DNA from: Alistipes senegalensis
GTDB taxonomy: Bacteria; Bacteroidota; Bacteroidia; Bacteroidales; Rikenellaceae
DNA: 58,465 bases
Assembly (NCBI GenBank): GCA_023665825.1
Contig: JAMPDE010000001.1
Coordinates: 805,394-863,858, forward strand
Direction: 5' to 3'
The notes under the pieces were generated by a model. The model was not told the DNA's origin and ran no database searches. It saw only the letters and a program-made list of their open reading frames with translations. The position numbers were made by a program, and so were the translations under genes. Shown here piece by piece: positions 1 through 58,465 of the stretch; the stretch's first letter is position 1; each line of letters starts with the position of its first letter.

Positions 1-43
1 TCAGCTTGGAAGGCTGATGCTCTATCAACTGAGCTACTTCCGC
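1..43 (-). tRNA. tRNA-Gly (TCC), 3' part cut by window edge
   Basis: The reverse strand begins GCGGAAGTAGCTCAG at position 43, giving the acceptor 5' strand and D arm. It continues into an anticodon stem with loop CTTCCAA, so the anticodon is TCC (glycine). The T arm and 3' acceptor strand lie left of the window. It is the last of three tRNAs transcribed leftward from the promoter near 408-439. Confidence 0.88.
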
Positions 44-158
44 AAAAATATACCGCATCGAAGTGTTCTTTCCGACTTGTCGCAGGTCGCCCCGCGCACC
101 GGAATTCCGCAACTCCAACCGGCATCTGCTCCTTTTGCTTTTTTTGCCCCTTTTCGAG

Positions 159-241
159 TGGGAAGTGATGGATTCGAACCACCGAAGGCGTACGCCAGCA
201 GATTTACAGTCTGCCCCATTTGGCCACTCTGGTAACTTCCC
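159..241 (-). tRNA. tRNA-Tyr (GTA)
   Basis: The acceptor strands GGGAAGT (235-241) and ACTTCCC (160-166) pair on the reverse strand. The anticodon loop CTGTAAA gives anticodon GTA. A long variable arm and the T-loop GGTTCGAATCC are present, as expected for class II bacterial tRNA-Tyr. Middle member of the Thr-Tyr-Gly array. Confidence 0.95.
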
Positions 242-314
242 CTATTTTCGCCTGCCCCGCTCTCCGACCGCCGCCTGCGGCGACCGCCTTTTTCTCCTCC
301 GCGCACCGGCTTCG

Positions 315-388
315 AGCCGATGGAGGGATTCGAACCCACGACCAGCTGATTACAAATCAGCTGCTCTGGCCAACTGAGCTACATCGGC
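315..388 (-). tRNA. tRNA-Thr (TGT)
   Basis: The reverse strand starts GCCGATGTAGCTCAG at 388, with a 7-bp acceptor closed by 316-322. The anticodon loop TTTGTAA gives TGT. It has the standard T-loop. First tRNA of the array and only about 15 bp downstream of the start expected from the promoter at 408-439. Confidence 0.95.
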
Positions 389-407
389 AGAACTGACCTT
401 TGGCCTG

Positions 408-439
408 CAAAAGTAGCGATAAAAAATTTACCGGCCAAA
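408..439 (-). promoter_or_regulatory. Bacteroidetes-type promoter for the tRNA-Thr-Tyr-Gly array
   Basis: On the minus strand TTTG (439-436) is followed after 20 bp by TACTTTTG (415-408), which fits the TTTG/TAnnTTTG consensus of the primary sigma factor in this phylum. Transcription would start near 400, just before tRNA-Thr. Confidence 0.7.
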
Positions 440-585
440 TAAAACCGCATAAATTTTTCATCATCCGATTTCCTCTCAAAGAACGCAATCCCCCGATTCG
501 TGTACAAGGGCGAAATCGGGGGACAAAGTTAGAAAAAGTTTTCAATATCGCAACGATTCGGACGAAAAAATCGAAAAAATCGTTT

Positions 586-1530
586 TTATTCCTTAACCTC
601 CTTTTCCGCCCGTTCCGCATCCAGCTGGGCCCGCGACTTCGAGCGGGTCACGAGCCACACCCCCACAAAAACGCACATCGCGGCGAATCCTTTCGTCGGG
701 CCGAACGTATCCAGTCCGACGGCGACGGTGAACAGCACGGCGACGATCGGCTGCACGTAATTATACATCGATACCAGCGTCGGCCGCAGATAGCGCTGGG
801 CGATGGGCACCGACAGATAGGCGAGAAAGGTCGAACAAACGACGACGAACCCGATGCCGGCCCACGTACCGCCCGACAGCGCGGCGTAATCCACCCCGAC
901 CAGCGGCTCCCAATAGATGACGAGCGACACCAACGCGGCGAACAGAAACATCCACTTCATCGTCGTCACGGGCGAGTACTTCACGATAACGTCGCGGAAC
1001 GCCGTGAGATAGACCGCATAGCTCATCGCGCTGACGATGCACAGCACATCGCCCTCCAAGCTCGCTGCCCGGCCGCCGCCGTGCTGGCTTTGCAGCACCA
1101 GCAGCACGGCTCCGGCCGCCCCCAAGAAGACACCGCCGGCTTTCAGCCACGTGATGGGTTCGCGCAGGAAGACCATCGCCAGCACCATCGTCAGCACCGG
1201 CACGACCGTCGCGATGATCGACGAGTCGATGGGCGAAGTCATCGACAGCCCCCACAAAAAGAGCATCTGGTTGAGCTGGATACCGAACACCGACGCAAAG
1301 AACAATCCCACGATATCGCGCCGCTCGACCCGCTCGCGCGGCAAGAACGCCGAGCACAACCAGAACAGCAACGCCGCACCGACCATGCGGTAGACGCTCA
1401 ACGCGAAAGGGTTCACCCCGTCGGGATGTTCCGCCGAATGCAACACGCCCTTGCAAATCGGGGCGTTCAGCCCCCAGATGATATTGGCCACCCACAGCGC
1501 GGCATGGCCTTTCAGTTTTCCGACATCCAT
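586..1530 (-). CDS. EamA/DMT-family inner-membrane permease
   Basis: This 314-residue protein has about ten hydrophobic helices in two repeated five-helix halves, the architecture of the EamA drug/metabolite transporter superfamily. It opens with the typical first helix (GHAALWVANIIWGLNAPICK) and ends in a charged, probably cytoplasmic tail. The substrate cannot be told; relatives export amino acids, purines or other small metabolites. I start it at the Met at 1530, which begins the conserved helix; a longer frame would run back into the thioesterase gene. The preceding gene stops at 1533-1535, leaving a 2-bp gap, so it is the last cistron of a three-gene minus-strand operon. A stem CCCCCGATT/AATCGGGGG (490-522) lies downstream without a clear T run. 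Confidence 0.88.
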   Translation of the reverse strand: MDVGKLKGHAALWVANIIWGLNAPICKGVLHSAEHPDGVNPFALSVYRMVGAALLFWLCSAFLPRERVERRDIVGLFFASVFGIQLNQMLFLWGLSMTSPIDSSIIATVVPVLTMVLAMVFLREPITWLKAGGVFLGAAGAVLLVLQSQHGGGRAASLEGDVLCIVSAMSYAVYLTAFRDVIVKYSPVTTMKWMFLFAALVSLVIYWEPLVGVDYAALSGGTWAGIGFVVVCSTFLAYLSVPIAQRYLRPTLVSMYNYVQPIVAVLFTVAVGLDTFGPTKGFAAMCVFVGVWLVTRSKSRAQLDAERAEKEVKE

Positions 1531-1532
1531 GT

Positions 1533-1931
1533 TCACTCCTCCGTCATCACCCGCCGCCACTCGTCCGGCACGCGGACGCCCTCCTGCGCCGCGAAATCGA
1601 ACGCCACCATCACCGAACGGCTCTCGCTGCATACGCGACCGCCGACCAGCAGCTGCTGGTACAGCGTCATGCTTTTGTCACCCACCCGTTCGCAGACGGT
1701 CGTTACGTGCACGTCGTCGTACATCCGCACCTGCGCCTTGTACGAAGTCGCAGTCGACACCGTGACGATGCGCAGATTCCCGCCCGACAGCACGTCGCCG
1801 CCCAGCACCGTGCGGAAATACTCCGTCTTGCCGACGTCGAAATACATCTGCTGCGCGACGTTGTTCACGTGCACGAACGGGTCGATGTCCGTGAAGCGTT
1901 GTTGTATCGGGGTATCTGTCGTACGGGCCAT
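1533..1931 (-). CDS. acyl-CoA thioesterase, hotdog fold (YbgC/4HBT-like)
   Basis: A 132-residue hotdog-fold protein. Near the N terminus it carries R-F-T-D-I-D-P-F-V-H-V-N-N, the 4-hydroxybenzoyl-CoA thioesterase/YbgC signature, with Asp17 in the catalytic position. Length and motif fit a cytosolic single-domain acyl-CoA thioesterase; the acyl chain preference is not visible. It lies between the threonylcarbamoyl-AMP synthase gene (3 bp upstream) and the EamA permease (2 bp downstream), so the three are almost certainly co-transcribed. The association looks like genome packing rather than a shared pathway. Confidence 0.88.
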   Translation of the reverse strand: MARTTDTPIQQRFTDIDPFVHVNNVAQQMYFDVGKTEYFRTVLGGDVLSGGNLRIVTVSTATSYKAQVRMYDDVHVTTVCERVGDKSMTLYQQLLVGGRVCSESRSVMVAFDFAAQEGVRVPDEWRRVMTEE

Positions 1932-1934
1932 CGT

Positions 1935-2660
1935 CTAATCGCGGATTACCTTCACTTCGCCGCCCTCGCCGAACGCCACGATCGCCGACGCCTTGCGCGT
2001 GGGCCGCCCCTCGAAACGGGGATTGACCACGAAATCCGCCCCGTCGACGATCTCCTGTGCCACCTCCTGCAACCGCGCGGGGGTCGCTTCGCCCGTGACG
2101 TTGGCCGACGTCGAAACGATCGGCCGCCCCAATTCGCGCAACACCTGCTGACAGAACTTGTGGCCGGGCACCCGCACGCCGAGCGTACCCTCGTCGGGCA
2201 CCAGATTCTCGGCCACGCCCACCGCACCGGGAAGAATCAGCGTCAGCGGCGACGAAGCCATTTCCATGACCTCGAACGCAATCGCGGGCGCACGGTTGAC
2301 GTAGCGCACCACCATATCGGCCGATGCGCACAGCACAAGCATCGACTTTTTGTTCTCGCTGCGTTTCAGGTCGTAAATGCGCTGTACGGCAGCGGCATTG
2401 GTCGCGTCGCAGCCCAGCCCCCACACCGTATCAGTCGGATAGAGGATTACGCCGCCCTCGCGCAGAATGCGCACAGCTTCGGCCGCCTCGCGTTCGAGGG
2501 CGGCATCGGCCGGAGGCGTCGGTTTCTTTCGGTCGGACACGAAGGATGCGGCATGCGCGGCGGCCGGTTCGGGTCTGCGTGCGGCAGCCCGGCCGGTTCC
2601 TTTCGGGGCAGTCGCGCGACGACGCACGGAGGTATTTTTCGTTGTTTTCACGGTTTTCAT
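1935..2660 (-). CDS. tsaC: L-threonylcarbamoyladenylate synthase (Sua5/YciO/YrdC family)
   Basis: Makes threonylcarbamoyl-AMP from threonine, bicarbonate and ATP, the first step of t6A modification of ANN-decoding tRNAs. The YrdC domain occupies about residues 55-241, with the hallmark Y-P-T-D-T-V-W-G-L-G-C-D and a following K-R-S-x-N-K-K substrate-binding segment. The first 50 or so residues are a Lys/Arg/Ala-rich, low-complexity extension absent from minimal TsaC. It could be real, but a start within or after it is possible; I keep the first ATG because a promoter -7 element sits just upstream. First gene of the operon. Confidence 0.9.
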   Translation of the reverse strand: MKTVKTTKNTSVRRRATAPKGTGRAAARRPEPAAAHAASFVSDRKKPTPPADAALEREAAEAVRILREGGVILYPTDTVWGLGCDATNAAAVQRIYDLKRSENKKSMLVLCASADMVVRYVNRAPAIAFEVMEMASSPLTLILPGAVGVAENLVPDEGTLGVRVPGHKFCQQVLRELGRPIVSTSANVTGEATPARLQEVAQEIVDGADFVVNPRFEGRPTRKASAIVAFGEGGEVKVIRD

Positions 2661-2682
2661 AGGCCTTTACGATTCGGCGCGA

Positions 2683-2690
2683 CAAAATTA
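2683..2690 (-). promoter_or_regulatory. -7 element for the tsaC operon
   Basis: TAATTTTG on the minus strand matches TAnnTTTG and lies about 25 bp before the tsaC start. The -33 match is weak. It is back-to-back with the plus-strand promoter at 2699-2731. Confidence 0.5.
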
Positions 2691-2698
2691 GGAAAAGA

Positions 2699-2731
2699 TT
2701 TGGGAAATTCGGGCGGAAAGCTCTATCTTTG
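2699..2731 (+). promoter_or_regulatory. Bacteroidetes-type promoter reading toward the BACON-like lipoprotein
   Basis: TTTG (2699-2702) and TATCTTTG (2724-2731) are separated by 21 bp. The next convincing gene starts at 3039, leaving an untranslated leader of about 300 nt. I see no convincing coding sequence in 2740-3038; short frames there look like chance. Confidence 0.6.
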
Positions 2732-3038
2732 TCGATGGTCGGTCATGCCGGCCATACATATCGAAAGTGTTTTCGCACTGTCTTATTAAGAAAATGTGGA
2801 AGTTTTCAAGACGACAGGACGACGAACTACACTCATTGCTTGTCCAGATGACGGGAATTGCACGTTCTGTGCATTATTCGTCGTATCTGTTCAGGTGTGG
2901 GGTATTTGTATCGTTTATTTGTCGTCTGGGTATTCCACAACCTTCTTAATAAATAGACGAAATTCGGCTCCACACTTTTTTCTTGAAAAATTAACCGCAT
3001 CGGGCGGAGCCGCAGATGCCCCAAAACATTTTATTGCC

Positions 3039-4547
3039 ATGAAAATATTTTTTCATGCAGTGCTCGTGCTTCCGCTGGCGTTGTTCGCGGCGGCATGCAG
3101 CGACAACGACGGGGACGAAGCCGTGAAGTTGGAATCTGGAACCGACACGAAACAGCAGGTCTTCGCAGACGACACCGCACCTGCGCCCATTCGATTCACG
3201 GCGGCAGCCGCATGGACGGCAACCGTCACCGACACCACACCCGTACGAACCGAAACAGGCAAAACCGAATGGCTGGAACTGGACCGCTATTCGGGCGACG
3301 CCGGTGAAGTCACCTTGACGATGACCCTCTCGCCCAACTACACGGGCGCCGACCGCAAGGCCGAAATCCGCATCGCCTGCGGCGGCACGACCATCGTGAT
3401 TACGGTCGAGCAGAAAGGCACGAAAGCGGACGGCACCCAACCCCAAGACCCCGAAAATCCCGACAAACCGGCACCGGCGGAATATGCGCTGGTCGAGCGT
3501 ATCGACGTCGATTTCGACGGATGGAGCGAACTTCCCGACGATGCAAGGCAAAACGACCTGAATCTATATCCGGCCCCATCCGACATGTATTTCGCTTTTC
3601 GATACGACGACCGAAATCGGATCGTCGAATACGAAAAAGCGGTGTACTGCGCCGACGAACAGAAATTGAGAGTTCGGAGCGTCAGCAAGTTCGACTACTC
3701 CGTCGAGGGAGAAATTCGGATGACCGAAAGGCGAACATACGACGAAAACGAAACGCGAACCTTCGGAGGAAATGAGGTGAATCCGGTCGATGGAACCGAG
3801 CATATTATCCGACTGGATGCTCGAAATCGTGCCGCCGCCTATATTTCGGGAGATGGAATGATGCAACCGCACTATTTTTATTCGTACGATGACGACGGAC
3901 GGCTTTCACGCATAGAAACCGTCGACGATGGTTATCACGAAGGGGATGACGCGAACGAATGGGTCGAACTGGCCTATCGGAACGGAGTCGTATCCGACAG
4001 CACGCATTATCATTGCAGTTATGGAAACTATACGGCGACCGTCCCGGAAAGTACGTTCAACGAACATCCGAACGACCGAATCAGCATCGACCCCAATCAC
4101 TTGTATGCCAGCTATTCCGACAATGTTTTCGACGTCGCCGTCCAGACCGAAAACAGATGTACGCTCCCTCTTTTGCGTCTGACCGGCAAGGGTTCGGACC
4201 GGCTGATGTCCGTTCGCAAGACCGGCGAATGGTCGGGGCCGAGATACAGCGTCGAATTGCCTTATATGAAACCGGATATTACGATTCCGGGCAGTTGCGA
4301 AGACTACGAACGTATCTCGCCGCGCGAATTGCACTATACGTTCAACGACGACGGCACGATCGCCTGCATTATCGAAGAAGAAACTTGGATTCGGGTACAA
4401 TACGAATACGATGTAGTAGTCGGTTCCGAATTGCTTCATCCCAATTACCCGGAAGGGGGATACGATTATACGATCAAGGAGAAGAAAAAGACCGAATCGG
4501 CTCGGGGCAAGGATATTTACAAATATACTTTCACCTATCGCAAATAG
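3039..4547 (+). CDS. BACON-like domain lipoprotein with YD/RHS-like C-terminal region
   Basis: A 502-residue exported lipoprotein. The signal peptide ends in L-F-A-A-A-C-S-D, a good lipobox, followed by an acidic stretch typical of surface-exported Bacteroidetes lipoproteins. About residues 35-130 form an Ig-like beta-sandwich ending in V-I-T-V-E-Q-K-G, as in BACON domains. After a Pro/Asp linker the remaining ~350 residues contain scattered F-x-Y-D-x-x-x-R-I and Y-D-D-D-G-R-L-S-R-I motifs, as in YD-repeat/DUF4595-type proteins. I chose Met 3039 because it starts the signal peptide; the in-frame extension upstream is not protein-like. Role unknown. Monocistronic between its promoter and the hairpin at 4571. 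Confidence 0.75.
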   Translation: MKIFFHAVLVLPLALFAAACSDNDGDEAVKLESGTDTKQQVFADDTAPAPIRFTAAAAWTATVTDTTPVRTETGKTEWLELDRYSGDAGEVTLTMTLSPNYTGADRKAEIRIACGGTTIVITVEQKGTKADGTQPQDPENPDKPAPAEYALVERIDVDFDGWSELPDDARQNDLNLYPAPSDMYFAFRYDDRNRIVEYEKAVYCADEQKLRVRSVSKFDYSVEGEIRMTERRTYDENETRTFGGNEVNPVDGTEHIIRLDARNRAAAYISGDGMMQPHYFYSYDDDGRLSRIETVDDGYHEGDDANEWVELAYRNGVVSDSTHYHCSYGNYTATVPESTFNEHPNDRISIDPNHLYASYSDNVFDVAVQTENRCTLPLLRLTGKGSDRLMSVRKTGEWSGPRYSVELPYMKPDITIPGSCEDYERISPRELHYTFNDDGTIACIIEEETWIRVQYEYDVVVGSELLHPNYPEGGYDYTIKEKKKTESARGKDIYKYTFTYRK

Positions 4548-4570
4548 GATAATCCGAAACACAGAAAACG

Positions 4571-4616
4571 CCGGTGCCGGAACGCCCCATATAATATAGG
4601 TATGTTCCGGCACCGG
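4571..4616. terminator. hairpin between convergent genes
   Basis: Perfect 13-bp inverted repeat CCGGTGCCGGAAC (4571-4583)/GTTCCGGCACCGG (4604-4616) with a 20-nt AT-rich loop. It lies between two genes that converge on it. The T run is short, so factor-assisted or structure-only termination is possible. Confidence 0.6.
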
Positions 4617-4659
4617 ACTTTCCACGAAGCGAACCGGTCGTACCGGCGGGGGTACTCCC

Positions 4660-4881
4660 CTATTTCTTCGTGTACTGGTTGATACCCGTCGGGTTGTTGC
4701 TGTGCGAACCCGTACGGCCCGAACCCGACGAGTGGCTGTTGCTGCCGCGGCTCGATGAACCCGTCGAAGCGGTTCCGCGACCCGACGAACTGCTGCTCGA
4801 ACGCGAGGTTTTCGCAGAAGTGCTCTTGTTGGAGACTTTCGACTGCGAGCGACCGGTCGTTTTGTTGTTGGACTCTTTCAT
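4660..4881 (-). CDS. small Ser/Thr-rich basic protein of unknown function
   Basis: A 73-residue protein starting M-K-E-S-N-N-K-T-T-G-R-S. It consists almost wholly of Ser, Thr, Gly, Arg, Lys and Asn, with a central block of six serines and an Asn-rich tail ending in K-K. No signal peptide or hydrophobic helix is visible, and it should be disordered. It may bind nucleic acid or another polyanion, but that is only a guess from composition. An in-frame upstream Met at 4932 would add 17 residues; I prefer 4881. Low-complexity frames can arise by chance, so reality is moderately supported. Confidence 0.45.
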   Translation of the reverse strand: MKESNNKTTGRSQSKVSNKSTSAKTSRSSSSSSGRGTASTGSSSRGSNSHSSGSGRTGSHSNNPTGINQYTKK

Positions 4882-5032
4882 GGCATCAAAAAGTGTTAAG
4901 TGGAACATTTCCGCTGTCCGGCACCGTGCCACGTGTGTCCGAACGAGCGATTAACGCACCCTCCCGTCGGGGAACGTGCCGCTCCGAAACCTGCAAAACG
5001 CATACCACAAAAAGACCGCACCCGACAAAAAA

Positions 5033-5062
5033 AGAGGTTGCACACACGTGTATGCAACCTCT
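5033..5062 (-). terminator. intrinsic terminator of tRNA-Met
   Basis: On the minus strand AGAGGTTGCA (5062-5053) and TGCAACCTCT (5042-5033) form a perfect 10-bp stem followed by a run of T (5032 leftward). It lies 11 bp past the tRNA end. Confidence 0.85.
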
Positions 5063-5072
5063 TCGTCGTTGG

Positions 5073-5146
5073 TAGCGGGAGAGAGACTTGAACTCTCGAC
5101 CTCATGATTATGAATCATGCGCTCTAACCAGCTGAGCTATCCCGCC
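5073..5146 (-). tRNA. tRNA-Met (CAT)
   Basis: The reverse strand begins GGCGGGATAGCTCAGCTGG, with the acceptor closed by 5074-5080. The anticodon loop gives CAT and the T-loop GTTCAAG is intact. The sequence resembles elongator tRNA-Met of Bacteroidales; a lysidine-modified tRNA-Ile2 cannot be excluded from sequence alone. It has its own promoter and terminator. Confidence 0.9.
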
Positions 5147-5164
5147 ATCGCTCGAAAGCGAGGG

Positions 5165-5195
5165 CAAAGGTAATCGTTTTTTTCGATCGAACAAA
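5165..5195 (-). promoter_or_regulatory. promoter of tRNA-Met
   Basis: On the minus strand TTTG (5195-5192), 19 bp, then TACCTTTG (5172-5165). Start expected a few bases before the tRNA. Confidence 0.7.
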
Positions 5196-5341
5196 ATGTT
5201 TTCCCGAAAAAACCGATTTTTTTCGGAATCGAAGCGGGAATACGCCATTTCTGGAAAAGCGAAATGGAGGTGCTTTCGCCGAGATTTTTCCGATCTCCGA
5301 CTGCGTCGAAAATACGGCGTTTCGGCAAAAATGCACACAAG

Positions 5342-5374
5342 TTTGCTTTTTGCGCCCAACTTTTTGTATCTTTG
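5342..5374 (+). promoter_or_regulatory. promoter of the oadA-like gene
   Basis: TTTG (5342-5345) and TATCTTTG (5367-5374) are separated by 21 bp, 38 bp before the start codon at 5413. Confidence 0.75.
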
Positions 5375-5412
5375 CGCCGAAAAGCGAAAAACAGGAAACA
5401 AAATTCGACGAA

Positions 5413-7272
5413 ATGAATAAAAAACTGAAAATCAGAGACCTGACGTTGCGCGACGGCCAACAGTCGTCGTTCGCGACCCGCATGAGCCAAGCGCAAATCG
5501 ACCGCTGCCTGCCCTATTACAAGGACGCGAAGTTCTATGCGATGGAAGTTTGGGGCGGTGCCGTGCCCGATTCGGTGATGCGTTACCTGAACGAAAATCC
5601 TTGGACGCGCCTCGAAACCATCCACAAGGCGGTGGGCAACGTATCGAAGCTGACGGCGCTTTCGCGCGGCCGCAACCTGTTCGGCTATGCGCCCTACACC
5701 GACGAAATCATCGACGGATTCTGCCGCAACGCCATCGAGAGCGGACTGGGCATCATGCGCATTTTCGACGCGCTGAACGATGTCGACAACGTGAAATCGA
5801 CGATCAAATACGTGAAGCAGTACGGCGGCATCGCCGACTGCGCCGTATGCTACACGGTCGACCCCAAATATCCCGAACCGGGATTCTTCGCACGACTGAC
5901 GGGCAAAAAGAAACCGCAGCCGGTCTTTACAGACGCCTATTTCGTCGACAAGGCCAAGCAAATGGCCGCGCTCGGCGCCGATATGATTACGATCAAGGAC
6001 ATGTCGGGGCTGATTCCGCCGCGACGCGTCGCGACGCTCGTCAAGCTGCTGAAACAGCACATTTCGATTCCCGTCGATTTCCATACCCACTGCACGCCGG
6101 GCTACGGGCTGGCATCGGTTCTGTCGGCCATCATGGCCGGTGCCGACGTCGTGGACACCAACTGCTGGTACTTCGCAGAGGGTACGGGTGCACCGGCGCT
6201 GGAACTCATCTACGTGTTCTGCAAGAAGCTGGGCATCGACTTGGGCGTGAACATGGAAGCCGTTGCGAAAATCAACGTCGAGCTGCGTGAAATCCGCAAG
6301 GAGCTGAACAAATCGGTCTTCAACACCGAAAAACCCGAGCCGAAGCCGTTCAACCCGCTGACGGACAAACTGCCCGCCGACATCGACGCGCTGTTCGACG
6401 CGGCTATCGAGGCCGTGAAGAAAGACGACGAGGAGGGCGTTATCACCGCCTGCCGCAAAATCGAAGCGCACTTCGGGTTCCCTGCGCCAAACGAACTGGT
6501 GCAGAAAGCCGAAATCCCGGGCGGCATGTACTCGAACATGGTGGCCCAATTGCAGCAGCTGAAATCCGAAGAGATTCTGCCGCGTGCGATGGAGCTGATT
6601 CCGACGGTGCGTCTGGCCGCCGGTCTGCCGCCGTTGGTGACCCCGACGTCGCAAATCGTCGGTGCACAAGCCGTGAACTGCGCGCTCGACGAGAAAGCGG
6701 GCCGCCCGATGTACACCAACAAGAGCGCCCAGTTCGTCGGACTGGTCAAGGGCGAGTACGGCAAGACACCGGTGCAGATCGACCCCGAATTCCGGTTCAA
6801 AATCTGCGGCGTGCGCGAGGAACAGCCCTACGACACCTCGAAATACCAGATGCAGCCCAACCCCGAACTGCCCGAAGCGGGCGGCGTGAAACTGGCCGAG
6901 ACGGAAAAAGAGGTGTTGCTGCTGGAACTCTTCCCGATGGTGGCCAAGAAATTCCTGACCGACGCGAAAGTCAAGGCCTACGAGGCGAAAAAGGCGGCCG
7001 AGCCGAAACCGGTCGAACAACCGCAACAGCCGGTTGCGACGCCGCAGGCCGTCGTCACGGGCAATCCCGTCACGGCTCCCCTGCCGGGCCGGATTCTGGA
7101 AGTGCTGGTCAAGGTGGGCGACAAGGTGGTCGAAGGGCAGGACATCGTGGTGCTGGAAGCCATGAAAATGGAAAACTCCATCACGACGGACTATGCCGGC
7201 GAAGTGAAGGCTATCTTCGTACAACCGGGCGACACAGTGCCGACCGACGCCGCGCTGGCGGACATCGCCTGA
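5413..7272 (+). CDS. oadA: biotin-dependent oxaloacetate decarboxylase alpha / pyruvate carboxylase subunit B type protein
   Basis: A 619-residue protein in the standard order for this family. Residues 1-~270 are the HMGL-like carboxyltransferase TIM barrel, opening R-D-x-T-L-R-D-G-Q-Q-S and with a K-D-M-S-G-L metal/substrate segment. Then comes the conserved carboxylase domain (~280-470), a Pro/Ala/Gln/Val linker, and a C-terminal biotinyl domain with E-A-M-K-M-E-N in which Lys585 is the biotin site. It moves CO2 between oxaloacetate/pyruvate and biotin. Whether it works in a Na+-pumping decarboxylase (with beta and gamma membrane subunits) or in a two-subunit pyruvate carboxylase (with a biotin carboxylase) depends on partners outside the window. 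Neither is here. mscL follows after 48 bp. Confidence 0.9.
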   Translation: MNKKLKIRDLTLRDGQQSSFATRMSQAQIDRCLPYYKDAKFYAMEVWGGAVPDSVMRYLNENPWTRLETIHKAVGNVSKLTALSRGRNLFGYAPYTDEIIDGFCRNAIESGLGIMRIFDALNDVDNVKSTIKYVKQYGGIADCAVCYTVDPKYPEPGFFARLTGKKKPQPVFTDAYFVDKAKQMAALGADMITIKDMSGLIPPRRVATLVKLLKQHISIPVDFHTHCTPGYGLASVLSAIMAGADVVDTNCWYFAEGTGAPALELIYVFCKKLGIDLGVNMEAVAKINVELREIRKELNKSVFNTEKPEPKPFNPLTDKLPADIDALFDAAIEAVKKDDEEGVITACRKIEAHFGFPAPNELVQKAEIPGGMYSNMVAQLQQLKSEEILPRAMELIPTVRLAAGLPPLVTPTSQIVGAQAVNCALDEKAGRPMYTNKSAQFVGLVKGEYGKTPVQIDPEFRFKICGVREEQPYDTSKYQMQPNPELPEAGGVKLAETEKEVLLLELFPMVAKKFLTDAKVKAYEAKKAAEPKPVEQPQQPVATPQAVVTGNPVTAPLPGRILEVLVKVGDKVVEGQDIVVLEAMKMENSITTDYAGEVKAIFVQPGDTVPTDAALADIA

Positions 7273-7320
7273 TAATTACCCGATAGTTCGATTAGCATTA
7301 ACCACCCACTTAATAAAAGT

Positions 7321-7734
7321 ATGGCATTTTTCAGAGAGTTCAAGGAGTTCGCCGTCAAAGGCAACGTGATGGATATGGCCGTCGGTGTCATCATCGGCGG
7401 GGCGTTCGGCAAAATCGTTTCGTCGTTGGTCAACGACATCCTGATGCCGCCCATCGGGGCACTGCTCGGCAACACCGACTTCACGCAGCTCAAAGTCGTC
7501 ATCAAACGGGCGGCCGAAGAGGGCGGCGAAGCCGTGACGTGGAACTACGGCAACTTCATCCAGCAGTGCGTGGACTTCACGATTCTGGCATTCTGCATCT
7601 TCGTGATGGTCAAGATGATGAACAAAATCATCAAGAAAAAGGAGGCGGCTCCCGCCCCTGCGCCCGCTCCCTCGAAAGAGGAGCAGCTGCTCGCCGAAAT
7701 CCGTGACCTGCTGAAAGAACAACAGAAGAAATAG
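7321..7734 (+). CDS. mscL: large-conductance mechanosensitive channel MscL
   Basis: A 137-residue pentameric emergency valve that opens on membrane tension during hypo-osmotic shock. It has the classic N terminus F-F-R-E-F-K-E-F-A[22 protein letters not shown], a periplasmic loop, the second helix, and a K-K-rich C-terminal cytoplasmic bundle after a Pro/Ala linker. Length is normal. It lies 48 bp after oadA and may share its transcript. Confidence 0.97.
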
Positions 7735-7758
7735 CTCTCGGCTTTCAGAAAGCCTTTT

Positions 7759-7792
7759 CAGGCGGGAACGCAGGTTGTTGCGTTTCCGCCTG
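7759..7792 (+). terminator. hairpin downstream of mscL
   Basis: Stem CAGGCGGGAACGCA (7759-7772)/TGCGTTTCCGCCTG (7779-7792), one mismatch, followed by a short T stretch. Confidence 0.6.
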
Positions 7793-7812
7793 TTTCGGTG
7801 TGATTACCCTCA

Positions 7813-7845
7813 AAAAAATGGCCTGCTTTTCCGCAGGCCATTTTT
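7813..7845. terminator. bidirectional intrinsic terminator
   Basis: AAAAATGGCCTGC / GCAGGCCATTTTT stem with loop TTTTCC, flanked by A and T tracts on either side, so it works in both directions. It ends mscL on the plus strand and the ion channel gene (stop at 7856) on the minus strand. Confidence 0.85.
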
Positions 7846-7855
7846 ACTCATCCCA

Positions 7856-8707
7856 TCAAAAATTGTCCGGCTCTTTCTTGCCCGCGTAGCGGTCGAGGAT
7901 GTAGGTGGTGAAAATCGGGAAGAACATCATGCCCAACGACGGGAGCAGGACGGTAACCACCTTGCCGACGGCCGTGACAGCGAAAATCTGTGCGCCGACA
8001 GTCGTAACGTTCATCCACGCCCACCACAGCGCATTGCCGAAGCCGACCAGTTTGGTATTGACACCGGCCTCGTAGTCGAAAAAGACCAGCGCGGAAAGGT
8101 AGGTAAAGACAACGACCGTGAAGATATAAGCCCAAAAGACGCGACCCATGCGGTCTCTCCGGCTGACCAGCCACTGCACGACGATGACCATTGCGAGAAA
8201 CGCCCGCAACATCGGAATCAACCCCACCAACAGCGCCCAATCGCGGGTCAGCGCGACGCCGCACCAATCGAGGATGTTGAGATAGGGAATCGAAATCAGT
8301 AAATAGGGCAAATGCACCCAGAAAAAGCGGCTGCGGCGCGGGGCGACACCCCACCGCACGAAGAAATCGCACAGAAAGACAAGGCAGACGACGAACTGGG
8401 TAATCATATAGGCCGGCGAGAAATCGATGTGGTCGCCCGCGATGATTTCCCACGAAATGGCGAACAACAGGACGATTCCGGCGATGACTTTCAGGATTTC
8501 CAACGTTCGCGTCAGTCCGCTGCGAGTCGGTTCGCCATTCGCCGACCGGTAGGCCGGACGACGGGTGCCGCTCCAATCTGCCGGACGGTCGGCGGCATCG
8601 CGGTCGTGGCGAGGGGTTTTCGGAGTATCGGCACGGTGTTCGCTGCGGCGCGCATACCGTTCGCGGCGGTTTTCGCGCATCGGTTCGGTGGATGAACTTT
8701 TCGACAT
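7856..8707 (-). CDS. voltage-gated-like ion channel with an atypical selectivity filter
   Basis: A 283-residue membrane protein. The first ~62 residues are an Arg/Asp/Pro-rich, presumably disordered cytoplasmic tail. Hydrophobic helices follow (about 69-90, 100-118, 127-145, 156-182, 188-210), then a pore loop and a last helix (~245-270). The layout fits a six-helix K+ channel-like subunit. The pore loop reads N-V-T-T-V-G-A-Q (residues 233-240); the T-T-V-G start of the K+ filter is there, but Y-G-D is replaced by A-Q. It may therefore be a less selective cation channel. It follows the AI-2E permease gene by 60 bp on the same strand. Confidence 0.75.
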   Translation of the reverse strand: MSKSSSTEPMRENRRERYARRSEHRADTPKTPRHDRDAADRPADWSGTRRPAYRSANGEPTRSGLTRTLEILKVIAGIVLLFAISWEIIAGDHIDFSPAYMITQFVVCLVFLCDFFVRWGVAPRRSRFFWVHLPYLLISIPYLNILDWCGVALTRDWALLVGLIPMLRAFLAMVIVVQWLVSRRDRMGRVFWAYIFTVVVFTYLSALVFFDYEAGVNTKLVGFGNALWWAWMNVTTVGAQIFAVTAVGKVVTVLLPSLGMMFFPIFTTYILDRYAGKKEPDNF

Positions 8708-8767
8708 GATTCGGAAAAAATGTTTACGGCCCTGCTATTGCAAATGCGGTGCCAGCCGCGCGAACCC

Positions 8768-9817
8768 CTACGAATCGGAGGAATCGAGCTGCGACGGAAT
8801 CGTCAGACTTTGCGGGTCGAGGTAGGTGCGCTTGAACATATCGACGCAGAAAATGAACAGCGCGACCAGCAGCGGCCCGAAAACCACCCCCATGAAGCCG
8901 AACAACGGAATTCCGACGATGACGCCGAAAACGGTGACGAGCGGATGGGCGTCGGCCATGCGCTTTTGCAACAACAGCCGCATCACGTTGTCGACATGCG
9001 TAACGACCAATATGCCGTAAAGCGCCAGTCCGAGCCCCAACCCCCAATGGCCGTCCAAGACCAGATAACCGGCCAGCGGGAACCACACGAGAGCCGTTCC
9101 GAGCACCGGAATGACCGTCGCGAAACAGGTCACCAGCCCCCAAAACCACGCCAGCGGCACGCGGAAAATCAGATAACCGATATAGGCCAACGCCCCCTGC
9201 GCCAAAGCCAGCAACGGAATGACAATGGCGTTGGACCGCACGATGACGTGTATTTCGCGCAGGACATTGCGCGAAACGGCCCGGTTGAACGGCAGGATTT
9301 CGCGGCAATACTCCTCCATGCGATAACCGCCTATCAGCATGAAATAGAGCACGAAAAGCAACGCCACGACATTGATCGACAACCCGACCAGACTGCGCAG
9401 TACCCAATGTCCCACCCGCGAAAGCGAAGCGATCAGCGACGACGCGATAGCCTCCTGCTCCAACTCGACGCCGATGTGGTGGTGCACGACGGCGTTCAGA
9501 TGCTGCAACCGGAGGAGCAGCGTCTGCGGATTGAGCGTCAGATCCTGAATCCGGGCGACCAACATCCAGATGACCAGCGACATCGGAATCAGAAAACAGA
9601 AAATCGTTTCGACCACGAGCAGCGTCGCCGCCGCACTGCGCCGCCATTTGTAACGGTCGGTGAGGACGGCCATCTGCTTGCGCAGCAGGATGTAGATGGT
9701 CATGGCTCCGAGCAGCCCGCCGAACAGCGGTATCAGTTTGCAGAAAATCGTGACGCCCATCGCCAGAATCAGCACGAAAAGGGAGTACCGCCAGTATTTT
9801 TCACGCACGGAGAACAT
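8768..9817 (-). CDS. AI-2E family (PerM/YdiK-like) membrane transporter
   Basis: A 349-residue protein with paired N-terminal helices, a long central amphipathic region (~60-150), and a C-terminal cluster of helices containing P-V-L-G-T-A-L-V-W-F-P and G-I-P-L-F-G-F-M-G-V-V-F-G-P, typical of the AI-2E/PerM family. Members include autoinducer-2 exporters and Na+/H+ antiporters, so the substrate is open. I place the start at 9817 (M-F-S-V-R-E-K-Y); an upstream in-frame Met at 9844 is possible. First gene of a probable two-gene unit with the ion channel. Confidence 0.85.
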   Translation of the reverse strand: MFSVREKYWRYSLFVLILAMGVTIFCKLIPLFGGLLGAMTIYILLRKQMAVLTDRYKWRRSAAATLLVVETIFCFLIPMSLVIWMLVARIQDLTLNPQTLLLRLQHLNAVVHHHIGVELEQEAIASSLIASLSRVGHWVLRSLVGLSINVVALLFVLYFMLIGGYRMEEYCREILPFNRAVSRNVLREIHVIVRSNAIVIPLLALAQGALAYIGYLIFRVPLAWFWGLVTCFATVIPVLGTALVWFPLAGYLVLDGHWGLGLGLALYGILVVTHVDNVMRLLLQKRMADAHPLVTVFGVIVGIPLFGFMGVVFGPLLVALFIFCVDMFKRTYLDPQSLTIPSQLDSSDS

Positions 9818-9910
9818 AGCACCCCCACCGAAAGCAAGTAGCATGCCGCACCGCGATCGCGCAGTTGTCGAAAAGTTGTCGAAAACTTCCTCCGAAAATA
9901 AACCGGAATA

Positions 9911-9943
9911 TGTTGCGCCAGCGGATTTTTTGAACTATCTTTG
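9911..9943 (+). promoter_or_regulatory. promoter reading into the leader of the TonB-dependent receptor
   Basis: TGTTG (9911-9915) then 20 bp and TATCTTTG (9936-9943). The transcript would begin near 9950, about 250 nt before the receptor start. It would first traverse a 33-codon ORF and a terminator hairpin. Confidence 0.65.
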
Positions 9944-9959
9944 CGACGTGAAACGACAG

Positions 9960-10061
9960 ATGCGACATACCCTGCACCAGACTTTCGGCAAGCGCCGACG
10001 GGGGGGGGTAGCGCAAAAGTTTAACGCAATGTCGTATTGCGCAGGAAGTTCGGCAAAATAA
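9960..10061 (+). CDS. possible 33-residue leader ORF with a nine-G tract
   Basis: The frame opens M-R-H-T-L-H-Q-T-F-G-K-R-R-R-G-G and stops at 10059-10061, one base before a strong hairpin. A run of nine G residues (10000-10008) lies inside it, encoding part of R-G-G. The peptide is basic and matches no family I know. A real promoter and a real terminator bracket it, so something short is likely transcribed here. Whether it is a peptide, an attenuator leader or a small RNA is not decided by sequence. Confidence 0.3.
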   Translation: MRHTLHQTFGKRRRGGVAQKFNAMSYCAGSSAK

Positions 10062-10104
10062 CGCGAGGGATGATTCACACGTGAATTGTCCCTCGCGCAT
10101 TTTT
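10062..10104 (+). terminator. terminator/attenuator hairpin in the receptor leader
   Basis: CGCGAGGGA (10062-10070) pairs with TCCCTCGCG (10089-10097). The inner TTCAC/GTGAA extends the stem, and CATTTTTA follows. It sits between the promoter at 9911-9943 and the receptor gene, with no other visible promoter after it. A second, weaker hairpin GGTGCCGA/TCGGCGCC is at 10120-10138. Confidence 0.65.
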
Positions 10105-10204
10105 ATCGGTCGTCGAGCCGGTGCCGAAAATCGGCGCCCGTCGAAGAGCAGAAAAAAGACACACTATATACAAAACACACAATTATTTATCAACCAAATC
10201 AAAA

Positions 10205-13200
10205 ATGCGTATGAAGAAATTATTACTTCTCGTGTTCTCGACGGTTGCCTTTTGCGTCGCACAGGCGCAGGTGACGACGTCGAGCATCAGCGGTAACGTG
10301 ACCGACGGCAAGGGGGGAACTCCGCTCGTAGGCGCCACCGTCATCGCCACGCACGTACCGTCGGGTACCCAGTACGGCGCAGTCGCCGACGTTAAGGGTA
10401 ACTACCGCCTATTCAACGTCATCCCGGGCGGTCCGTACACCGTTTCGTTCTCGATGGTGGGTTACCAGCCCGTCGAGAAAACCGGCATCCAGCTCGCATT
10501 GGGCGAGAACAACGTGACCGATGCCTACCTCAACGAAGACACCATCGGTCTGGAAGCCGTAGTCGTTTCGGCCGACGGCAAGTCGAGCTCGATGAACAGC
10601 GACCGTGCAGGTAGCGTCACCAGCATCTCGCGCGAATCGATCGGCATCACGCCGACCGTCAGCCGCAGCATGAACGACATCATGCGTCTGTCGCCGCAGT
10701 CGTCCTCCACGACCAACGGTTACGCAGTCGGCGGCGGCAACTACCGCCAGTCGTACGTCACGGTCGACGGTGCCGCGTTCAACAACGCATTCGGTATCGG
10801 CCAGAACCTGCCCGCAGGCGGTTCGCCCATCTCGCTCGACGCATTGGAGCAGATTTCGGTGGCCGTCACTCCGTTCGACGTTCGTCAGAGCGGTTTCACG
10901 GGCGGCGCCATCAACGCCGTAACCCGTTCGGGCGACAACGAATTTCGCGGAACGGCCTACACCTATCTGAAAAACAGCTCGCTGCGCGGCGATCGGGTCG
11001 GTGACTACAAAGTGAACATCGAAGACGCCCACACCTATACCTACGGTGCCAGCTTCGGCGGTGCGATCGTCAAGAATAAACTGTTCTTCTTCGTCAACGG
11101 TGAATACGAGGACGAAATGACCGCAGGCCCCAATGGTATTTGCAGCGCAGATGGTACCGATTTCGGCAAAAACAGCGTGAAACGCCCGACCCAAGCCGAT
11201 ATGGAAACCATGAAGAACTTCCTGAAAACGACGTACGGTTACGATCCGGGCCGTTATATGAATTATTCGCTCAAAACCCCGGGCTACAAAATTCTGGCCC
11301 GTGTGGACTGGAACATCAACGACAACCATCGTCTGAACGTCCGTTTCTCGAAGACCCACTCGAAAGATTCGTCGTCGCCCTCGTCGTCCGTATCGCCGCT
11401 CTATGCCTCGACCATCTATCCGGGTGGTACGACATCCGACGGAAAAACCATCAATGCTGGACAAGGCCGCACGTCGAACTACGCCATGTATTTCGAGAGC
11501 CAGCGCTACTACACGCGCCGCGACTTCACTTCGGTAGCCGCCGAGTTGAGCTCGCGTTGGCTGGACGGTCGTTTGGCCAATACGCTGCGCTACACCTATT
11601 CGTTCCAAGACGAACCGCGTGAATACGAAGGCGGTTTCTTCCCGACGGTCGACATCCTGAAAGACGGTGCCTGCTACATGTCGTTCGGCCCGGATCCCTT
11701 TACGGCAGGCAACCTCCGTCAGGTAGCTACGCACGTCGTAACCGACGAGCTGAACTGGAACACCGGCATCAACAACTTCATCATCGGTCTCCAATACGAA
11801 CACCAGCATGCGGTCAACGGCTTCATGCAGGGCGGTAACGGCTACTACGTCTTCGACTCGATGGAAGACTTCATGACCGGTAAAAAAGCGTCGGCGTTCG
11901 GTATGATGCACTCCAATGCTGCCGACCTGAAGCAATTCCAATCGGCGATGGACTACCAGCAGTTCGCATTCTACCTCCAAGACGAACTGAATCTGCACAA
12001 GAACTTCAAGCTCACGGCAGGTCTGCGTTTCGAGGTTCCGAACTACCCCTCGCTGAAAAACAACTTCAATCAGGCTTATAATAACCTGAACTTCGGCCCG
12101 GCAGATGCAGAGGTACACTACTCGACCGACCAGCTGCCCGATACCCGTCTGACCGTTTCGCCCCGTCTCGGTTTCAACTGGGACATCACAGGCAACCGCA
12201 AAGTCATCCTGCGCGGTGGTACGGGTTACTTCGTAGGCCGTCTGCCGTTCGTATGGCTCGTATCGGCCGTCGGCAACTCCAACGTCGGCCAGACCGCAGT
12301 GGAAAATTATGCTTCCAAAGGGGGCCTTATTCCCGACTTCCACACTTCGGTACCCGAGATTCTGGGCGACCTCTATCCCAACGGTTTCGATCCGAAGACC
12401 CCGACCGCTCCTGCATCGCCCACGATTCTGGCCACCGATCTGAAAATGCCCGCCGCATGGAAAAGCTCGCTGGCGTTGGACGTCAAACTGCCGCGCAACT
12501 ACGACTTCACGGTCGAGGGCATCTACAATAAGGACTACAATCCGGCCGTCATCTCGAACATGGTCTACAAACCGTCGACCAAGACGCAGAACTTCGGTAA
12601 CTCGGGCGACAACCGTCAGGTAGCCGACGGCCAATGGGATGGTGCTGTAACTGGTGTAAATTCAAAGGGTCAGAATCAATATAGTAATGCCTATTACATC
12701 ACCAACGGCGACAACGGCGCTTACTATTGGTCGATTACGGCCCAGTTGCGCAAACGTTTCAAATTCGGTCTGAACGCATCGGTGGCCTATACGCACTCGC
12801 ACGCCCGCAGCTACGGCGACGGCATCGGCGACCAAGTAACGTCGGCCTACAAGACCAACACCTACTCGGCCGGCATGATCAACAGCCACGAACTCGGTTA
12901 CGGTACCTATGTAGCTCCCGACCGTATTCTGATCAACTTGGATTACCGCATCGCCTACGGCAAGAACTTCGCGTCGAACTTCGCGTTGCTCTACGAAGGT
13001 TCGCAGCTGGGCTTCGTCGGCGGGTACTCCTACTCGCGTTACTCCTACACGTTCGACTCGTGCATCACGGGCGACGGCGGTGCCAACAACCTCCTCTACA
13101 TCCCCGCTTCGCGCGAGGTGCTGGAAGGCTGGAATTTTACTGATGTTAAAGACAAAGCCGGCAACATCACTTATTCGGCAACGCAACAGAAAGACGATTT

Positions 13201-13576
13201 CTGGGCATTTATCGAACAGGACAGCTATCTGAAAACCCGCAAGGGCAAGTTCACCGAACGCGGCGGCGCCGTCATGCCGTGGCACCATCAAGTAGACTTC
13301 AAGTTCACGCAGGAGTTCTTCATCACCACGAAGAGCGGCAAGCGCAACGTACTGGAATTCGGTGTCGACATCCAGAACCTGCCCAACCTGCTGAACAAAG
13401 ACTGGGGCCACTACAAGCAAGTCAAGAGCTCCACGCTGCTGAAATACGATGCAAAAGCGGATGCTTTCCAATTCAATATGTACAACAACAACCCGCTGAA
13501 AGGCACCTACAAAAACTACGAAAGTTTGTGGTCGACCTACCGCGTAATGTTCTCGCTGCGCTACCGTTTCAACTAA
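10205..13576 (+). CDS. Oar-like TonB-dependent outer-membrane receptor
   Basis: A 1,123-residue protein. The signal peptide ends A-F-C-V-A-Q-A-Q. A carboxypeptidase-regulatory-like domain (about 25-110: G-N-V-T-D-G-K ... T-V-S-F-S-M-V-G-Y) comes next, then a plug domain and a long beta-barrel ending S-L-R-Y-R-F-N with the terminal aromatic expected for BAM recognition. Unlike SusC it has no SusD partner next to it. The domain order and barrel size match the Oar/OmpA-related TonB receptors of Bacteroidetes. Substrate unknown; relatives take up peptides, siderophores or other large ligands. The start at 10205 begins the signal peptide; the frame extends upstream through the leader without protein-like sequence. 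It ends at a strong terminator. Confidence 0.88.
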   Translation: MRMKKLLLLVFSTVAFCVAQAQVTTSSISGNVTDGKGGTPLVGATVIATHVPSGTQYGAVADVKGNYRLFNVIPGGPYTVSFSMVGYQPVEKTGIQLALGENNVTDAYLNEDTIGLEAVVVSADGKSSSMNSDRAGSVTSISRESIGITPTVSRSMNDIMRLSPQSSSTTNGYAVGGGNYRQSYVTVDGAAFNNAFGIGQNLPAGGSPISLDALEQISVAVTPFDVRQSGFTGGAINAVTRSGDNEFRGTAYTYLKNSSLRGDRVGDYKVNIEDAHTYTYGASFGGAIVKNKLFFFVNGEYEDEMTAGPNGICSADGTDFGKNSVKRPTQADMETMKNFLKTTYGYDPGRYMNYSLKTPGYKILARVDWNINDNHRLNVRFSKTHSKDSSSPSSSVSPLYASTIYPGGTTSDGKTINAGQGRTSNYAMYFESQRYYTRRDFTSVAAELSSRWLDGRLANTLRYTYSFQDEPREYEGGFFPTVDILKDGACYMSFGPDPFTAGNLRQVATHVVTDELNWNTGINNFIIGLQYEHQHAVNGFMQGGNGYYVFDSMEDFMTGKKASAFGMMHSNAADLKQFQSAMDYQQFAFYLQDELNLHKNFKLTAGLRFEVPNYPSLKNNFNQAYNNLNFGPADAEVHYSTDQLPDTRLTVSPRLGFNWDITGNRKVILRGGTGYFVGRLPFVWLVSAVGNSNVGQTAVENYASKGGLIPDFHTSVPEILGDLYPNGFDPKTPTAPASPTILATDLKMPAAWKSSLALDVKLPRNYDFTVEGIYNKDYNPAVISNMVYKPSTKTQNFGNSGDNRQVADGQWDGAVTGVNSKGQNQYSNAYYITNGDNGAYYWSITAQLRKRFKFGLNASVAYTHSHARSYGDGIGDQVTSAYKTNTYSAGMINSHELGYGTYVAPDRILINLDYRIAYGKNFASNFALLYEGSQLGFVGGYSYSRYSYTFDSCITGDGGANNLLYIPASREVLEGWNFTDVKDKAGNITYSATQQKDDFWAFIEQDSYLKTRKGKFTERGGAVMPWHHQVDFKFTQEFFITTKSGKRNVLEFGVDIQNLPNLLNKDWGHYKQVKSSTLLKYDAKADAFQFNMYNNNPLKGTYKNYESLWSTYRVMFSLRYRFN

Positions 13577-13599
13577 TCGAAAACGATTCGCATCGTGCA

Positions 13600-13630
13600 C
13601 GGGCCGGACGAAATGTCCGGCCCGTTTTTT
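13600..13630 (+). terminator. intrinsic terminator of the Oar-like receptor
   Basis: CGGGCCGGAC / GTCCGGCCCG 10-bp stem, loop GAAAT, then a run of seven or more T. Confidence 0.93.
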
Positions 13631-13654
13631 TGTAAAAAATTTCATTGTTATTTA

Positions 13655-13685
13655 TTTCACAAACCCGAAAGTTTTTCTACCTTTG
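13655..13685 (+). promoter_or_regulatory. pckA promoter
   Basis: TACCTTTG (13678-13685) is a good -7 element. The -33 is a weaker TTTC at 13655-13658, 19 bp upstream. The start codon lies ~90 bp further. Confidence 0.6.
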
Positions 13686-13774
13686 CGGTGTTCGTTCGTG
13701 CGCGGTTTTTGCTCGCATCGGACGGAAAGCCACTATTTAACATTGAGATTCTATTCAAGCAAATTAATAACACT

Positions 13775-15379
13775 ATGGACAAACAGGATCTGAAAAAGTA
13801 CGGGATTACGGGCGTTACCGAAATCGTGTACAATCCGTCGTACGACGAACTTTTCCGCGAGGAAACGAAAAAGGGTCTGCGCGGCTATGACAAAGGCCAA
13901 CTGACCGAAACCGGAGCCGTGAACGTGATGACCGGCGTTTACACCGGCCGTTCGCCCAAAGACAAGTTCTTCGTGATGGACGAAACCACGCGCGACACCA
14001 TCTGGTGGACGTCGGACGAGTACAAGAACGACAACAAACCGGTGACCAAAGCCGCTTGGAAAGAGCTGCGCAAACTGGCCGCACAGGAGCTGTCGAACAA
14101 GAAACTCTACGTCGTCGATACGTTCTGCGGCGCCAACGAGAACTCGCGTCTGAAAATCCGCTTCATCATGGAGGTGGCATGGCAGGCGCACTTCGTGAAG
14201 AACATGTTCATCCGCCCGACCGACGCCGAACTGGAAAACTACGGCGAACCCGATTTCGTGGTGCTCAACGCCTCGAAAGCCAAAGTCAAGAACTACAAGA
14301 AACTGGGTCTGAACTCGGAAACGGCCGTCGTCTTCAACCTCACGGAGAAGATGCAGGTCATCATCAACACGTGGTACGGCGGTGAGATGAAAAAAGGTAT
14401 GTTCTCCTACATGAACTACCTGCTGCCGCTGAAAGGCATGGCCTCGATGCACTGCTCGGCCAACACCAACGAAAAAGGCGAAACGGCCATTTTCTTCGGT
14501 CTGTCCGGTACGGGCAAGACCACCCTTTCGACCGACCCGAAACGCCAGCTCATCGGCGACGACGAGCACGGCTGGGACGACGACGGTGTCTTCAACTTCG
14601 AGGGCGGCTGCTACGCGAAAGTCATCAACCTCTCGAAAGAGAACGAACCCGACATCTGGAACGCCATCCGCCGCAATGCGCTGCTGGAGAACGTGACGGT
14701 CGACAAGAAGGGCAAGATCGACTACGCCGACAAGTCCGTTACGGAGAACACGCGCGTTTCGTATCCGATTTTCCACATCGAGAACATCGTGAAGCCCGTA
14801 TCGAAGGCTCCGGCCGCCAAGAAGGTCATCTTCCTCTCGGCCGACGCATTCGGCGTACTGCCTCCGGTGTCGATTCTGACCCCCGAACAGACGAAATACT
14901 ACTTCCTGTCGGGCTTCACGGCCAAACTGGCCGGCACGGAGCGCGGCATCACCGAACCGACGCCGACTTTCTCGGCCTGCTTCGGCGCGGCATTCCTGTC
15001 GCTGCACCCCACGAAATACGGCGAGGAACTCGTGAAGAAGATGCAAAAATCGGGTGCAACGGCCTACTTGGTGAACACGGGCTGGAACGGCACGGGCAAA
15101 CGCATCTCGATCAAGGATACGCGCGGCATCATCGACGCCATCCTCGACGGTTCGATCGACAAGGCACAGACCAAGAACATTCCGATCTTCGACTTCAAGG
15201 TGCCGACCCAGCTGCCGGGTGTGGACTCCCACATTCTCGACCCGCGCGACACCTACAAGAAGGCTTCCGAATGGGAGACCAAAGCCAAAGACTTGGCAGG
15301 TCGCTTCATCAAGAATTTCACGAAATTCTGCGGCAACGACGAGGGCAAGAAACTGGTGGAAGCCGGTCCGAAGTTGTAA
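13775..15379 (+). CDS. pckA: phosphoenolpyruvate carboxykinase (ATP)
   Basis: A 534-residue ATP-type PEPCK interconverting oxaloacetate + ATP and PEP + CO2 + ADP. In succinate-producing Bacteroidales it mainly runs in the CO2-fixing direction. Visible signatures are the substrate loop Y-T-G-R-S-P-K-D-K, the kinase P-loop [13 protein letters not shown] (about residues 240-252), and the following D-D-E-H-G-W-D-D metal/nucleotide segment. Length is normal. It stands alone between its promoter and a terminator. Together with the oxaloacetate decarboxylase-type gene at 5413 it indicates C3/C4 carboxylation metabolism, though the genes are not linked. Confidence 0.97.
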
Positions 15380-15450
15380 TTTTTTCCGCGCGCGACGCCG
15401 GACACGAGGCTCCGTGCTTCGTCCCTGCCATCATGCCACATCGAACGAAG

Positions 15451-15482
15451 AGCACCGTCCCGAAATTCGGGGCGGTGCTTTT
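15451..15482 (+). terminator. terminator after pckA
   Basis: AGCACCG(T)CCCGAA / TTCGGG(G)CGGTGCT stem followed by TTTT. It also falls at the 3' end of the minus-strand vWA lipoprotein gene (stop at 15483), so it may serve both. Confidence 0.8.
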
Positions 15483-16376
15483 CTATTCATCGTTTTTCAA
15501 AAAATGTTCGATTCGCCGTTTCGTGTTTATCGTATTCGGATCCGTTGTGTAAATCTCATGTCGAGAAACACCCATCTCATTCAACCATTTTTCTAAAAAA
15601 TGTTTGAGCATCTCGTCTTGTCGATACGAACTTGGATTCAATTCCAATAACAACACCTCCAAGTCAGAAAGATTCTGTTGCGGAACAAGCAGTCCGAAAT
15701 CGAGTTTTTCCGCCTGATCTTTCCAATTCAGATTATTACCAAAAGTCGTCTTTAACAAGGGGGATGTAAGATACGAGTAACGGTTTCCTTGTTTTGCTTT
15801 GGTATGCTTGTTATACAGATAGCCGTCTGTCAAAATAACAAGGATATTCCGATACACCGCTGGATCTTTAATAAAAAATCGGATATCGTTTTTGAAAAAT
15901 CCCCATATATCCGCCCCTTCAAATTTATTGGTTTGAATGGACGCTTTATATATATTTCGTATGCTTATACGAAAATTATCTTGCAAGTTATTATATAAGG
16001 AGTCCTTTTTATTACACTCCTCGAAATCGGCTTGAAGTTCTGCGGCCCATTGGTTGATTTTCGGATCGGACGGTGCAGGAAGAAACAACACTTGCAATTT
16101 GTCTTTCATTGAGATAATGCGTTTTTGGCCCATGTGCTCCTTGATAAAATGCATAGTAATAGCATTGATAACTGCTGTATCGCGCATCATCTGCGAAATA
16201 GAACTCCCATCTGTCGGCGGAAGCGCGATTCGATCCGAAAGGTCAAGCAAAATCGTAAGATTCCACTGTTTTTCGGTCGGTTTAATCGTTCCGCTTCCAT
16301 TATTTTTTATTGATGTATTTTGACATCCAACCAATGCCAATAAAATAAGTACAGATAATAGTCGTTGGAGTTTCAT
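15483..16376 (-). CDS. vWA-like lipoprotein of the TerB cassette
   Basis: A 297-residue predicted lipoprotein: signal peptide with lipobox L-A-L-V-G-C (Cys18). The mature part starts with a Rossmann-like beta strand N-L-T-I-L-L-D-L-S-D-R-I, where D45-x-S47 resembles the first MIDAS motif of von Willebrand A domains; the usual third Ser is Arg49. A second vWA-like element is V-I-L-T-D-G-Y-L-Y (Asp184). The C-terminal ~60 residues end in a helix. Third cistron of a three-gene unit, 40 bp after the membrane protein. Codons and base composition are clearly AT-rich compared with flanking genes, suggesting acquisition. vWA plus TerB partners occur in Ter-type stress and phage-response systems, but I do not recognise this exact protein. 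Confidence 0.65.
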   Translation of the reverse strand: MKLQRLLSVLILLALVGCQNTSIKNNGSGTIKPTEKQWNLTILLDLSDRIALPPTDGSSISQMMRDTAVINAITMHFIKEHMGQKRIISMKDKLQVLFLPAPSDPKINQWAAELQADFEECNKKDSLYNNLQDNFRISIRNIYKASIQTNKFEGADIWGFFKNDIRFFIKDPAVYRNILVILTDGYLYNKHTKAKQGNRYSYLTSPLLKTTFGNNLNWKDQAEKLDFGLLVPQQNLSDLEVLLLELNPSSYRQDEMLKHFLEKWLNEMGVSRHEIYTTDPNTINTKRRIEHFLKNDE

Positions 16377-16416
16377 GGCAATTCAATCCTTTTTCTTTGA
16401 GAAGTTAGTTCTTTTG

Positions 16417-17586
16417 CTAAAGTTTTGCAATAAATTCGTCTTTCCGTGCACACTGTGCATTTATTTGATCCTGCGACACACCGGCTTGGCTCAACCAAGC
16501 CGACCAGCCGTTAAAAAAATTATTAATCTCCAAAATAACATCGCTTGGATTAAATTTGTAATTGTTTTTGCTTAATCCCAACTGGATAATTCGTCCTTCG
16601 TAATCACGATTCCCCAACACCAATGAATTGTTGTTTTTCGTCAGATCATTACATTTTTTGTTCGATTCTTTGATTTTTTCCTTAATTTCTTTTATGCGAA
16701 CACGAACTGGATCTAATGTATCATAGATATTCATCAAGTGCCCGAACAAAATACCCCAAATAACATAAACAATGAAACCGGAAAAAATAATCAACCAGAA
16801 TCCCGGCATTTGGAGCGCAATTGAAAAATCAAAATCAGTAGAAGACATTGTACGAGTAAGTTCATATATCTTCTCTTCAATCGTATAGGCCAATAAAATA
16901 TCAAATATGAAAGCCAGCAAATAAAGTCCATATTTCAATTTATCTGCTTTCTCTTCCAGAAAATGCAAAACAAGCCCAAATCCCAAAAAGACGAAAGGAA
17001 AAGTCAAGATGAAAACGATATTCATCCAACCTTTATCGACAGCATTGCTCAATGCGTATGGATCGAAAATTTGATCCGCTACTTGGTCAGTTATGTCTGA
17101 CGCTGGTTTTATAAATGCTGAATAAGCAGCAGAACTGTAAAAGACGAACAAATAGACCGTCAAGAAAAGGATTATTGCACATCCAATACAGAACAGCCAT
17201 TTTTTAGGGGAATCACTTCCTGTTTCAGAATTAGGTTCGGCATTGATTTTAGCAATATCCATGTTATATTGTCCAATTTTGTTTTTTTCGGTTTGTAGTG
17301 CGTCTTCATTTTGTTGAATAGAAGTTTTATTTTCCTCAATATTTGCTCGAAATCCGGCAATCTGTTGATCTATTTCTATAATATATTGTTGATAGGCCGC
17401 ATCTTGGGCTTTTTGTGATGCAATACATTGTTGATGGACGATCTGAAGGCATACCGACAAACCGGTATCTGATCCCAAATGGGCTCCAGCTTTTTGGAAC
17501 CCCCATTTCTGATAAGTTATACCGCCTTGTACGTTATTGGTCGTAGTAACAGACTTTTGTGTGAATATGGTAGACAGGTTCATCAT
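16417..17586 (-). CDS. coiled-coil four-helix membrane protein of the TerB cassette
   Basis: A 389-residue protein with no signal peptide. After a ~55-residue N terminus comes a Gln/Glu/Lys-rich coiled coil (~60-120). Four hydrophobic helices follow (about 130-150, 188-211, 218-238, 265-287), then a second Lys/Glu-rich coiled coil (~298-325) and an Asn-rich tail. It could be related to the four-TM coiled-coil DUF4407 type, but I cannot confirm this. Its ATG overlaps the TGA of the TerB-like gene (ATGA at 17583-17586), so the two are translationally coupled. AT-rich like its neighbours. A membrane sensor or scaffold between the cytosolic TerB protein and the periplasmic/outer-leaflet vWA lipoprotein is a reasonable inference. 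Confidence 0.65.
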   Translation of the reverse strand: MMNLSTIFTQKSVTTTNNVQGGITYQKWGFQKAGAHLGSDTGLSVCLQIVHQQCIASQKAQDAAYQQYIIEIDQQIAGFRANIEENKTSIQQNEDALQTEKNKIGQYNMDIAKINAEPNSETGSDSPKKWLFCIGCAIILFLTVYLFVFYSSAAYSAFIKPASDITDQVADQIFDPYALSNAVDKGWMNIVFILTFPFVFLGFGLVLHFLEEKADKLKYGLYLLAFIFDILLAYTIEEKIYELTRTMSSTDFDFSIALQMPGFWLIIFSGFIVYVIWGILFGHLMNIYDTLDPVRVRIKEIKEKIKESNKKCNDLTKNNNSLVLGNRDYEGRIIQLGLSKNNYKFNPSDVILEINNFFNGWSAWLSQAGVSQDQINAQCARKDEFIAKL

Positions 17587-17990
17587 TGTGCTACAATTGT
17601 TTGGATTACTTCCGAAATAGTTTTGTGTTTTTTTGCTGCATCAAACAATTCGTCCATAAATCGGTTACGAACTGCGGAATCGCCGATTCCGAAACGTTCG
17701 CAAAATCGCTCAAACGATTGTCGTTCTGCCGGTTCTATCTTTCCGTCGGATACTATCAAACGTGCATAATCATAAAGGTAGACAACCTTTTCTTCATCGT
17801 TTTCCGGAATGACAGTCGAGTGGATTGGCCGGATAATGGCATCTTCGAGTTCATCGTGCGAAACACCGTGCTCACATCCAATTTGATAGAGGACTTCCAA
17901 CTCTTCCGGTGCGAAATCAAGATCGGAAAAAGCCAAATGATACAAACTCATAAAATGAGTTTTGAGTTTGTCGGGAATTGGGTTTGTCAT
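17583..17990 (-). CDS. TerB-like protein (tellurite-resistance/DUF533 fold)
   Basis: A 135-residue all-helical, acidic protein. It has two related segments: F-S-D-L-D-F-A-P-E-E-L-E-V-L (21-34) and I-V-S-D-G-K-I-E-P-A-E-R-Q-S-F (79-93). The D-G-x-I-x-x-x-E pattern is the hallmark of TerB-like domains, which bind metal through conserved acidic residues. No signal peptide; cytosolic. First gene of the AT-rich minus-strand cassette, overlapping the membrane protein gene by ATGA. A conserved structured RNA ends about 79 nt upstream of its start. Not evidence for tellurite resistance by itself, since terC, terD and terZ are absent. Confidence 0.7.
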   Translation of the reverse strand: MTNPIPDKLKTHFMSLYHLAFSDLDFAPEELEVLYQIGCEHGVSHDELEDAIIRPIHSTVIPENDEEKVVYLYDYARLIVSDGKIEPAERQSFERFCERFGIGDSAVRNRFMDELFDAAKKHKTISEVIQTIVAQ

Positions 17991-18068
17991 AATTTGTTAT
18001 TCCCAGTCGGCTCCTACCCGGGTAAATCTCGTGATAAATCAGAAAGCGTGGTGCCGAAACCTATTTCA

Positions 18069-18240
18069 TTAGAGTAGGTCGTAGGAAACCTTGAAGATAA
18101 AACAAGCAACAGCCCACGCCTGTACACCCAACAGAACGTTGGATATACGACGCGGCAAAATGTTCGCCAATTCCCTCTTCAGATTGAATTTCCTACGTTC
18201 ACTCTAAAGGAATAGCTACACTCTCCGTGTAATCAATACG
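18069..18240 (-). ncRNA. structured RNA, copy 1 (upstream of the TerB cassette)
   Basis: Read on the minus strand: a small hairpin TACAC/GTGTA (18230-18216), then a long-range closing stem TTAGAGT (18207-18201)/ACTCTAA (18075-18069). An asymmetric internal loop GAAC/GACCT follows, then an inner stem GTAGGAAA (18196-18189)/TTTCCTAC (18088-18081), and ~100 nt of further structure. The same architecture with compensatory changes recurs at 46061-46208. A promoter matches just upstream (18247-18277). No T-run terminator is visible before the TerB-like start at 17990, so this copy may be the leader of that operon. I do not recognise the family with certainty; a Bacteroidales-1/6S-type RNA or a riboswitch-like leader are possible. 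Confidence 0.55.
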
Positions 18241-18246
18241 TCTGTG

Positions 18247-18277
18247 CAAAAATAGACATATTTGCGGAAAATGCAAA
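18247..18277 (-). promoter_or_regulatory. promoter of structured RNA copy 1 / TerB cassette
   Basis: On the minus strand TTTG (18277-18274), 19 bp, then TATTTTTG (18254-18247). Start expected near 18240, directly before the first hairpin of the RNA. Between 18280 and 18440 I see nothing else. Confidence 0.65.
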
Positions 18278-18440
18278 AAACATCTTACCGTTTTCGAGGC
18301 TGCTGCTATAATGCGCCATGCGGCCGCCGTAAATTTCCGAAAATCCCGCGAAAAACCCAAATACACCTCCCCGCAAAAAAGAGGAGTGCAGGTTTTGGCC
18401 AATAAACCGCATGATTCTACAAGATTTTTTCGCAATTATT

Positions 18441-18470
18441 TTGTTCGAGTGACTTTTTTGTTTAACTTTG
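18441..18470 (+). promoter_or_regulatory. promoter of tRNA-Glu and rpsT
   Basis: TTG (18441-18443), 19 bp, TAACTTTG (18463-18470). It lies 40 bp before tRNA-Glu; rpsT follows with no terminator between. Confidence 0.7.
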
Positions 18471-18509
18471 CACCGCTAAAGTTCCCCGCGAGGGTTGCGA
18501 TAGCGGTAA

Positions 18510-18581
18510 GGCCCATTCGTCTATCGGTTAGGACGCAAGATTTTCATTCTTGAAAGAGCAGTTCGATTCTGCTATGGGCTA
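18510..18581 (+). tRNA. tRNA-Glu (TTC)
   Basis: GGCCCATTCGTCTATCGG begins the tRNA, and the acceptor is closed by ATGGGCT (18574-18580). The anticodon loop TTTTCAT gives TTC. Located directly upstream of rpsT and probably co-transcribed with it. Confidence 0.94.
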
Positions 18582-18618
18582 CACGAATCGAAAAGTAAAA
18601 ATAAACACAAACGGAATC

Positions 18619-18870
18619 ATGGCAAACCATAAGTCATCGAAAAAAAGAATCCGCCAGACCTTGACCAAACGTGCGCACAACCGGCTGTTCCACAAGACAG
18701 CCCGCAATGCTGTGAAAGCCCTGCGTGCCACCACCGAAAAGAGCGCGGCCGAAGCGTTGCTCCCGAAGGTGAACTCGATGTTGGACAAGCTCGCTAAGCA
18801 CAACATCATGCACAAGAACAAGGCAGCGAACTTGAAAAGCGCCATGCAATTGCATGTGAACGCCTTGTAG
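18619..18870 (+). CDS. rpsT: 30S ribosomal protein S20
   Basis: An 83-residue, Lys/Arg-rich protein with the canonical N terminus M-A-N-H-K-S-S-K-K-R-I-R-Q-T and a K-A-A-N-L-K-S C-terminal motif. S20 binds 16S rRNA early in 30S assembly. The start is fixed by family alignment; the upstream in-frame Met at 18550 lies inside tRNA-Glu. Followed by an intrinsic terminator. Confidence 0.97.
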   Translation: MANHKSSKKRIRQTLTKRAHNRLFHKTARNAVKALRATTEKSAAEALLPKVNSMLDKLAKHNIMHKNKAANLKSAMQLHVNAL

Positions 18871-18893
18871 TCCGAGAGGAACGCAAGAACGAC

Positions 18894-18936
18894 AAACGGG
18901 CGGATTTCCGAAGAGGAAAATCCGGCCGTTTTCTTT
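18894..18936 (+). terminator. terminator after rpsT
   Basis: AAACGGGCGGATTTCC (18894-18909) pairs with the complementary GGAAAATCCGGCCGTTT arm, then TTCTTTTT. Confidence 0.85.
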
Positions 18937-18960
18937 TTGATTTCTGGCACAAAGAGCCGA

Positions 18961-18997
18961 CGGCCGCGCGCTCATCCACTGAAACAGCGCACGGCCG
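18961..18997 (-). terminator. hairpin at the 3' side of the serine dehydratase gene
   Basis: CGGCCGCGCGCT / AGCGCACGGCCG, 11 of 12 bp pairing, 13-nt loop, 31 bp past the sdaA stop. No T run, so termination is only suggested. Confidence 0.35.
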
Positions 18998-19027
18998 AAA
19001 CCGAACGCGGCATGCCCATTGCCCCGA

Positions 19028-20236
19028 TTACTTCGTATGCGGATCGTAGTGCCGCGCAAGCCCGCCTTCGGAGGTTTCGCGATAAAGACTCGGCAGGTTG
19101 TGGCCCGTTTCGTTCATCACCGCCACCACCCGGTCGTAGCTTACCAAATGCGAACCGTCCGACAACGTGGCATAGGCATTCGCGTCGAACGCCCGTGCCG
19201 CCGCGACGGCATTCCGCTCGATACACGGCACCTGCACCAACCCGCATACGGGGTCGCAGGTCAGTCCCAAATGGTGTTCCAATGCCATTTCGGCCGCATA
19301 CTCGATTTGCGCAGGCGTGCCGCCGAACAACTGGCAGGCAGCAGCCGCAGCCATCGCGCACGCCACGCCAACCTCGCCCTGACAGCCGACTTCAGCGCCC
19401 GATATGGACGAATTGGTCTTGGCTACATTCCCGAACAATCCGGCCGTAGCCAAAGCCCGCAAAATACGGATACGCAGAAAATTCCGTGAAGTGGCCAAAT
19501 GATAGAGCACGGCCGGCATCACGCCGCTCGACCCGCACGTGGGAGCCGTCACGACCACGCCGCCTGCTGCATTTTCTTCGGCCGTAGCCAGTGCATACGC
19601 ATATATCTTGGCACGCGAACTCAACGAATCGGTGTAGCTTTTCGACTTGACCCAATAAGTGCTCGCCTTGCGCGCCACTTTCAGACCGCCCGGCAACACA
19701 CCGTCGTTGTTCAGGCCGCGTTCGATGGTCTCGCACATGACCGTCCAGATATGGTCGAGATAATCCCAGATTTCGGGGCCCTCGCAGTCGTTCACATACT
19801 CCCAGTAGGTCTTGCCCTCGTCGTAGCACCACTGTTTGATTCGGGCGATGGTGGACATCGGGTAAACGCTTCGGGGCTGTTCGGCACGAGTCGTTTCGTT
19901 GGCCAGCGCACCGCCGCCGATGCTGTAAATCGTCCAGTTGTCGACGACCTCGCCATTCCGCAGCCCCTCGAACAGCATGCCGTTCGGGTGGAACGGCAGC
20001 GTTACCTCGGGCTTCCAGACGAATTCGGTCGGGGCAAGCGGTTCCAGCACGGAGCGGATAGCCACGTCGGTCAAGTGTCCCTTGCCGGTCGCAGCGAGCG
20101 AGCCGTACAGCGTCACGCGATAGGCTTCGACCTCACGGCAACGCTCCGCGAACTGCTCGGCCGCCCGTTTGGGGCCCATCGTATGGCTGCTCGACGGGCC
20201 GTTGCCCACTTTATACAATGCTTTCAATGATTCCAT
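19028..20236 (-). CDS. sdaA: L-serine ammonia-lyase, iron-sulfur-dependent
   Basis: A 402-residue single-chain [4Fe-4S] L-serine dehydratase converting serine to pyruvate and ammonia. The N-terminal beta domain begins V-G-N-G-P-S-S-S-H-T-M-G-P, the family signature. The C-terminal alpha domain has G-S-S-G-V-M-P and the Cys-bearing S-G-A-E-V-G-C-Q-G-E-V-G and D-P-V-C-G-L-V-Q-V-P-C-I-E-R-N, which supply cluster ligands. Length is typical. It stands alone between rpsT and the PUL, and is likely a housekeeping amino-acid catabolic gene. Confidence 0.95.
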   Translation of the reverse strand: MESLKALYKVGNGPSSSHTMGPKRAAEQFAERCREVEAYRVTLYGSLAATGKGHLTDVAIRSVLEPLAPTEFVWKPEVTLPFHPNGMLFEGLRNGEVVDNWTIYSIGGGALANETTRAEQPRSVYPMSTIARIKQWCYDEGKTYWEYVNDCEGPEIWDYLDHIWTVMCETIERGLNNDGVLPGGLKVARKASTYWVKSKSYTDSLSSRAKIYAYALATAEENAAGGVVVTAPTCGSSGVMPAVLYHLATSRNFLRIRILRALATAGLFGNVAKTNSSISGAEVGCQGEVGVACAMAAAAACQLFGGTPAQIEYAAEMALEHHLGLTCDPVCGLVQVPCIERNAVAAARAFDANAYATLSDGSHLVSYDRVVAVMNETGHNLPSLYRETSEGGLARHYDPHTK

Positions 20237-20445
20237 AAACGGAGCTCCGATTTCCGGTAATTTTCGGTAAAGGTAACGCTAAAAAACGAAACCGCGAACG
20301 AACAAGCCCCGAAAACCGTCGACAAAAAGCCCGGCGACCTCCGATTTTTTCATCGGCCGTCATTTTGTACGATTCTACTATTTATCCGAATGTTTCTATC
20401 ATTTCAAAAACAGCGAAGCGGATATTTTCGTCATAAAAAACAATT

Positions 20446-21876
20446 ATGCGGCGAAAACTGCTTTTCTCGATTCTTCTTATCATCACTTGTACGGTATCCT
20501 ACGCCGAAGCGAGATTCCACGCTACTTTCGGCAGCCACATGGTTCTCCAAAATCGCAGTTCGGTCGTCTTGCACGGTTCGGCCGAGCCCGGACACAAGAT
20601 CATCGTCCGTTGCTCATGGGAACGGAACAATCACAAGACCATCGCGGATGAACACGGCATCTGGCGCATCGCCGTCACCACACCGGCCGCTTCATTCGAG
20701 CCGCAATGGATCGAAATGCGCGAGCGGAATACGGTTCGGCTCGACGACATTCTGATCGGCGAAGTGTGGCTCTGTTCGGGTCAGTCGAACATGGAGATGC
20801 CCATGAAAGGCTTCCCGTCGCAACCCGTAACGGGTGCAGCTACGGAAATCGCCTCCTCCCTGAAATACAAGGGGCTGCGGCTCTTTACCGTAGGCCGTTG
20901 CTGTGCGGAAACACCTCAATACGAGTGCTCGGGCACATGGTCGCGCGCCACACCCGAGCAGGTCGCCGCATTCAGCGCCGTTGCCTACCTCTTCGGCCGT
21001 CGTCTGACCGAGACGCTCGACGTTCCGGTCGGACTCGTCGTATCCAGTTACGGCGGTTCGCGCATCGAATCGTGGATGGATGCGGAGACCATCGCCAAAT
21101 TCGACCCGAAGGATTACATCGCCCACGCCGACAAACCCTATCGCGACCCCTGCAAACTCTACAACGGCATGATCGCCCCGCTGAACGATATGGTCGTTCG
21201 GGGCGTCGTCTGGTTACAGGGCGAAAGCAACCGCCGCAACGCCCACGTCTACGCACCGATGCTGCGCGAACTGGTGGCTCTCTGGCGACAAAAAAGGTCG
21301 CAACCCGAACTTCCGTTCATCGTTTGCCAGATTTCGCCTGCACACACCCATGATTCTATCGAATTGGGCCGCGTTCGAGTCATCGAGGCACAGCTACGCG
21401 CCGTAAAAGAAAATCGCCGATGTTGGATAGTCGGTACTTCGGATCTCGGCGACGAACACGTGGTCCACTACCCTAAAAAAGATGTTATCGCCGAGCGGGT
21501 TTTCTATTCGGCATTGGTCAACGTCTACGGAATCGGAGGACTGCCGTCTTCAGGCCCTACCGTCGCCAGCGTCGACTATGACCAAGGACGCGCCGTCGTT
21601 CGCTTCGACCACGCGGAACGGGGCCTCAACCCGCTGAAAGAGGAAATCGCAGGATTCCAACTGGCAGGCGCGGACGGAATCTACCACCCCGCCACAGCCC
21701 GGGTAGGAACGGACCGCTCGACGGTCGAAGTTTCGTCGCCCGAAGTACCGGCCCCGTGCGCGCTCCGCTACGCATTCGCCGACTGGCACCGAATCGATTT
21801 GTATAACCACGCAGGATTGCCCGCTTTCCCCTATCGCTCCGACACAACGGATTACGGCACCGCACTACAAAAATAA
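20446..21876 (+). CDS. SGNH-family sialate O-acetylesterase-like carbohydrate esterase
   Basis: A 476-residue secreted esterase (signal peptide ending near residue 20-22). A beta-sandwich N-terminal segment precedes the SGNH hydrolase core with block I L-C-S-G-Q-S-N-M-E-M (Ser114 predicted nucleophile) and block III W-L-Q-G-E-S-N. These enzymes remove O-acetyl groups from sugars, classically 9-O-acetyl sialic acid but often hemicellulose or pectin. As the first gene of the PUL it probably deacetylates the incoming oligosaccharide in the periplasm. It is 76 bp upstream of the hybrid regulator and on the same strand. 20237-20445 holds no gene and no clear promoter match. Confidence 0.82.
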   Translation: MRRKLLFSILLIITCTVSYAEARFHATFGSHMVLQNRSSVVLHGSAEPGHKIIVRCSWERNNHKTIADEHGIWRIAVTTPAASFEPQWIEMRERNTVRLDDILIGEVWLCSGQSNMEMPMKGFPSQPVTGAATEIASSLKYKGLRLFTVGRCCAETPQYECSGTWSRATPEQVAAFSAVAYLFGRRLTETLDVPVGLVVSSYGGSRIESWMDAETIAKFDPKDYIAHADKPYRDPCKLYNGMIAPLNDMVVRGVVWLQGESNRRNAHVYAPMLRELVALWRQKRSQPELPFIVCQISPAHTHDSIELGRVRVIEAQLRAVKENRRCWIVGTSDLGDEHVVHYPKKDVIAERVFYSALVNVYGIGGLPSSGPTVASVDYDQGRAVVRFDHAERGLNPLKEEIAGFQLAGADGIYHPATARVGTDRSTVEVSSPEVPAPCALRYAFADWHRIDLYNHAGLPAFPYRSDTTDYGTALQK

Positions 21877-21952
21877 CGAACCGGGACGTGCGTTGTCGTT
21901 CGATTTTTGCGAAAGATTTACGGAACGACGTTCCATCGAAAGGAATCTCTTC

Positions 21953-24900
21953 ATGAATGCAATGAATCCCCGTCGTCTGCTGACGGTTCTGCTATACCTC
22001 GTCGCCCCGTGTACGGTGCAGAGCGAAACGCGAGACATCCAGATGCGTTTTCTCGGCATCGCCGACGGTCTTTCGCACCAAACGGTCAACTGCTTCTGTC
22101 AGGACGAATTCGGGTTCGTCTGGATCGGGGCTCAAGACGGCCTCAACCGGTTCGACGGCTCCACGATCGACCGTTTCCAGCCCGACGGCACCCCTTACGG
22201 CATCAGCAGCAACAATATCCGCCAGCTTCACAGCGACCGCAACGGCCACATCTTCATCCGATCGTTGCAATGCGTAGAGCGGTACGATTTGCGGCTCGAA
22301 CGGTTCGACCTGCTCTACAACGGCGACGTCAGCGCCATGGCCTGCAACGGCGACGACGTCTACATCGTCGACAACGACCGTATCCTGCGCATCGCCGGCA
22401 CGCTCCCCGCAGGAGAGACCCCCAAGCCCGAATTGATCTTCTCCTTCGCCGATTTCGGGGAGCATCCGGGCACGATCAACAGCCTCGTCGTCTCGGGAGA
22501 CCGTTTGATTTTGAGCTCATCGAAGCTGGGACTGCTCTGCATCTCGCAAGGACGCATCGAGCGTCGGGAGCATATGGGCACCGTCAATTCACTGCACACG
22601 GACACCGAAGGCAATATCTGGATCGCCACACGGGATGCGGGATTGTGCCGCCTCGACCCGCTGGGACGCACAAGCTGGTACCGGCATCGCGAAGGCGACG
22701 CCACATCGCTCGTACACAACAACGTGCGGGCCGTCGTGCAAGCCGAAAACGGATTCTATTACGTCGGCTCCTACGGCGGGCTTCAAATGCTCGACATCCA
22801 TACGGGCGAATTCATTCTGTGCAACTACGACCAGAACGAGGATATCAACGTCCGGTCGATCATCTCCATGTTCTGCGACGACGACGGCACGCTGTGGATA
22901 GGCACGTTCCATTGCGGCGTGCAGTACCACAACGTCGCCAACGACAATTATCGTTTCTACCGCGTCTCCTCGAACCGTCATGGCGAACACGTTTCGCCGG
23001 TCATCAGCGCCATCGCCGAAGACGGCGACGGACACATGTGGCTCGCCACTGAGGGAAACGGCCTGATTCGGTTCGACCCCGAGAACGACAATTTCGACGC
23101 GTTCGCCGGCATCGCGAACGATGCGGTCATCAAATCGCTCTACTACGATGCCGCCCAAAATCGATTGTGGGCAGCCTCGCTGTTCAACGGCATCGACTGC
23201 ATCGACCTGCGCACGGGACATTGCACGCACGTTCCCCCTGCGGTATGGGATGCCGACGGACGATGCGTGGGCCGGGCGCACAACATCGTGCGGATCATCG
23301 ACGACGGCGAACAAGGCCTGCTGCTGGCGACCCGCATCGGGCTCGTGCGCCTCGACCGCAAGCGGATGCGGCTGGAAGCAATCGACAACGAAGCGATTTT
23401 CCGCCGCAGCGTGTCGCAGATCTGGGACATCGCACGCAGCAACGGACGACTTTGGATAGCGACTTCATTCGATCTGATGAAGTTCGACGAGACGAGCGGA
23501 GCCGTGCGTCACTACTCTTTCGCCGATATTTCGGGTACGCAGGCCAAGCAACATATCAACCACCTGCTGTGCGATGCCGACGGCGATCTGTGGCTCGGCT
23601 CCACAGGGTCGGGCATCTTCCGATACGACCCGACGAGCGATACGTTCGAGCACTACGGCAGCAATCGGGGTCTCGACAACGGATTCGTCACCGCACTGGC
23701 AGCATTTCCCCTCTCCGATTCGGAAAAAGACAAACCGTCGAGCACGATTTACGTAGGCCACAGTCACGGCATCAGCTGGCTCGATGAAGATCGGTCGCAA
23801 TTCGAGAACTACGGCCGGCCCAACGGCTTTCCGTTGTCGAACGTCTGCGAAAACGGACTTTTCAGCTCGGACGACCGCAACATCTTCGTCTGCGGACCGC
23901 AGGGAGTGGTGCTTATCCGGTCCGGTCAATTCCGGGAATGGCATGCCGACTATCGCATCCACATCAAGGGTGTGTCGGTCGACAACCGCCCCGTGCATCC
24001 GGGCGATTCGCCCTGTCTGCTCGACGCATCGCCGCTCTATTGCCATCGGATGACGCTTCCGCCGCATCATTCGTCCGTCACCTTCCGCATCGCGGGCAAC
24101 AACTTCGTCCATGCGCCCGCTTCGGGACTGGAATACTGTCTCGAAGGATTCGACACGCACTTCATCAAGGCCGAAAACATTTCGCAGATCACCTACATGA
24201 ATCTCAAGCCGGGACGTTATCGGTTCGTCGTGCGGAGCATCCGCCACGACCGCAGCGGGCATCTGCCCGAAACGACTTTCGACCTGCGCGTCAAGGCACC
24301 GATATATGCCCGTACGTGGTTCCTGTTGTTGCTCGTCGTCGTCATGATCGTCGTGCTCGCAAAGTTATGGCGGCTCTGGTTCCATCGCCAGCGGTTAGAG
24401 CAGATGCTGCACATCGAACAATTGGAGAAAGAGCATATCGAACAGACCAACCTGCAAAAATTCCGGTTCTTCACCAACGTATCCCACGAATTCCGCACCC
24501 CGCTGACCCTCATCATGGGACAAGTCGAAGTGCTGCTCATGCGGCAGGACATCGGGCCTTCGATCTACAACCGGATTTTGAGCGTCTATCGCAACACCCA
24601 ACGATTGAAAAACATGGTCGACGAAATCATCGACATCCGACGGCTCGATCAAGCGCAGTTGCGCCTGCACGTCGACCGCCAAGAGCTGACGACCATCGCG
24701 AAAGGCATCTGGGTGTTGTTCCAAGACTACGCCGCACAGCGCAACATCGAGTTCCGGTTCTCGGCCCCCGAACAGCCGCTCGAAATGGAGTTCGACCGGC
24801 GGCAGCTGGAAAAGGTATTGAACAACCTGCTCTCCAACGCCTTCAAATACACCGCTCCCGGCGGTAAAATCACGGTAACGGTCGCTGCCGGCGCCGACGA

Positions 24901-26011
24901 AGCTGTCATCTCCGTGTCCGATACGGGCGTCGGAATCGCACCCGAGAACCTCGACCGCATCTTCGAGCGGTTCTGGCAGGACGAACAGGCCAATGCCTCC
25001 GTCGACCAATACGGATCGGGTATCGGACTTTCGCAAGCCAAAAATCTGGTCGAGATGCACGGCGGCCGCATTGCCGTCGAGAGCGAACCCGGCAAGGGCT
25101 CGACTTTCAGCATCCATCTGCCGCTCACGCTCCGACGCGACGACCCGAACATCGTATTCGTCGATCATTCCGGCAACCGGCCCTCCACGTTCCCCGAACA
25201 GAAATATCCCGAGAATCCGCCGAAATCCGACGCCGAAAAGGATGCCAAAATTCTGATCGTCGAGGATAATGCCGAAATGCTGGAGATGCTGCGGCAGATT
25301 TTCGACCCTCTTTACGAAGTACACACCGCCGTCGACGGAGCCGCAGGCCTCGAAGCGGCCCGCACGCTTCAGCCCGATCTGGTATTGAGCGACATCATGA
25401 TGCCCGTTCTGTCGGGATTCGAGATGTGCAAACGCATCAAGGCCGGCATCGAGACGAGCCACATTCCCGTCGTGCTGCTCACGGCCTACCACACCGAAGA
25501 GCATACGCTTGAAGGGCTCCTCACCGGTGCCGACGATTACATCGCCAAACCGTTCAACGTCCGCATCCTGCTCGCCCGTTGCAACAACATCATCGTCCAG
25601 CGGCGGCATCTGCAATCGAAATTCCGCGATGCGGCCGACGACCGCGAACTCGTGGCGGCGACCAATCCGCATGACCGGAAGATTCTCGCCGACGCCGTAG
25701 GCATCGTCGAACGGCACCTCGCCGACACCGAATTCGACGTCAACGTCTTCGCCAGCGAACTCGGTCTGAGCCGCACGCTGCTTTTCACAAAGCTGAAAGG
25801 CATCACCGGACAGACGCCCAACGAATTCATCCTCTCCGTCCGGCTCCGCCATGCGCTGGAACGACTCAAAACCGACCCCCATGCGAGCGTCGCCGAAGTG
25901 GCCTACGACACGGGATTCTCATCACCGAGCTACTTCATCCGCTGTTTCCGCAAAAAATTCGGCCTGACGCCCAGCACCTATCGCAAACGCTCGATGCCGC
26001 CGAACGTTTAG
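21953..26011 (+). CDS. hybrid two-component system regulator of the PUL (HTCS)
   Basis: A 1,352-residue one-protein two-component system. A signal peptide is followed by a ~700-residue periplasmic sensor of repeated two-component beta-propeller blades (for example F-G-F-V-W-I-G, G-N-I-W-I-A-T, G-T-L-W-I-G) and a Y_Y_Y domain. One TM helix lies at about 788-810. The histidine kinase has H-box S-H-E-F-R-T-P-L (His845) and a HATPase domain (~940-1065, with D-T-G-V-G-I and G-S-G-I-G-L-S). The receiver has D1147 in L-S-D-I-M-M-P, and an AraC-type HTH follows (~1250-1350). It senses a released oligosaccharide and activates the adjacent susCD operon. I chose Met 21953, just before the signal peptide; the frame's first Met at 21893 is not protein-like. 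Confidence 0.95.
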   Translation: MNAMNPRRLLTVLLYLVAPCTVQSETRDIQMRFLGIADGLSHQTVNCFCQDEFGFVWIGAQDGLNRFDGSTIDRFQPDGTPYGISSNNIRQLHSDRNGHIFIRSLQCVERYDLRLERFDLLYNGDVSAMACNGDDVYIVDNDRILRIAGTLPAGETPKPELIFSFADFGEHPGTINSLVVSGDRLILSSSKLGLLCISQGRIERREHMGTVNSLHTDTEGNIWIATRDAGLCRLDPLGRTSWYRHREGDATSLVHNNVRAVVQAENGFYYVGSYGGLQMLDIHTGEFILCNYDQNEDINVRSIISMFCDDDGTLWIGTFHCGVQYHNVANDNYRFYRVSSNRHGEHVSPVISAIAEDGDGHMWLATEGNGLIRFDPENDNFDAFAGIANDAVIKSLYYDAAQNRLWAASLFNGIDCIDLRTGHCTHVPPAVWDADGRCVGRAHNIVRIIDDGEQGLLLATRIGLVRLDRKRMRLEAIDNEAIFRRSVSQIWDIARSNGRLWIATSFDLMKFDETSGAVRHYSFADISGTQAKQHINHLLCDADGDLWLGSTGSGIFRYDPTSDTFEHYGSNRGLDNGFVTALAAFPLSDSEKDKPSSTIYVGHSHGISWLDEDRSQFENYGRPNGFPLSNVCENGLFSSDDRNIFVCGPQGVVLIRSGQFREWHADYRIHIKGVSVDNRPVHPGDSPCLLDASPLYCHRMTLPPHHSSVTFRIAGNNFVHAPASGLEYCLEGFDTHFIKAENISQITYMNLKPGRYRFVVRSIRHDRSGHLPETTFDLRVKAPIYARTWFLLLLVVVMIVVLAKLWRLWFHRQRLEQMLHIEQLEKEHIEQTNLQKFRFFTNVSHEFRTPLTLIMGQVEVLLMRQDIGPSIYNRILSVYRNTQRLKNMVDEIIDIRRLDQAQLRLHVDRQELTTIAKGIWVLFQDYAAQRNIEFRFSAPEQPLEMEFDRRQLEKVLNNLLSNAFKYTAPGGKITVTVAAGADEAVISVSDTGVGIAPENLDRIFERFWQDEQANASVDQYGSGIGLSQAKNLVEMHGGRIAVESEPGKGSTFSIHLPLTLRRDDPNIVFVDHSGNRPSTFPEQKYPENPPKSDAEKDAKILIVEDNAEMLEMLRQIFDPLYEVHTAVDGAAGLEAARTLQPDLVLSDIMMPVLSGFEMCKRIKAGIETSHIPVVLLTAYHTEEHTLEGLLTGADDYIAKPFNVRILLARCNNIIVQRRHLQSKFRDAADDRELVAATNPHDRKILADAVGIVERHLADTEFDVNVFASELGLSRTLLFTKLKGITGQTPNEFILSVRLRHALERLKTDPHASVAEVAYDTGFSSPSYFIRCFRKKFGLTPSTYRKRSMPPNV

Positions 26012-26023
26012 AACGATTTTACC

Positions 26024-26101
26024 GTTTTTACGGATGATCTTTTCATTCCTCCCGACCTTTCTTGCCGTCCTTTGTGTAATGAAAAACCAACCGTAAAAAC
26101 T
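26024..26101 (+). promoter_or_regulatory. inverted repeat flanking the presumed PUL operon promoter
   Basis: GTTTTTACGG (26024-26033) and CCGTAAAAAC (26092-26101) are perfect 10-bp complements 58 bp apart. Together they span the regulator/GH88 intergenic region, where the operon start must lie. No clean TAnnTTTG is present, as expected of an activator-dependent promoter. The repeat could be an operator or form a leader stem ending at the GH88 start codon. Confidence 0.4.
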
Positions 26102-26107
26102 CATTTC

Positions 26108-28483
26108 ATGAAAAAACTGCTACTCGCCGGACTTTTCGTCTGCTTCGCCGCGACCATGCGGGCGGAAAAACTTCCGGCATGCGACAAGGCGACGGTACGC
26201 ACCGTCGACCGGACACTCGATTTCGCCGTCGAACAGTCGCTCCGTCTCTATGAATCGGTCAAGGATACGCCCGACCAGATGCCCCGCAGCTGGTATGCGG
26301 CCAACGATTCGCTCATCACCTGCCCTATCCGCTGGTGGGCCAGCGGATTTTTTCCCGGTACGATGTGGTATCTCTACGAACACAGCGGCCGCGAAGACCT
26401 GCGCCGCATCGCCGAACAGCTCACCGAACGCATGGAGCGCGAAAAGGACCGCACGGACAATCACGACATCGGCTTCGCCATCAATTGCACCTACGGAAAC
26501 GGCTACCGCCTAACGCACAAGGAGGCCTATCGCGACGTAATCGTCACGGCAGCGCGCAACTTCGCCACACGTTTCGATCCCACAGTAGGCTGCACCCGTT
26601 CGTGGAACACCAACAAGTGGGGATATACGGTCATCATCGACAACATGATGAACCTCGAATTGCTGACCGTAGCGTCGCATCTCGCGGGCGACAACACCTA
26701 TTATGAAATGGCCAAGTCGCACGCCGATGTCACGATGCACAACCACTATCGTCCCGATGCCAGCTCGTACCACGTCGTGGGTTACGACGAAAAAACGGGC
26801 GAAGCGATCCACCACGTCACGCGTCAGGGTTATTCCGATTCGTCGTCGTGGTCGCGCGGTCAGGCATGGGGGCTCTACGGCTATACCATGATGTATCGTC
26901 AGACGGGGGAACGCCGTTATCTCGACCATGCCGTGCGCATCGGCGAATATCTGATGAATCACCCGCATCTTCCGGCCGACAAAATTCCTTACTGGGACTA
27001 CGACGCACCCGATATCCCGAAAGCCGTGCGCGACGCTTCGGCCGGTGCGTTGATGGCTTCGGCCTACATCGAACTTTCGACCTTCGTCGGCGGCAAGACC
27101 GGCGAACGATTCCTGCGTCTCGCCGAACAACAGCTCCGCTCGCTCTGCTCGCCCAAATACCGCTCGAAAGCGGGCAAAAACGGCAATTTCATCATCACCC
27201 ACTCGACCGGTTTCTTCGCCAGCAACTACGAAATCGACGCACCGATCTCTTATGCGGACTACTATTTCGTCGAGGCCATGATGCGCTACAAACGGCTGGC
27301 GAACGGTCTGCCCGTCACCGACAACACCGCGCCCGCAACGGCTTGCAACGACCGCGAAACGTGGCTCGCATCGCTCGACCGGGTGGCCCGTCCCGTGCTG
27401 ACCGCACTCGCGAACAACGAGCTGCGCGCCACGATGCCCGTCGAAAGCACCGGCGAAATCGCCCGTCGGCGCACCTGCACCCATCTCGAAGCATTCGGCC
27501 GCGTCATGGTCGGCATCGCTCCTTGGCTCGCATTGGGTGAGGACGAAACGCCCGAAGGCCGTCTGCGCGGCGAATATCTGCGTCTTTCGGTCGCAGCGCT
27601 TGCCAACTCCGTCGACCCCGATTCCCCCGATTGTCTCAATTTCAACGAAGGCCGCCAACCGCTGGTCGACGCCGCATTCCTCGCACAAGCACTGCTGCGC
27701 GCTCCGCAGTTGTGGGAGCGGCTCGACAAGGTTTCGCAGACCCGACTGCTTGACGCACTGCGCTCGTCGCGCGTCATCAAACCCTCCGAAACCAACTGGC
27801 TTTTCTTTTCGGCTATGGTCGAGGCGGCTTTGCGCGAGTTCGGCGGTGAATGGGAATACGACCGTATCGCCTACGCGTTCCAACGTTTCGACACTTGGTA
27901 CAAGGGCGACGGCTACTACGGCGACGGCCCCGATTTCCACCTCGACTACTACAACAGTTTCGTCATCCAACCGATGATGATGACGCTCTTCGATGTACTG
28001 AAACGCTACGACGCCCCCGATGCGGCTTTTGCGGCCAAACAAAACAACCGCTACACCCGTTATGCCGCCTTGCAGGAACGGATGATTTCGCCCGAAGGCA
28101 CCTATCCCGTCACAGGACGCTCGTTGGCCTACCGGTTCGGTGCTTTCCAAGCGCTTTCCGATGCCGCACTCCGCCGCATGCTGCCCCAAACGCTGACACC
28201 CGGTGCCGTACGAAGTGCCCTAACCACCGTAATTCGCCGTCAGACCAATGCCCCCGAAACCTTCGACGAACAAGGCTGGCTCCGTGTAGGCTTTTGCGGC
28301 CACCAACCATCGATCGGCGAAAGCTATATCTCGACGGGCAGCCTCTACCTCTGCTGCGCCGCATACGTCGCACTCGGACTTCCGGCCGACGATCCGTTCT
28401 GGACTTCGCCCGCCGAGACGTGGACCGCAGTGAAAGCATGGTCGGGCGTCGACCTGCCGACGGACAAGGCGCTCAAAGAATAA
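26108..28483 (+). CDS. GH88-GH154 (DUF2264) fusion, uronic-acid-releasing glycosidase
   Basis: A 791-residue exported protein (signal peptide ~1-19) made of two catalytic domains. Residues ~25-397 are a GH88 unsaturated glucuronyl hydrolase barrel, with H-D-I-G-F (Asp120) and V-I-I-D-N-M-M-N-L-E-L-L (Asp178) at the two conserved Asp positions. A short linker (~398-413) leads to a DUF2264/GH154 domain (414-791) containing H-L-E-A-F-G-R and G-D-G-P-D-F-H-L-D-Y-Y-N-S-F. GH88 removes 4,5-unsaturated uronates made by lyases; GH154 members act as beta-glucuronidases. First gene of the structural operon, 30 bp before susC. The fusion implies one substrate presenting both saturated and unsaturated uronate ends. 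Confidence 0.85.
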   Translation: MKKLLLAGLFVCFAATMRAEKLPACDKATVRTVDRTLDFAVEQSLRLYESVKDTPDQMPRSWYAANDSLITCPIRWWASGFFPGTMWYLYEHSGREDLRRIAEQLTERMEREKDRTDNHDIGFAINCTYGNGYRLTHKEAYRDVIVTAARNFATRFDPTVGCTRSWNTNKWGYTVIIDNMMNLELLTVASHLAGDNTYYEMAKSHADVTMHNHYRPDASSYHVVGYDEKTGEAIHHVTRQGYSDSSSWSRGQAWGLYGYTMMYRQTGERRYLDHAVRIGEYLMNHPHLPADKIPYWDYDAPDIPKAVRDASAGALMASAYIELSTFVGGKTGERFLRLAEQQLRSLCSPKYRSKAGKNGNFIITHSTGFFASNYEIDAPISYADYYFVEAMMRYKRLANGLPVTDNTAPATACNDRETWLASLDRVARPVLTALANNELRATMPVESTGEIARRRTCTHLEAFGRVMVGIAPWLALGEDETPEGRLRGEYLRLSVAALANSVDPDSPDCLNFNEGRQPLVDAAFLAQALLRAPQLWERLDKVSQTRLLDALRSSRVIKPSETNWLFFSAMVEAALREFGGEWEYDRIAYAFQRFDTWYKGDGYYGDGPDFHLDYYNSFVIQPMMMTLFDVLKRYDAPDAAFAAKQNNRYTRYAALQERMISPEGTYPVTGRSLAYRFGAFQALSDAALRRMLPQTLTPGAVRSALTTVIRRQTNAPETFDEQGWLRVGFCGHQPSIGESYISTGSLYLCCAAYVALGLPADDPFWTSPAETWTAVKAWSGVDLPTDKALKE

Positions 28484-28513
28484 ACAACCGCACAACCTAA
28501 AACCAACCGACTT

Positions 28514-31500
28514 ATGAAACCAACGATTTATCGGAAAATCGTCTCGCTCATCGCGACGATTTTCGCCTGCACGACCCTTTGGGCGCAGCAGACGACGGTC
28601 ACAGGCGTCGTAAAGGACGTCAACGGTCCGCTGCCCGGCGTCAATGTCATCGTGTCCGGCACTACGAACGGCGCGACGACCGACGCGAACGGTCGCTACC
28701 GCATCGCAGCCGATGCGCGTGCGACGCTCGAATTTTCGTTCATCGGCTATCGCGAAGTGCGTGTGGCCGTAGGCTCCCGAACGACGATCGACGTCGAAAT
28801 GGAAGAATTCGCCAATGCGATCGACGAACTCGTCGTCGTGGGCTACGGCTACCAGCGCAAAAGCGACGTGGCCACTTCGGTCACTTCGGTCAAGGCCGAC
28901 GAAATGAAGACCTTTCCGTCGAGCAACGTGGCCGACATGCTTCGCGGCCGTGCGGCGGGCGTGCAGGTCAGCACCTCGTCGGGCCGTCCGGGCTCCGTTC
29001 CGAACATCACGATTCGCGGTGCGCGTTCGATATCGGCCCAAAACACGCCGCTCTACATCATCGACGGTTCGCCGTCGAGCTCTACCGAATTCAGCACATT
29101 GAGTGCGGAAGATGTCGAGTCGATCGAAATTCTGAAAGACGCTGCGGCACAGGCCATCTACGGTGCACGCGCCAGCGACGGCGTGATTCTCGTCACCACG
29201 AAACGCGGCAGCGTCGGCCGCACCGAAGTCTCCTACAACGGTTATGTCGGCATCCAGAAACTGTGGCGCAATTTCGATTTCTATTCGGCCGACGAGTATT
29301 TCAATCTCCGGCGCGAGGCCAAAGCCAACGATGCAGGGCTGCTCGATGCCCGCGAAATGTCGGTCGAGGATGCGCTGGGCGACGAAATCATGGCACGCGT
29401 ATGGGCCAGCGGCAAGTCGATCGACTGGGAGAAACTGATGTTCCGCAACGCCCTCTATCACAACCACGACATCAGCGTTCGCGGCGGCAACGAGAAACTC
29501 AAAGTGGCGGCCAGTGCCGGATTCTTCGACCAAAACGGCATGGCCCGCATGGGTTCAGGGTACCAGCGCGGCACATTCCGCATCAATGCCGACCTGAAAG
29601 TCAATAAATGGCTCTCCGTAGGCGTGAACTCCTCCTACGCCATCACCTCGCAAAAACGCGAGGACGGTAATTTCAACGAATTCATCACCCGCCCGCCGCT
29701 CTCCGAAGTCTACGATGCCGACGGCAACTACACCTCGCTCATCAACTCCAGCGGACACATCAACCCGCTTTACCGGGCCGAACATTTCGAGCGACGCATC
29801 AACCGCGATTCGTACCGTCTGAACTTTTTCGCGGACATCAAGCCGTTCAAGGGCTTCACATACCGTCTCAACACCTCGATCTACCAACGTTTCGACGAGG
29901 ACAAACAAGCCAAAGATGCGGATTATCCGGGCGGCGGAGCTTCGGCGAAAATCACCAACGACCGGACGAAAAACTGGCTGATCGAAAACATCTTCACCTA
30001 TCAGCTGCCGATTCGGAACGAGAAGCACAATCTCACGCTCACGGCCGTACAGTCCATCGACCACAACCTCAAAACCTCGTTGGGCTACGCCACCGACAAC
30101 CTGCCCGTCGACAAGGGGCCGGACTTCATCGCCAACGGCGAATTCACGGGCAAACCCGAACGAGCCTACAACGAGAACAACCTCGTTTCGTTCATGGCCC
30201 GTGCGCAGTACGCGCTCATGGACCGCTACCTGCTGAACGTCGCCGTCCGCATCGACGGTTCGTCGCGCTTCGGCACAAACAACAAGTGGGGAACCTTCCC
30301 CTCCGTCGCGCTGGCTTGGCGCATGAATCAAGAGAGCTTCCTGAAAGAAGCCGGTTGGATCGACAACCTGAAACTGCGCTTGAGCTACGGCATCGTGGGT
30401 AACCAGAACGGCATCGGCAACTACGAAACGCTCGGTCTGGCCGACGGACACGGCTATGAATTCGGCGACGACTACGTCATGGGTTATCTGCCCGGCACCG
30501 ACCTGTCGAACCCCAATCTGAAATGGGAGCGCTCGGCGACGGTCAATGCGGGCGTCGACTTCGGATTCTGGAATAACCGGTTGTCGGGTACGTTGGAATT
30601 CTACGACACCCGCACCTCCGACCTGCTCGTCAAACGAGGCATCAACTCGGCTCTGGGCTACACCTCGATGCTCGACAATCTCGGCAAGACCCGCAGCTGG
30701 GGCGTGGACATAGGACTGACGGGCGAAGTGATGCGCAAAAAGGACTTTTCGTGGAGCGTATCTTCCAATTTCAGCCTCTTCCGCAATGAAATCGTCCGCA
30801 TCGACGGCGCACTCGACGAACAGGGCCGTCCGGCCAGCCAACCGGCCAACAACTGGTTCATCGGCAAGTCGATCAACGTCTACTACAACTACAAGACCGA
30901 CGGCATCTTCCAATACGACGACTTCGACATCACGAAAGATGCCTACGGCAATATCGAATACAAGCTCAAGCCCACGATCGACACCGACGGCGACGGCATT
31001 CCCGACAAGGCGATGGAGTACACCAATGCCGTGAAACCGGGCATGGTGAAAGTCCGCGACATGAACCGCGACGGCAAAATCAACGCCGACGACCGCACGC
31101 CGATCTCGAAAGACCCCGACTTCACGATGTCGCTTTCGACGACGCTCCGCTGGAAAGGCCTCGAATTTTTCATGGACTGGTACGGCGTACACGGCGGCCG
31201 TTTGCTGAATCCGTTCCTGCATGAAGCCAACAGCGGCGGTTCGCTGCAAGGCAAGCTCAACGGCGTAAAAGTCGACTACTGGACACCGTTCAATCCCTCG
31301 AACGAGTTCCCGCGTCCGTCGTTCAACTCCAACGCCACCTACCAGAGTGCTCTGGCCATTCAGGACACCTCCTACATCCGGCTGCGCACGCTGCAAGTGG
31401 GCTACAACTTCCCGAAACGATGGATCTCGAAGTTGAGCATGAGCAAACTGCGCGTCTATTTCACGGCAACCAACCTGCTCACCTTCACCGAACTGTTGTC

Positions 31501-31576
31501 GTACAGCCCCGAGCTGTCGCCGGGAGCCTATCCCGAACCGCAGACTTTCGTTTTCGGAGCCAATATCACTTTCTAA
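28514..31576 (+). CDS. susC: SusC-like TonB-dependent glycan transporter
   Basis: A 1,020-residue SusC/RagA family outer-membrane porin. The signal peptide ends L-W-A-Q. Then come a carboxypeptidase-regulatory-like domain (~27-100), the TonB-box region, and a plug with V-V-V-G-Y-G-Y-Q-R-K and Y-I-I-D-G. A 22-strand barrel ends V-F-G-A-N-I-T-F. It imports oligosaccharides into the periplasm with the SusD lid encoded 12 bp downstream. Length and order are standard. Confidence 0.95.
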   Translation: MKPTIYRKIVSLIATIFACTTLWAQQTTVTGVVKDVNGPLPGVNVIVSGTTNGATTDANGRYRIAADARATLEFSFIGYREVRVAVGSRTTIDVEMEEFANAIDELVVVGYGYQRKSDVATSVTSVKADEMKTFPSSNVADMLRGRAAGVQVSTSSGRPGSVPNITIRGARSISAQNTPLYIIDGSPSSSTEFSTLSAEDVESIEILKDAAAQAIYGARASDGVILVTTKRGSVGRTEVSYNGYVGIQKLWRNFDFYSADEYFNLRREAKANDAGLLDAREMSVEDALGDEIMARVWASGKSIDWEKLMFRNALYHNHDISVRGGNEKLKVAASAGFFDQNGMARMGSGYQRGTFRINADLKVNKWLSVGVNSSYAITSQKREDGNFNEFITRPPLSEVYDADGNYTSLINSSGHINPLYRAEHFERRINRDSYRLNFFADIKPFKGFTYRLNTSIYQRFDEDKQAKDADYPGGGASAKITNDRTKNWLIENIFTYQLPIRNEKHNLTLTAVQSIDHNLKTSLGYATDNLPVDKGPDFIANGEFTGKPERAYNENNLVSFMARAQYALMDRYLLNVAVRIDGSSRFGTNNKWGTFPSVALAWRMNQESFLKEAGWIDNLKLRLSYGIVGNQNGIGNYETLGLADGHGYEFGDDYVMGYLPGTDLSNPNLKWERSATVNAGVDFGFWNNRLSGTLEFYDTRTSDLLVKRGINSALGYTSMLDNLGKTRSWGVDIGLTGEVMRKKDFSWSVSSNFSLFRNEIVRIDGALDEQGRPASQPANNWFIGKSINVYYNYKTDGIFQYDDFDITKDAYGNIEYKLKPTIDTDGDGIPDKAMEYTNAVKPGMVKVRDMNRDGKINADDRTPISKDPDFTMSLSTTLRWKGLEFFMDWYGVHGGRLLNPFLHEANSGGSLQGKLNGVKVDYWTPFNPSNEFPRPSFNSNATYQSALAIQDTSYIRLRTLQVGYNFPKRWISKLSMSKLRVYFTATNLLTFTELLSYSPELSPGAYPEPQTFVFGANITF

Positions 31577-31588
31577 AAATCCACGAAC

Positions 31589-33217
31589 ATGAAACGAACG
31601 ATATATATGCTTCTGGCACTGGTGCTCGCTGCCGCAGCAACGACCTCCTGCGAGAAATATCTGGAACTGGAATCCCAAACCAACATCACCGGCAAATGGC
31701 TCTACGAAACCCCCGAAGGGCTGTCGCGTGCGGTCGTGGCACTCTATGACCTCGACCGTAAGATCGCCAAACCGTCGAACGACAACAACGACTGCTACGT
31801 GGTTCAGATGCTCGATTACAGCACCGACCTGATGGTCTTTCGCGGCGGTACGGCCGCCTCGCTGGCTCGTCTGAACAACCTGATGCCCAACAACGAAGTG
31901 GTCGGAAGTTTCTGGGACCATCATTACAACATCATCGGCAAGACCAACGAAATCATCACGTCGGCCGAACGTATGGATCTCGAAAACCCCGTCGTCCTGC
32001 GCGCATGGGCCGAAGCGAAATTTTTCCGCGCCCGCGCCTATTTCGAACTCTACAAACGTTTCGAACGGCTCTATCTGAACACGCAGCCCACAGGGGTCGA
32101 CAATCTCGACCGCGAGTTCAAACCCGCATCGCAGGAGGATCTTTTCAACCTCATCCGCACCGACCTCGATGCTGCGGCAGACAATCTGGCATGGGAAACG
32201 CCCGAAGGAACATCTTCGGCACAACACGGACGTGTGACGAAAGGTGTGGCGAAGCACGTACGTGCACAGTTCGCGATGTGGGAAAACGACTGGGACACGG
32301 CTATCGCCGCCTGCGAGGAAATTTTCGCGCATCCCGAACTCCACGACTTGGAACGGCATCCCGAAGATGTCTTCCTGTCGGGCATCGAATTGCGTTCGAA
32401 AGAGATTCTGTGGGCCTACCAGTTCTCGACCAATCTGGGCGGCGGCGCCACCGGGAGCACGACACTCACCGGTCACCGACTGGGCCTCACGACGCTGCCG
32501 ATCTATCACGGACTGGGTAAATACTTCGTCATCGCTTCGGAGATGGGCGGCTACGGCTGGGGGCGCGTCTACCCCAACACCTATCTGCTTTCGCTCTTCG
32601 ACAAGGAAAACGACTCGCGTTATACGGAGTTGATTTGCACCGAGTTGATTTGCAACAACCGCGCAGACGCAAGCTACGGCAAACCCTACGACTTGGAATT
32701 ATCGAAAGGCAAGGGCGAATACATCTCGAACCTGCACTTTTTCACCAAAAAGTATTTCGACTGCTGGAGCAATGCCGACCAGCCCGATTTGCGTTCGAGC
32801 TTCAAGGACCTGCCCGTCTACCGGTTGGGCGAAACGGCGCTGATGTGCTGCGAAGCCTACTTCCACCGCGACGGAGGCAGCAGCACCGACGCATTGAAAT
32901 ACTACAACAAGACGTGGGAGCGTGCCGGAAACGCTGCGGAACACGGCCCGCTGACGCTCGACATGATTCTCGACGAATATGCCCGCGAATGCAACTTCGA
33001 GGGTGTCCGCTGGCCGTTGCTGAAACGGTTGGGCATCTTGGCCGAACGCGTGCAGCTCCATGCCGGCGACTCGAAGACCGAAGATCCCTATCTCAATCAG
33101 GATTACACCGATGCCCGTAAGAACTTCGTCGCAGGGAAACACGAAATATGGCCCATTCCGCAGTCGCAGATCGACATGATGGGCCAGAACTTCCCGCAGC
33201 ACGAAGCATGGAACTAA
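31589..33217 (+). CDS. susD: SusD/RagB-family nutrient-binding lipoprotein
   Basis: A 542-residue surface lipoprotein (lipobox T-T-S-C, Cys21) that caps the SusC barrel and binds glycan. N-terminal TPR helices and the C-terminal E-C-N-F-E-G-V-R-W-P-L-L-K-R segment are typical of the RagB/SusD family. Directly follows susC and precedes the BACON/DUF1566 lipoprotein by 25 bp, the position usually held by SusE/F-type binding proteins. Confidence 0.94.
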   Translation: MKRTIYMLLALVLAAAATTSCEKYLELESQTNITGKWLYETPEGLSRAVVALYDLDRKIAKPSNDNNDCYVVQMLDYSTDLMVFRGGTAASLARLNNLMPNNEVVGSFWDHHYNIIGKTNEIITSAERMDLENPVVLRAWAEAKFFRARAYFELYKRFERLYLNTQPTGVDNLDREFKPASQEDLFNLIRTDLDAAADNLAWETPEGTSSAQHGRVTKGVAKHVRAQFAMWENDWDTAIAACEEIFAHPELHDLERHPEDVFLSGIELRSKEILWAYQFSTNLGGGATGSTTLTGHRLGLTTLPIYHGLGKYFVIASEMGGYGWGRVYPNTYLLSLFDKENDSRYTELICTELICNNRADASYGKPYDLELSKGKGEYISNLHFFTKKYFDCWSNADQPDLRSSFKDLPVYRLGETALMCCEAYFHRDGGSSTDALKYYNKTWERAGNAAEHGPLTLDMILDEYARECNFEGVRWPLLKRLGILAERVQLHAGDSKTEDPYLNQDYTDARKNFVAGKHEIWPIPQSQIDMMGQNFPQHEAWN

Positions 33218-33242
33218 CCTTTTCACTCCAAAAAGCACGTTT

Positions 33243-35081
33243 ATGAAAAAGATATTATGGTTCGCAGTCACCTTCGCCGCGACGTTGTGCGGTGGCTGCA
33301 CGAGCGACGACGAGGTACGCGTAATGCCCGAATTCAGCTATTCGGACCACACGGTGACGCTCGGCCGCGCCGAAGGTTCCTCCTTTACCGCGCTCATCGC
33401 CACGACCGAACCCGTCGTAGCGGCCGAATACGACTGCGAATGGCTCACGGTCGACGTAAACACCCGTCGGGCCGTCTTCACGACCACCCAAGTCAACGAA
33501 ACATCCGAAACGCGCACGACGCAGGTAACGTTGCGTGCCGGCGAGTTCGTCGAGCAGGTCACCGTCAACCAGTCGGCTGTCGAAGAGACGGGCGGGCTGA
33601 AAATAGGCGACCCCACCGACGACGGATTGGGCATGATTTTCTGGGTCGACCCGACAAACAAAACCATCGGCAAGGCCGTTTCGCTGGCACGACTGGAAGG
33701 CAAGCCTTTCGAGCTGACGATGAAGTTCCACAATGCCGAATCGCGCGTCGACGGATTGGCGAACACGGAACTTTACACCGAACACACCACCGAAGAGGCC
33801 GCAGGCTACTGCAAGGCTATGGGCGAAGGATGGTACCTGCCCGCATTGGAGGAGCTGAACGAGCTGTTCGACGCATACAACGGTATCGCACACGATGACC
33901 CATCGTTCGTTGCAGCAACCATCGAAACGCTGACCGACCCCGAAAAGATGGCCCGTGCGGCTTTCGACAAGATGCTGACCGACTTGGGCGGTACGATCAT
34001 CGACGCCACGACTTCGGGCAACGGCCAAAGCTACTGGTCGTCGACCGAATACGACGAACAGAACTCCTACGGTGTTCGCGTCGGCAAATGGGTTACGGAC
34101 AAATGGAAGAAATCGGGTGCGGCTCGCTTCGTACGTTGCGTGCGCCGCGTGGGCAACTACCTGCCGCCCGAAGAACCCGCCACGCTGTCGCTTTCCACGC
34201 AAAGCCTCGCACTGGAAGCTCCCGTCGGCAGTGCGGCATCGGTCGTAGCGACCACCAACAAGGAGGTTTCGACGCTTGCAGTGACGATCGCCGACCCGTC
34301 GTGGCTCGTATACGAAATCGCGGACGCGACCATCACGTTCCGCGCACTTTCGGACAACGAGACTGGCGACGTACGTTCGACGACAGCCACCGTGACGGCC
34401 GGCAGCGGTGAAAACACCGCATCGGTTACCCTGACCGTTTCGCAAGCCAAGCTCATCACTGTCGAGCCTTGGAAAGTAGGCGACATCGTACCCGATGCGG
34501 ACGGTCTGAAAGGCGGTATCGTTTTCTGGGTCGACCCGGCCGACGGCGCACGTGCGAAAATCGTGTCGCTCCAACGCACTTCGGTTGTCTGGACAACGGC
34601 TTCGCCGGCTCCGGTTTACGGTTTGACCGACCCCGACGGTGCGGTCAACATGCAGAAAATCATCGACAACGGCACGGTGGACGATGTCCCCGCCGTCGGA
34701 TGGTGCCGCGCATTGGGCGAAGGTTGGTACTGGCCGTCGAGACAGGAAATCATCCTGCTCTACGACTTCTACAACGGAGGCCATGGCGGCGAATTTACCG
34801 CAAATACGCCCGACCTGCTCACTGATGCGGAAAAAGCACAACGTGATAAAATCGAGAAACTATTTCTCGACGCAGGCGGCGACCCACTCAATGGCACAGC
34901 CGACGCCTACGGTTCAGCAGCTACCGGCAACGGCGACAGCTACTGGGCATCCACCGAAACCTCTGCCGGAGACAAAGCATTTTATATCCGCTTCGGTAAA
35001 TACGGCGACCTGAACATTTCGAAAACGAGCACCTCGCCCCGATTCGTCCGCGCCATGCGCGTCGTCGAGAAAACGAATTGA
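33243..35081 (+). CDS. lipoprotein with two BACON-DUF1566 (Lcl-like) modules, putative surface glycan-binding protein
   Basis: A 612-residue lipoprotein (lipobox C-G-G-C, Cys19). Two copies of the same module are visible: a BACON-type beta-sandwich (~28-112, ending Q-V-T-V-N-Q-S; and ~305-400, ending T-L-T-V-S-Q-A), each followed by a DUF1566/Lcl-like domain. The first DUF1566 unit starts I-G-D-P-T-D-D-G-L-G-M-I-F-W-V-D (~118) and the second V-G-D-I-V-P-D-A-D-G-L-K-G-G-I-V-F-W-V-D (~411). Both contain G-E-G-W-Y-[LW]-P and end S-x-R-F-V-R-[CA]. The location after susD suggests a SusE/F-like surface glycan-binding role; the ligand is unknown. The internal duplication is clear at the sequence level. 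Confidence 0.8.
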   Translation: MKKILWFAVTFAATLCGGCTSDDEVRVMPEFSYSDHTVTLGRAEGSSFTALIATTEPVVAAEYDCEWLTVDVNTRRAVFTTTQVNETSETRTTQVTLRAGEFVEQVTVNQSAVEETGGLKIGDPTDDGLGMIFWVDPTNKTIGKAVSLARLEGKPFELTMKFHNAESRVDGLANTELYTEHTTEEAAGYCKAMGEGWYLPALEELNELFDAYNGIAHDDPSFVAATIETLTDPEKMARAAFDKMLTDLGGTIIDATTSGNGQSYWSSTEYDEQNSYGVRVGKWVTDKWKKSGAARFVRCVRRVGNYLPPEEPATLSLSTQSLALEAPVGSAASVVATTNKEVSTLAVTIADPSWLVYEIADATITFRALSDNETGDVRSTTATVTAGSGENTASVTLTVSQAKLITVEPWKVGDIVPDADGLKGGIVFWVDPADGARAKIVSLQRTSVVWTTASPAPVYGLTDPDGAVNMQKIIDNGTVDDVPAVGWCRALGEGWYWPSRQEIILLYDFYNGGHGGEFTANTPDLLTDAEKAQRDKIEKLFLDAGGDPLNGTADAYGSAATGNGDSYWASTETSAGDKAFYIRFGKYGDLNISKTSTSPRFVRAMRVVEKTN

Positions 35082-35134
35082 CACGATACCGTCCGCGCGG
35101 CCGAACCGTGCGGACGGTTGACAGACCTAACACC

Positions 35135-35896
35135 ATGAAACGAATCATCCTCATCCTGACGCTTCTCGCCGCTGCGGGCCTTACGGCCTGCGGCAGGCAG
35201 GAGGCGCCGACCTGCGATCTCTTTCTCCTCATCGGCCAGTCGAACATGGCCGGACGCGGGGCGATGCTCGCAGCCGACAGCGTGTGGCATCCCGACGGGG
35301 TGTGGCTGCTCGACAGCTTGGGCAACCCCGTGCAAGCCATGCAACCCCTCAACCGCTACTCGACCATCCGAAAAGACCTCGCCTTGCAGGGCGTGTGTCC
35401 GGGTGTCGGATTCGCCGAACGGCTCTGCGCAATTACCGGACGTCCGATACTCCTCGTGGTCAACGCACGAGGCGGTTCGGCTCTCCGCGAATGGACACCG
35501 GGATCGACGTACTACAACGAAGCGGTGCGACGTACGCGGCAAGCCATGCGATACGGCACCCTGCGCGCTATTCTCTGGCATCAGGGCGAAAGCGACAGCG
35601 GGAAGCCCGACAACTATCTCGAACAACTCGCCGAAACGGCCGCAGCGCTGCGCAACGACCTGAAATGCGGAGACGTGCCGTTCATAGCGGGCGAAATCGC
35701 ACGCTGGCACCAAAATGCCCACCGGTTCAATCCGGTAATCGGCCGCATTGCAACGGTGATTCCCAACAGCGATTTCGTATCGAGCGAAGGATGTTCGCCC
35801 TTGCGCGATTCGCTGGATCCGCATTTCAGCCGCGACGGGCAGCTACTGCTCGGACGACGCTATGCCGACAAAACAATCGAAATGTGTTATGAATAA
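35135..35896 (+). CDS. SGNH/SASA-domain carbohydrate acetylesterase lipoprotein (CE6-like)
   Basis: A 253-residue lipoprotein (lipobox L-T-A-C, Cys19). Block I is L-I-G-Q-S-N-M-A-G-R-G (Ser36, nucleophile), block III is L-W-H-Q-G-E-S-D, and the C-terminal catalytic dyad is L-D-P-H-F-S-R-D-G. This arrangement fits the DUF303/SASA family, including acetylxylan esterases of CE6. The second esterase in the locus, it supports an O-acetylated substrate. Its stop overlaps the next gene's start by 8 nt. I start it at 35135, the first Met with a signal peptide. Confidence 0.83.
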   Translation: MKRIILILTLLAAAGLTACGRQEAPTCDLFLLIGQSNMAGRGAMLAADSVWHPDGVWLLDSLGNPVQAMQPLNRYSTIRKDLALQGVCPGVGFAERLCAITGRPILLVVNARGGSALREWTPGSTYYNEAVRRTRQAMRYGTLRAILWHQGESDSGKPDNYLEQLAETAAALRNDLKCGDVPFIAGEIARWHQNAHRFNPVIGRIATVIPNSDFVSSEGCSPLRDSLDPHFSRDGQLLLGRRYADKTIEMCYE

Positions 35897-38540
35897 ACGA
35901 TACCTTCTTACGCTTCTTGCAGCGCTGTCGACGTGGTGGAACGCAGCAGCCGCCCGTATCGACTACACGATCGACGACGGTTGGGAGTTCCGCTGCGACG
36001 ACCTGCGTTCCGCCGAAGAGGGATGGACGACGGTATCCGTGCCCCATACGTGGAACGCCGCCGACTGCGACGACGACACTCCCGGCTACCGTCGCGGGCC
36101 GGCATGGTACCGCCGGACGCTGCGCATCGACCCTTCGCTCGCCGGACGACGCATCCATCTGCTCTTCGAAGCAGTCGATTCGCACGCCGAAGTCTACGTG
36201 AACGGTCGGCAGGCCGGTTCGCATGCCGGCGGATACACGGCATTCGCATTCGACGTGACGGAACTGCTCCACGCCGGCAACAATCTGCTGGAAGTACGTG
36301 CCGACAATACGCACAACCCCGATATTCCGCCCCTTTCGGCCGACTACACCTTCTTCGGAGGCATCTATCGCGACGTCCACCTGATCGCTACCGACCCGCT
36401 GCACATCACGGCGACCCACTACGCCTCGTCGGGCGTCTTTCTTTCGACGGAACGGCTCGACGCACACGAAGCGGAGGTTTCCGTGCTCACCCTGCTGTCG
36501 AATGCCGGAACCGAACCGGTTCGCACGACGGTCGTGCAGCGTGTTTTCGACCCGGCAGGCCGCTGCGTCGCCGAGACGACGACCCGCGTGAAGCTGCCCG
36601 CCGGAGCTGACGGAACGCCCGTACGCCAATCGCTGCGCATTCCCGATCCGCACCTTTGGTCGCCCGACGAACCGCAGCTTTATCGCGTCGAAAGTACCGT
36701 AGCCGATGCTCGGGGTATCGTCACCGACCGAGTGACCAATCCGCTGGGACTGCGCACCTGTGCGTTCGACCCCGATCGGGGATTTTCGCTCAACGGCCAG
36801 CCGCTCAAACTGGTCGGCACGAACCGGCATCAGGACTACGCAGGACTGGGTTATGCACTCGGCGACGAACGCCATGTGCGCGACGTGGAACAAATCAAAC
36901 GCATGGGCGGCAACTTCCTGCGCATCGCCCACTATCCGCAAGACCCCGCCGTGCTCGCAGCCTGCGACCGTCTGGGGCTGCTGGTCTCGGTCGAAATCCC
37001 GATCGTCAACGCCGTGACGCCCAGCGATGAATTCGCCGACTGCTGCGAACGGATGATGACCGAAATGGTCCTCCAAAACTACAATTCGCCCTCGATCTGC
37101 ATCTGGACCTACATGAACGAGGTGATGCTGCGTCCGCCCGTCTTCGCCGACGAAGCGGACAAAGCCGGATATCTGCGCTGGGTGCGCGACATCGCGCAAC
37201 GCTGCGACGACACAGCCCGACGGCTCGATCCCGCACGCGCGACCATGCTGCCCTGTCACGGAAATCTGACCCTTTATGACGAAGCCGGGCTGTTGAAAAT
37301 TCCCGACATCATCGGCGTCAATCTCTATCAGGGATGGTACGGCGGCCGCTTCACCGACTTCGAGAAACAGCTCGACCGGATGCACGCCGCCTATCCCGAC
37401 AAAGCGCTGTTCGTCACCGAATACGGCGCCGACTGCGACATCCGCATTCGTTCGGCTCGCCCCGAGCGGTTCGATTTTTCGGTCGATTATGCCATGCTCT
37501 ATCACGAACACTACCTGCCGCAGATGCTCGCACGACCCTTCATCAGCGGCTCGGCGGCATGGAACCTCAACGACTTCTACGCCGAACCGCGCGGCGATGC
37601 CGTACCCCACGTCAACTGCAAGGGGCTCTGCACGCTCGACCGGACGCCGAAAGATACCTATTTCTACTATCAAGCCATGTTGCGCCGCGACCCGATCATC
37701 CACATTTGCGGCGGCGACCGTCGGTTCCGCTCCGGTGTGGAGACGGCGGCAGGTGTCGCTACGGAGTGGATGCGCATCTATACCAATGCGCCGCAGGTCG
37801 AGGTATCGCTGGACGGCCGCAGTCTCGGCCGGTTCGAGGCGACGGACTGCATCGCCGAAGTCGAAATCCCCTTCCATGCGGGAGAAAACCGCATCGAAGC
37901 CGCGATTCGTACCGACGACGGACGCACGGCGCGCCACCTCTGCACGACGGAATACCGGCTCGTACCCCGCCGCTTCGACACCGGCACGCAATTCTCCGAG
38001 ATGAACGTGCTGCTGGGTTCGACCCGCTCGTTCGACGACCCGCAGCAAGAGACAGCGTGGATTCCCGAACGGCCTTACGAAACCGGCAGCTGGGGCTACG
38101 TAGGCGGGGTGTCGTGGCGTCCCAAGACCAATCGCGGCACACAACCCGCATCGAATCTGGCCATCGACCGTACGCGGCTCGACCCGATGTTCCAGACCCA
38201 GCGTCGCGGCATCGAGGCTTTCCGCGCCGATTTGCCCGACGGCGTGTACGAAGTGACGCTCTATTTCGCCGAACTGGCAGGTGAAACCGCCGCAGCTTCG
38301 GCCTATCAATTAGGCCTTACGACGGAAAGCGAAGCAGCTTCCGAACGAACATTCGACCTCTCGATCAACGGGCGATGCGTCGCCCGCGCCCTGAATGTCG
38401 CAGCCGAAGTGGGGCGACGCGCTCCGATGACCCGACGCTATCGGGTCACCCTGACCAACGGCGAAGGGCTCTGCGTGGGCTTCACCCCCGTACGGTCGGA
38501 AACGATGCTTTCGGCCATACGCATCCTGCATCTGTATTAA
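35889..38540 (+). CDS. GH2 family beta-glycosidase with C-terminal malectin-like domain
   Basis: An 883-residue secreted enzyme. After the signal peptide come the GH2 sugar-binding jelly roll (~25-190, W-x-V-P-H-T-W-N and G-R-R-I-H-L-L-F-E), the Ig-like domain, and the TIM barrel with N-R-H-Q-D-Y at its start. M-N-E (Glu411) is the predicted acid/base and V-T-E-Y-G-A (Glu511) the nucleophile. A DUF4982-like sandwich follows. From ~725 to the end a malectin-type fold is suggested by Y-E-V-T-L-Y-F-A-E-L and F-D-L-S-I-N-G. Beta-galactosidase and beta-glucuronidase are both possible; the uronate context makes either plausible. The start at 35889 overlaps the esterase stop, indicating coupling. 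Confidence 0.88.
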   Translation: MNKRYLLTLLAALSTWWNAAAARIDYTIDDGWEFRCDDLRSAEEGWTTVSVPHTWNAADCDDDTPGYRRGPAWYRRTLRIDPSLAGRRIHLLFEAVDSHAEVYVNGRQAGSHAGGYTAFAFDVTELLHAGNNLLEVRADNTHNPDIPPLSADYTFFGGIYRDVHLIATDPLHITATHYASSGVFLSTERLDAHEAEVSVLTLLSNAGTEPVRTTVVQRVFDPAGRCVAETTTRVKLPAGADGTPVRQSLRIPDPHLWSPDEPQLYRVESTVADARGIVTDRVTNPLGLRTCAFDPDRGFSLNGQPLKLVGTNRHQDYAGLGYALGDERHVRDVEQIKRMGGNFLRIAHYPQDPAVLAACDRLGLLVSVEIPIVNAVTPSDEFADCCERMMTEMVLQNYNSPSICIWTYMNEVMLRPPVFADEADKAGYLRWVRDIAQRCDDTARRLDPARATMLPCHGNLTLYDEAGLLKIPDIIGVNLYQGWYGGRFTDFEKQLDRMHAAYPDKALFVTEYGADCDIRIRSARPERFDFSVDYAMLYHEHYLPQMLARPFISGSAAWNLNDFYAEPRGDAVPHVNCKGLCTLDRTPKDTYFYYQAMLRRDPIIHICGGDRRFRSGVETAAGVATEWMRIYTNAPQVEVSLDGRSLGRFEATDCIAEVEIPFHAGENRIEAAIRTDDGRTARHLCTTEYRLVPRRFDTGTQFSEMNVLLGSTRSFDDPQQETAWIPERPYETGSWGYVGGVSWRPKTNRGTQPASNLAIDRTRLDPMFQTQRRGIEAFRADLPDGVYEVTLYFAELAGETAAASAYQLGLTTESEAASERTFDLSINGRCVARALNVAAEVGRRAPMTRRYRVTLTNGEGLCVGFTPVRSETMLSAIRILHLY

Positions 38541-38560
38541 TCGAATCAACCTGAAACGCT

Positions 38561-40111
38561 ATGAAAAATCCCATTTTACCCATCTGCCTGCTCGTCGTGC
38601 TCGCAAGCACGGCCTGCACCGACGAATCGGACAAGGATCCCAACTTCATGCCTCCCTCGATTCTCACCGAAAAGGAAGAAGCCACCTATCCCGACGACCT
38701 GCCGACACCCGGCGAGATGATTCCCTACGAAGAATCGCTCATCGACCGTCCCTACCGCCCGATCAAGGTCAAATACGCTTCGGGCTATCCCCCCGTTTCG
38801 AGCTGGAAAGAGGCCAACACCCGTCTGCTGGCCTACATGTACGGCTACGAACGTCGCATTTCGACCTACGAAGAATACAGCGCCGTGACCGACGAATACG
38901 GTGCCTACAAAGCAGGCGGTACCCAGCAAGCCACAGGCCGCTTCCATGTCAAAAAAATCGGCGACCGTTGGTGGATCATCGACCCGAACGGTTATCCTTA
39001 CTACATGCGCGGCGTCGCCTCGTTCCGCAAGGGTTCTTCCGACCGCAACAAAAAGGCATGGAACGAACGTTTCGGCAGCGACGACAACTGGGTCGCCGTC
39101 TCCCGCAACGAACTGGCCCGCATGGGTGTCCACTCGACCGGTGCATTTGGTACGAACGGCGCCTATGCGATACAACAGACCTACAACGCAGCTAACGCCA
39201 ATGCACCGTTCCCGCTGGCTCCGTCGTTCGGCTTCCTCTCGCAGTTCCGTTCGCAGAAAAAACACGCCTATGCCGACGGCAATTCGGCCAACGCAGTCGG
39301 ACTGGTGCTCCACGACGACTGGGGCGCATTCTGCGAAGAGTACATGCGTTCGAGTGCTTTCGCACCCTATGTCGGCGACAAAAACACGTTCGGTTTCTTT
39401 TCGGACAACGAACTCGACTTCTCGTCGCTGAACAGCCGCATTCTCGACCGCTTCCTCGCCATCAAGGACCAGACGGACGTGGCCTATCTGGCCGCCCGAG
39501 CCTTCATGAATGAAAAAGGCGCCTCGAAAGTGACCGACGCCCTCAACAACGAGTTCGCCGGCATGCTGGCCGACAAGTACTACAAGGGCGTACGCGAAGC
39601 ACTCGACAAGGTAGACCCGCAGCTGCTCTATCTCGGCTCGCGTCTGCACGGCACCCCGAAGTACCTCGAAGGAGTGATGCGCGCAGCCGGAAAATACTGC
39701 GATATCGTGTCGATCAACTACTATTCGCGCTGGTCGCCCGAAGGCAGGACCTACATCCCCCAATGGGCCGAATGGGCCGGAAAGCCCTTCGTGGTCACCG
39801 AATTCTACACCAAAGGCATCGAAGATTCCGACCTGAACAATGGTTCCGGCGCGGGCTTCTGCGTGCCGACCCAGAAAGAACGCGCCTACGCCTATCAACA
39901 CTTCACGCTGGGGCTGCTCGAAGCCAAAAACTGCGTCGGCTGGTACTGGTTCAAATACCAAGACGACGACGGATCGGACAACAGCGGCAAACCCGCCAAC
40001 AAGGGCATCTACGACAATTATTACCAACCTTTCCCCTATCTGTCGCAGATGATGCGCGAAATCAACTACAACGTCTACGACATCATCGAATACTTCGACG
40101 ACCAAAAATGA
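38561..40111 (+). CDS. agarase-like clan GH-A glycosidase lipoprotein
   Basis: A 516-residue lipoprotein (lipobox A-S-T-A-C, Cys19) with an acidic export-type N terminus. From ~125 on it resembles the agarase-like TIM barrel: F-H-V-K-K-I-G-D-R-W-W-I-I-D-P-N-G-Y-P-Y-Y-M-R-G, then F-F-S-D-N-E-L (Glu284, predicted acid/base) and F-V-V-T-E-F-Y (Glu414, predicted nucleophile). Such proteins are often labelled beta-agarase, but in gut PULs they cut other beta-linked galactans or galactosides. Being a lipoprotein, it may be the surface endo-enzyme that starts depolymerisation. Its TGA overlaps the next ATG. Confidence 0.75.
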   Translation: MKNPILPICLLVVLASTACTDESDKDPNFMPPSILTEKEEATYPDDLPTPGEMIPYEESLIDRPYRPIKVKYASGYPPVSSWKEANTRLLAYMYGYERRISTYEEYSAVTDEYGAYKAGGTQQATGRFHVKKIGDRWWIIDPNGYPYYMRGVASFRKGSSDRNKKAWNERFGSDDNWVAVSRNELARMGVHSTGAFGTNGAYAIQQTYNAANANAPFPLAPSFGFLSQFRSQKKHAYADGNSANAVGLVLHDDWGAFCEEYMRSSAFAPYVGDKNTFGFFSDNELDFSSLNSRILDRFLAIKDQTDVAYLAARAFMNEKGASKVTDALNNEFAGMLADKYYKGVREALDKVDPQLLYLGSRLHGTPKYLEGVMRAAGKYCDIVSINYYSRWSPEGRTYIPQWAEWAGKPFVVTEFYTKGIEDSDLNNGSGAGFCVPTQKERAYAYQHFTLGLLEAKNCVGWYWFKYQDDDGSDNSGKPANKGIYDNYYQPFPYLSQMMREINYNVYDIIEYFDDQK

Positions 40112-43068
40112 TACGGCGACTGTTTTTCCCAATTTTGCTTTCGGTGCTCTTCGGCTTCGACGCAGGGGCACAGCCTGCGCAGAACCTCTTTCGCGGGGCC
40201 CGAGTCTCGGTGCTCGACGCCCGCCGCAACTACGAAGCCGAAAAGGCCGTCGACGGGCAGCACTTCCGCTCGTCGACGTGGATGCCGGCCAACGGTTCGC
40301 GGCCGCCCTATCTGCTGGAAGTGAGCCTCGACCGCTATTGCGACATCGATTCGATGGTCATCTACACGGGCATTCCCGAAGGCGAACGGACGCAAGCCGA
40401 ATCGATGCAGTCCGCCGGTTACTGGAACATGAAGAACTTCATCGTCCAATACTGGGACGATGCCAACTGGACCGATATCGGCGAAACGCTGACGACCGAA
40501 AACCGGCTCGACAAGATCGTCTTCCGGTTCCGGCCGGCCGTCACGTCGTTCCGGTTCCGCATCCGTTCGACCGACGGCGAGCCGATCCGCATCATCGAAT
40601 TCGAGGGTTACGGACGCCCCAATGCCTCGATGCCGTCGCCCTCGACGGTCACCGAAGAGATCGTCCGCAAGGAGTACCCTTCGGAAGTCGGTGCGACGAT
40701 ACGCCCCGAACCTGCGGGCCGCACCATGCGCTACGTCGGTTATAATCAAGGTTATTTCATGCCCGGCAGCAATGTCTCGGCTTGGCTCGAATACAGCGGC
40801 GTCAATGCCGTGCGGTTGTGGATGCCGCTCGATTTTCTGGTGCCCGAAACCGCCGTCGACACCGATTCGCGACCGGAAACGCTCGAAGCGTTCGACGCGC
40901 TCAAAGAACAACTGCGCCGCGATCCGCGTCACGCTGCCATCGACTGGGAGACGGTCGGACGACGGGCCGATTCGGTCTACGTCTCGACCAACACGATGGT
41001 CTACAACTACGCGCTGGACGAACTGCGGCGCATGGGCATCGAATCGTTGATTCAGACATCAGCCTACAAGGCGACGCCCGACTGGCCGACGCGCTGGCTG
41101 CTTTGGCAGCGGATGTATGCGCTGGCCTATTATTCGGCACTGCGCGGAGGCGTCGAAATGTATGCCATGCAGAACGAACCGAACCACCGCCATGCGGGCC
41201 CGATTCCGCTCGACGAGTGGATCCGCATGATGCGCATCGCCTCCGATGCCGTCCATTGCGGAGTAGAGGATGCCGCGAAAGGGGGTGCCGGCAACCTGAA
41301 AGGGCGTTTCGTGGGCCCCGTCACTGCGGGCACCAACACCAATTGGTGGGCGGCGATTGCCGCAGCCGAAGGCACCGATTATCGCGGCCATGCGTGCGAA
41401 CGGGATTTGGTCGACCTCTTTTCGACCCACTCCTACAACCTGCCCGCCACAGGCTACGAGGGCAAAACGCCCACAATCGACCGGATTCTGCGCGAAAACC
41501 ATCCGCACGGGCGTACCAAACCGATTCTCTATACCGAAATCGGCCGCTGGATGAACGCCTATCTGATCGACAAGGAGGAGACGATGGATTCGCCGACCCT
41601 TTTCACCGAATGGGCGGGCATCTACGCCCGCAACATGGTCGAAGGATGCAGCGGCATGTGGGCTTTCAAATTCGCCAACACGGCCAGCTCGACCTATCCG
41701 CAGGGCATCAAGTCGGGACATCATCATATCTGGAAAGGGCGACGCTTCGCCGAAGATGCGTTCCGCAACTACGCACCCGACTGCCGCATCCTCGCCTCCG
41801 CGACCGATGCGGGTTCGTGCCCCGAAATGGCAATCGACGGCATCAAGGATAGCGCACACGGCTGGCATGCCACCTCCGATGAGGACAAATGGCTCCTACT
41901 GGAACTGCCCGAACCCACCCTGCTGGGCGGTATGGCCATTTGCACCGGTACCGAAGGCGGCGAGTTCACCGCCCCCGACCGCATCCGCACGCTCCGCATC
42001 GAAGCCGAATGCGACGGCGCATGGCGCACGGTCGCCGATATGCAGGCAATCCGCTACGCACAGCTCTTTCCTCGTTTCGAGACACCGACGAAGACCTCGC
42101 GCATCCGCATTTCCACTTCGGACAAGGGGCATTCGGTGATTCGCGAAGTGAAACTCTTCGGGCCCGAATTCATCGACGGCGGCGAAGAATCGTACGACAT
42201 CGGCGGCGCCCAACGCACGGCCGAAGTAGTACGTCTTTTCGCCAAAGGCTTCGGCGGCGACAAACCGCTGCTGCGGCTCGACCGCACGAGCGACGACCCC
42301 AACTTCGATCTCTGCGCCGCAGCCGACTCGGTAGCCGGAGCTCTCTTCGTCTGGATCGTACATCGCTATGACCGGCCGTACAAACTCGCGCTGGACTTCG
42401 CACCGATGGGCATATCGGCCACACCGGTAGTCTGCGAACAGGTGGCCGATGGCCGCTACGGCGACGCCGAACTCTTGTGCACCGACGAAACGGGACGGCT
42501 CGCGATGGAGGTACCGTCGTGGAGCGTAACGCTTCTCACGATACCTTTCGAGGCGAACACGCAACATTCGCTTCGGGCGACCGCAATTGCGACCCTGCGG
42601 GGCGACGGTACTACCGGCAAGGGAATCGCCATTGCCATGAATTCCGAAAAACCGAACGAACATGCGCTTGCACTCGTCGGATTCGACGCGCCGAAAAGCC
42701 GGGTAACCCGCGCTTCGCGCATTCTGCTGCGACTGCACGGCGCGAGCACCGGCGACCGACCGTTCCGTTTCCATGTTTACGGCAGCGGCCAACGGCTCGG
42801 GAAACGGCCTGCGGCGTGCCGGCTCGACCTCGACCCTGCACGTCCGGGAGTGCGAAATGCAGGCCGCAACTGGTTCGTAGCGGGAGAAACCGCCCTGACC
42901 CACGAACAGGGCGAACGTATGCTCGACGTGACGGAACTCGTGAAACGTCACACCGATGGCTCGGTCTCGTTCGCACTGATTCGCGAACTGCGAGAGCCGG
43001 GCGACGATTCCGACAAAGGCATCGTCGGGCATTTCGATGAAGTCCCGGAACTCGTCTTCATCGAGTAA
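40108..43068 (+). CDS. multidomain clan GH-A-type glycosidase with discoidin and CBM96-like modules
   Basis: A 986-residue secreted protein, translationally coupled to the agarase-like gene (ATGA, 40108-40111). In order: signal peptide (~1-21); F5/8 type C (discoidin/CBM32-like) domain (~22-165); a TIM barrel (~200-540) with M-Q-N-E-P-N-H (Glu357) and L-Y-T-E-I-G-R-W (Glu477) as the predicted acid/base and nucleophile; a second discoidin-like domain (~555-690); a beta-sandwich of the kind that follows GH30/GH39 barrels (~700-815); and a C-terminal segment (~830-986) with R-I-L-L-R-L-H-G and L-D-V-T-E-L-V-K, resembling CBM96/DNRLRE domains. I cannot assign a GH family. Last gene of the PUL before the terminator at 43083. 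Confidence 0.72.
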   Translation: MIRRLFFPILLSVLFGFDAGAQPAQNLFRGARVSVLDARRNYEAEKAVDGQHFRSSTWMPANGSRPPYLLEVSLDRYCDIDSMVIYTGIPEGERTQAESMQSAGYWNMKNFIVQYWDDANWTDIGETLTTENRLDKIVFRFRPAVTSFRFRIRSTDGEPIRIIEFEGYGRPNASMPSPSTVTEEIVRKEYPSEVGATIRPEPAGRTMRYVGYNQGYFMPGSNVSAWLEYSGVNAVRLWMPLDFLVPETAVDTDSRPETLEAFDALKEQLRRDPRHAAIDWETVGRRADSVYVSTNTMVYNYALDELRRMGIESLIQTSAYKATPDWPTRWLLWQRMYALAYYSALRGGVEMYAMQNEPNHRHAGPIPLDEWIRMMRIASDAVHCGVEDAAKGGAGNLKGRFVGPVTAGTNTNWWAAIAAAEGTDYRGHACERDLVDLFSTHSYNLPATGYEGKTPTIDRILRENHPHGRTKPILYTEIGRWMNAYLIDKEETMDSPTLFTEWAGIYARNMVEGCSGMWAFKFANTASSTYPQGIKSGHHHIWKGRRFAEDAFRNYAPDCRILASATDAGSCPEMAIDGIKDSAHGWHATSDEDKWLLLELPEPTLLGGMAICTGTEGGEFTAPDRIRTLRIEAECDGAWRTVADMQAIRYAQLFPRFETPTKTSRIRISTSDKGHSVIREVKLFGPEFIDGGEESYDIGGAQRTAEVVRLFAKGFGGDKPLLRLDRTSDDPNFDLCAAADSVAGALFVWIVHRYDRPYKLALDFAPMGISATPVVCEQVADGRYGDAELLCTDETGRLAMEVPSWSVTLLTIPFEANTQHSLRATAIATLRGDGTTGKGIAIAMNSEKPNEHALALVGFDAPKSRVTRASRILLRLHGASTGDRPFRFHVYGSGQRLGKRPAACRLDLDPARPGVRNAGRNWFVAGETALTHEQGERMLDVTELVKRHTDGSVSFALIRELREPGDDSDKGIVGHFDEVPELVFIE

Positions 43069-43082
43069 CAGGTTGTTAGGGA

Positions 43083-43123
43083 GAAGCGGGGAGCCGATAC
43101 ATATCGGCTCCCCGCTTCGTTTT
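43083..43123. terminator. strong bidirectional terminator at the end of the PUL
   Basis: Perfect 16-bp stem GAAGCGGGGAGCCGAT (43083-43098)/ATCGGCTCCCCGCTTC (43103-43118), loop ACAT, then GTTTTT. It sits between the convergent PUL operon and the uxuB-like gene. Confidence 0.93.
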
Positions 43124-43143
43124 TACGGCAGCGCACTTCGACG

Positions 43144-43962
43144 CTACACGCCGCTGAACATCGAAAATCCCCCGTCGATAGGCAGATTCACTCCCGTAAT
43201 GAACGAGGCGGCATCGCTGCACAGGAACTGGATGGCACCGTTCAACTCGGTGATGTCGCCGAAACGTCGCATCGGGGTATTGGCCAACACCTTGTGGCTG
43301 CGCTCCGTCAGCGAGCCGTCGGGATTCAACAGCACGGCACGGTTCTGGTCGCCGATGAAAAATCCGGGAGCGACGGCATTCACCCGAATCCCGTCGCCGT
43401 ATTTCAAGGCCATATCCATCGCCAACCACTGCGTGAAGTTGGTAACGGCCGCTTTGGCTGCCGAATAGCCCGGAACATTGGTCATCGACTGCAAGGCGGC
43501 CATCGACGAAATGTTGACGATAGCACCCTTTTTCTGACGGGCCATCACCTCGCCGACAACGATCGACGGATAGACCGTACCGTTCATGTTCAGAGCGGTC
43601 ACCTTGTTCCAATCCTCGATTTTCATATCGAAAATCGGCTGGTCGGGACGCAGCGTCGCACCCGGCATATTGCCGCCCGCAATGTTGATGAGGATGTCGA
43701 TACGCCCCCAACGGGCCACCACTTCGTCAGCCATTTTACGGATCGAATCAATGTCGAGGACGTTGCAAAGCAGGCCCATTACCTCGCCGCCGTTCAACGC
43801 CTGCAGTTCTTCGATCCGTTTGTCCAACGGCTCCTGCCGGATGTCGAGTGCCACCACTTTGGCGCCCTGCTCGACGAAACTTTTGGCGACGTTGCCGCCC
43901 AACACACCGCCGGCACCGGTAATCACCGCTACCTTGCCGGCAATACTGAATTGTTCGTTCAT
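43144..43962 (-). CDS. SDR oxidoreductase, probable fructuronate/mannonate oxidoreductase (UxuB-type)
   Basis: A 272-residue short-chain dehydrogenase: cofactor motif T-G-A-G-G-V-L-G-G (near the N terminus), N-I-A-G-G, catalytic Ser in N-I-S-S-M-A-A, and Y-S-A-A-K (Tyr/Lys). The pairing with uxuA 4 bp upstream makes it the D-fructuronate to D-mannonate reductase used by many Bacteroidetes in place of the long-chain UxuB; this is inference from context. The start at 43962 begins just after the uxuA stop; an alternative Met at 43986 overlaps uxuA. Confidence 0.85.
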   Translation of the reverse strand: MNEQFSIAGKVAVITGAGGVLGGNVAKSFVEQGAKVVALDIRQEPLDKRIEELQALNGGEVMGLLCNVLDIDSIRKMADEVVARWGRIDILINIAGGNMPGATLRPDQPIFDMKIEDWNKVTALNMNGTVYPSIVVGEVMARQKKGAIVNISSMAALQSMTNVPGYSAAKAAVTNFTQWLAMDMALKYGDGIRVNAVAPGFFIGDQNRAVLLNPDGSLTERSHKVLANTPMRRFGDITELNGAIQFLCSDAASFITGVNLPIDGGFSMFSGV

Positions 43963-43966
43963 GCTC

Positions 43967-45142
43967 CTATCTATTTTGAAGTTCATCTCTCACTACGGCC
44001 ATCATTCCCTCGACCTGTCCCAAAGCCAACATGCGGCCATGAAACGAATAACCGGCGTTATAACCCAGTTTTTCATCCCCCAGCATCGTACGGCCATGAT
44101 CGACGCGCATCGGCAGGTCGGCTCGCTGCTGCTCGAAGATTCGGACGAGCTCCACCAGCCGGCCCCGACCTTCGAGATGCGACGCCTCGATGAAGTTGCC
44201 GTCCGGCAGGATGTTGCAACTGCGCAGGTGAACGAAATGCGTCCGCGCAGCGAACCGTTCGGCCATCTTCACCACATCGTTGTGCGCTCCGGCAGACAAC
44301 GAACCGGCACAGAAAGTCAACCCGTTGTGCGGATTGTCGACGGCATCGAGGAACCAAGCGATATCCTCTGCGGAAGTGACGATGCGCGGCAACCCGAGCA
44401 CAGGGAAAGGCGGATCGTCGGGGTGGACGCACATGTCGATGCCCCATTCGTCGCAAACAGGCATGACAGCAGCAAGGAAGTAACGCATATTCTCACGCAA
44501 GGCATCGCGGTCGATCCCGTCGTACTGTTTCAACAACCGGCGGAAAATGCCTACGGGATCGAAGTCGCCTTCGCGGATATTGCCGTTGACGAATCCCTGC
44601 GTCTTCACGATAATGGCATCGACCAATTCGTCTTTTTCGGCATCGGTCATCGTGCGGTCGAGCGCTTCGACCTTGCGGAGCGTTTCGGCATCGTAATCCT
44701 TTTCGGCCCCCTCGCGTGCCAGAATCTTCGTATCGAAGTAGGCAAAACGCGCCCGGTCGAAATAAAGCGACGTCGTACCGTCGGCCCACGGATGGGCCAG
44801 ATCGGTGCGAATCCAGTCGATCACGGGCATGAAGTTGTAACAAACGGTCTTCACGCCGCAGCGTCCGAGATTCGCCAGACTGATTTTGTAGCGTTCGATC
44901 AACTCGTCGCGTTCGGGACCGGCATACTTGATCGCTTCGCACACCGGCAGCGACTCAACGACCGACCACCGGAGGCCGAACGATTCGATGTACCGCTGCA
45001 AATCGCGGATCGCCTCTTCGGTCCAGATTTCACCGTTGGGTACTTCGTGCAACGCGGTCACGATGCCTTCGACACCGATCTGCCGCAACATGTCGAGCGT
45101 AATCCGGTCTTTTTTACCGAACCATCTCCAAGTTTTTTCCAT
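43967..45142 (-). CDS. uxuA: D-mannonate dehydratase
   Basis: A 391-residue xylose-isomerase-like TIM-barrel enzyme converting D-mannonate to 2-keto-3-deoxygluconate. It begins M-E-K-T-W-R-W-F-G, the characteristic start, and has C-Y-N-F-M-P-V-I-D-W, C-V-H-P-D-D-P-P and F-C-A-G-S. Cys and His residues in those motifs bind the metal. Co-transcribed with the SDR. Its place next to a PUL with GH88/GH154 activity ties uronate release outside to uronate use inside. Confidence 0.95.
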   Translation of the reverse strand: MEKTWRWFGKKDRITLDMLRQIGVEGIVTALHEVPNGEIWTEEAIRDLQRYIESFGLRWSVVESLPVCEAIKYAGPERDELIERYKISLANLGRCGVKTVCYNFMPVIDWIRTDLAHPWADGTTSLYFDRARFAYFDTKILAREGAEKDYDAETLRKVEALDRTMTDAEKDELVDAIIVKTQGFVNGNIREGDFDPVGIFRRLLKQYDGIDRDALRENMRYFLAAVMPVCDEWGIDMCVHPDDPPFPVLGLPRIVTSAEDIAWFLDAVDNPHNGLTFCAGSLSAGAHNDVVKMAERFAARTHFVHLRSCNILPDGNFIEASHLEGRGRLVELVRIFEQQRADLPMRVDHGRTMLGDEKLGYNAGYSFHGRMLALGQVEGMMAVVRDELQNR

Positions 45143-45266
45143 AATTTTTCTATTAAAAATATGTTCTTTTTCTTCATTCCAGAAAAGCCGCCAACCCCCT
45201 CGCTTTCGGTCGGTATATGCAGCACGAGGCCATGCTTTTCATCGCCCTTGACCTGCACCGTCAGAT

Positions 45267-45518
45267 TCAGGCAGTCGGGAACATAGCCCAAGCCACGCAA
45301 CGGCCGCTATCCTGCGCCGCATAACGGATTTCGGAAGCGAAAGCGATGTCCTGCCGATAAACAGAACATTCGATACGCCGCAATGTTTGTTGAAATCCGC
45401 CCCTACCATAATCGAGGTCGAGCAGGTTGCAATAAGTAAGTGGAGATTCCGAATTCTCGGAACATCCGACCGACAAGGACGTCCCGAACAACAGGGCAAA
45501 AAGGACGGCGATTTTCAT
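45267..45518 (-). CDS. small lipoprotein of unknown function, possibly frameshifted
   Basis: An 83-residue predicted lipoprotein: signal peptide ending L-S-V-G-C (Cys19), then a short mature domain. The last residues of this frame look unnatural. A neighbouring reading frame on the same strand continues from about 45300 to 45170 with protein-like sequence (L-N-L-T-V-Q-V-K-G-D-E-K-H-G-L). A frameshift near 45295-45305 would give a longer protein of about 115-130 residues. It has a TAnnTTTG element ~20 bp upstream. Function unknown. Confidence 0.45.
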   Translation of the reverse strand: MKIAVLFALLFGTSLSVGCSENSESPLTYCNLLDLDYGRGGFQQTLRRIECSVYRQDIAFASEIRYAAQDSGRCVAWAMFPTA

Positions 45519-45536
45519 AAGGGCTTTCGTTTGGAA

Positions 45537-45544
45537 CAAAAATA
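45537..45544 (-). promoter_or_regulatory. -7 element for the small lipoprotein
   Basis: TATTTTTG on the minus strand (45544-45537) matches TAnnTTTG; the -33 is poor. It gives a 5' leader of only about 12 nt. Confidence 0.4.
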
Positions 45545-45702
45545 GCCGAAACGTGTACCGAACGGAATTCCACCGGTACACAATAATACGAAAATCATAC
45601 GGATTATCGCCGAACGTCCCCTTTGTCGGAAGAAATTCGGCGATCGGTCATTTGCGACACGTCCGGGTGACAGCCCGTCGGTCGAATCATGGCAAACGGA
45701 TA

Positions 45703-45960
45703 TCAGGAAATTTTACCCAGATGGGCGATCGTCTTCATGTACCTGTCGATATCGCTCGGGTCGATGTAGCGGGAACATCCCTCGAAAAGGTCTTCCAACG
45801 CCTCCTGCATGCAATCGATATCCAGTTCGGGAAATTTGATTTTGCTTTCGGTTTCGATGAAGTCTACCAAACTGCGGAACGACATAGTAGTCAATACCAT
45901 AGCATAAGCTGCGTAACGGGGATCGACCTTGATTTCGATTTTGCGTTTTTCGTAAACCAT
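45703..45960 (-). CDS. 85-residue acidic protein of unknown function
   Basis: The 85-residue frame starts M-V-Y-E-K-R-K-I-E-I-K-V-D and is helical and acidic with a hydrophobic middle (Y-A-A-Y-A-M-V-L-T-T-M-S-F). No signal peptide, no recognised family. It lies ~70 nt downstream of the terminator of structured RNA copy 2, on the same strand. It would be expressed by read-through if that RNA is an attenuating leader, or from an unseen promoter. The sequence is protein-like, so I regard it as a real small gene of unknown role. Confidence 0.55.
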   Translation of the reverse strand: MVYEKRKIEIKVDPRYAAYAMVLTTMSFRSLVDFIETESKIKFPELDIDCMQEALEDLFEGCSRYIDPSDIDRYMKTIAHLGKIS

Positions 45961-46032
45961 AATACATTGAGTTTTTAAGCCATCGCTCGTCCGGCGTCAG
46001 CCTGCCGGCAATGAAGCGATCGGCGGTTAATA

Positions 46033-46241
46033 AATGCAAAAAAGGGGCGCAGTGCCAGCCCCTGACAGTAGGTCTTAGGAAACCTTTGATGTGGAGCCGT
46101 CCCTGCGCCCTGCCCGGCACCGTCCTTCGACGAAGCAGAACAGGGATTCGACAACGTTTATACCACATCTAAACGCCTCCGAAGAGGTTCCCTAAGTTTA
46201 CTGTCAGGTATAAAGAGTTGTAACCCTTTATAATCAAAATA
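46033..46241 (-). ncRNA. structured RNA, copy 2, with its own terminator
   Basis: On the minus strand: a -7-like TATTTTG (46241-46235), then a hairpin TATAAAG/CTTTATA, then a closing stem CCTGACAGTA (46208-46199)/TACTGTCAGG (46070-46061). The internal loop is AAAC/GACCT, with an inner stem CTTAGGGAACC/GGTTTCCTAAG. Inside are a small CCTC-TTCG-GAGG hairpin, GATGTGG/CCACATC and CCCTG/CAGGG stems. The 3' arm of the closing stem overlaps by 2 nt a terminator GGGGC/GCCCC plus TTTTTT (46062-46038). It shares sequence and architecture with copy 1 at 18069. Either a ~200-nt small RNA (6S/Bacteroidales-1-like) or a leader of the gene at 45960. Confidence 0.6.
46038..46062 (-). terminator. intrinsic terminator of structured RNA copy 2
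   Basis: GGGGC (46062-46058)/GCCCC (46048-46044) followed by six T (46043-46038) on the minus strand. Shares two bases with the RNA closing stem, so the two helices compete slightly. Confidence 0.75.
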
Positions 46242-46299
46242 TGTCTTTCGGTCGCACCGAACCCGCGTATCGCATCGGAATCCGAATCGAACCGTGCGA

Positions 46300-46321
46300 A
46301 AAAACCGTCCGCGGTACGGTT
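46300..46321 (-). terminator. probable terminator of the V-ATPase operon
   Basis: On the minus strand AACCGT/ACGGTT with loop ACCGCGG and a T run after it, 180 bp past the ntpK stop. A second GC stem (46456-46488, GGCCcGCGACG/CGTCGCaGGCC) lies closer but lacks T residues. I see no gene in 46242-46501. Confidence 0.45.
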
Positions 46322-46501
46322 CCGCCAAGTCCTCTTCCCCTCCCGAGCTCACGAGGGCAAAGATAGGACTAAATCTTCATCTACCCAAATGTAAAAAGAC
46401 CGGAAAACGTCCCAAAAAAGCGTTTTTCGTCCGCGATGTCCGCAATTCCGCGACGGGCCCGCGACGCCCGAAACGGACGTCGCAGGCCATGCGCACGAAA
46501 C

Positions 46502-46966
46502 TTAAAACAGGTTCACGCCGTCGAGCGTCGCGATCAGGTAGGTCGCGGCAACCGTCAGGATGGCGTACAACTCGGGGAAAGCGGCCAGAATCAGGGTCTT
46601 ACCCATCACGTCGTGGCCGTTTCCGATCGCGGCGATACCGTTGGCGCAGACCTTTGCCTGATAAATCGAAGCGGCCAGATTGACGATACCGACCAGCAGA
46701 CCGGCACCGAAAATAGCCGCCCCCTGCACCATCGTAGGATTGGTCAATCCGCTCTGTACCAAGAAAAAGCAGACGAAACCGTACAAACCCTGCGAACCGG
46801 GCAATGCCGATAGCGTCATGTAGCTACCGAATGCGTTGCCGTTTTTCTTCATGGCGCCGACCGAAGCCTGCCCCGCGATGGAGGTGCCGACGGCCGATGC
46901 GATACCTGCAAGGCCAATCATCAACGCTACGCCGATGTAAGCCAAAACCAATGCTGTTGTTTCCAT
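46502..46966 (-). CDS. ntpK: V-type ATPase subunit K (rotor ring proteolipid), Na+-type ligands
   Basis: A 154-residue protein with two c-type helical hairpins. The ion-carrying carboxylate is Glu132 in A-A-F-P-E-L-Y-A-I-L. The first hairpin has L-P-G-S-Q (Leu55, Ser58, Gln59) and the third helix Y-Q-A (Gln103). These correspond to Leu61, Thr64, Gln65, Gln110 and Glu139, which coordinate Na+ in Enterococcus hirae NtpK; spacing Gln103-Glu132 equals the 29 residues there. Last gene of the operon, separated from subunit I by 69 bp. Confidence 0.93.
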   Translation of the reverse strand: METTALVLAYIGVALMIGLAGIASAVGTSIAGQASVGAMKKNGNAFGSYMTLSALPGSQGLYGFVCFFLVQSGLTNPTMVQGAAIFGAGLLVGIVNLAASIYQAKVCANGIAAIGNGHDVMGKTLILAAFPELYAILTVAATYLIATLDGVNLF

Positions 46967-47035
46967 AATTTTTTATTAATTTTATTAAATTTCCTTTTTA
47001 TTCAAATCAATGTTTCTGCGGAGAGCTGCCGATTC

Positions 47036-48874
47036 CTATTCGTCTTCGTCCATCTTGCGGATCGGGTCGAACGCACGCGGCGCCATCTCGAATCCGGCGT
47101 TCTTGAAGAACTCCACGAAGGTCAGACGCATCGGGTGCACGAACGACGAAATGGTCGACATGAACATGTTGATGCCGTGACCGATCAGCAGAATCGGAAT
47201 CATGATGAGCAGGCGCACGACGAAATTGGCCCCTTCGGGCACGAAGCCGCTCGCCAACGTGTTGAATACCAGTGCAAGCACGCCACCCGACAATCCGATG
47301 GCGAACAGACGGATATAGGACAACACGTCGCTCAACAGACCGGTGAGATTGTTATACAAATCCCACAGCCCCGCACCGATATTGACCAGCGGATTGCGGC
47401 GCGGATTGTTGAGCAGGAGCAGCAACGCCCCGCCGATGCCCAGTGCCACATAGAACGCCACCGAACCGGCCGTGAAACCCGGAATGGCCAATCCGGCCAT
47501 CGGCAGACCCATCGCCAGACAACACGACAGCAGGATGACGAACCACCCCAGCGCGCCCAGCGTATTGACCAACCCGAACAACCGGATTTTCGTCCACAGA
47601 TTCAGCGCCATACCGAACAGGATCTGCACCACCCCGATCACGAGCGACAACCCGAAGAACTGTTTCTGGAAATCGAGGAACGGTACTTCGGGGAAGTACT
47701 CTTTGAGGTTCATACCGAAGAACGAACCGCAAATCAGTCCGAACACGACGGTCGAAACGGCGCACCACGTGGCGAACCACGACGCGCGGCGCATCATGCC
47801 CGTGCGGAACTTCCGCAACATGAACAACCCGGCGAGCAAGAGAATCAACCCGTAACCGGCGTCGTTCAGGCAGATGCCGAAAAAGAGCATGTAGAACGGT
47901 GCGAAATAAGGCGTCAGGTCGAGCGTGCCGTATTTCGGACGGGCGTACATATCGCCCACCATCTCGAACGTGCGGGTGAACCGACCGTTTTTCAGCTTCA
48001 CGGGCGTATCGTCATCGGGCGTCGGGGCGTTTTTGAGCCACACCACGTTGGGATAGCTTTCCAGCAGGGCATCGACCTTGTCCGAAGTCTCGCGTTCGGC
48101 CCAGCCCTCCATGACGAGCAGCGTTCCGTCGGCCTCCTTGCGGGCGGTCGCCCGAACGCGCGCGCCCTGCAACCGCTCTTTCAGCGCGGCAGCACCGGCC
48201 TGCAACAGTTTTTCCGACGCGGCGACCCGTGCAAACCCGGCATCGAGCGCGTCCAATTGCTTTTGCTGGTCGGCGATGCGCCGTTCCGCCTCGCGGATGT
48301 CCATCGTCGGGGTTTTCATCTCCTGCGCATCGAGCGAAATCTCCTCGCCCGGAGCGGCGACGACCACGAAGTAGACCATCGTTTCGGTGCGGGCGACCTC
48401 CGAGAGGGTGTGCTGTTCGCCCCACGCTTCGGCCTCTTTGTCGAACGTGCCGATTTGCGTCGAAAAATAACGCAGCACGATGCCTTGTTCGGCCAAAGCC
48501 GCGATGCGCTGCACGTCGAACGCCCCCCAAGCCCGCAGCTCGTCGGCGAGTTTTTCCAACCGGCCGATTTCGGTGCGAAGCGCGGCGGCCTGCTGCTGCG
48601 CGGCGACGTAATGCTCGTAGGCCTCCGCCACCGAACCGAACGGCACAGCCTGCCGGAGCAACTCGGCATGCGCCTTGTCCTCGCGGAACTCGCGGATGAA
48701 CTCGGTGGCTTTGGCGTGGCCCTCGATGTCGAGCAGCAGCTGCCGTTCGTCCTCCGTCGGCTCCCAGCCGGTGGTGGTGATGTCGACCAAGCCGAGCTCA
48801 CGCAACCGGTCGATAAAATCGTCGTTCTGCGCCGCAAAGAGGACGAAATCGTATTTCATCATCGGAGCAATCAT
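47036..48874 (-). CDS. ntpI: V-type ATPase subunit I (a-subunit homologue)
   Basis: A 612-residue stator subunit. The N-terminal half (~1-330) is cytosolic with two long coiled-coil stretches. The C-terminal half carries about seven or eight TM helices, including the conserved region that forms the ion half-channels against the K ring. Its ATG overlaps the TGA of subunit D (ATGA at 48871-48874). A second in-frame Met five codons later is an equally good start. Confidence 0.92.
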   Translation of the reverse strand: MIAPMMKYDFVLFAAQNDDFIDRLRELGLVDITTTGWEPTEDERQLLLDIEGHAKATEFIREFREDKAHAELLRQAVPFGSVAEAYEHYVAAQQQAAALRTEIGRLEKLADELRAWGAFDVQRIAALAEQGIVLRYFSTQIGTFDKEAEAWGEQHTLSEVARTETMVYFVVVAAPGEEISLDAQEMKTPTMDIREAERRIADQQKQLDALDAGFARVAASEKLLQAGAAALKERLQGARVRATARKEADGTLLVMEGWAERETSDKVDALLESYPNVVWLKNAPTPDDDTPVKLKNGRFTRTFEMVGDMYARPKYGTLDLTPYFAPFYMLFFGICLNDAGYGLILLLAGLFMLRKFRTGMMRRASWFATWCAVSTVVFGLICGSFFGMNLKEYFPEVPFLDFQKQFFGLSLVIGVVQILFGMALNLWTKIRLFGLVNTLGALGWFVILLSCCLAMGLPMAGLAIPGFTAGSVAFYVALGIGGALLLLLNNPRRNPLVNIGAGLWDLYNNLTGLLSDVLSYIRLFAIGLSGGVLALVFNTLASGFVPEGANFVVRLLIMIPILLIGHGINMFMSTISSFVHPMRLTFVEFFKNAGFEMAPRAFDPIRKMDEDE

Positions 48875-49479
48875 AGCATCGTGCCCTCCCCAGCCTGTTG
48901 TTGTTTGGTTTTCACAATTTTCTGTGCGGATTTCGAGAGGTTTTCCTCGTCCTCCATGAAGCGTTTGATCTTGCGGATCGCGTCCTCATAGCCCGGAATC
49001 TGCACTTTCTCGTAGAGATTCACTTTCTGCGTCGTCTTGCGGCGAGCCCGGTCGAGCAGCTCCATTTTGCGGTCGTAGACCGCCTGTTCGAGCCCCAGCC
49101 GCGCCAGTTGCTCGAGCACCTCGACACCGGCCGAAAACCACACGGGCGCCGAAAAGAGGTCGTAGGCCTGCTGCTCGAAGCGCACGTCGCGCAGGACGGG
49201 CGTGCGGACACCGGCGATTTTCTGCTCGTCGAGCTCGACGTCGGCAATGCGCACGAGCTCGCTGTCGAACTCGCCCCACAGCGCGACCATGTAGTCGTAG
49301 CGGGCTTTCAGTTCGTCGAGCCGCCGCCGGTATTCGCCGGCCGCATCGCGCGCTTTCTTCACTTCGGAACGCAGGGCCGATTCCTTGCTCTTGATGGTCG
49401 GCAGCGCTTTCTGCCGCATCTTGAGCTGTTTGCCCAACTCGCCGAGCGAAGTCTTGTTATATTGGAATTTGATAGCCAT
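48871..49479 (-). CDS. ntpD: V-type ATPase subunit D (central stalk)
   Basis: A 202-residue mainly helical central-shaft protein. The N terminus F-Q-Y-N-K-T-S-L-G-E-L-G-K-Q-L-K and the C-terminal K-V-N-L-Y-E-K-V-Q-I-P-G-Y-E-D-A-I-R-K-I-K match the family, forming the coiled-coil rotor axle. It follows subunit B by 14 bp and is coupled to subunit I by a 4-nt overlap. Confidence 0.93.
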   Translation of the reverse strand: MAIKFQYNKTSLGELGKQLKMRQKALPTIKSKESALRSEVKKARDAAGEYRRRLDELKARYDYMVALWGEFDSELVRIADVELDEQKIAGVRTPVLRDVRFEQQAYDLFSAPVWFSAGVEVLEQLARLGLEQAVYDRKMELLDRARRKTTQKVNLYEKVQIPGYEDAIRKIKRFMEDEENLSKSAQKIVKTKQQQAGEGTML

Positions 49480-49493
49480 AACCGTATCGCGAA

Positions 49494-50816
49494 TCAGGCC
49501 GCTTTCCAGTACTTCTTGATAAGTTCCTCTTTAATGGCGACTTCCTCTTTGGAAAAGTATTTGGAAAAGAGCGTCCACGCCGTGTCGAGCATCTCGGTGA
49601 TGCCGATGTTGACGTCGATAGCCAGCAGTTTTTCCGAATAGTCGTGGGCGAATTTCAGCGTGCGTTCGTCGTAGTCCGACAAGTCGAAACCGTTTTCCAG
49701 CTTGGTCTTGGCATTCGCGGCGTCGGCGTAGAGACGCACGCAGGCATTCATCACCTGCGGGTGGTCTTCGCGGGTCTTCTTGCCGATGACGAGCTGTTTC
49801 AGACGCGACAGCGAACGGAACGGGTCGACGATGACCTTGCCCGTGTCGGAGTCGTTGCGCAGGAAGAGCTGGCCCTCCGTGATGTAACCCGTGTTGTCGG
49901 GAATGGCGTGCGTGATGTCGCCGCCCGAAAGGGTCGTCACGGCGATAATCGTAATCGAACCGCCGTTGGGCAGCTGCACCGCCTTCTCGTAGATTTTGGC
50001 CAAGTCGGAATAGAGCGAACCGGGCATCGAGTCCTTCGACGGAATCTGGTCCATACGGTTCGAGACGATCGCCAGCGCATCGGCGTACAGCGTCATGTCG
50101 GTCAGCAGGACGAGCACCTTTTCGCCCTTGTCGACGGCGAAGTACTCGGCAGCGGTCAGGGCCATGTCGGGCACCAACAGACGCTCGACGGGCGGGTTCT
50201 CGGTCGTGTTGACGAACGACACGATGCGGTCGAGCGCACCGGCGTTCTCGAACACCGACTTGAAATAAAGAAAATCGTCGTTCGTCAGACCCATGCCGCC
50301 CAAGATGATTTTGTCGGCTTTGGCACGCAGGGCCACATTAGCCATGACAGCGTTATAGGGCTGGTCGGGGTCGGCGAAGAAGGGGATTTTCTGCCCCGTC
50401 ACGATGGTATTGTTCAGGTCGATGCCGGCGATGCCCGTCGCGATGAGCTCCGACGGTTGCAGACGCTTGAACGGATTGACCGTCGGGCCGCCGATTTCGC
50501 GCTCCTCGCCCTCGACGATTTCGCCCCCTTCGAGCGGTTCGCCGTAGGCGTTGAAAAAGCGTCCGGCGAGGTTGTCCGAGACGCGGAGCTTGGGGGGCTC
50601 GCCGTGAAAGACGACCTCCGAGTCGGTCGCAAGTCCTTCGGTTCCGGCGAACACCTGCAACGTGACGTGCTCGCCCATGATTTTCACCACCTGCGCCAGC
50701 TTGCCGCCGACGGTAGCCAGTTCGTCGTTGCCGACGCCCTGCGCCCGCAGCGTGACGGTCGCTTTGGTGATGTTGTCGATTTTGGTGTATATCTTCTGAA
50801 ATGCGCGTGTTGTCAT
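49494..50816 (-). CDS. ntpB: V-type ATPase subunit B (non-catalytic)
   Basis: A 440-residue regulatory nucleotide-site subunit. It lacks a Walker A P-loop, as expected. Typical features are G-R-F-F-N-A-Y-G-E-P, P-S-E-L-I-A-T-G-I-A-G-I-D and D-P-F-R-S-L-S-R-L. It alternates with subunit A in the A3B3 head. 11 bp after subunit A. Confidence 0.95.
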   Translation of the reverse strand: MTTRAFQKIYTKIDNITKATVTLRAQGVGNDELATVGGKLAQVVKIMGEHVTLQVFAGTEGLATDSEVVFHGEPPKLRVSDNLAGRFFNAYGEPLEGGEIVEGEEREIGGPTVNPFKRLQPSELIATGIAGIDLNNTIVTGQKIPFFADPDQPYNAVMANVALRAKADKIILGGMGLTNDDFLYFKSVFENAGALDRIVSFVNTTENPPVERLLVPDMALTAAEYFAVDKGEKVLVLLTDMTLYADALAIVSNRMDQIPSKDSMPGSLYSDLAKIYEKAVQLPNGGSITIIAVTTLSGGDITHAIPDNTGYITEGQLFLRNDSDTGKVIVDPFRSLSRLKQLVIGKKTREDHPQVMNACVRLYADAANAKTKLENGFDLSDYDERTLKFAHDYSEKLLAIDVNIGITEMLDTAWTLFSKYFSKEEVAIKEELIKKYWKAA

Positions 50817-50827
50817 GGTTCTGCTGC

Positions 50828-52582
50828 TTATTTCGATTTTTCACTCACGTACTGCTCGATCTGCTTGCGGTAGCTCTCGAACTTCTCCGACTTCCATTCC
50901 GAATAGTTCATCTGGCGGAAGAGGTTGATGAGCCCCTTGAAGAACTGCGAACAACTCTCGAAGTCGGCGAACCCGAAGTCGCGGCGGCAGATTTCGAGCA
51001 CCATTTTGTACATCATCCGCTGGCGTTCCATCGGGCAGTTGGCATCGATCGCGTCGAACGCATCCTGCTGCAAAATCACGAAGTCGATCAGCTCCGATTT
51101 CCAGAACCGCTCGTGGTACTCGACGGGCACGCCGTCGTCGCCCAAGATGTTGATCTGGTCGTTGGCCTCCTTGCCGCGCTGCACAATGGTCTTGCCCGCG
51201 TAAACGAGGTCGACCCAATCCTTTTCGATGTGTTCGTCGAGGTAGGCGCGGATTTCGGGATACTCCAAGTATTTCGAGTAGGAATCAAGCGGGTCGATAG
51301 CCGGATAGCGTTTCGAGTCGGCACGGCCCTGCGACAAGGCGTAGAAGCAGCGCGCCGCTTTTTTGGTCGATTCCGTGACGGGCTCTTTGAGGTTACCGCC
51401 GGCAGGCGACACCGTACCGAGAAAGGTCACCGAACCGGTCTGGCCGTTGTTGAGCTTCACCAGACCCGCGCGGGCGTAGAAGTTGGAGATAATCGCCGAC
51501 AAGTCCATCGGGAAAGCGTCCTGACCGGGCAGCTCCTCCAAACGGTTGGACATCTCGCGCAAGGCCTGCGCCCAACGCGACGTCGAGTCGGCCATGACCA
51601 GCACCTTCAACCCCATCGAACGGTAGTACTCGCCGATGGTCATGCCGGTGTAAACCGACGCCTCGCGCGCCGCGACGGGCATGTTCGACGTATTGCAGAT
51701 GATAATGGTGCGTTCCATGAGCTTGTGGCCCGTGCGGGGGTCGACCAGTTCGGGGAACTCCTTGAAAATTTCGACCACCTCGTTGGCACGCTCGCCGCAG
51801 GCCACCATGATGATGATGTCGGCGTCGGCCTGTTTCGAGATAGCGTGCTGCAACACCGTCTTGCCGGCACCGAACGGTCCCGGAATGAAACCCGTACCGC
51901 CTTCGGCCATCGGGTTGAAGGTGTCGATCGGACGCACGCCCGTCTCCATGATGCGCGACGGACGGGGTTTCTCGGTATAGCAGCGCACGGCCTGCTTGAC
52001 GGGCCATTTCTGCACCATCGTGATATTGTGGTCGTGCCCTTCGGCATCGGTAATGACGGCGATGGTATCCGTCACCTTGTACTTGCCGACCGCCGCGACG
52101 CTCTTGACCGTATAGGTATCGGTCATCACGAACGGCACCATGATTTTGTGCATCACCCACTGCTCTTTCACCTCGCCGAGCCAGCTTGCCGCAGTAACCT
52201 TGCTACCCGCTTCAGCCAATGGGGAAAATTCCCATTCGGCGTTGTAGTCGATCGGGTCGGTAATCGAGCCGCGCGCGATGAACAGCCCGTCCATCTTTTC
52301 GAGGTCGTTCTGCAAACCGTCGTAGTTGCGCGACAGCATGCCGGGCGCCAGCGTCGCTTCGAGCATGTGGCCCTCGAATTCCACGCGGTCGCCGATTTTC
52401 AGCCCGCGCGTGCTGTCGAAGACCTGCACGTAGGCGTCGTCGCCCACGACCTTGATGACCTCCGCCATCATCTTGGTATCCCCCGCATACACGTAGCAGA
52501 TTTCGTTCTGCCCGACGGCTCCGTCGGCCTTCACGATGACGATGTTCGAGATGATACCGTGTACTCGTCCAGTAGTTTTCAT
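50828..52582 (-). CDS. ntpA: V-type ATPase catalytic subunit A
   Basis: A 584-residue catalytic subunit with Walker A G-P-F-G-A-G-K-T-V-L-Q-H, the non-homologous insertion upstream of it, and the A-D-S-T-S-R-W-A-Q-A-L-R-E motif that precedes the catalytic glutamate region. It hydrolyses ATP to drive rotation, or makes ATP if run in reverse. Full length. 12 bp after the DUF2764 gene. Confidence 0.96.
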   Translation of the reverse strand: MKTTGRVHGIISNIVIVKADGAVGQNEICYVYAGDTKMMAEVIKVVGDDAYVQVFDSTRGLKIGDRVEFEGHMLEATLAPGMLSRNYDGLQNDLEKMDGLFIARGSITDPIDYNAEWEFSPLAEAGSKVTAASWLGEVKEQWVMHKIMVPFVMTDTYTVKSVAAVGKYKVTDTIAVITDAEGHDHNITMVQKWPVKQAVRCYTEKPRPSRIMETGVRPIDTFNPMAEGGTGFIPGPFGAGKTVLQHAISKQADADIIIMVACGERANEVVEIFKEFPELVDPRTGHKLMERTIIICNTSNMPVAAREASVYTGMTIGEYYRSMGLKVLVMADSTSRWAQALREMSNRLEELPGQDAFPMDLSAIISNFYARAGLVKLNNGQTGSVTFLGTVSPAGGNLKEPVTESTKKAARCFYALSQGRADSKRYPAIDPLDSYSKYLEYPEIRAYLDEHIEKDWVDLVYAGKTIVQRGKEANDQINILGDDGVPVEYHERFWKSELIDFVILQQDAFDAIDANCPMERQRMMYKMVLEICRRDFGFADFESCSQFFKGLINLFRQMNYSEWKSEKFESYRKQIEQYVSEKSK

Positions 52583-52594
52583 CGATATGTTTTT

Positions 52595-53431
52595 TTATTC
52601 ATTTTTTGCAATCAGGGCGCGGCCGTCCAGCTCGGTCAGCAGGCGGTCGAACATCGCGCGGCCGCGAGCGGCATCGAGCAGCGACCAACGGGCGACGATA
52701 TTCATCCGTACCAAATAGGAGAGAATGGCGTCGATGTCGAAATAGTCGAACTGCGACAGCTCCGACGCTTCGTTCCAGCGGATCAGGTCGATTTTGTGCT
52801 CTTTTTCCAGCAGGTTGGGTTCGTCGTTCACGGCCGCGATCACGCCGTCGATGTAGGGCAGTTCGCCCCGCAGGCCGAAATCGGCCGCCGAGCTGCGTTG
52901 CAGCTGGTCGACCGTATCGCCGCCGCCTACCGTCACCTCCTCGACCGGACGCCCCGTCGCACGGGCCGTCACTGCCGCCGCTACGTTGCGCAGCGTGCGG
53001 TCGAATTCGGCCCAAGCACGCAGGAAATCACAGCCCTGCCGACGGCACAGCGTGTAGTAAGCATCGAACAAGGCCGCCTCGAAACGCTGCGTCGTATCGA
53101 CCGTTTCGGCGTCCTCGCCCTCCGGGTCGGCGAACGCGCGCACCACCGAAGCCAATGCTTCGGGCAGTCGTTTGGGGGCTTTCAGCTCCTCCGCCAACTC
53201 CTCGTTGGAAAAATTGCCCAGCGGATTGAACGCGGCCCGCCCCGCACGCAGGGAGACCAGATTTTCGCAGTCGTAGTAACCGTAGAGCAGGCGCACCTGA
53301 CGGGCGTCGGAATCCTTCACCCCGTCGAGAATCTCCGCGACGATGGCCGCGACGTCGAACCCCTTGTTCTCGCCGTCGAGCGCATACTCCCGCAGTCCGG
53401 CAACCAGACTGTAATAGTTCGTGCGGAACAT
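52595..53431 (-). CDS. DUF2764 protein of the V-type ATPase operon
   Basis: A 278-residue protein beginning M-F-R-T-N-Y-Y-S-L-V-A-G-L, the usual start of DUF2764 proteins found only in V-ATPase operons of Bacteroidetes and some other phyla. Helical; no TM helix. No recognisable subunit C or F gene is present, and DUF2764 sits where subunit C would be, so it may act as the socket between shaft and K ring (inference). I chose 53431, leaving a 4-bp gap after subunit E, over Met 53443, which would overlap. Confidence 0.85.
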   Translation of the reverse strand: MFRTNYYSLVAGLREYALDGENKGFDVAAIVAEILDGVKDSDARQVRLLYGYYDCENLVSLRAGRAAFNPLGNFSNEELAEELKAPKRLPEALASVVRAFADPEGEDAETVDTTQRFEAALFDAYYTLCRRQGCDFLRAWAEFDRTLRNVAAAVTARATGRPVEEVTVGGGDTVDQLQRSSAADFGLRGELPYIDGVIAAVNDEPNLLEKEHKIDLIRWNEASELSQFDYFDIDAILSYLVRMNIVARWSLLDAARGRAMFDRLLTELDGRALIAKNE

Positions 53432-53435
53432 CGCG

Positions 53436-54053
53436 CTACGCATTAAAAAGCAGTCGTGCGACTTTTTCGCGCAGGTATTCGCCGAGCAACGCCTCGACGT
53501 CGGCATCGGAGAACGAAATGTAGTAGCCGCCCTCTTTGGCGCCGACCTTGAACCCGGTCTTCACCTCTTTGGAATAACCGACTTCGATACCGGCCGCCAG
53601 CAGGTTTTGCGCTTCGGCAGCCATCGCTGCGTCCAACTTTTCGCGCTCGGATTCGGGCAGCAGCGCCTGCAACGAGACCTTGCCGGAGTCGGTGCCGTTC
53701 CAGTTTTTGGCCACCGCAATCAGCATCTCCTTGATGAATGCGGCATCCATACCGGCGGCCTTGATCCCAGCGTCCGTCGCACGGGCGACGATCGCCGAAG
53801 CGATTTCCGACTTGATTTTCGCGACGGCCTGTTTGCCGGCCAATGCGATTTCGGTCATGGTGTTCTTGCCGACGTCCTCCGCCTTGCTCTCGGCCTGCCG
53901 CACGATGTCGGCCGCCTGCGCACGCGCTTCGGCGAGCAGTTTTTCGGCCTGCTGCTTGGCGTCGGCCACCAGCCGGTCGGCTTCGGCACGCCCTTTTTCC
54001 AATCCTTCGGCGTAGAGTTTCTGCGTCAGCTGGTCCAATTTCGTATTGTCCAT
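53436..54053 (-). CDS. ntpE: V-type ATPase subunit E (peripheral stalk)
   Basis: A 205-residue peripheral stalk subunit. The first ~110 residues are an Ala/Glu/Lys/Gln-rich coiled coil (A-E-K-L-L-A-E-A-R-A-Q-A-A-D-I-V). The C-terminal globular domain ends with D-A-D-V-E-A-L-L-G-E-Y-L-R-E-K-V-A. The start at 54053 matches the family; the frame upstream enters the promoter. First gene of the operon. No separate partner subunit G/H gene is visible. Confidence 0.9.
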   Translation of the reverse strand: MDNTKLDQLTQKLYAEGLEKGRAEADRLVADAKQQAEKLLAEARAQAADIVRQAESKAEDVGKNTMTEIALAGKQAVAKIKSEIASAIVARATDAGIKAAGMDAAFIKEMLIAVAKNWNGTDSGKVSLQALLPESEREKLDAAMAAEAQNLLAAGIEVGYSKEVKTGFKVGAKEGGYYISFSDADVEALLGEYLREKVARLLFNA

Positions 54054-54097
54054 AGGTATCTGTTTTTGTAATTTTTTCCGGTTTGCCTCGCGGTGCA

Positions 54098-54124
54098 CAA
54101 AGTTAAAAATAATTTCGGGAATCG
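54098..54124 (-). promoter_or_regulatory. promoter of the V-ATPase operon
   Basis: TAACTTTG on the minus strand (54105-54098) with a weak TTTTTCG -33 about 19 bp upstream; 45 bp before the subunit E start. Confidence 0.6.
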
Positions 54125-54162
54125 AAAAAATCCGCCGAACCGAAATCTACCCTTTACAACAA

Positions 54163-54200
54163 AAATCGGGGACACCCTCGACAAAAGAGTGTCCCGATTT
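54163..54200 (-). terminator. terminator of tRNA-Gln
   Basis: On the minus strand AAATCGGGACAC (54200-54189)/GTGTCCCCGATTT (54175-54163) forms a 12-bp stem with one bulge, followed by TTTTG, right after the tRNA. Confidence 0.8.
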
Positions 54201-54204
54201 CGTG

Positions 54205-54275
54205 TTGAGCTACCAAGATTCGAACTTGGAATAACAGGACCAGAATCTGTTGTGTTACCATTACACCATAGCTCA
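54205..54275 (-). tRNA. tRNA-Gln (CTG)
   Basis: The acceptor TGAGCTA (54275-54269)/TAGCTCA (54212-54206) pairs perfectly. D arm GTGTAATGGTAACAC, anticodon loop TTCTGGT (anticodon CTG), T-loop GTTCGAATC. The last anticodon-stem pair is A-C. Own promoter and terminator. Confidence 0.9.
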
Positions 54276-54293
54276 ATGTCCTTTTCGACGGTG

Positions 54294-54324
54294 CAAAAGT
54301 AGAATTTTATTTTTCAACTGCAAA
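54294..54324 (-). promoter_or_regulatory. promoter of tRNA-Gln
   Basis: TTTG (54324-54321), 19 bp, TACTTTTG (54301-54294) on the minus strand; divergent from the nucleoside permease promoter. Confidence 0.7.
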
Positions 54325-54343
54325 AAAATCGTGAAAAAATTTC

Positions 54344-54351
54344 TATATTTG
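54344..54351 (+). promoter_or_regulatory. -7 element of the nucleoside permease gene
   Basis: TATATTTG fits TAnnTTTG, 23 bp before the start codon at 54375. The -33 is not clear. Confidence 0.5.
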
Positions 54352-54374
54352 TTCGACTTCAACGAATATCTGTT

Positions 54375-55691
54375 ATGAACATCAAACTCCGCCTCACGGC
54401 GATGAACTTCCTGCAATTCGCCGTCTGGGGTTCCTATCTGGTCTGCATCGGCAATTTTCTCGGCCGCGTCGGGCTGGGCGATTACATCTCGTGGTTCTAC
54501 GTGGCGCAGGGCGTCGTGTCGATCTTCATGCCCGCCGTCATCGGCGCCATCGCCGACAAATTCGTCGAGCCGCAGCGGTTGTTAGGCATCTCGCACCTGC
54601 TCGCCGGCGGGTTCATGCTGCTGGCCGCTTGGTTCGGCTATCAGGCCACCGTCCAGACCGCCGCAGGCATCGCGACCTCGATCGGCCCCATTTTCGCGGC
54701 CTACTGCGCGAGCGTGGCGTTCTACATGCCCACCATCGCCCTCTCGAACACGGTGGCATTTTCGGTGCTGAAACGCAACGGATTCGACACCGTGCGCGAC
54801 TTCCCGCCCATCCGCGTCTTCGGCACCGTCGGCTTCATCGCCGCCATGTGGTTCGTCAACTTCTTCGGATTCGGACTGCCGCAGGCCGCCCAGTTCACCT
54901 ACATGCAGCTGATCGTCTGCGGCATTTTCGGGCTCGTACTCGGAACCTACTCTTTCACGCTGCCCCGCTGCCCCATCGACCGCGCGGCACAGCAAGGCGA
55001 ACGCAAAAGCTGGGCCCAGCGGCTCGGACTCGACGCGTTCGTGCTCTTCAAGCAAAAGAAAATGGCGCTGTTCTTCATCTTCTCGATGCTGCTGGGCGTG
55101 TCGCTCCAAATCACCAACGGCTACGCGACACCCTATATCAATAGCTTCGCGGCCGTGTCGACCGACTGGTTCGCCCGCAACCCGACGCTGCTGATTTCCG
55201 TATCGCAGATTTCGGAAGCCTTGTGCATCCTGCTGATTCCGTTCTTCCTGAAACGCTTCGGCATCAAGAACGTGATGCTCATGGCGATGTTCGCATGGGT
55301 GCTGCGGTTCGGGTTCTTCGGCATCGGCACGACCCAGAACGCCGTCGGCGTCGGGCTGCTGTTCCTCTCGTGCATCGTCTACGGCGTGGCGTTCGACTTC
55401 TTCAACGTCTCGGGCGCGCTGTTCGTCGAGCAGGAGGCCGCCAAACCCATGCAGGCCAGCGCGCAGGGGCTGTTCATGCTGATGACCAACGGCATCGGCG
55501 CATCGGTCGGCACGTGGCTGGCCGGAAAAGTCGTGACGCACTACTGCGACTGGAACGGCGGCTATCTGCTGGCCCGCGAAGGCGTGGCAGGCGGCTGGCC
55601 AGCGACGTGGGGCATCTTCGCCGGCTATGCGCTGGTCGTGGGAGTGGTTTTCGCGGCGGTGTTCCGGTACAAACACCGAACGAATAATTAA
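54375..55691 (+). CDS. MFS nucleoside permease (NupG/XapB-like)
   Basis: A 438-residue, 12-helix major facilitator. It begins M-N-I-K-L-R-L-T-A-M-N-F-L-Q-F-A-V-W-G-S-Y-L, the typical start of the nucleoside:H+ symporter family, with P-x-I-x-G-x-I-A-D-K-F after helix 2. It brings nucleosides across the inner membrane by proton symport. Single gene, bounded by its own -7 element and a strong terminator. Confidence 0.88.
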   Translation: MNIKLRLTAMNFLQFAVWGSYLVCIGNFLGRVGLGDYISWFYVAQGVVSIFMPAVIGAIADKFVEPQRLLGISHLLAGGFMLLAAWFGYQATVQTAAGIATSIGPIFAAYCASVAFYMPTIALSNTVAFSVLKRNGFDTVRDFPPIRVFGTVGFIAAMWFVNFFGFGLPQAAQFTYMQLIVCGIFGLVLGTYSFTLPRCPIDRAAQQGERKSWAQRLGLDAFVLFKQKKMALFFIFSMLLGVSLQITNGYATPYINSFAAVSTDWFARNPTLLISVSQISEALCILLIPFFLKRFGIKNVMLMAMFAWVLRFGFFGIGTTQNAVGVGLLFLSCIVYGVAFDFFNVSGALFVEQEAAKPMQASAQGLFMLMTNGIGASVGTWLAGKVVTHYCDWNGGYLLAREGVAGGWPATWGIFAGYALVVGVVFAAVFRYKHRTNN

Positions 55692-55712
55692 ATGAAAAAG
55701 TGAATGAAAATG

Positions 55713-55740
55713 AAAAAGCCCCTTGACAAAGGGGCTTTTT
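55713..55740. terminator. bidirectional terminator
   Basis: AAAAAGCCCC (55713-55722)/GGGGCTTTTT (55731-55740), 8-nt loop, A and T tracts on either side. Ends both the permease gene and the converging lptD-like gene. Confidence 0.93.
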
Positions 55741-55742
55741 CA

Positions 55743-58465
55743 TTAATAGAGGTTGTCGTACATCGACTCGCTCTTGTCGTATTTCAGGTCGGAGAGCGAG
55801 CCCGCCTTGACGCCGATGTTGAAACTCCAACTGCGGTGGAACCCGAACGGAATCCACGAGAACGACATCTGCCAGCAGTGCAGGTCGCGCGTAATGGAAA
55901 TCGACGAGGTGGTCAGCTTCTTCTGCATGATGTCGAAGCCGCCTTGGAACGTCACGCCCATCTTGGGCGTCAAGTTGACCGAGCCGTTGAAGCCGATGGT
56001 CTGCGTCACGTTCTTGCGATAGCCCGTCGTGCCGTTGTTGACGTAGGAAATCGAGTAGTTGATGGCGTAGTTGAACCCTAAATTCCAAGGCAGCGAGAAA
56101 TCGTAATAGCTCCGCGCCATATACTGCCGCCGCAAGACCGGATCCATGTGGCCGTAAGGGTCGTAGAACGGATTTTGGTATTCGGGCGGGATGCTCGTGA
56201 TGTCGTTCATGGCCGGGTCGGTGCGGTCCTGCCGCGACTTGAACGTATAGCCGAACGACCACCCCGTCGAAACGATACGGCCCGGAAAGAAGAGCTTATT
56301 ATAGCGTTTGCCTTCGGGGGTCACGCGGTAGGGGTCGAGGGTTGCCGATAAATTAATACCGAAATTATTGAACAGCGTCGTGCGGAACGACACCGGGATG
56401 GTCGACAGCCGCATCGAATCGGCCAAGAAGTTGTACGAACCGCTGATGCGCAGCTCGTCGATGAGCTTGATTTTCCGCACGCCCGACGTGTCGCGTTTCG
56501 ACAGCACCTTCATCTCCAAGTTCTGCGACAGCGAGAAATTCATCGACATCGAACGACCCGACGACGGTACGCCGTAGGCATTCACCGCATAGGGCGAATA
56601 GGTGTTCGTGCGGCCCGACGCGTCGGACTGGTAGGTGCTGTAATAGCCGTACTTCGGGTCGGTGAAATCGGGCGCATAGGAGAATCCGAACGTGGGCGTC
56701 AGCGTATGCCGGATAGCCTGAATTTTACGGTCGCGCTTCTTTTTGGTGAAGTCATACATACCGTAGACGGTCGTCGAGGCCGAAACGCTCATGTTGTAAT
56801 TGTACAACCGGTAGAAACCGTAGTTGGCCGGCAGCGTGTCGATTTTGTTCAGCACCGGATTCCACTCGAAGTCCACCTTCTTGAAATACCACTTCTCGGT
56901 ATAGTTGAACGAGGGCGAAACGTTGATGTAGTTGAACAGGTTGAACGACGCCGAGACCGGTATGTTGTGTTCGATGCCGTTCTTCATGTTGTCGAGCGTC
57001 TTGCGCTTGAACATTTCGGATTCGGTCGCCGTCACCGAGTTGGTCATCTTGGCCGTGTACTGCATGGCGATCTTCTCGTACCAGCGCTCTTTGCCGGTCT
57101 TCTCCTTGCGTTTGAAAGGGTAGATGCGCGAGACGTTGAAGACGATGTTGGGCAGCGTGACCGAAATCGACTTGTTCTGCGAGTTCTGCGACACGGCCAT
57201 GTTGGCCGACAGCGAGAACGGCGTGCCGGCCCAGTTCTTCGAGTAGGAGATCGACGAGTTGGTCTGCGTCGCCAAGATGTCGTTCAAGTTGGTCGCCGAA
57301 TAGCGGCTGTACCCGCTCGTCGCGAAGTTGACCGATGCCGAGAACGTCGAACCCGGATTGGCTTTGGGGTCTTGCGAGTGCGTCCATTGCACGCGGAAGT
57401 TCTTCTGCTTGATGTAGTCGGGTTCGCCCTTTTCGCCCGTCTTGACGTTGGAGTACTGCACGTTGAAGCTGCCGCTGTACTTGTAGCGCTTGACGTAGCG
57501 CGACGCGGCCGACGCCTCCCACGAACCGAGCGTATAGAACCCGCCGCGCAGGGCGAGGTCGGCATGCTGGCCGAGCGTGAAGTAGTAGCCCATGTCGCGC
57601 AGGAAGAACCCTTTGCTGTATTCCTCGCCGTAGGTCGGCATCAGCAGGCCCGACTTGGGCCCCATGTTGATCGGGAAAAACCCTTCGGGGATGCCGAGAA
57701 AATAGATGGGCACGTCCTCCAACACCAGATAGGCGGGCCCCGTGATGACCTTTTTGCCCGGAATGACCTTCGCTTTGGTCATCGCCAAGTAGAAGTGCGG
57801 GTGGTCGGTTTCGTCGCAGGTGGTGTATTTGCCGTGCTGGATGTTGATCGTGTTGTCGGGCATCTTCTTCACACTGCCGCCCACCAGCCAGCCGTCGCCC
57901 TGCTGGGTCGCGACGCCCTTGATTTTCGCCTTTTTCGAGTCGAGGTTGTAGGTGATGGTGTCCATCTGGTACGACGCCGAACCCTCCGTGAATTCGGGCT
58001 TCGTAATGATCGGCCGCCCGTCGAGCGAATCGGGCTTGCCGTAGGCGTAGACCTGCTTGCTGTTCATGTCGATGCGCATGAAGTCGGCTTTGAGGTTGTT
58101 TTTCTCGTAGGTGATGTCGCCCTCGTTGTAGATGTAGACCAGTTTATTGCGCACGTCGTAGACCAGCGAGTCGCTGTTCTTGCCGAAAATCGGTTTGTCG
58201 AGGAACGCGCTCGGCTCCTTGGGGCCGCTGTCCGCCGGACGGCCGAGCGTGTCGGATTGTTCGGACAGCCCGCTACGCATCGAATCCAGTTCGCTCTCCT
58301 TGCGGGCGACTAACGAATCGACCTGCGCCGAGAAAAGCGAATCGCGCTCCTCCTGCGACAAGACGGGGAGTTCGTTGTTGCGGAGCGCACGGTCGCGTGC
58401 GGCACGGCGCGCCCGACGCTGCTCGGCTCGTGACACGGGGTCGACGAGCCGGCCCTCCAACAACG
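55743..58465 (-). CDS. lptD: LptD-like LPS-assembly outer-membrane protein, 5' end outside window
   Basis: 906 residues are visible and the frame is open to the right edge, so the true N terminus and signal peptide lie beyond it. The first part is a charged, Arg/Glu-rich segment, then an OstA/LptA-like beta-taco domain (Y-N-E-G-D-I-T-Y-E-K-N-N-L-K-A-D and similar repeats, roughly 100-260). A large beta-barrel with alternating aromatic strands follows, ending Y-D-N-L-Y. This is the Bacteroidetes form of the translocon that inserts LPS in the outer leaflet. The Cys pattern of enterobacterial LptD is not seen. Confidence 0.88.
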   Translation of the reverse strand, partial: LLEGRLVDPVSRAEQRRARRAARDRALRNNELPVLSQEERDSLFSAQVDSLVARKESELDSMRSGLSEQSDTLGRPADSGPKEPSAFLDKPIFGKNSDSLVYDVRNKLVYIYNEGDITYEKNNLKADFMRIDMNSKQVYAYGKPDSLDGRPIITKPEFTEGSASYQMDTITYNLDSKKAKIKGVATQQGDGWLVGGSVKKMPDNTINIQHGKYTTCDETDHPHFYLAMTKAKVIPGKKVITGPAYLVLEDVPIYFLGIPEGFFPINMGPKSGLLMPTYGEEYSKGFFLRDMGYYFTLGQHADLALRGGFYTLGSWEASAASRYVKRYKYSGSFNVQYSNVKTGEKGEPDYIKQKNFRVQWTHSQDPKANPGSTFSASVNFATSGYSRYSATNLNDILATQTNSSISYSKNWAGTPFSLSANMAVSQNSQNKSISVTLPNIVFNVSRIYPFKRKEKTGKERWYEKIAMQYTAKMTNSVTATESEMFKRKTLDNMKNGIEHNIPVSASFNLFNYINVSPSFNYTEKWYFKKVDFEWNPVLNKIDTLPANYGFYRLYNYNMSVSASTTVYGMYDFTKKKRDRKIQAIRHTLTPTFGFSYAPDFTDPKYGYYSTYQSDASGRTNTYSPYAVNAYGVPSSGRSMSMNFSLSQNLEMKVLSKRDTSGVRKIKLIDELRISGSYNFLADSMRLSTIPVSFRTTLFNNFGINLSATLDPYRVTPEGKRYNKLFFPGRIVSTGWSFGYTFKSRQDRTDPAMNDITSIPPEYQNPFYDPYGHMDPVLRRQYMARSYYDFSLPWNLGFNYAINYSISYVNNGTTGYRKNVTQTIGFNGSVNLTPKMGVTFQGGFDIMQKKLTTSSISITRDLHCWQMSFSWIPFGFHRSWSFNIGVKAGSLSDLKYDKSESMYDNLY

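Follow-up and report, generated by a model that had tools for sequence, protein, structure and literature searches.

Two described systems come closest to the gene set analysed here. In the excerpted text of PMC11090510, the TerY-P triad is made up of a TerY-like vWA protein, a PP2C phosphatase and a kinase-zinc ribbon protein, and, according to part of PMC10781749, the T6SS-iii membrane complex of Bacteroidota corresponds to TssNQOPR, with TssR as a vWA-containing lipoprotein. The locus described in this work lies in a 58,465-nucleotide stretch of Alistipes senegalensis DNA (hereafter, the window) and embeds three consecutive minus-strand genes, as an earlier note on this DNA had read them. 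They code for a TerB-like cytosolic protein (17583..17990, 135 aa ORF), an inner-membrane protein with four transmembrane (TM) spans and two long coiled-coil helices (16417..17586, 389 aa ORF) and a lipoprotein with a vWA-like domain (15483..16376, 297 aa ORF), so that the products are predicted for three compartments on the basis of the Pfam TerB match, the lipobox and the TM topology. The TerB and TM genes are joined by an ATGA overlap, and the motifs listed in the earlier note (SDGKIEPAE in TerB, four hydrophobic segments, a lipobox, DLSDR and TDG) are all present. Where a TerY-P locus would have a kinase and a PP2C gene beside the vWA gene, the trio is flanked by pckA (13595-15379) on one side and by tRNA-Glu (18510-18582), then rpsT, on the other, and its third gene is that of the TM protein. 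No described system with this trio was found in Pfam, NCBIfam, PADLOC, PHROGs or the searched literature, in agreement with the earlier statement that none was known; we regard the trio as a new system with a putative function only.

The TerB identity of the first protein is supported by its family: the window protein scores 23.2 bits (E 9.2e-5) against Pfam TerB (PF05099), slightly below the gathering cut-off of 24.4, and all 36 relatives match the same model at E <=0.1 (best 1.7e-9). Two D-x6-E pairs of equal spacing (D23/E30 and D82/E89) are invariant in this family. A solved TerB-like protein, PG_1108 (PDB 2h5n), resembles the family profile in sequence (E 1.3e-7), but it is only distantly related to the TerB protein of the trio.

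The third protein has the lipobox ALVGC, and a lipobox is found in 39 of the 48 members of its family, which agrees with its reading as a lipoprotein. The AlphaFold2 model is confident (pLDDT 88.8, pTM 0.85) and shows a strand running into DLSD, a long helix, a strand and helices 124-149 and 157-168, followed by a strand running into TDG, helices, a strand, a helix, a strand and a helix, an order that we take to be that of a vWA domain. D45, S47, T183, D184 and G185 are invariant in the family; in place of the canonical MIDAS (DxSxS...T...D) there is an invariant D45-L-S47-x-R49 with a near-invariant D156 and the invariant D184. The vWA-like nature that had been proposed stands as far as the strand order of the model and the D-x-S and TDG motifs are concerned, but not at the level of sequence matches, which are weak: Pfam VWA_2 was found in 5/48 members, against 9/48 for an unrelated Rho domain, and hhalign gave a BatA-type vWA a probability of 1.5%, both motifs being aligned. 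On the strength of the model, the lipoprotein may carry a vWA-like domain with a non-canonical DxSxR site.

The TM protein could be assigned to no family of Pfam, NCBIfam, PADLOC or PHROGs, where it gave weak coiled-coil matches only; its coiled-coil parts are also matched by PDB chains. Its AlphaFold2 model is all-helical (pLDDT 86.0, pTM 0.55), with long helices at residues 40-116 and 293-340 and hydrophobic segments at residues 135-151, 191-204, 221-232 and 262-281. Since there are four spans, both coiled coils must lie on the same side of the membrane. The mean numbers of K/R versus D/E in the family are 3.5/2.1 and 6.7/5.5 in the N-terminal and C-terminal flanks, 2.9/1.3 in loop 2 and 2.6/4.0 and 2.9/3.8 in loops 1 and 3, a charge pattern from which both coiled coils are predicted to be cytosolic. 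Thus, the four spans and the coiled coils recognized previously hold, but not their placement "on both sides". Invariant residues are present in the TM helices and loops of the family.

Searching named genomes with the lipoprotein profile yielded at least 445 relatives, the best 80 of which were kept. In 71 of these 80 loci the TerB, TM and lipoprotein genes are each present exactly once, in this order and on the same strand; in the remaining nine, either the TM gene is in two ORFs (three loci) or TerB is missing (six loci). This neighbourhood survey is in agreement with the idea of a conserved three-gene order, at least among the best 80 of the 445 or more relatives, which by record title nearly all belong to Bacteroidota, two MAGs being labelled Acidobacteria and Elusimicrobiota. 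Of 295 genomes of the order, the own one among them, nine matched the lipoprotein, and in eight of these the TM gene adjoins the lipoprotein gene. The trio is complete in five (the window, L011, L014, L015 and L016); a sixth, L012, has all three genes with the TM gene in two ORFs, as in L055, L056 and L070. In L013 the contig ends at the TM gene, and L017 has the TM and lipoprotein genes and no TerB. L018, a weak lipoprotein match with no TM partner, was dropped from the family. Genome contigs searched with the TM protein alone gave no match, whereas the lipoprotein profile did match.

A six-frame profile search of the six TerB-less loci and of L017 again revealed no TerB, two of the six (L082 and L114) being cut by a contig end and L104 starting near one. 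Since these loci (6 of the best 80 of at least 445 relatives, plus L017) are without it, TerB does not seem to be strictly needed. In L041 (3694-3972) and L098 (6376-6651) a different protein of 91-92 aa takes the place of TerB, its gene lying 5 nt ahead of that of the TM protein, and this replacement fits the existence of a modular read-out slot. Downstream of the lipoprotein gene of L104 (3629-5971) there is a Sel1-repeat protein with a ZorA/MotA-like stretch (PADLOC E 6.3e-14, Pfam MotA_ExbB below cut-off).

The distribution of the trio is patchy. It was found in 21 of 395 phylum genomes, own included (14/171 genera, about 5% of the sampled Bacteroidota genomes), and in only one of 180 same-genus genomes, that is the own genome, where the TM gene is single copy; because of this, we consider the trio to have been acquired by the window genome, as had been surmised. 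The composition of the locus also corresponds to the earlier description of an AT-rich trio between GC-rich flanks: the GC content of the three genes is 36-42%, the window being mostly at 50-65%, and in 500-base steps it is 0.33-0.41 across the trio, which is the longest low-GC stretch of the window, versus mostly 0.50-0.65 elsewhere, with few steps of 0.43-0.50. The TM and lipoprotein genes are the two lowest-GC ORFs among 38 greedy ORFs (>=100 aa), a set in which the TerB gene (GC 0.42) is masked by an antisense ORF. The window belongs to a 1.34-Mb contig of a 2.27-Mb genome (29 contigs, 88% complete, 2.9% contamination), and contamination is unlikely because the trio is inside this long contig and directly behind a leader (see below) that has other copies in the genome.

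The 3' side of pckA was inspected by tblastn in 20 of 40 other genus genomes examined, and in 20/20 neither the trio nor rpsT was matched within 2.1-3.0 kb beyond pckA, so that the pckA-rpsT adjacency (window 13595-18870) is itself not conserved; the comparison yielded no clean empty site. A tRNA scan of the same 20 regions, run without a positive control, listed none. In phage records there was no match to the TM protein or the lipoprotein, viral contigs did not match the lipoprotein patterns, and a Runella plasmid gave one weak lipoprotein match (24.8% identity). In L098 (2645-5344) the region upstream of the trio has ORFs that, by eye, resemble a relaxase and a tyrosine recombinase.

Among the trio loci, the GC content of the trio is below that of the flanks in 75 of 84 (3 of 87 were left out for short flanks), the mean difference being -3.7 points and the deficit exceeding 10 points in nine. 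The six loci in which it most exceeds the flanks belong to Flavobacterium, Chryseobacterium and Tenacibaculum, and in the GC-rich loci L054, L061 and L062 the trio is within 4 points of its surroundings. Many loci of Chryseobacterium, Flavobacterium and Chitinophaga share their neighbours, with the trio in a longer same-strand run; hence the trio is probably inherited largely vertically in these genera and is not a roaming island everywhere. In Flavobacteriia and Chitinophaga, the runs include HsdR_N-like, DUF1508, DUF6804, PH-SHOCT, SNase, TIR-FGE and response-regulator genes, Excalibur-like genes (below cut-off), small membrane proteins and, by eye, caspase-like and TPR-kinase-like genes; the response-regulator genes near the trio are found in Flavobacterium.

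These neighbours bear on what the trio might do. The earlier note had considered a defence function, and an anti-phage system, in which an envelope complex would detect phage and TerB would trigger growth arrest or membrane damage, would account for the patchy distribution, for the PtuA/PtuB-like (Septu) genes adjoining the TM and lipoprotein genes in L013 (1-1712), for the mad3-like gene beside the trio in L055, for the TIR-FGE and HsdR_N genes of the longer runs and for the TM gene being in two ORFs in four loci, as in genes under turnover. However, PADLOC models are matched both by trio-adjacent genes (135 near genes; 25 of 86 families among the matches listed) and by control genes five to six places away (103 genes; 25 of 130 families among the matches listed), and since the control genes also match, a local enrichment in defence genes does not emerge. 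The trio proteins themselves have no convincing match in PADLOC 2.0.0, the best being LmuB for the TM protein (a coiled-coil match, E 8.7e-4) and PDC-S48 for TerB (E 0.045); moreover, no toxin-like domain was seen in the trio, the site is stable in many Chryseobacterium and Flavobacterium loci, and phage records carry neither the TM protein nor the lipoprotein. We thus consider a defence role unlikely, albeit worth keeping in mind.

A purely structural function appears rather less plausible. The lipoprotein and the TM protein might tether the membranes or organise a secreted-nuclease operon, TerB being accessory, and the long coiled coils of the TM protein as well as the SNase, Excalibur-like, PH-SHOCT and small membrane proteins of the longer runs are in line with such an envelope scaffold, but the window copy, like others, is isolated among genes unrelated to it. 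As for the handling of metal or tellurite stress in the manner of Ter operons, it might be suggested by the TerB family membership, by the acidic conserved residues and by the co-occurrence of vWA domains with Ter genes reported in the excerpt of PMC11090510; yet TerC, TerD, kinase and phosphatase are absent by eye from the window neighbours and from the matches listed for the trio neighbours (25 of 130 Pfam families), and we hold this function to be improbable.

Directly upstream of TerB, the strand folds far better than its shuffles (z -5.2), and the comparative analysis revealed an unbranched structured leader RNA of about 190 nt (18037..18227, minus strand; 160.5 bits with the covariance model R1), ending 46 nt before the TerB start codon. 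It is preceded by TATTTTTG (18247..18254, minus strand), a TAnnTTTG box, which we take to be the Bacteroidota-type -7 consensus. At the DNA level, 17 of 61 genomes, counting the own one, match the leader; all 17 belong to the own genus, and identity is 69-84% apart from the self-match. R1 was built from 17 copies. With R1, the own genome yields 13 matches, four strong (158.9-169.9 bits) and nine of 44.5-84.1 bits; copies were noted at window 18037-18227 (-) and at L180, L181 and L183-L191, and a second, weaker match in the window lies at 2762-2984 (+; 49.9 bits). Within the genus, 149 of 180 genomes have matches; within the order, 44 of 247 do (36/174 genera), and the weaker of these matches may be other rods.

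The structure is supported by covariation. In a MAFFT alignment of 17 copies, two-sided changes leave the pairing intact at 25 of 63 predicted pairs; with 43 copies fitted to R1 the figure is 49 of 60, and 94.6% of the cells pair, against 44-49% in slid controls, the fitted alignment leaning towards structure. The leaders of L030 and L033 also show the stem GUAGGAAA/UUUCCUAC changed into CUGGUAAA/UUUACCAG, both sides altered together. TAnnTTTG starts 17-42 nt upstream in 38/38 selected genus copies (control stretches, 1/38), and a same-strand ORF (>=60 aa, within 300 nt) follows all 38, compared with 383 of 760 random points; in a wider copy list, the downstream ORF is present in 50 of 53, the exceptions L172, L184 and L209 not being among the 38. 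It is thus very improbable that the leader, although multicopy, palindromic and about 190 bp long, is a MITE-like DNA repeat inserting upstream of genes rather than a means of RNA regulation, as it sits between a -7 box and a same-strand ORF and its altered stems keep pairing (in helix 4, 8/8 pairs are double-changed).

By eye, the genes after the copies appear to code for small lipoproteins, fimbrillin-like proteins, a helicase and the trio. The 3' end of the leader reads GCACCACGCUUUC, followed by a U-rich run; ACGCUUUC pairs with the 5' GAAAGUGU, and an invariant GGCGU has two possible partners, GCGUC within the rod and ACGCU ahead of the U-rich run. This layout is that of an attenuator, and the leader may act as a transcription attenuator. 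For comparison, 5' UTRs of B. thetaiotaomicron have a median length of 32 nt (PMC7366714, in part). When R1 was searched over 85 trio loci (1.30 Mb, E <=10), three of six matches preceded TerB by 46-165 nt on the gene strand (L046, 32.9 bits; L043, 22.0 bits; L053, 47.9 bits), the other three not being before TerB; a separate match in L011 (29.5 bits) lies 51 nt before TerB. In four further trio loci of Bacteroidales the leader is therefore matched shortly before TerB, with two weak scores: because the reverse strand of true copies reaches 29.2 bits, L011 and L043 rest on position as much as on score.

No Rfam family matches the window leader, and of nine viral contigs retrieved by a pattern scan none had an R1 match at E <=0.01. 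A reading as 6S RNA was dropped, the leader being multicopy and without an Rfam match. The DUF805b RNA (RF02914) is likewise a leader element of Bacteroidota, but it spans 35 positions versus about 185 and has no match at the window leader; it occurs elsewhere in the own genome and, in L053 (6239-6273, +; 42.4 bits), between the rod leader and TerB. Near a leader copy in L171 there is, on the opposite strand, a cobalamin riboswitch (1755-1955, +; 95 bits). With respect to Rfam and the searched literature, the leader appears to be a new RNA class; palindromic Bacteroidetes candidates are listed in a human-microbiome survey (PMC8040213, in part).

The explanation that we prefer, with a confidence somewhat short of even, is that the trio represents a signalling or stress module of Bacteroidota that spans the envelope, is self-contained and moves horizontally, and that in the window genome it is provided with a probably attenuating leader. 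From topology and conservation we infer a path leading from the outside domain through a relay to TerB. Beyond the inner membrane, the vWA-like domain of the lipoprotein would bind a partner or ligand, a metal at the non-canonical MIDAS perhaps taking part, and would touch both short extracytosolic loops of the TM protein. The TM protein might then transmit the state of this domain to its pair of coiled coils in the cytosol, the putative docking site of TerB, an acidic protein that would serve as adaptor or inner read-out. In the window genome, the trio would have come under the control of a native promoter followed by a structured leader RNA, thereby joining a lineage-wide leader regulon, and the leader would probably attenuate transcription until a signal comes. 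This explanation draws on the fixed order (71/80 loci, best 80 of at least 445; 5/9 order matches), the three compartments, the vWA-like strand order, the invariant TM-protein residues, the single carrier among 180 genus genomes, the leader and promoter directly upstream and the Flavobacterium response regulators. Against it we count that the interaction of the three proteins is itself conjectural, that the vWA sequence match is weak, that the MIDAS is DxSxR and that TerB seems dispensable; the TM protein and TerB could also act without the lipoprotein being the sensor.

A broader possibility, to which we assign a rather low probability, is that of an undescribed class of trans-envelope sensing across Bacteroidota with a vWA-like lipoprotein, a four-TM relay with two coiled coils and an exchangeable cytosolic read-out, be it TerB or some other small protein. 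In Bacteroidales, this class would repeatedly have been placed under a new kind of unbranched attenuator leader of about 190 nt, whose regulon would comprise surface, lipoprotein and acquired genes and whose switch would be the two invariant, mutually exclusive pairings of GGCGU. In any case, two of the three proteins have no assigned family, and the trio, which has a size suited to deletion and testing, is present in Flavobacterium, Chryseobacterium and Chitinophaga that can be cultured; Chitinophaga japonensis DSM 13484 (L054) and Flavobacterium aquidurense RC62 (L073), for example, have it intact. The leader may be a larger find than the trio, and could be used throughout the lineage to learn how acquired and surface genes may be switched on in Bacteroidales.

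Compared with Ter systems and the TerY-P triad, the trio shares a Ter-family protein or a vWA-like domain, the small transferable operon and a presumed link with stress or conflict, but it has neither kinase nor phosphatase, its vWA-like part is a lipoprotein, and a membrane coiled-coil protein links the two in the order TerB-TM-lipoprotein. The TssNQOPR complex of T6SS-iii differs in having five proteins, a TssN with five spans and a globular domain, and no TerB, whereas the window trio has four spans, another gene set and no adjoining secretion genes; the likeness between the two lies in the combination of inner-membrane proteins and a vWA or vWA-like lipoprotein in what, for the trio, would be a trans-envelope complex.
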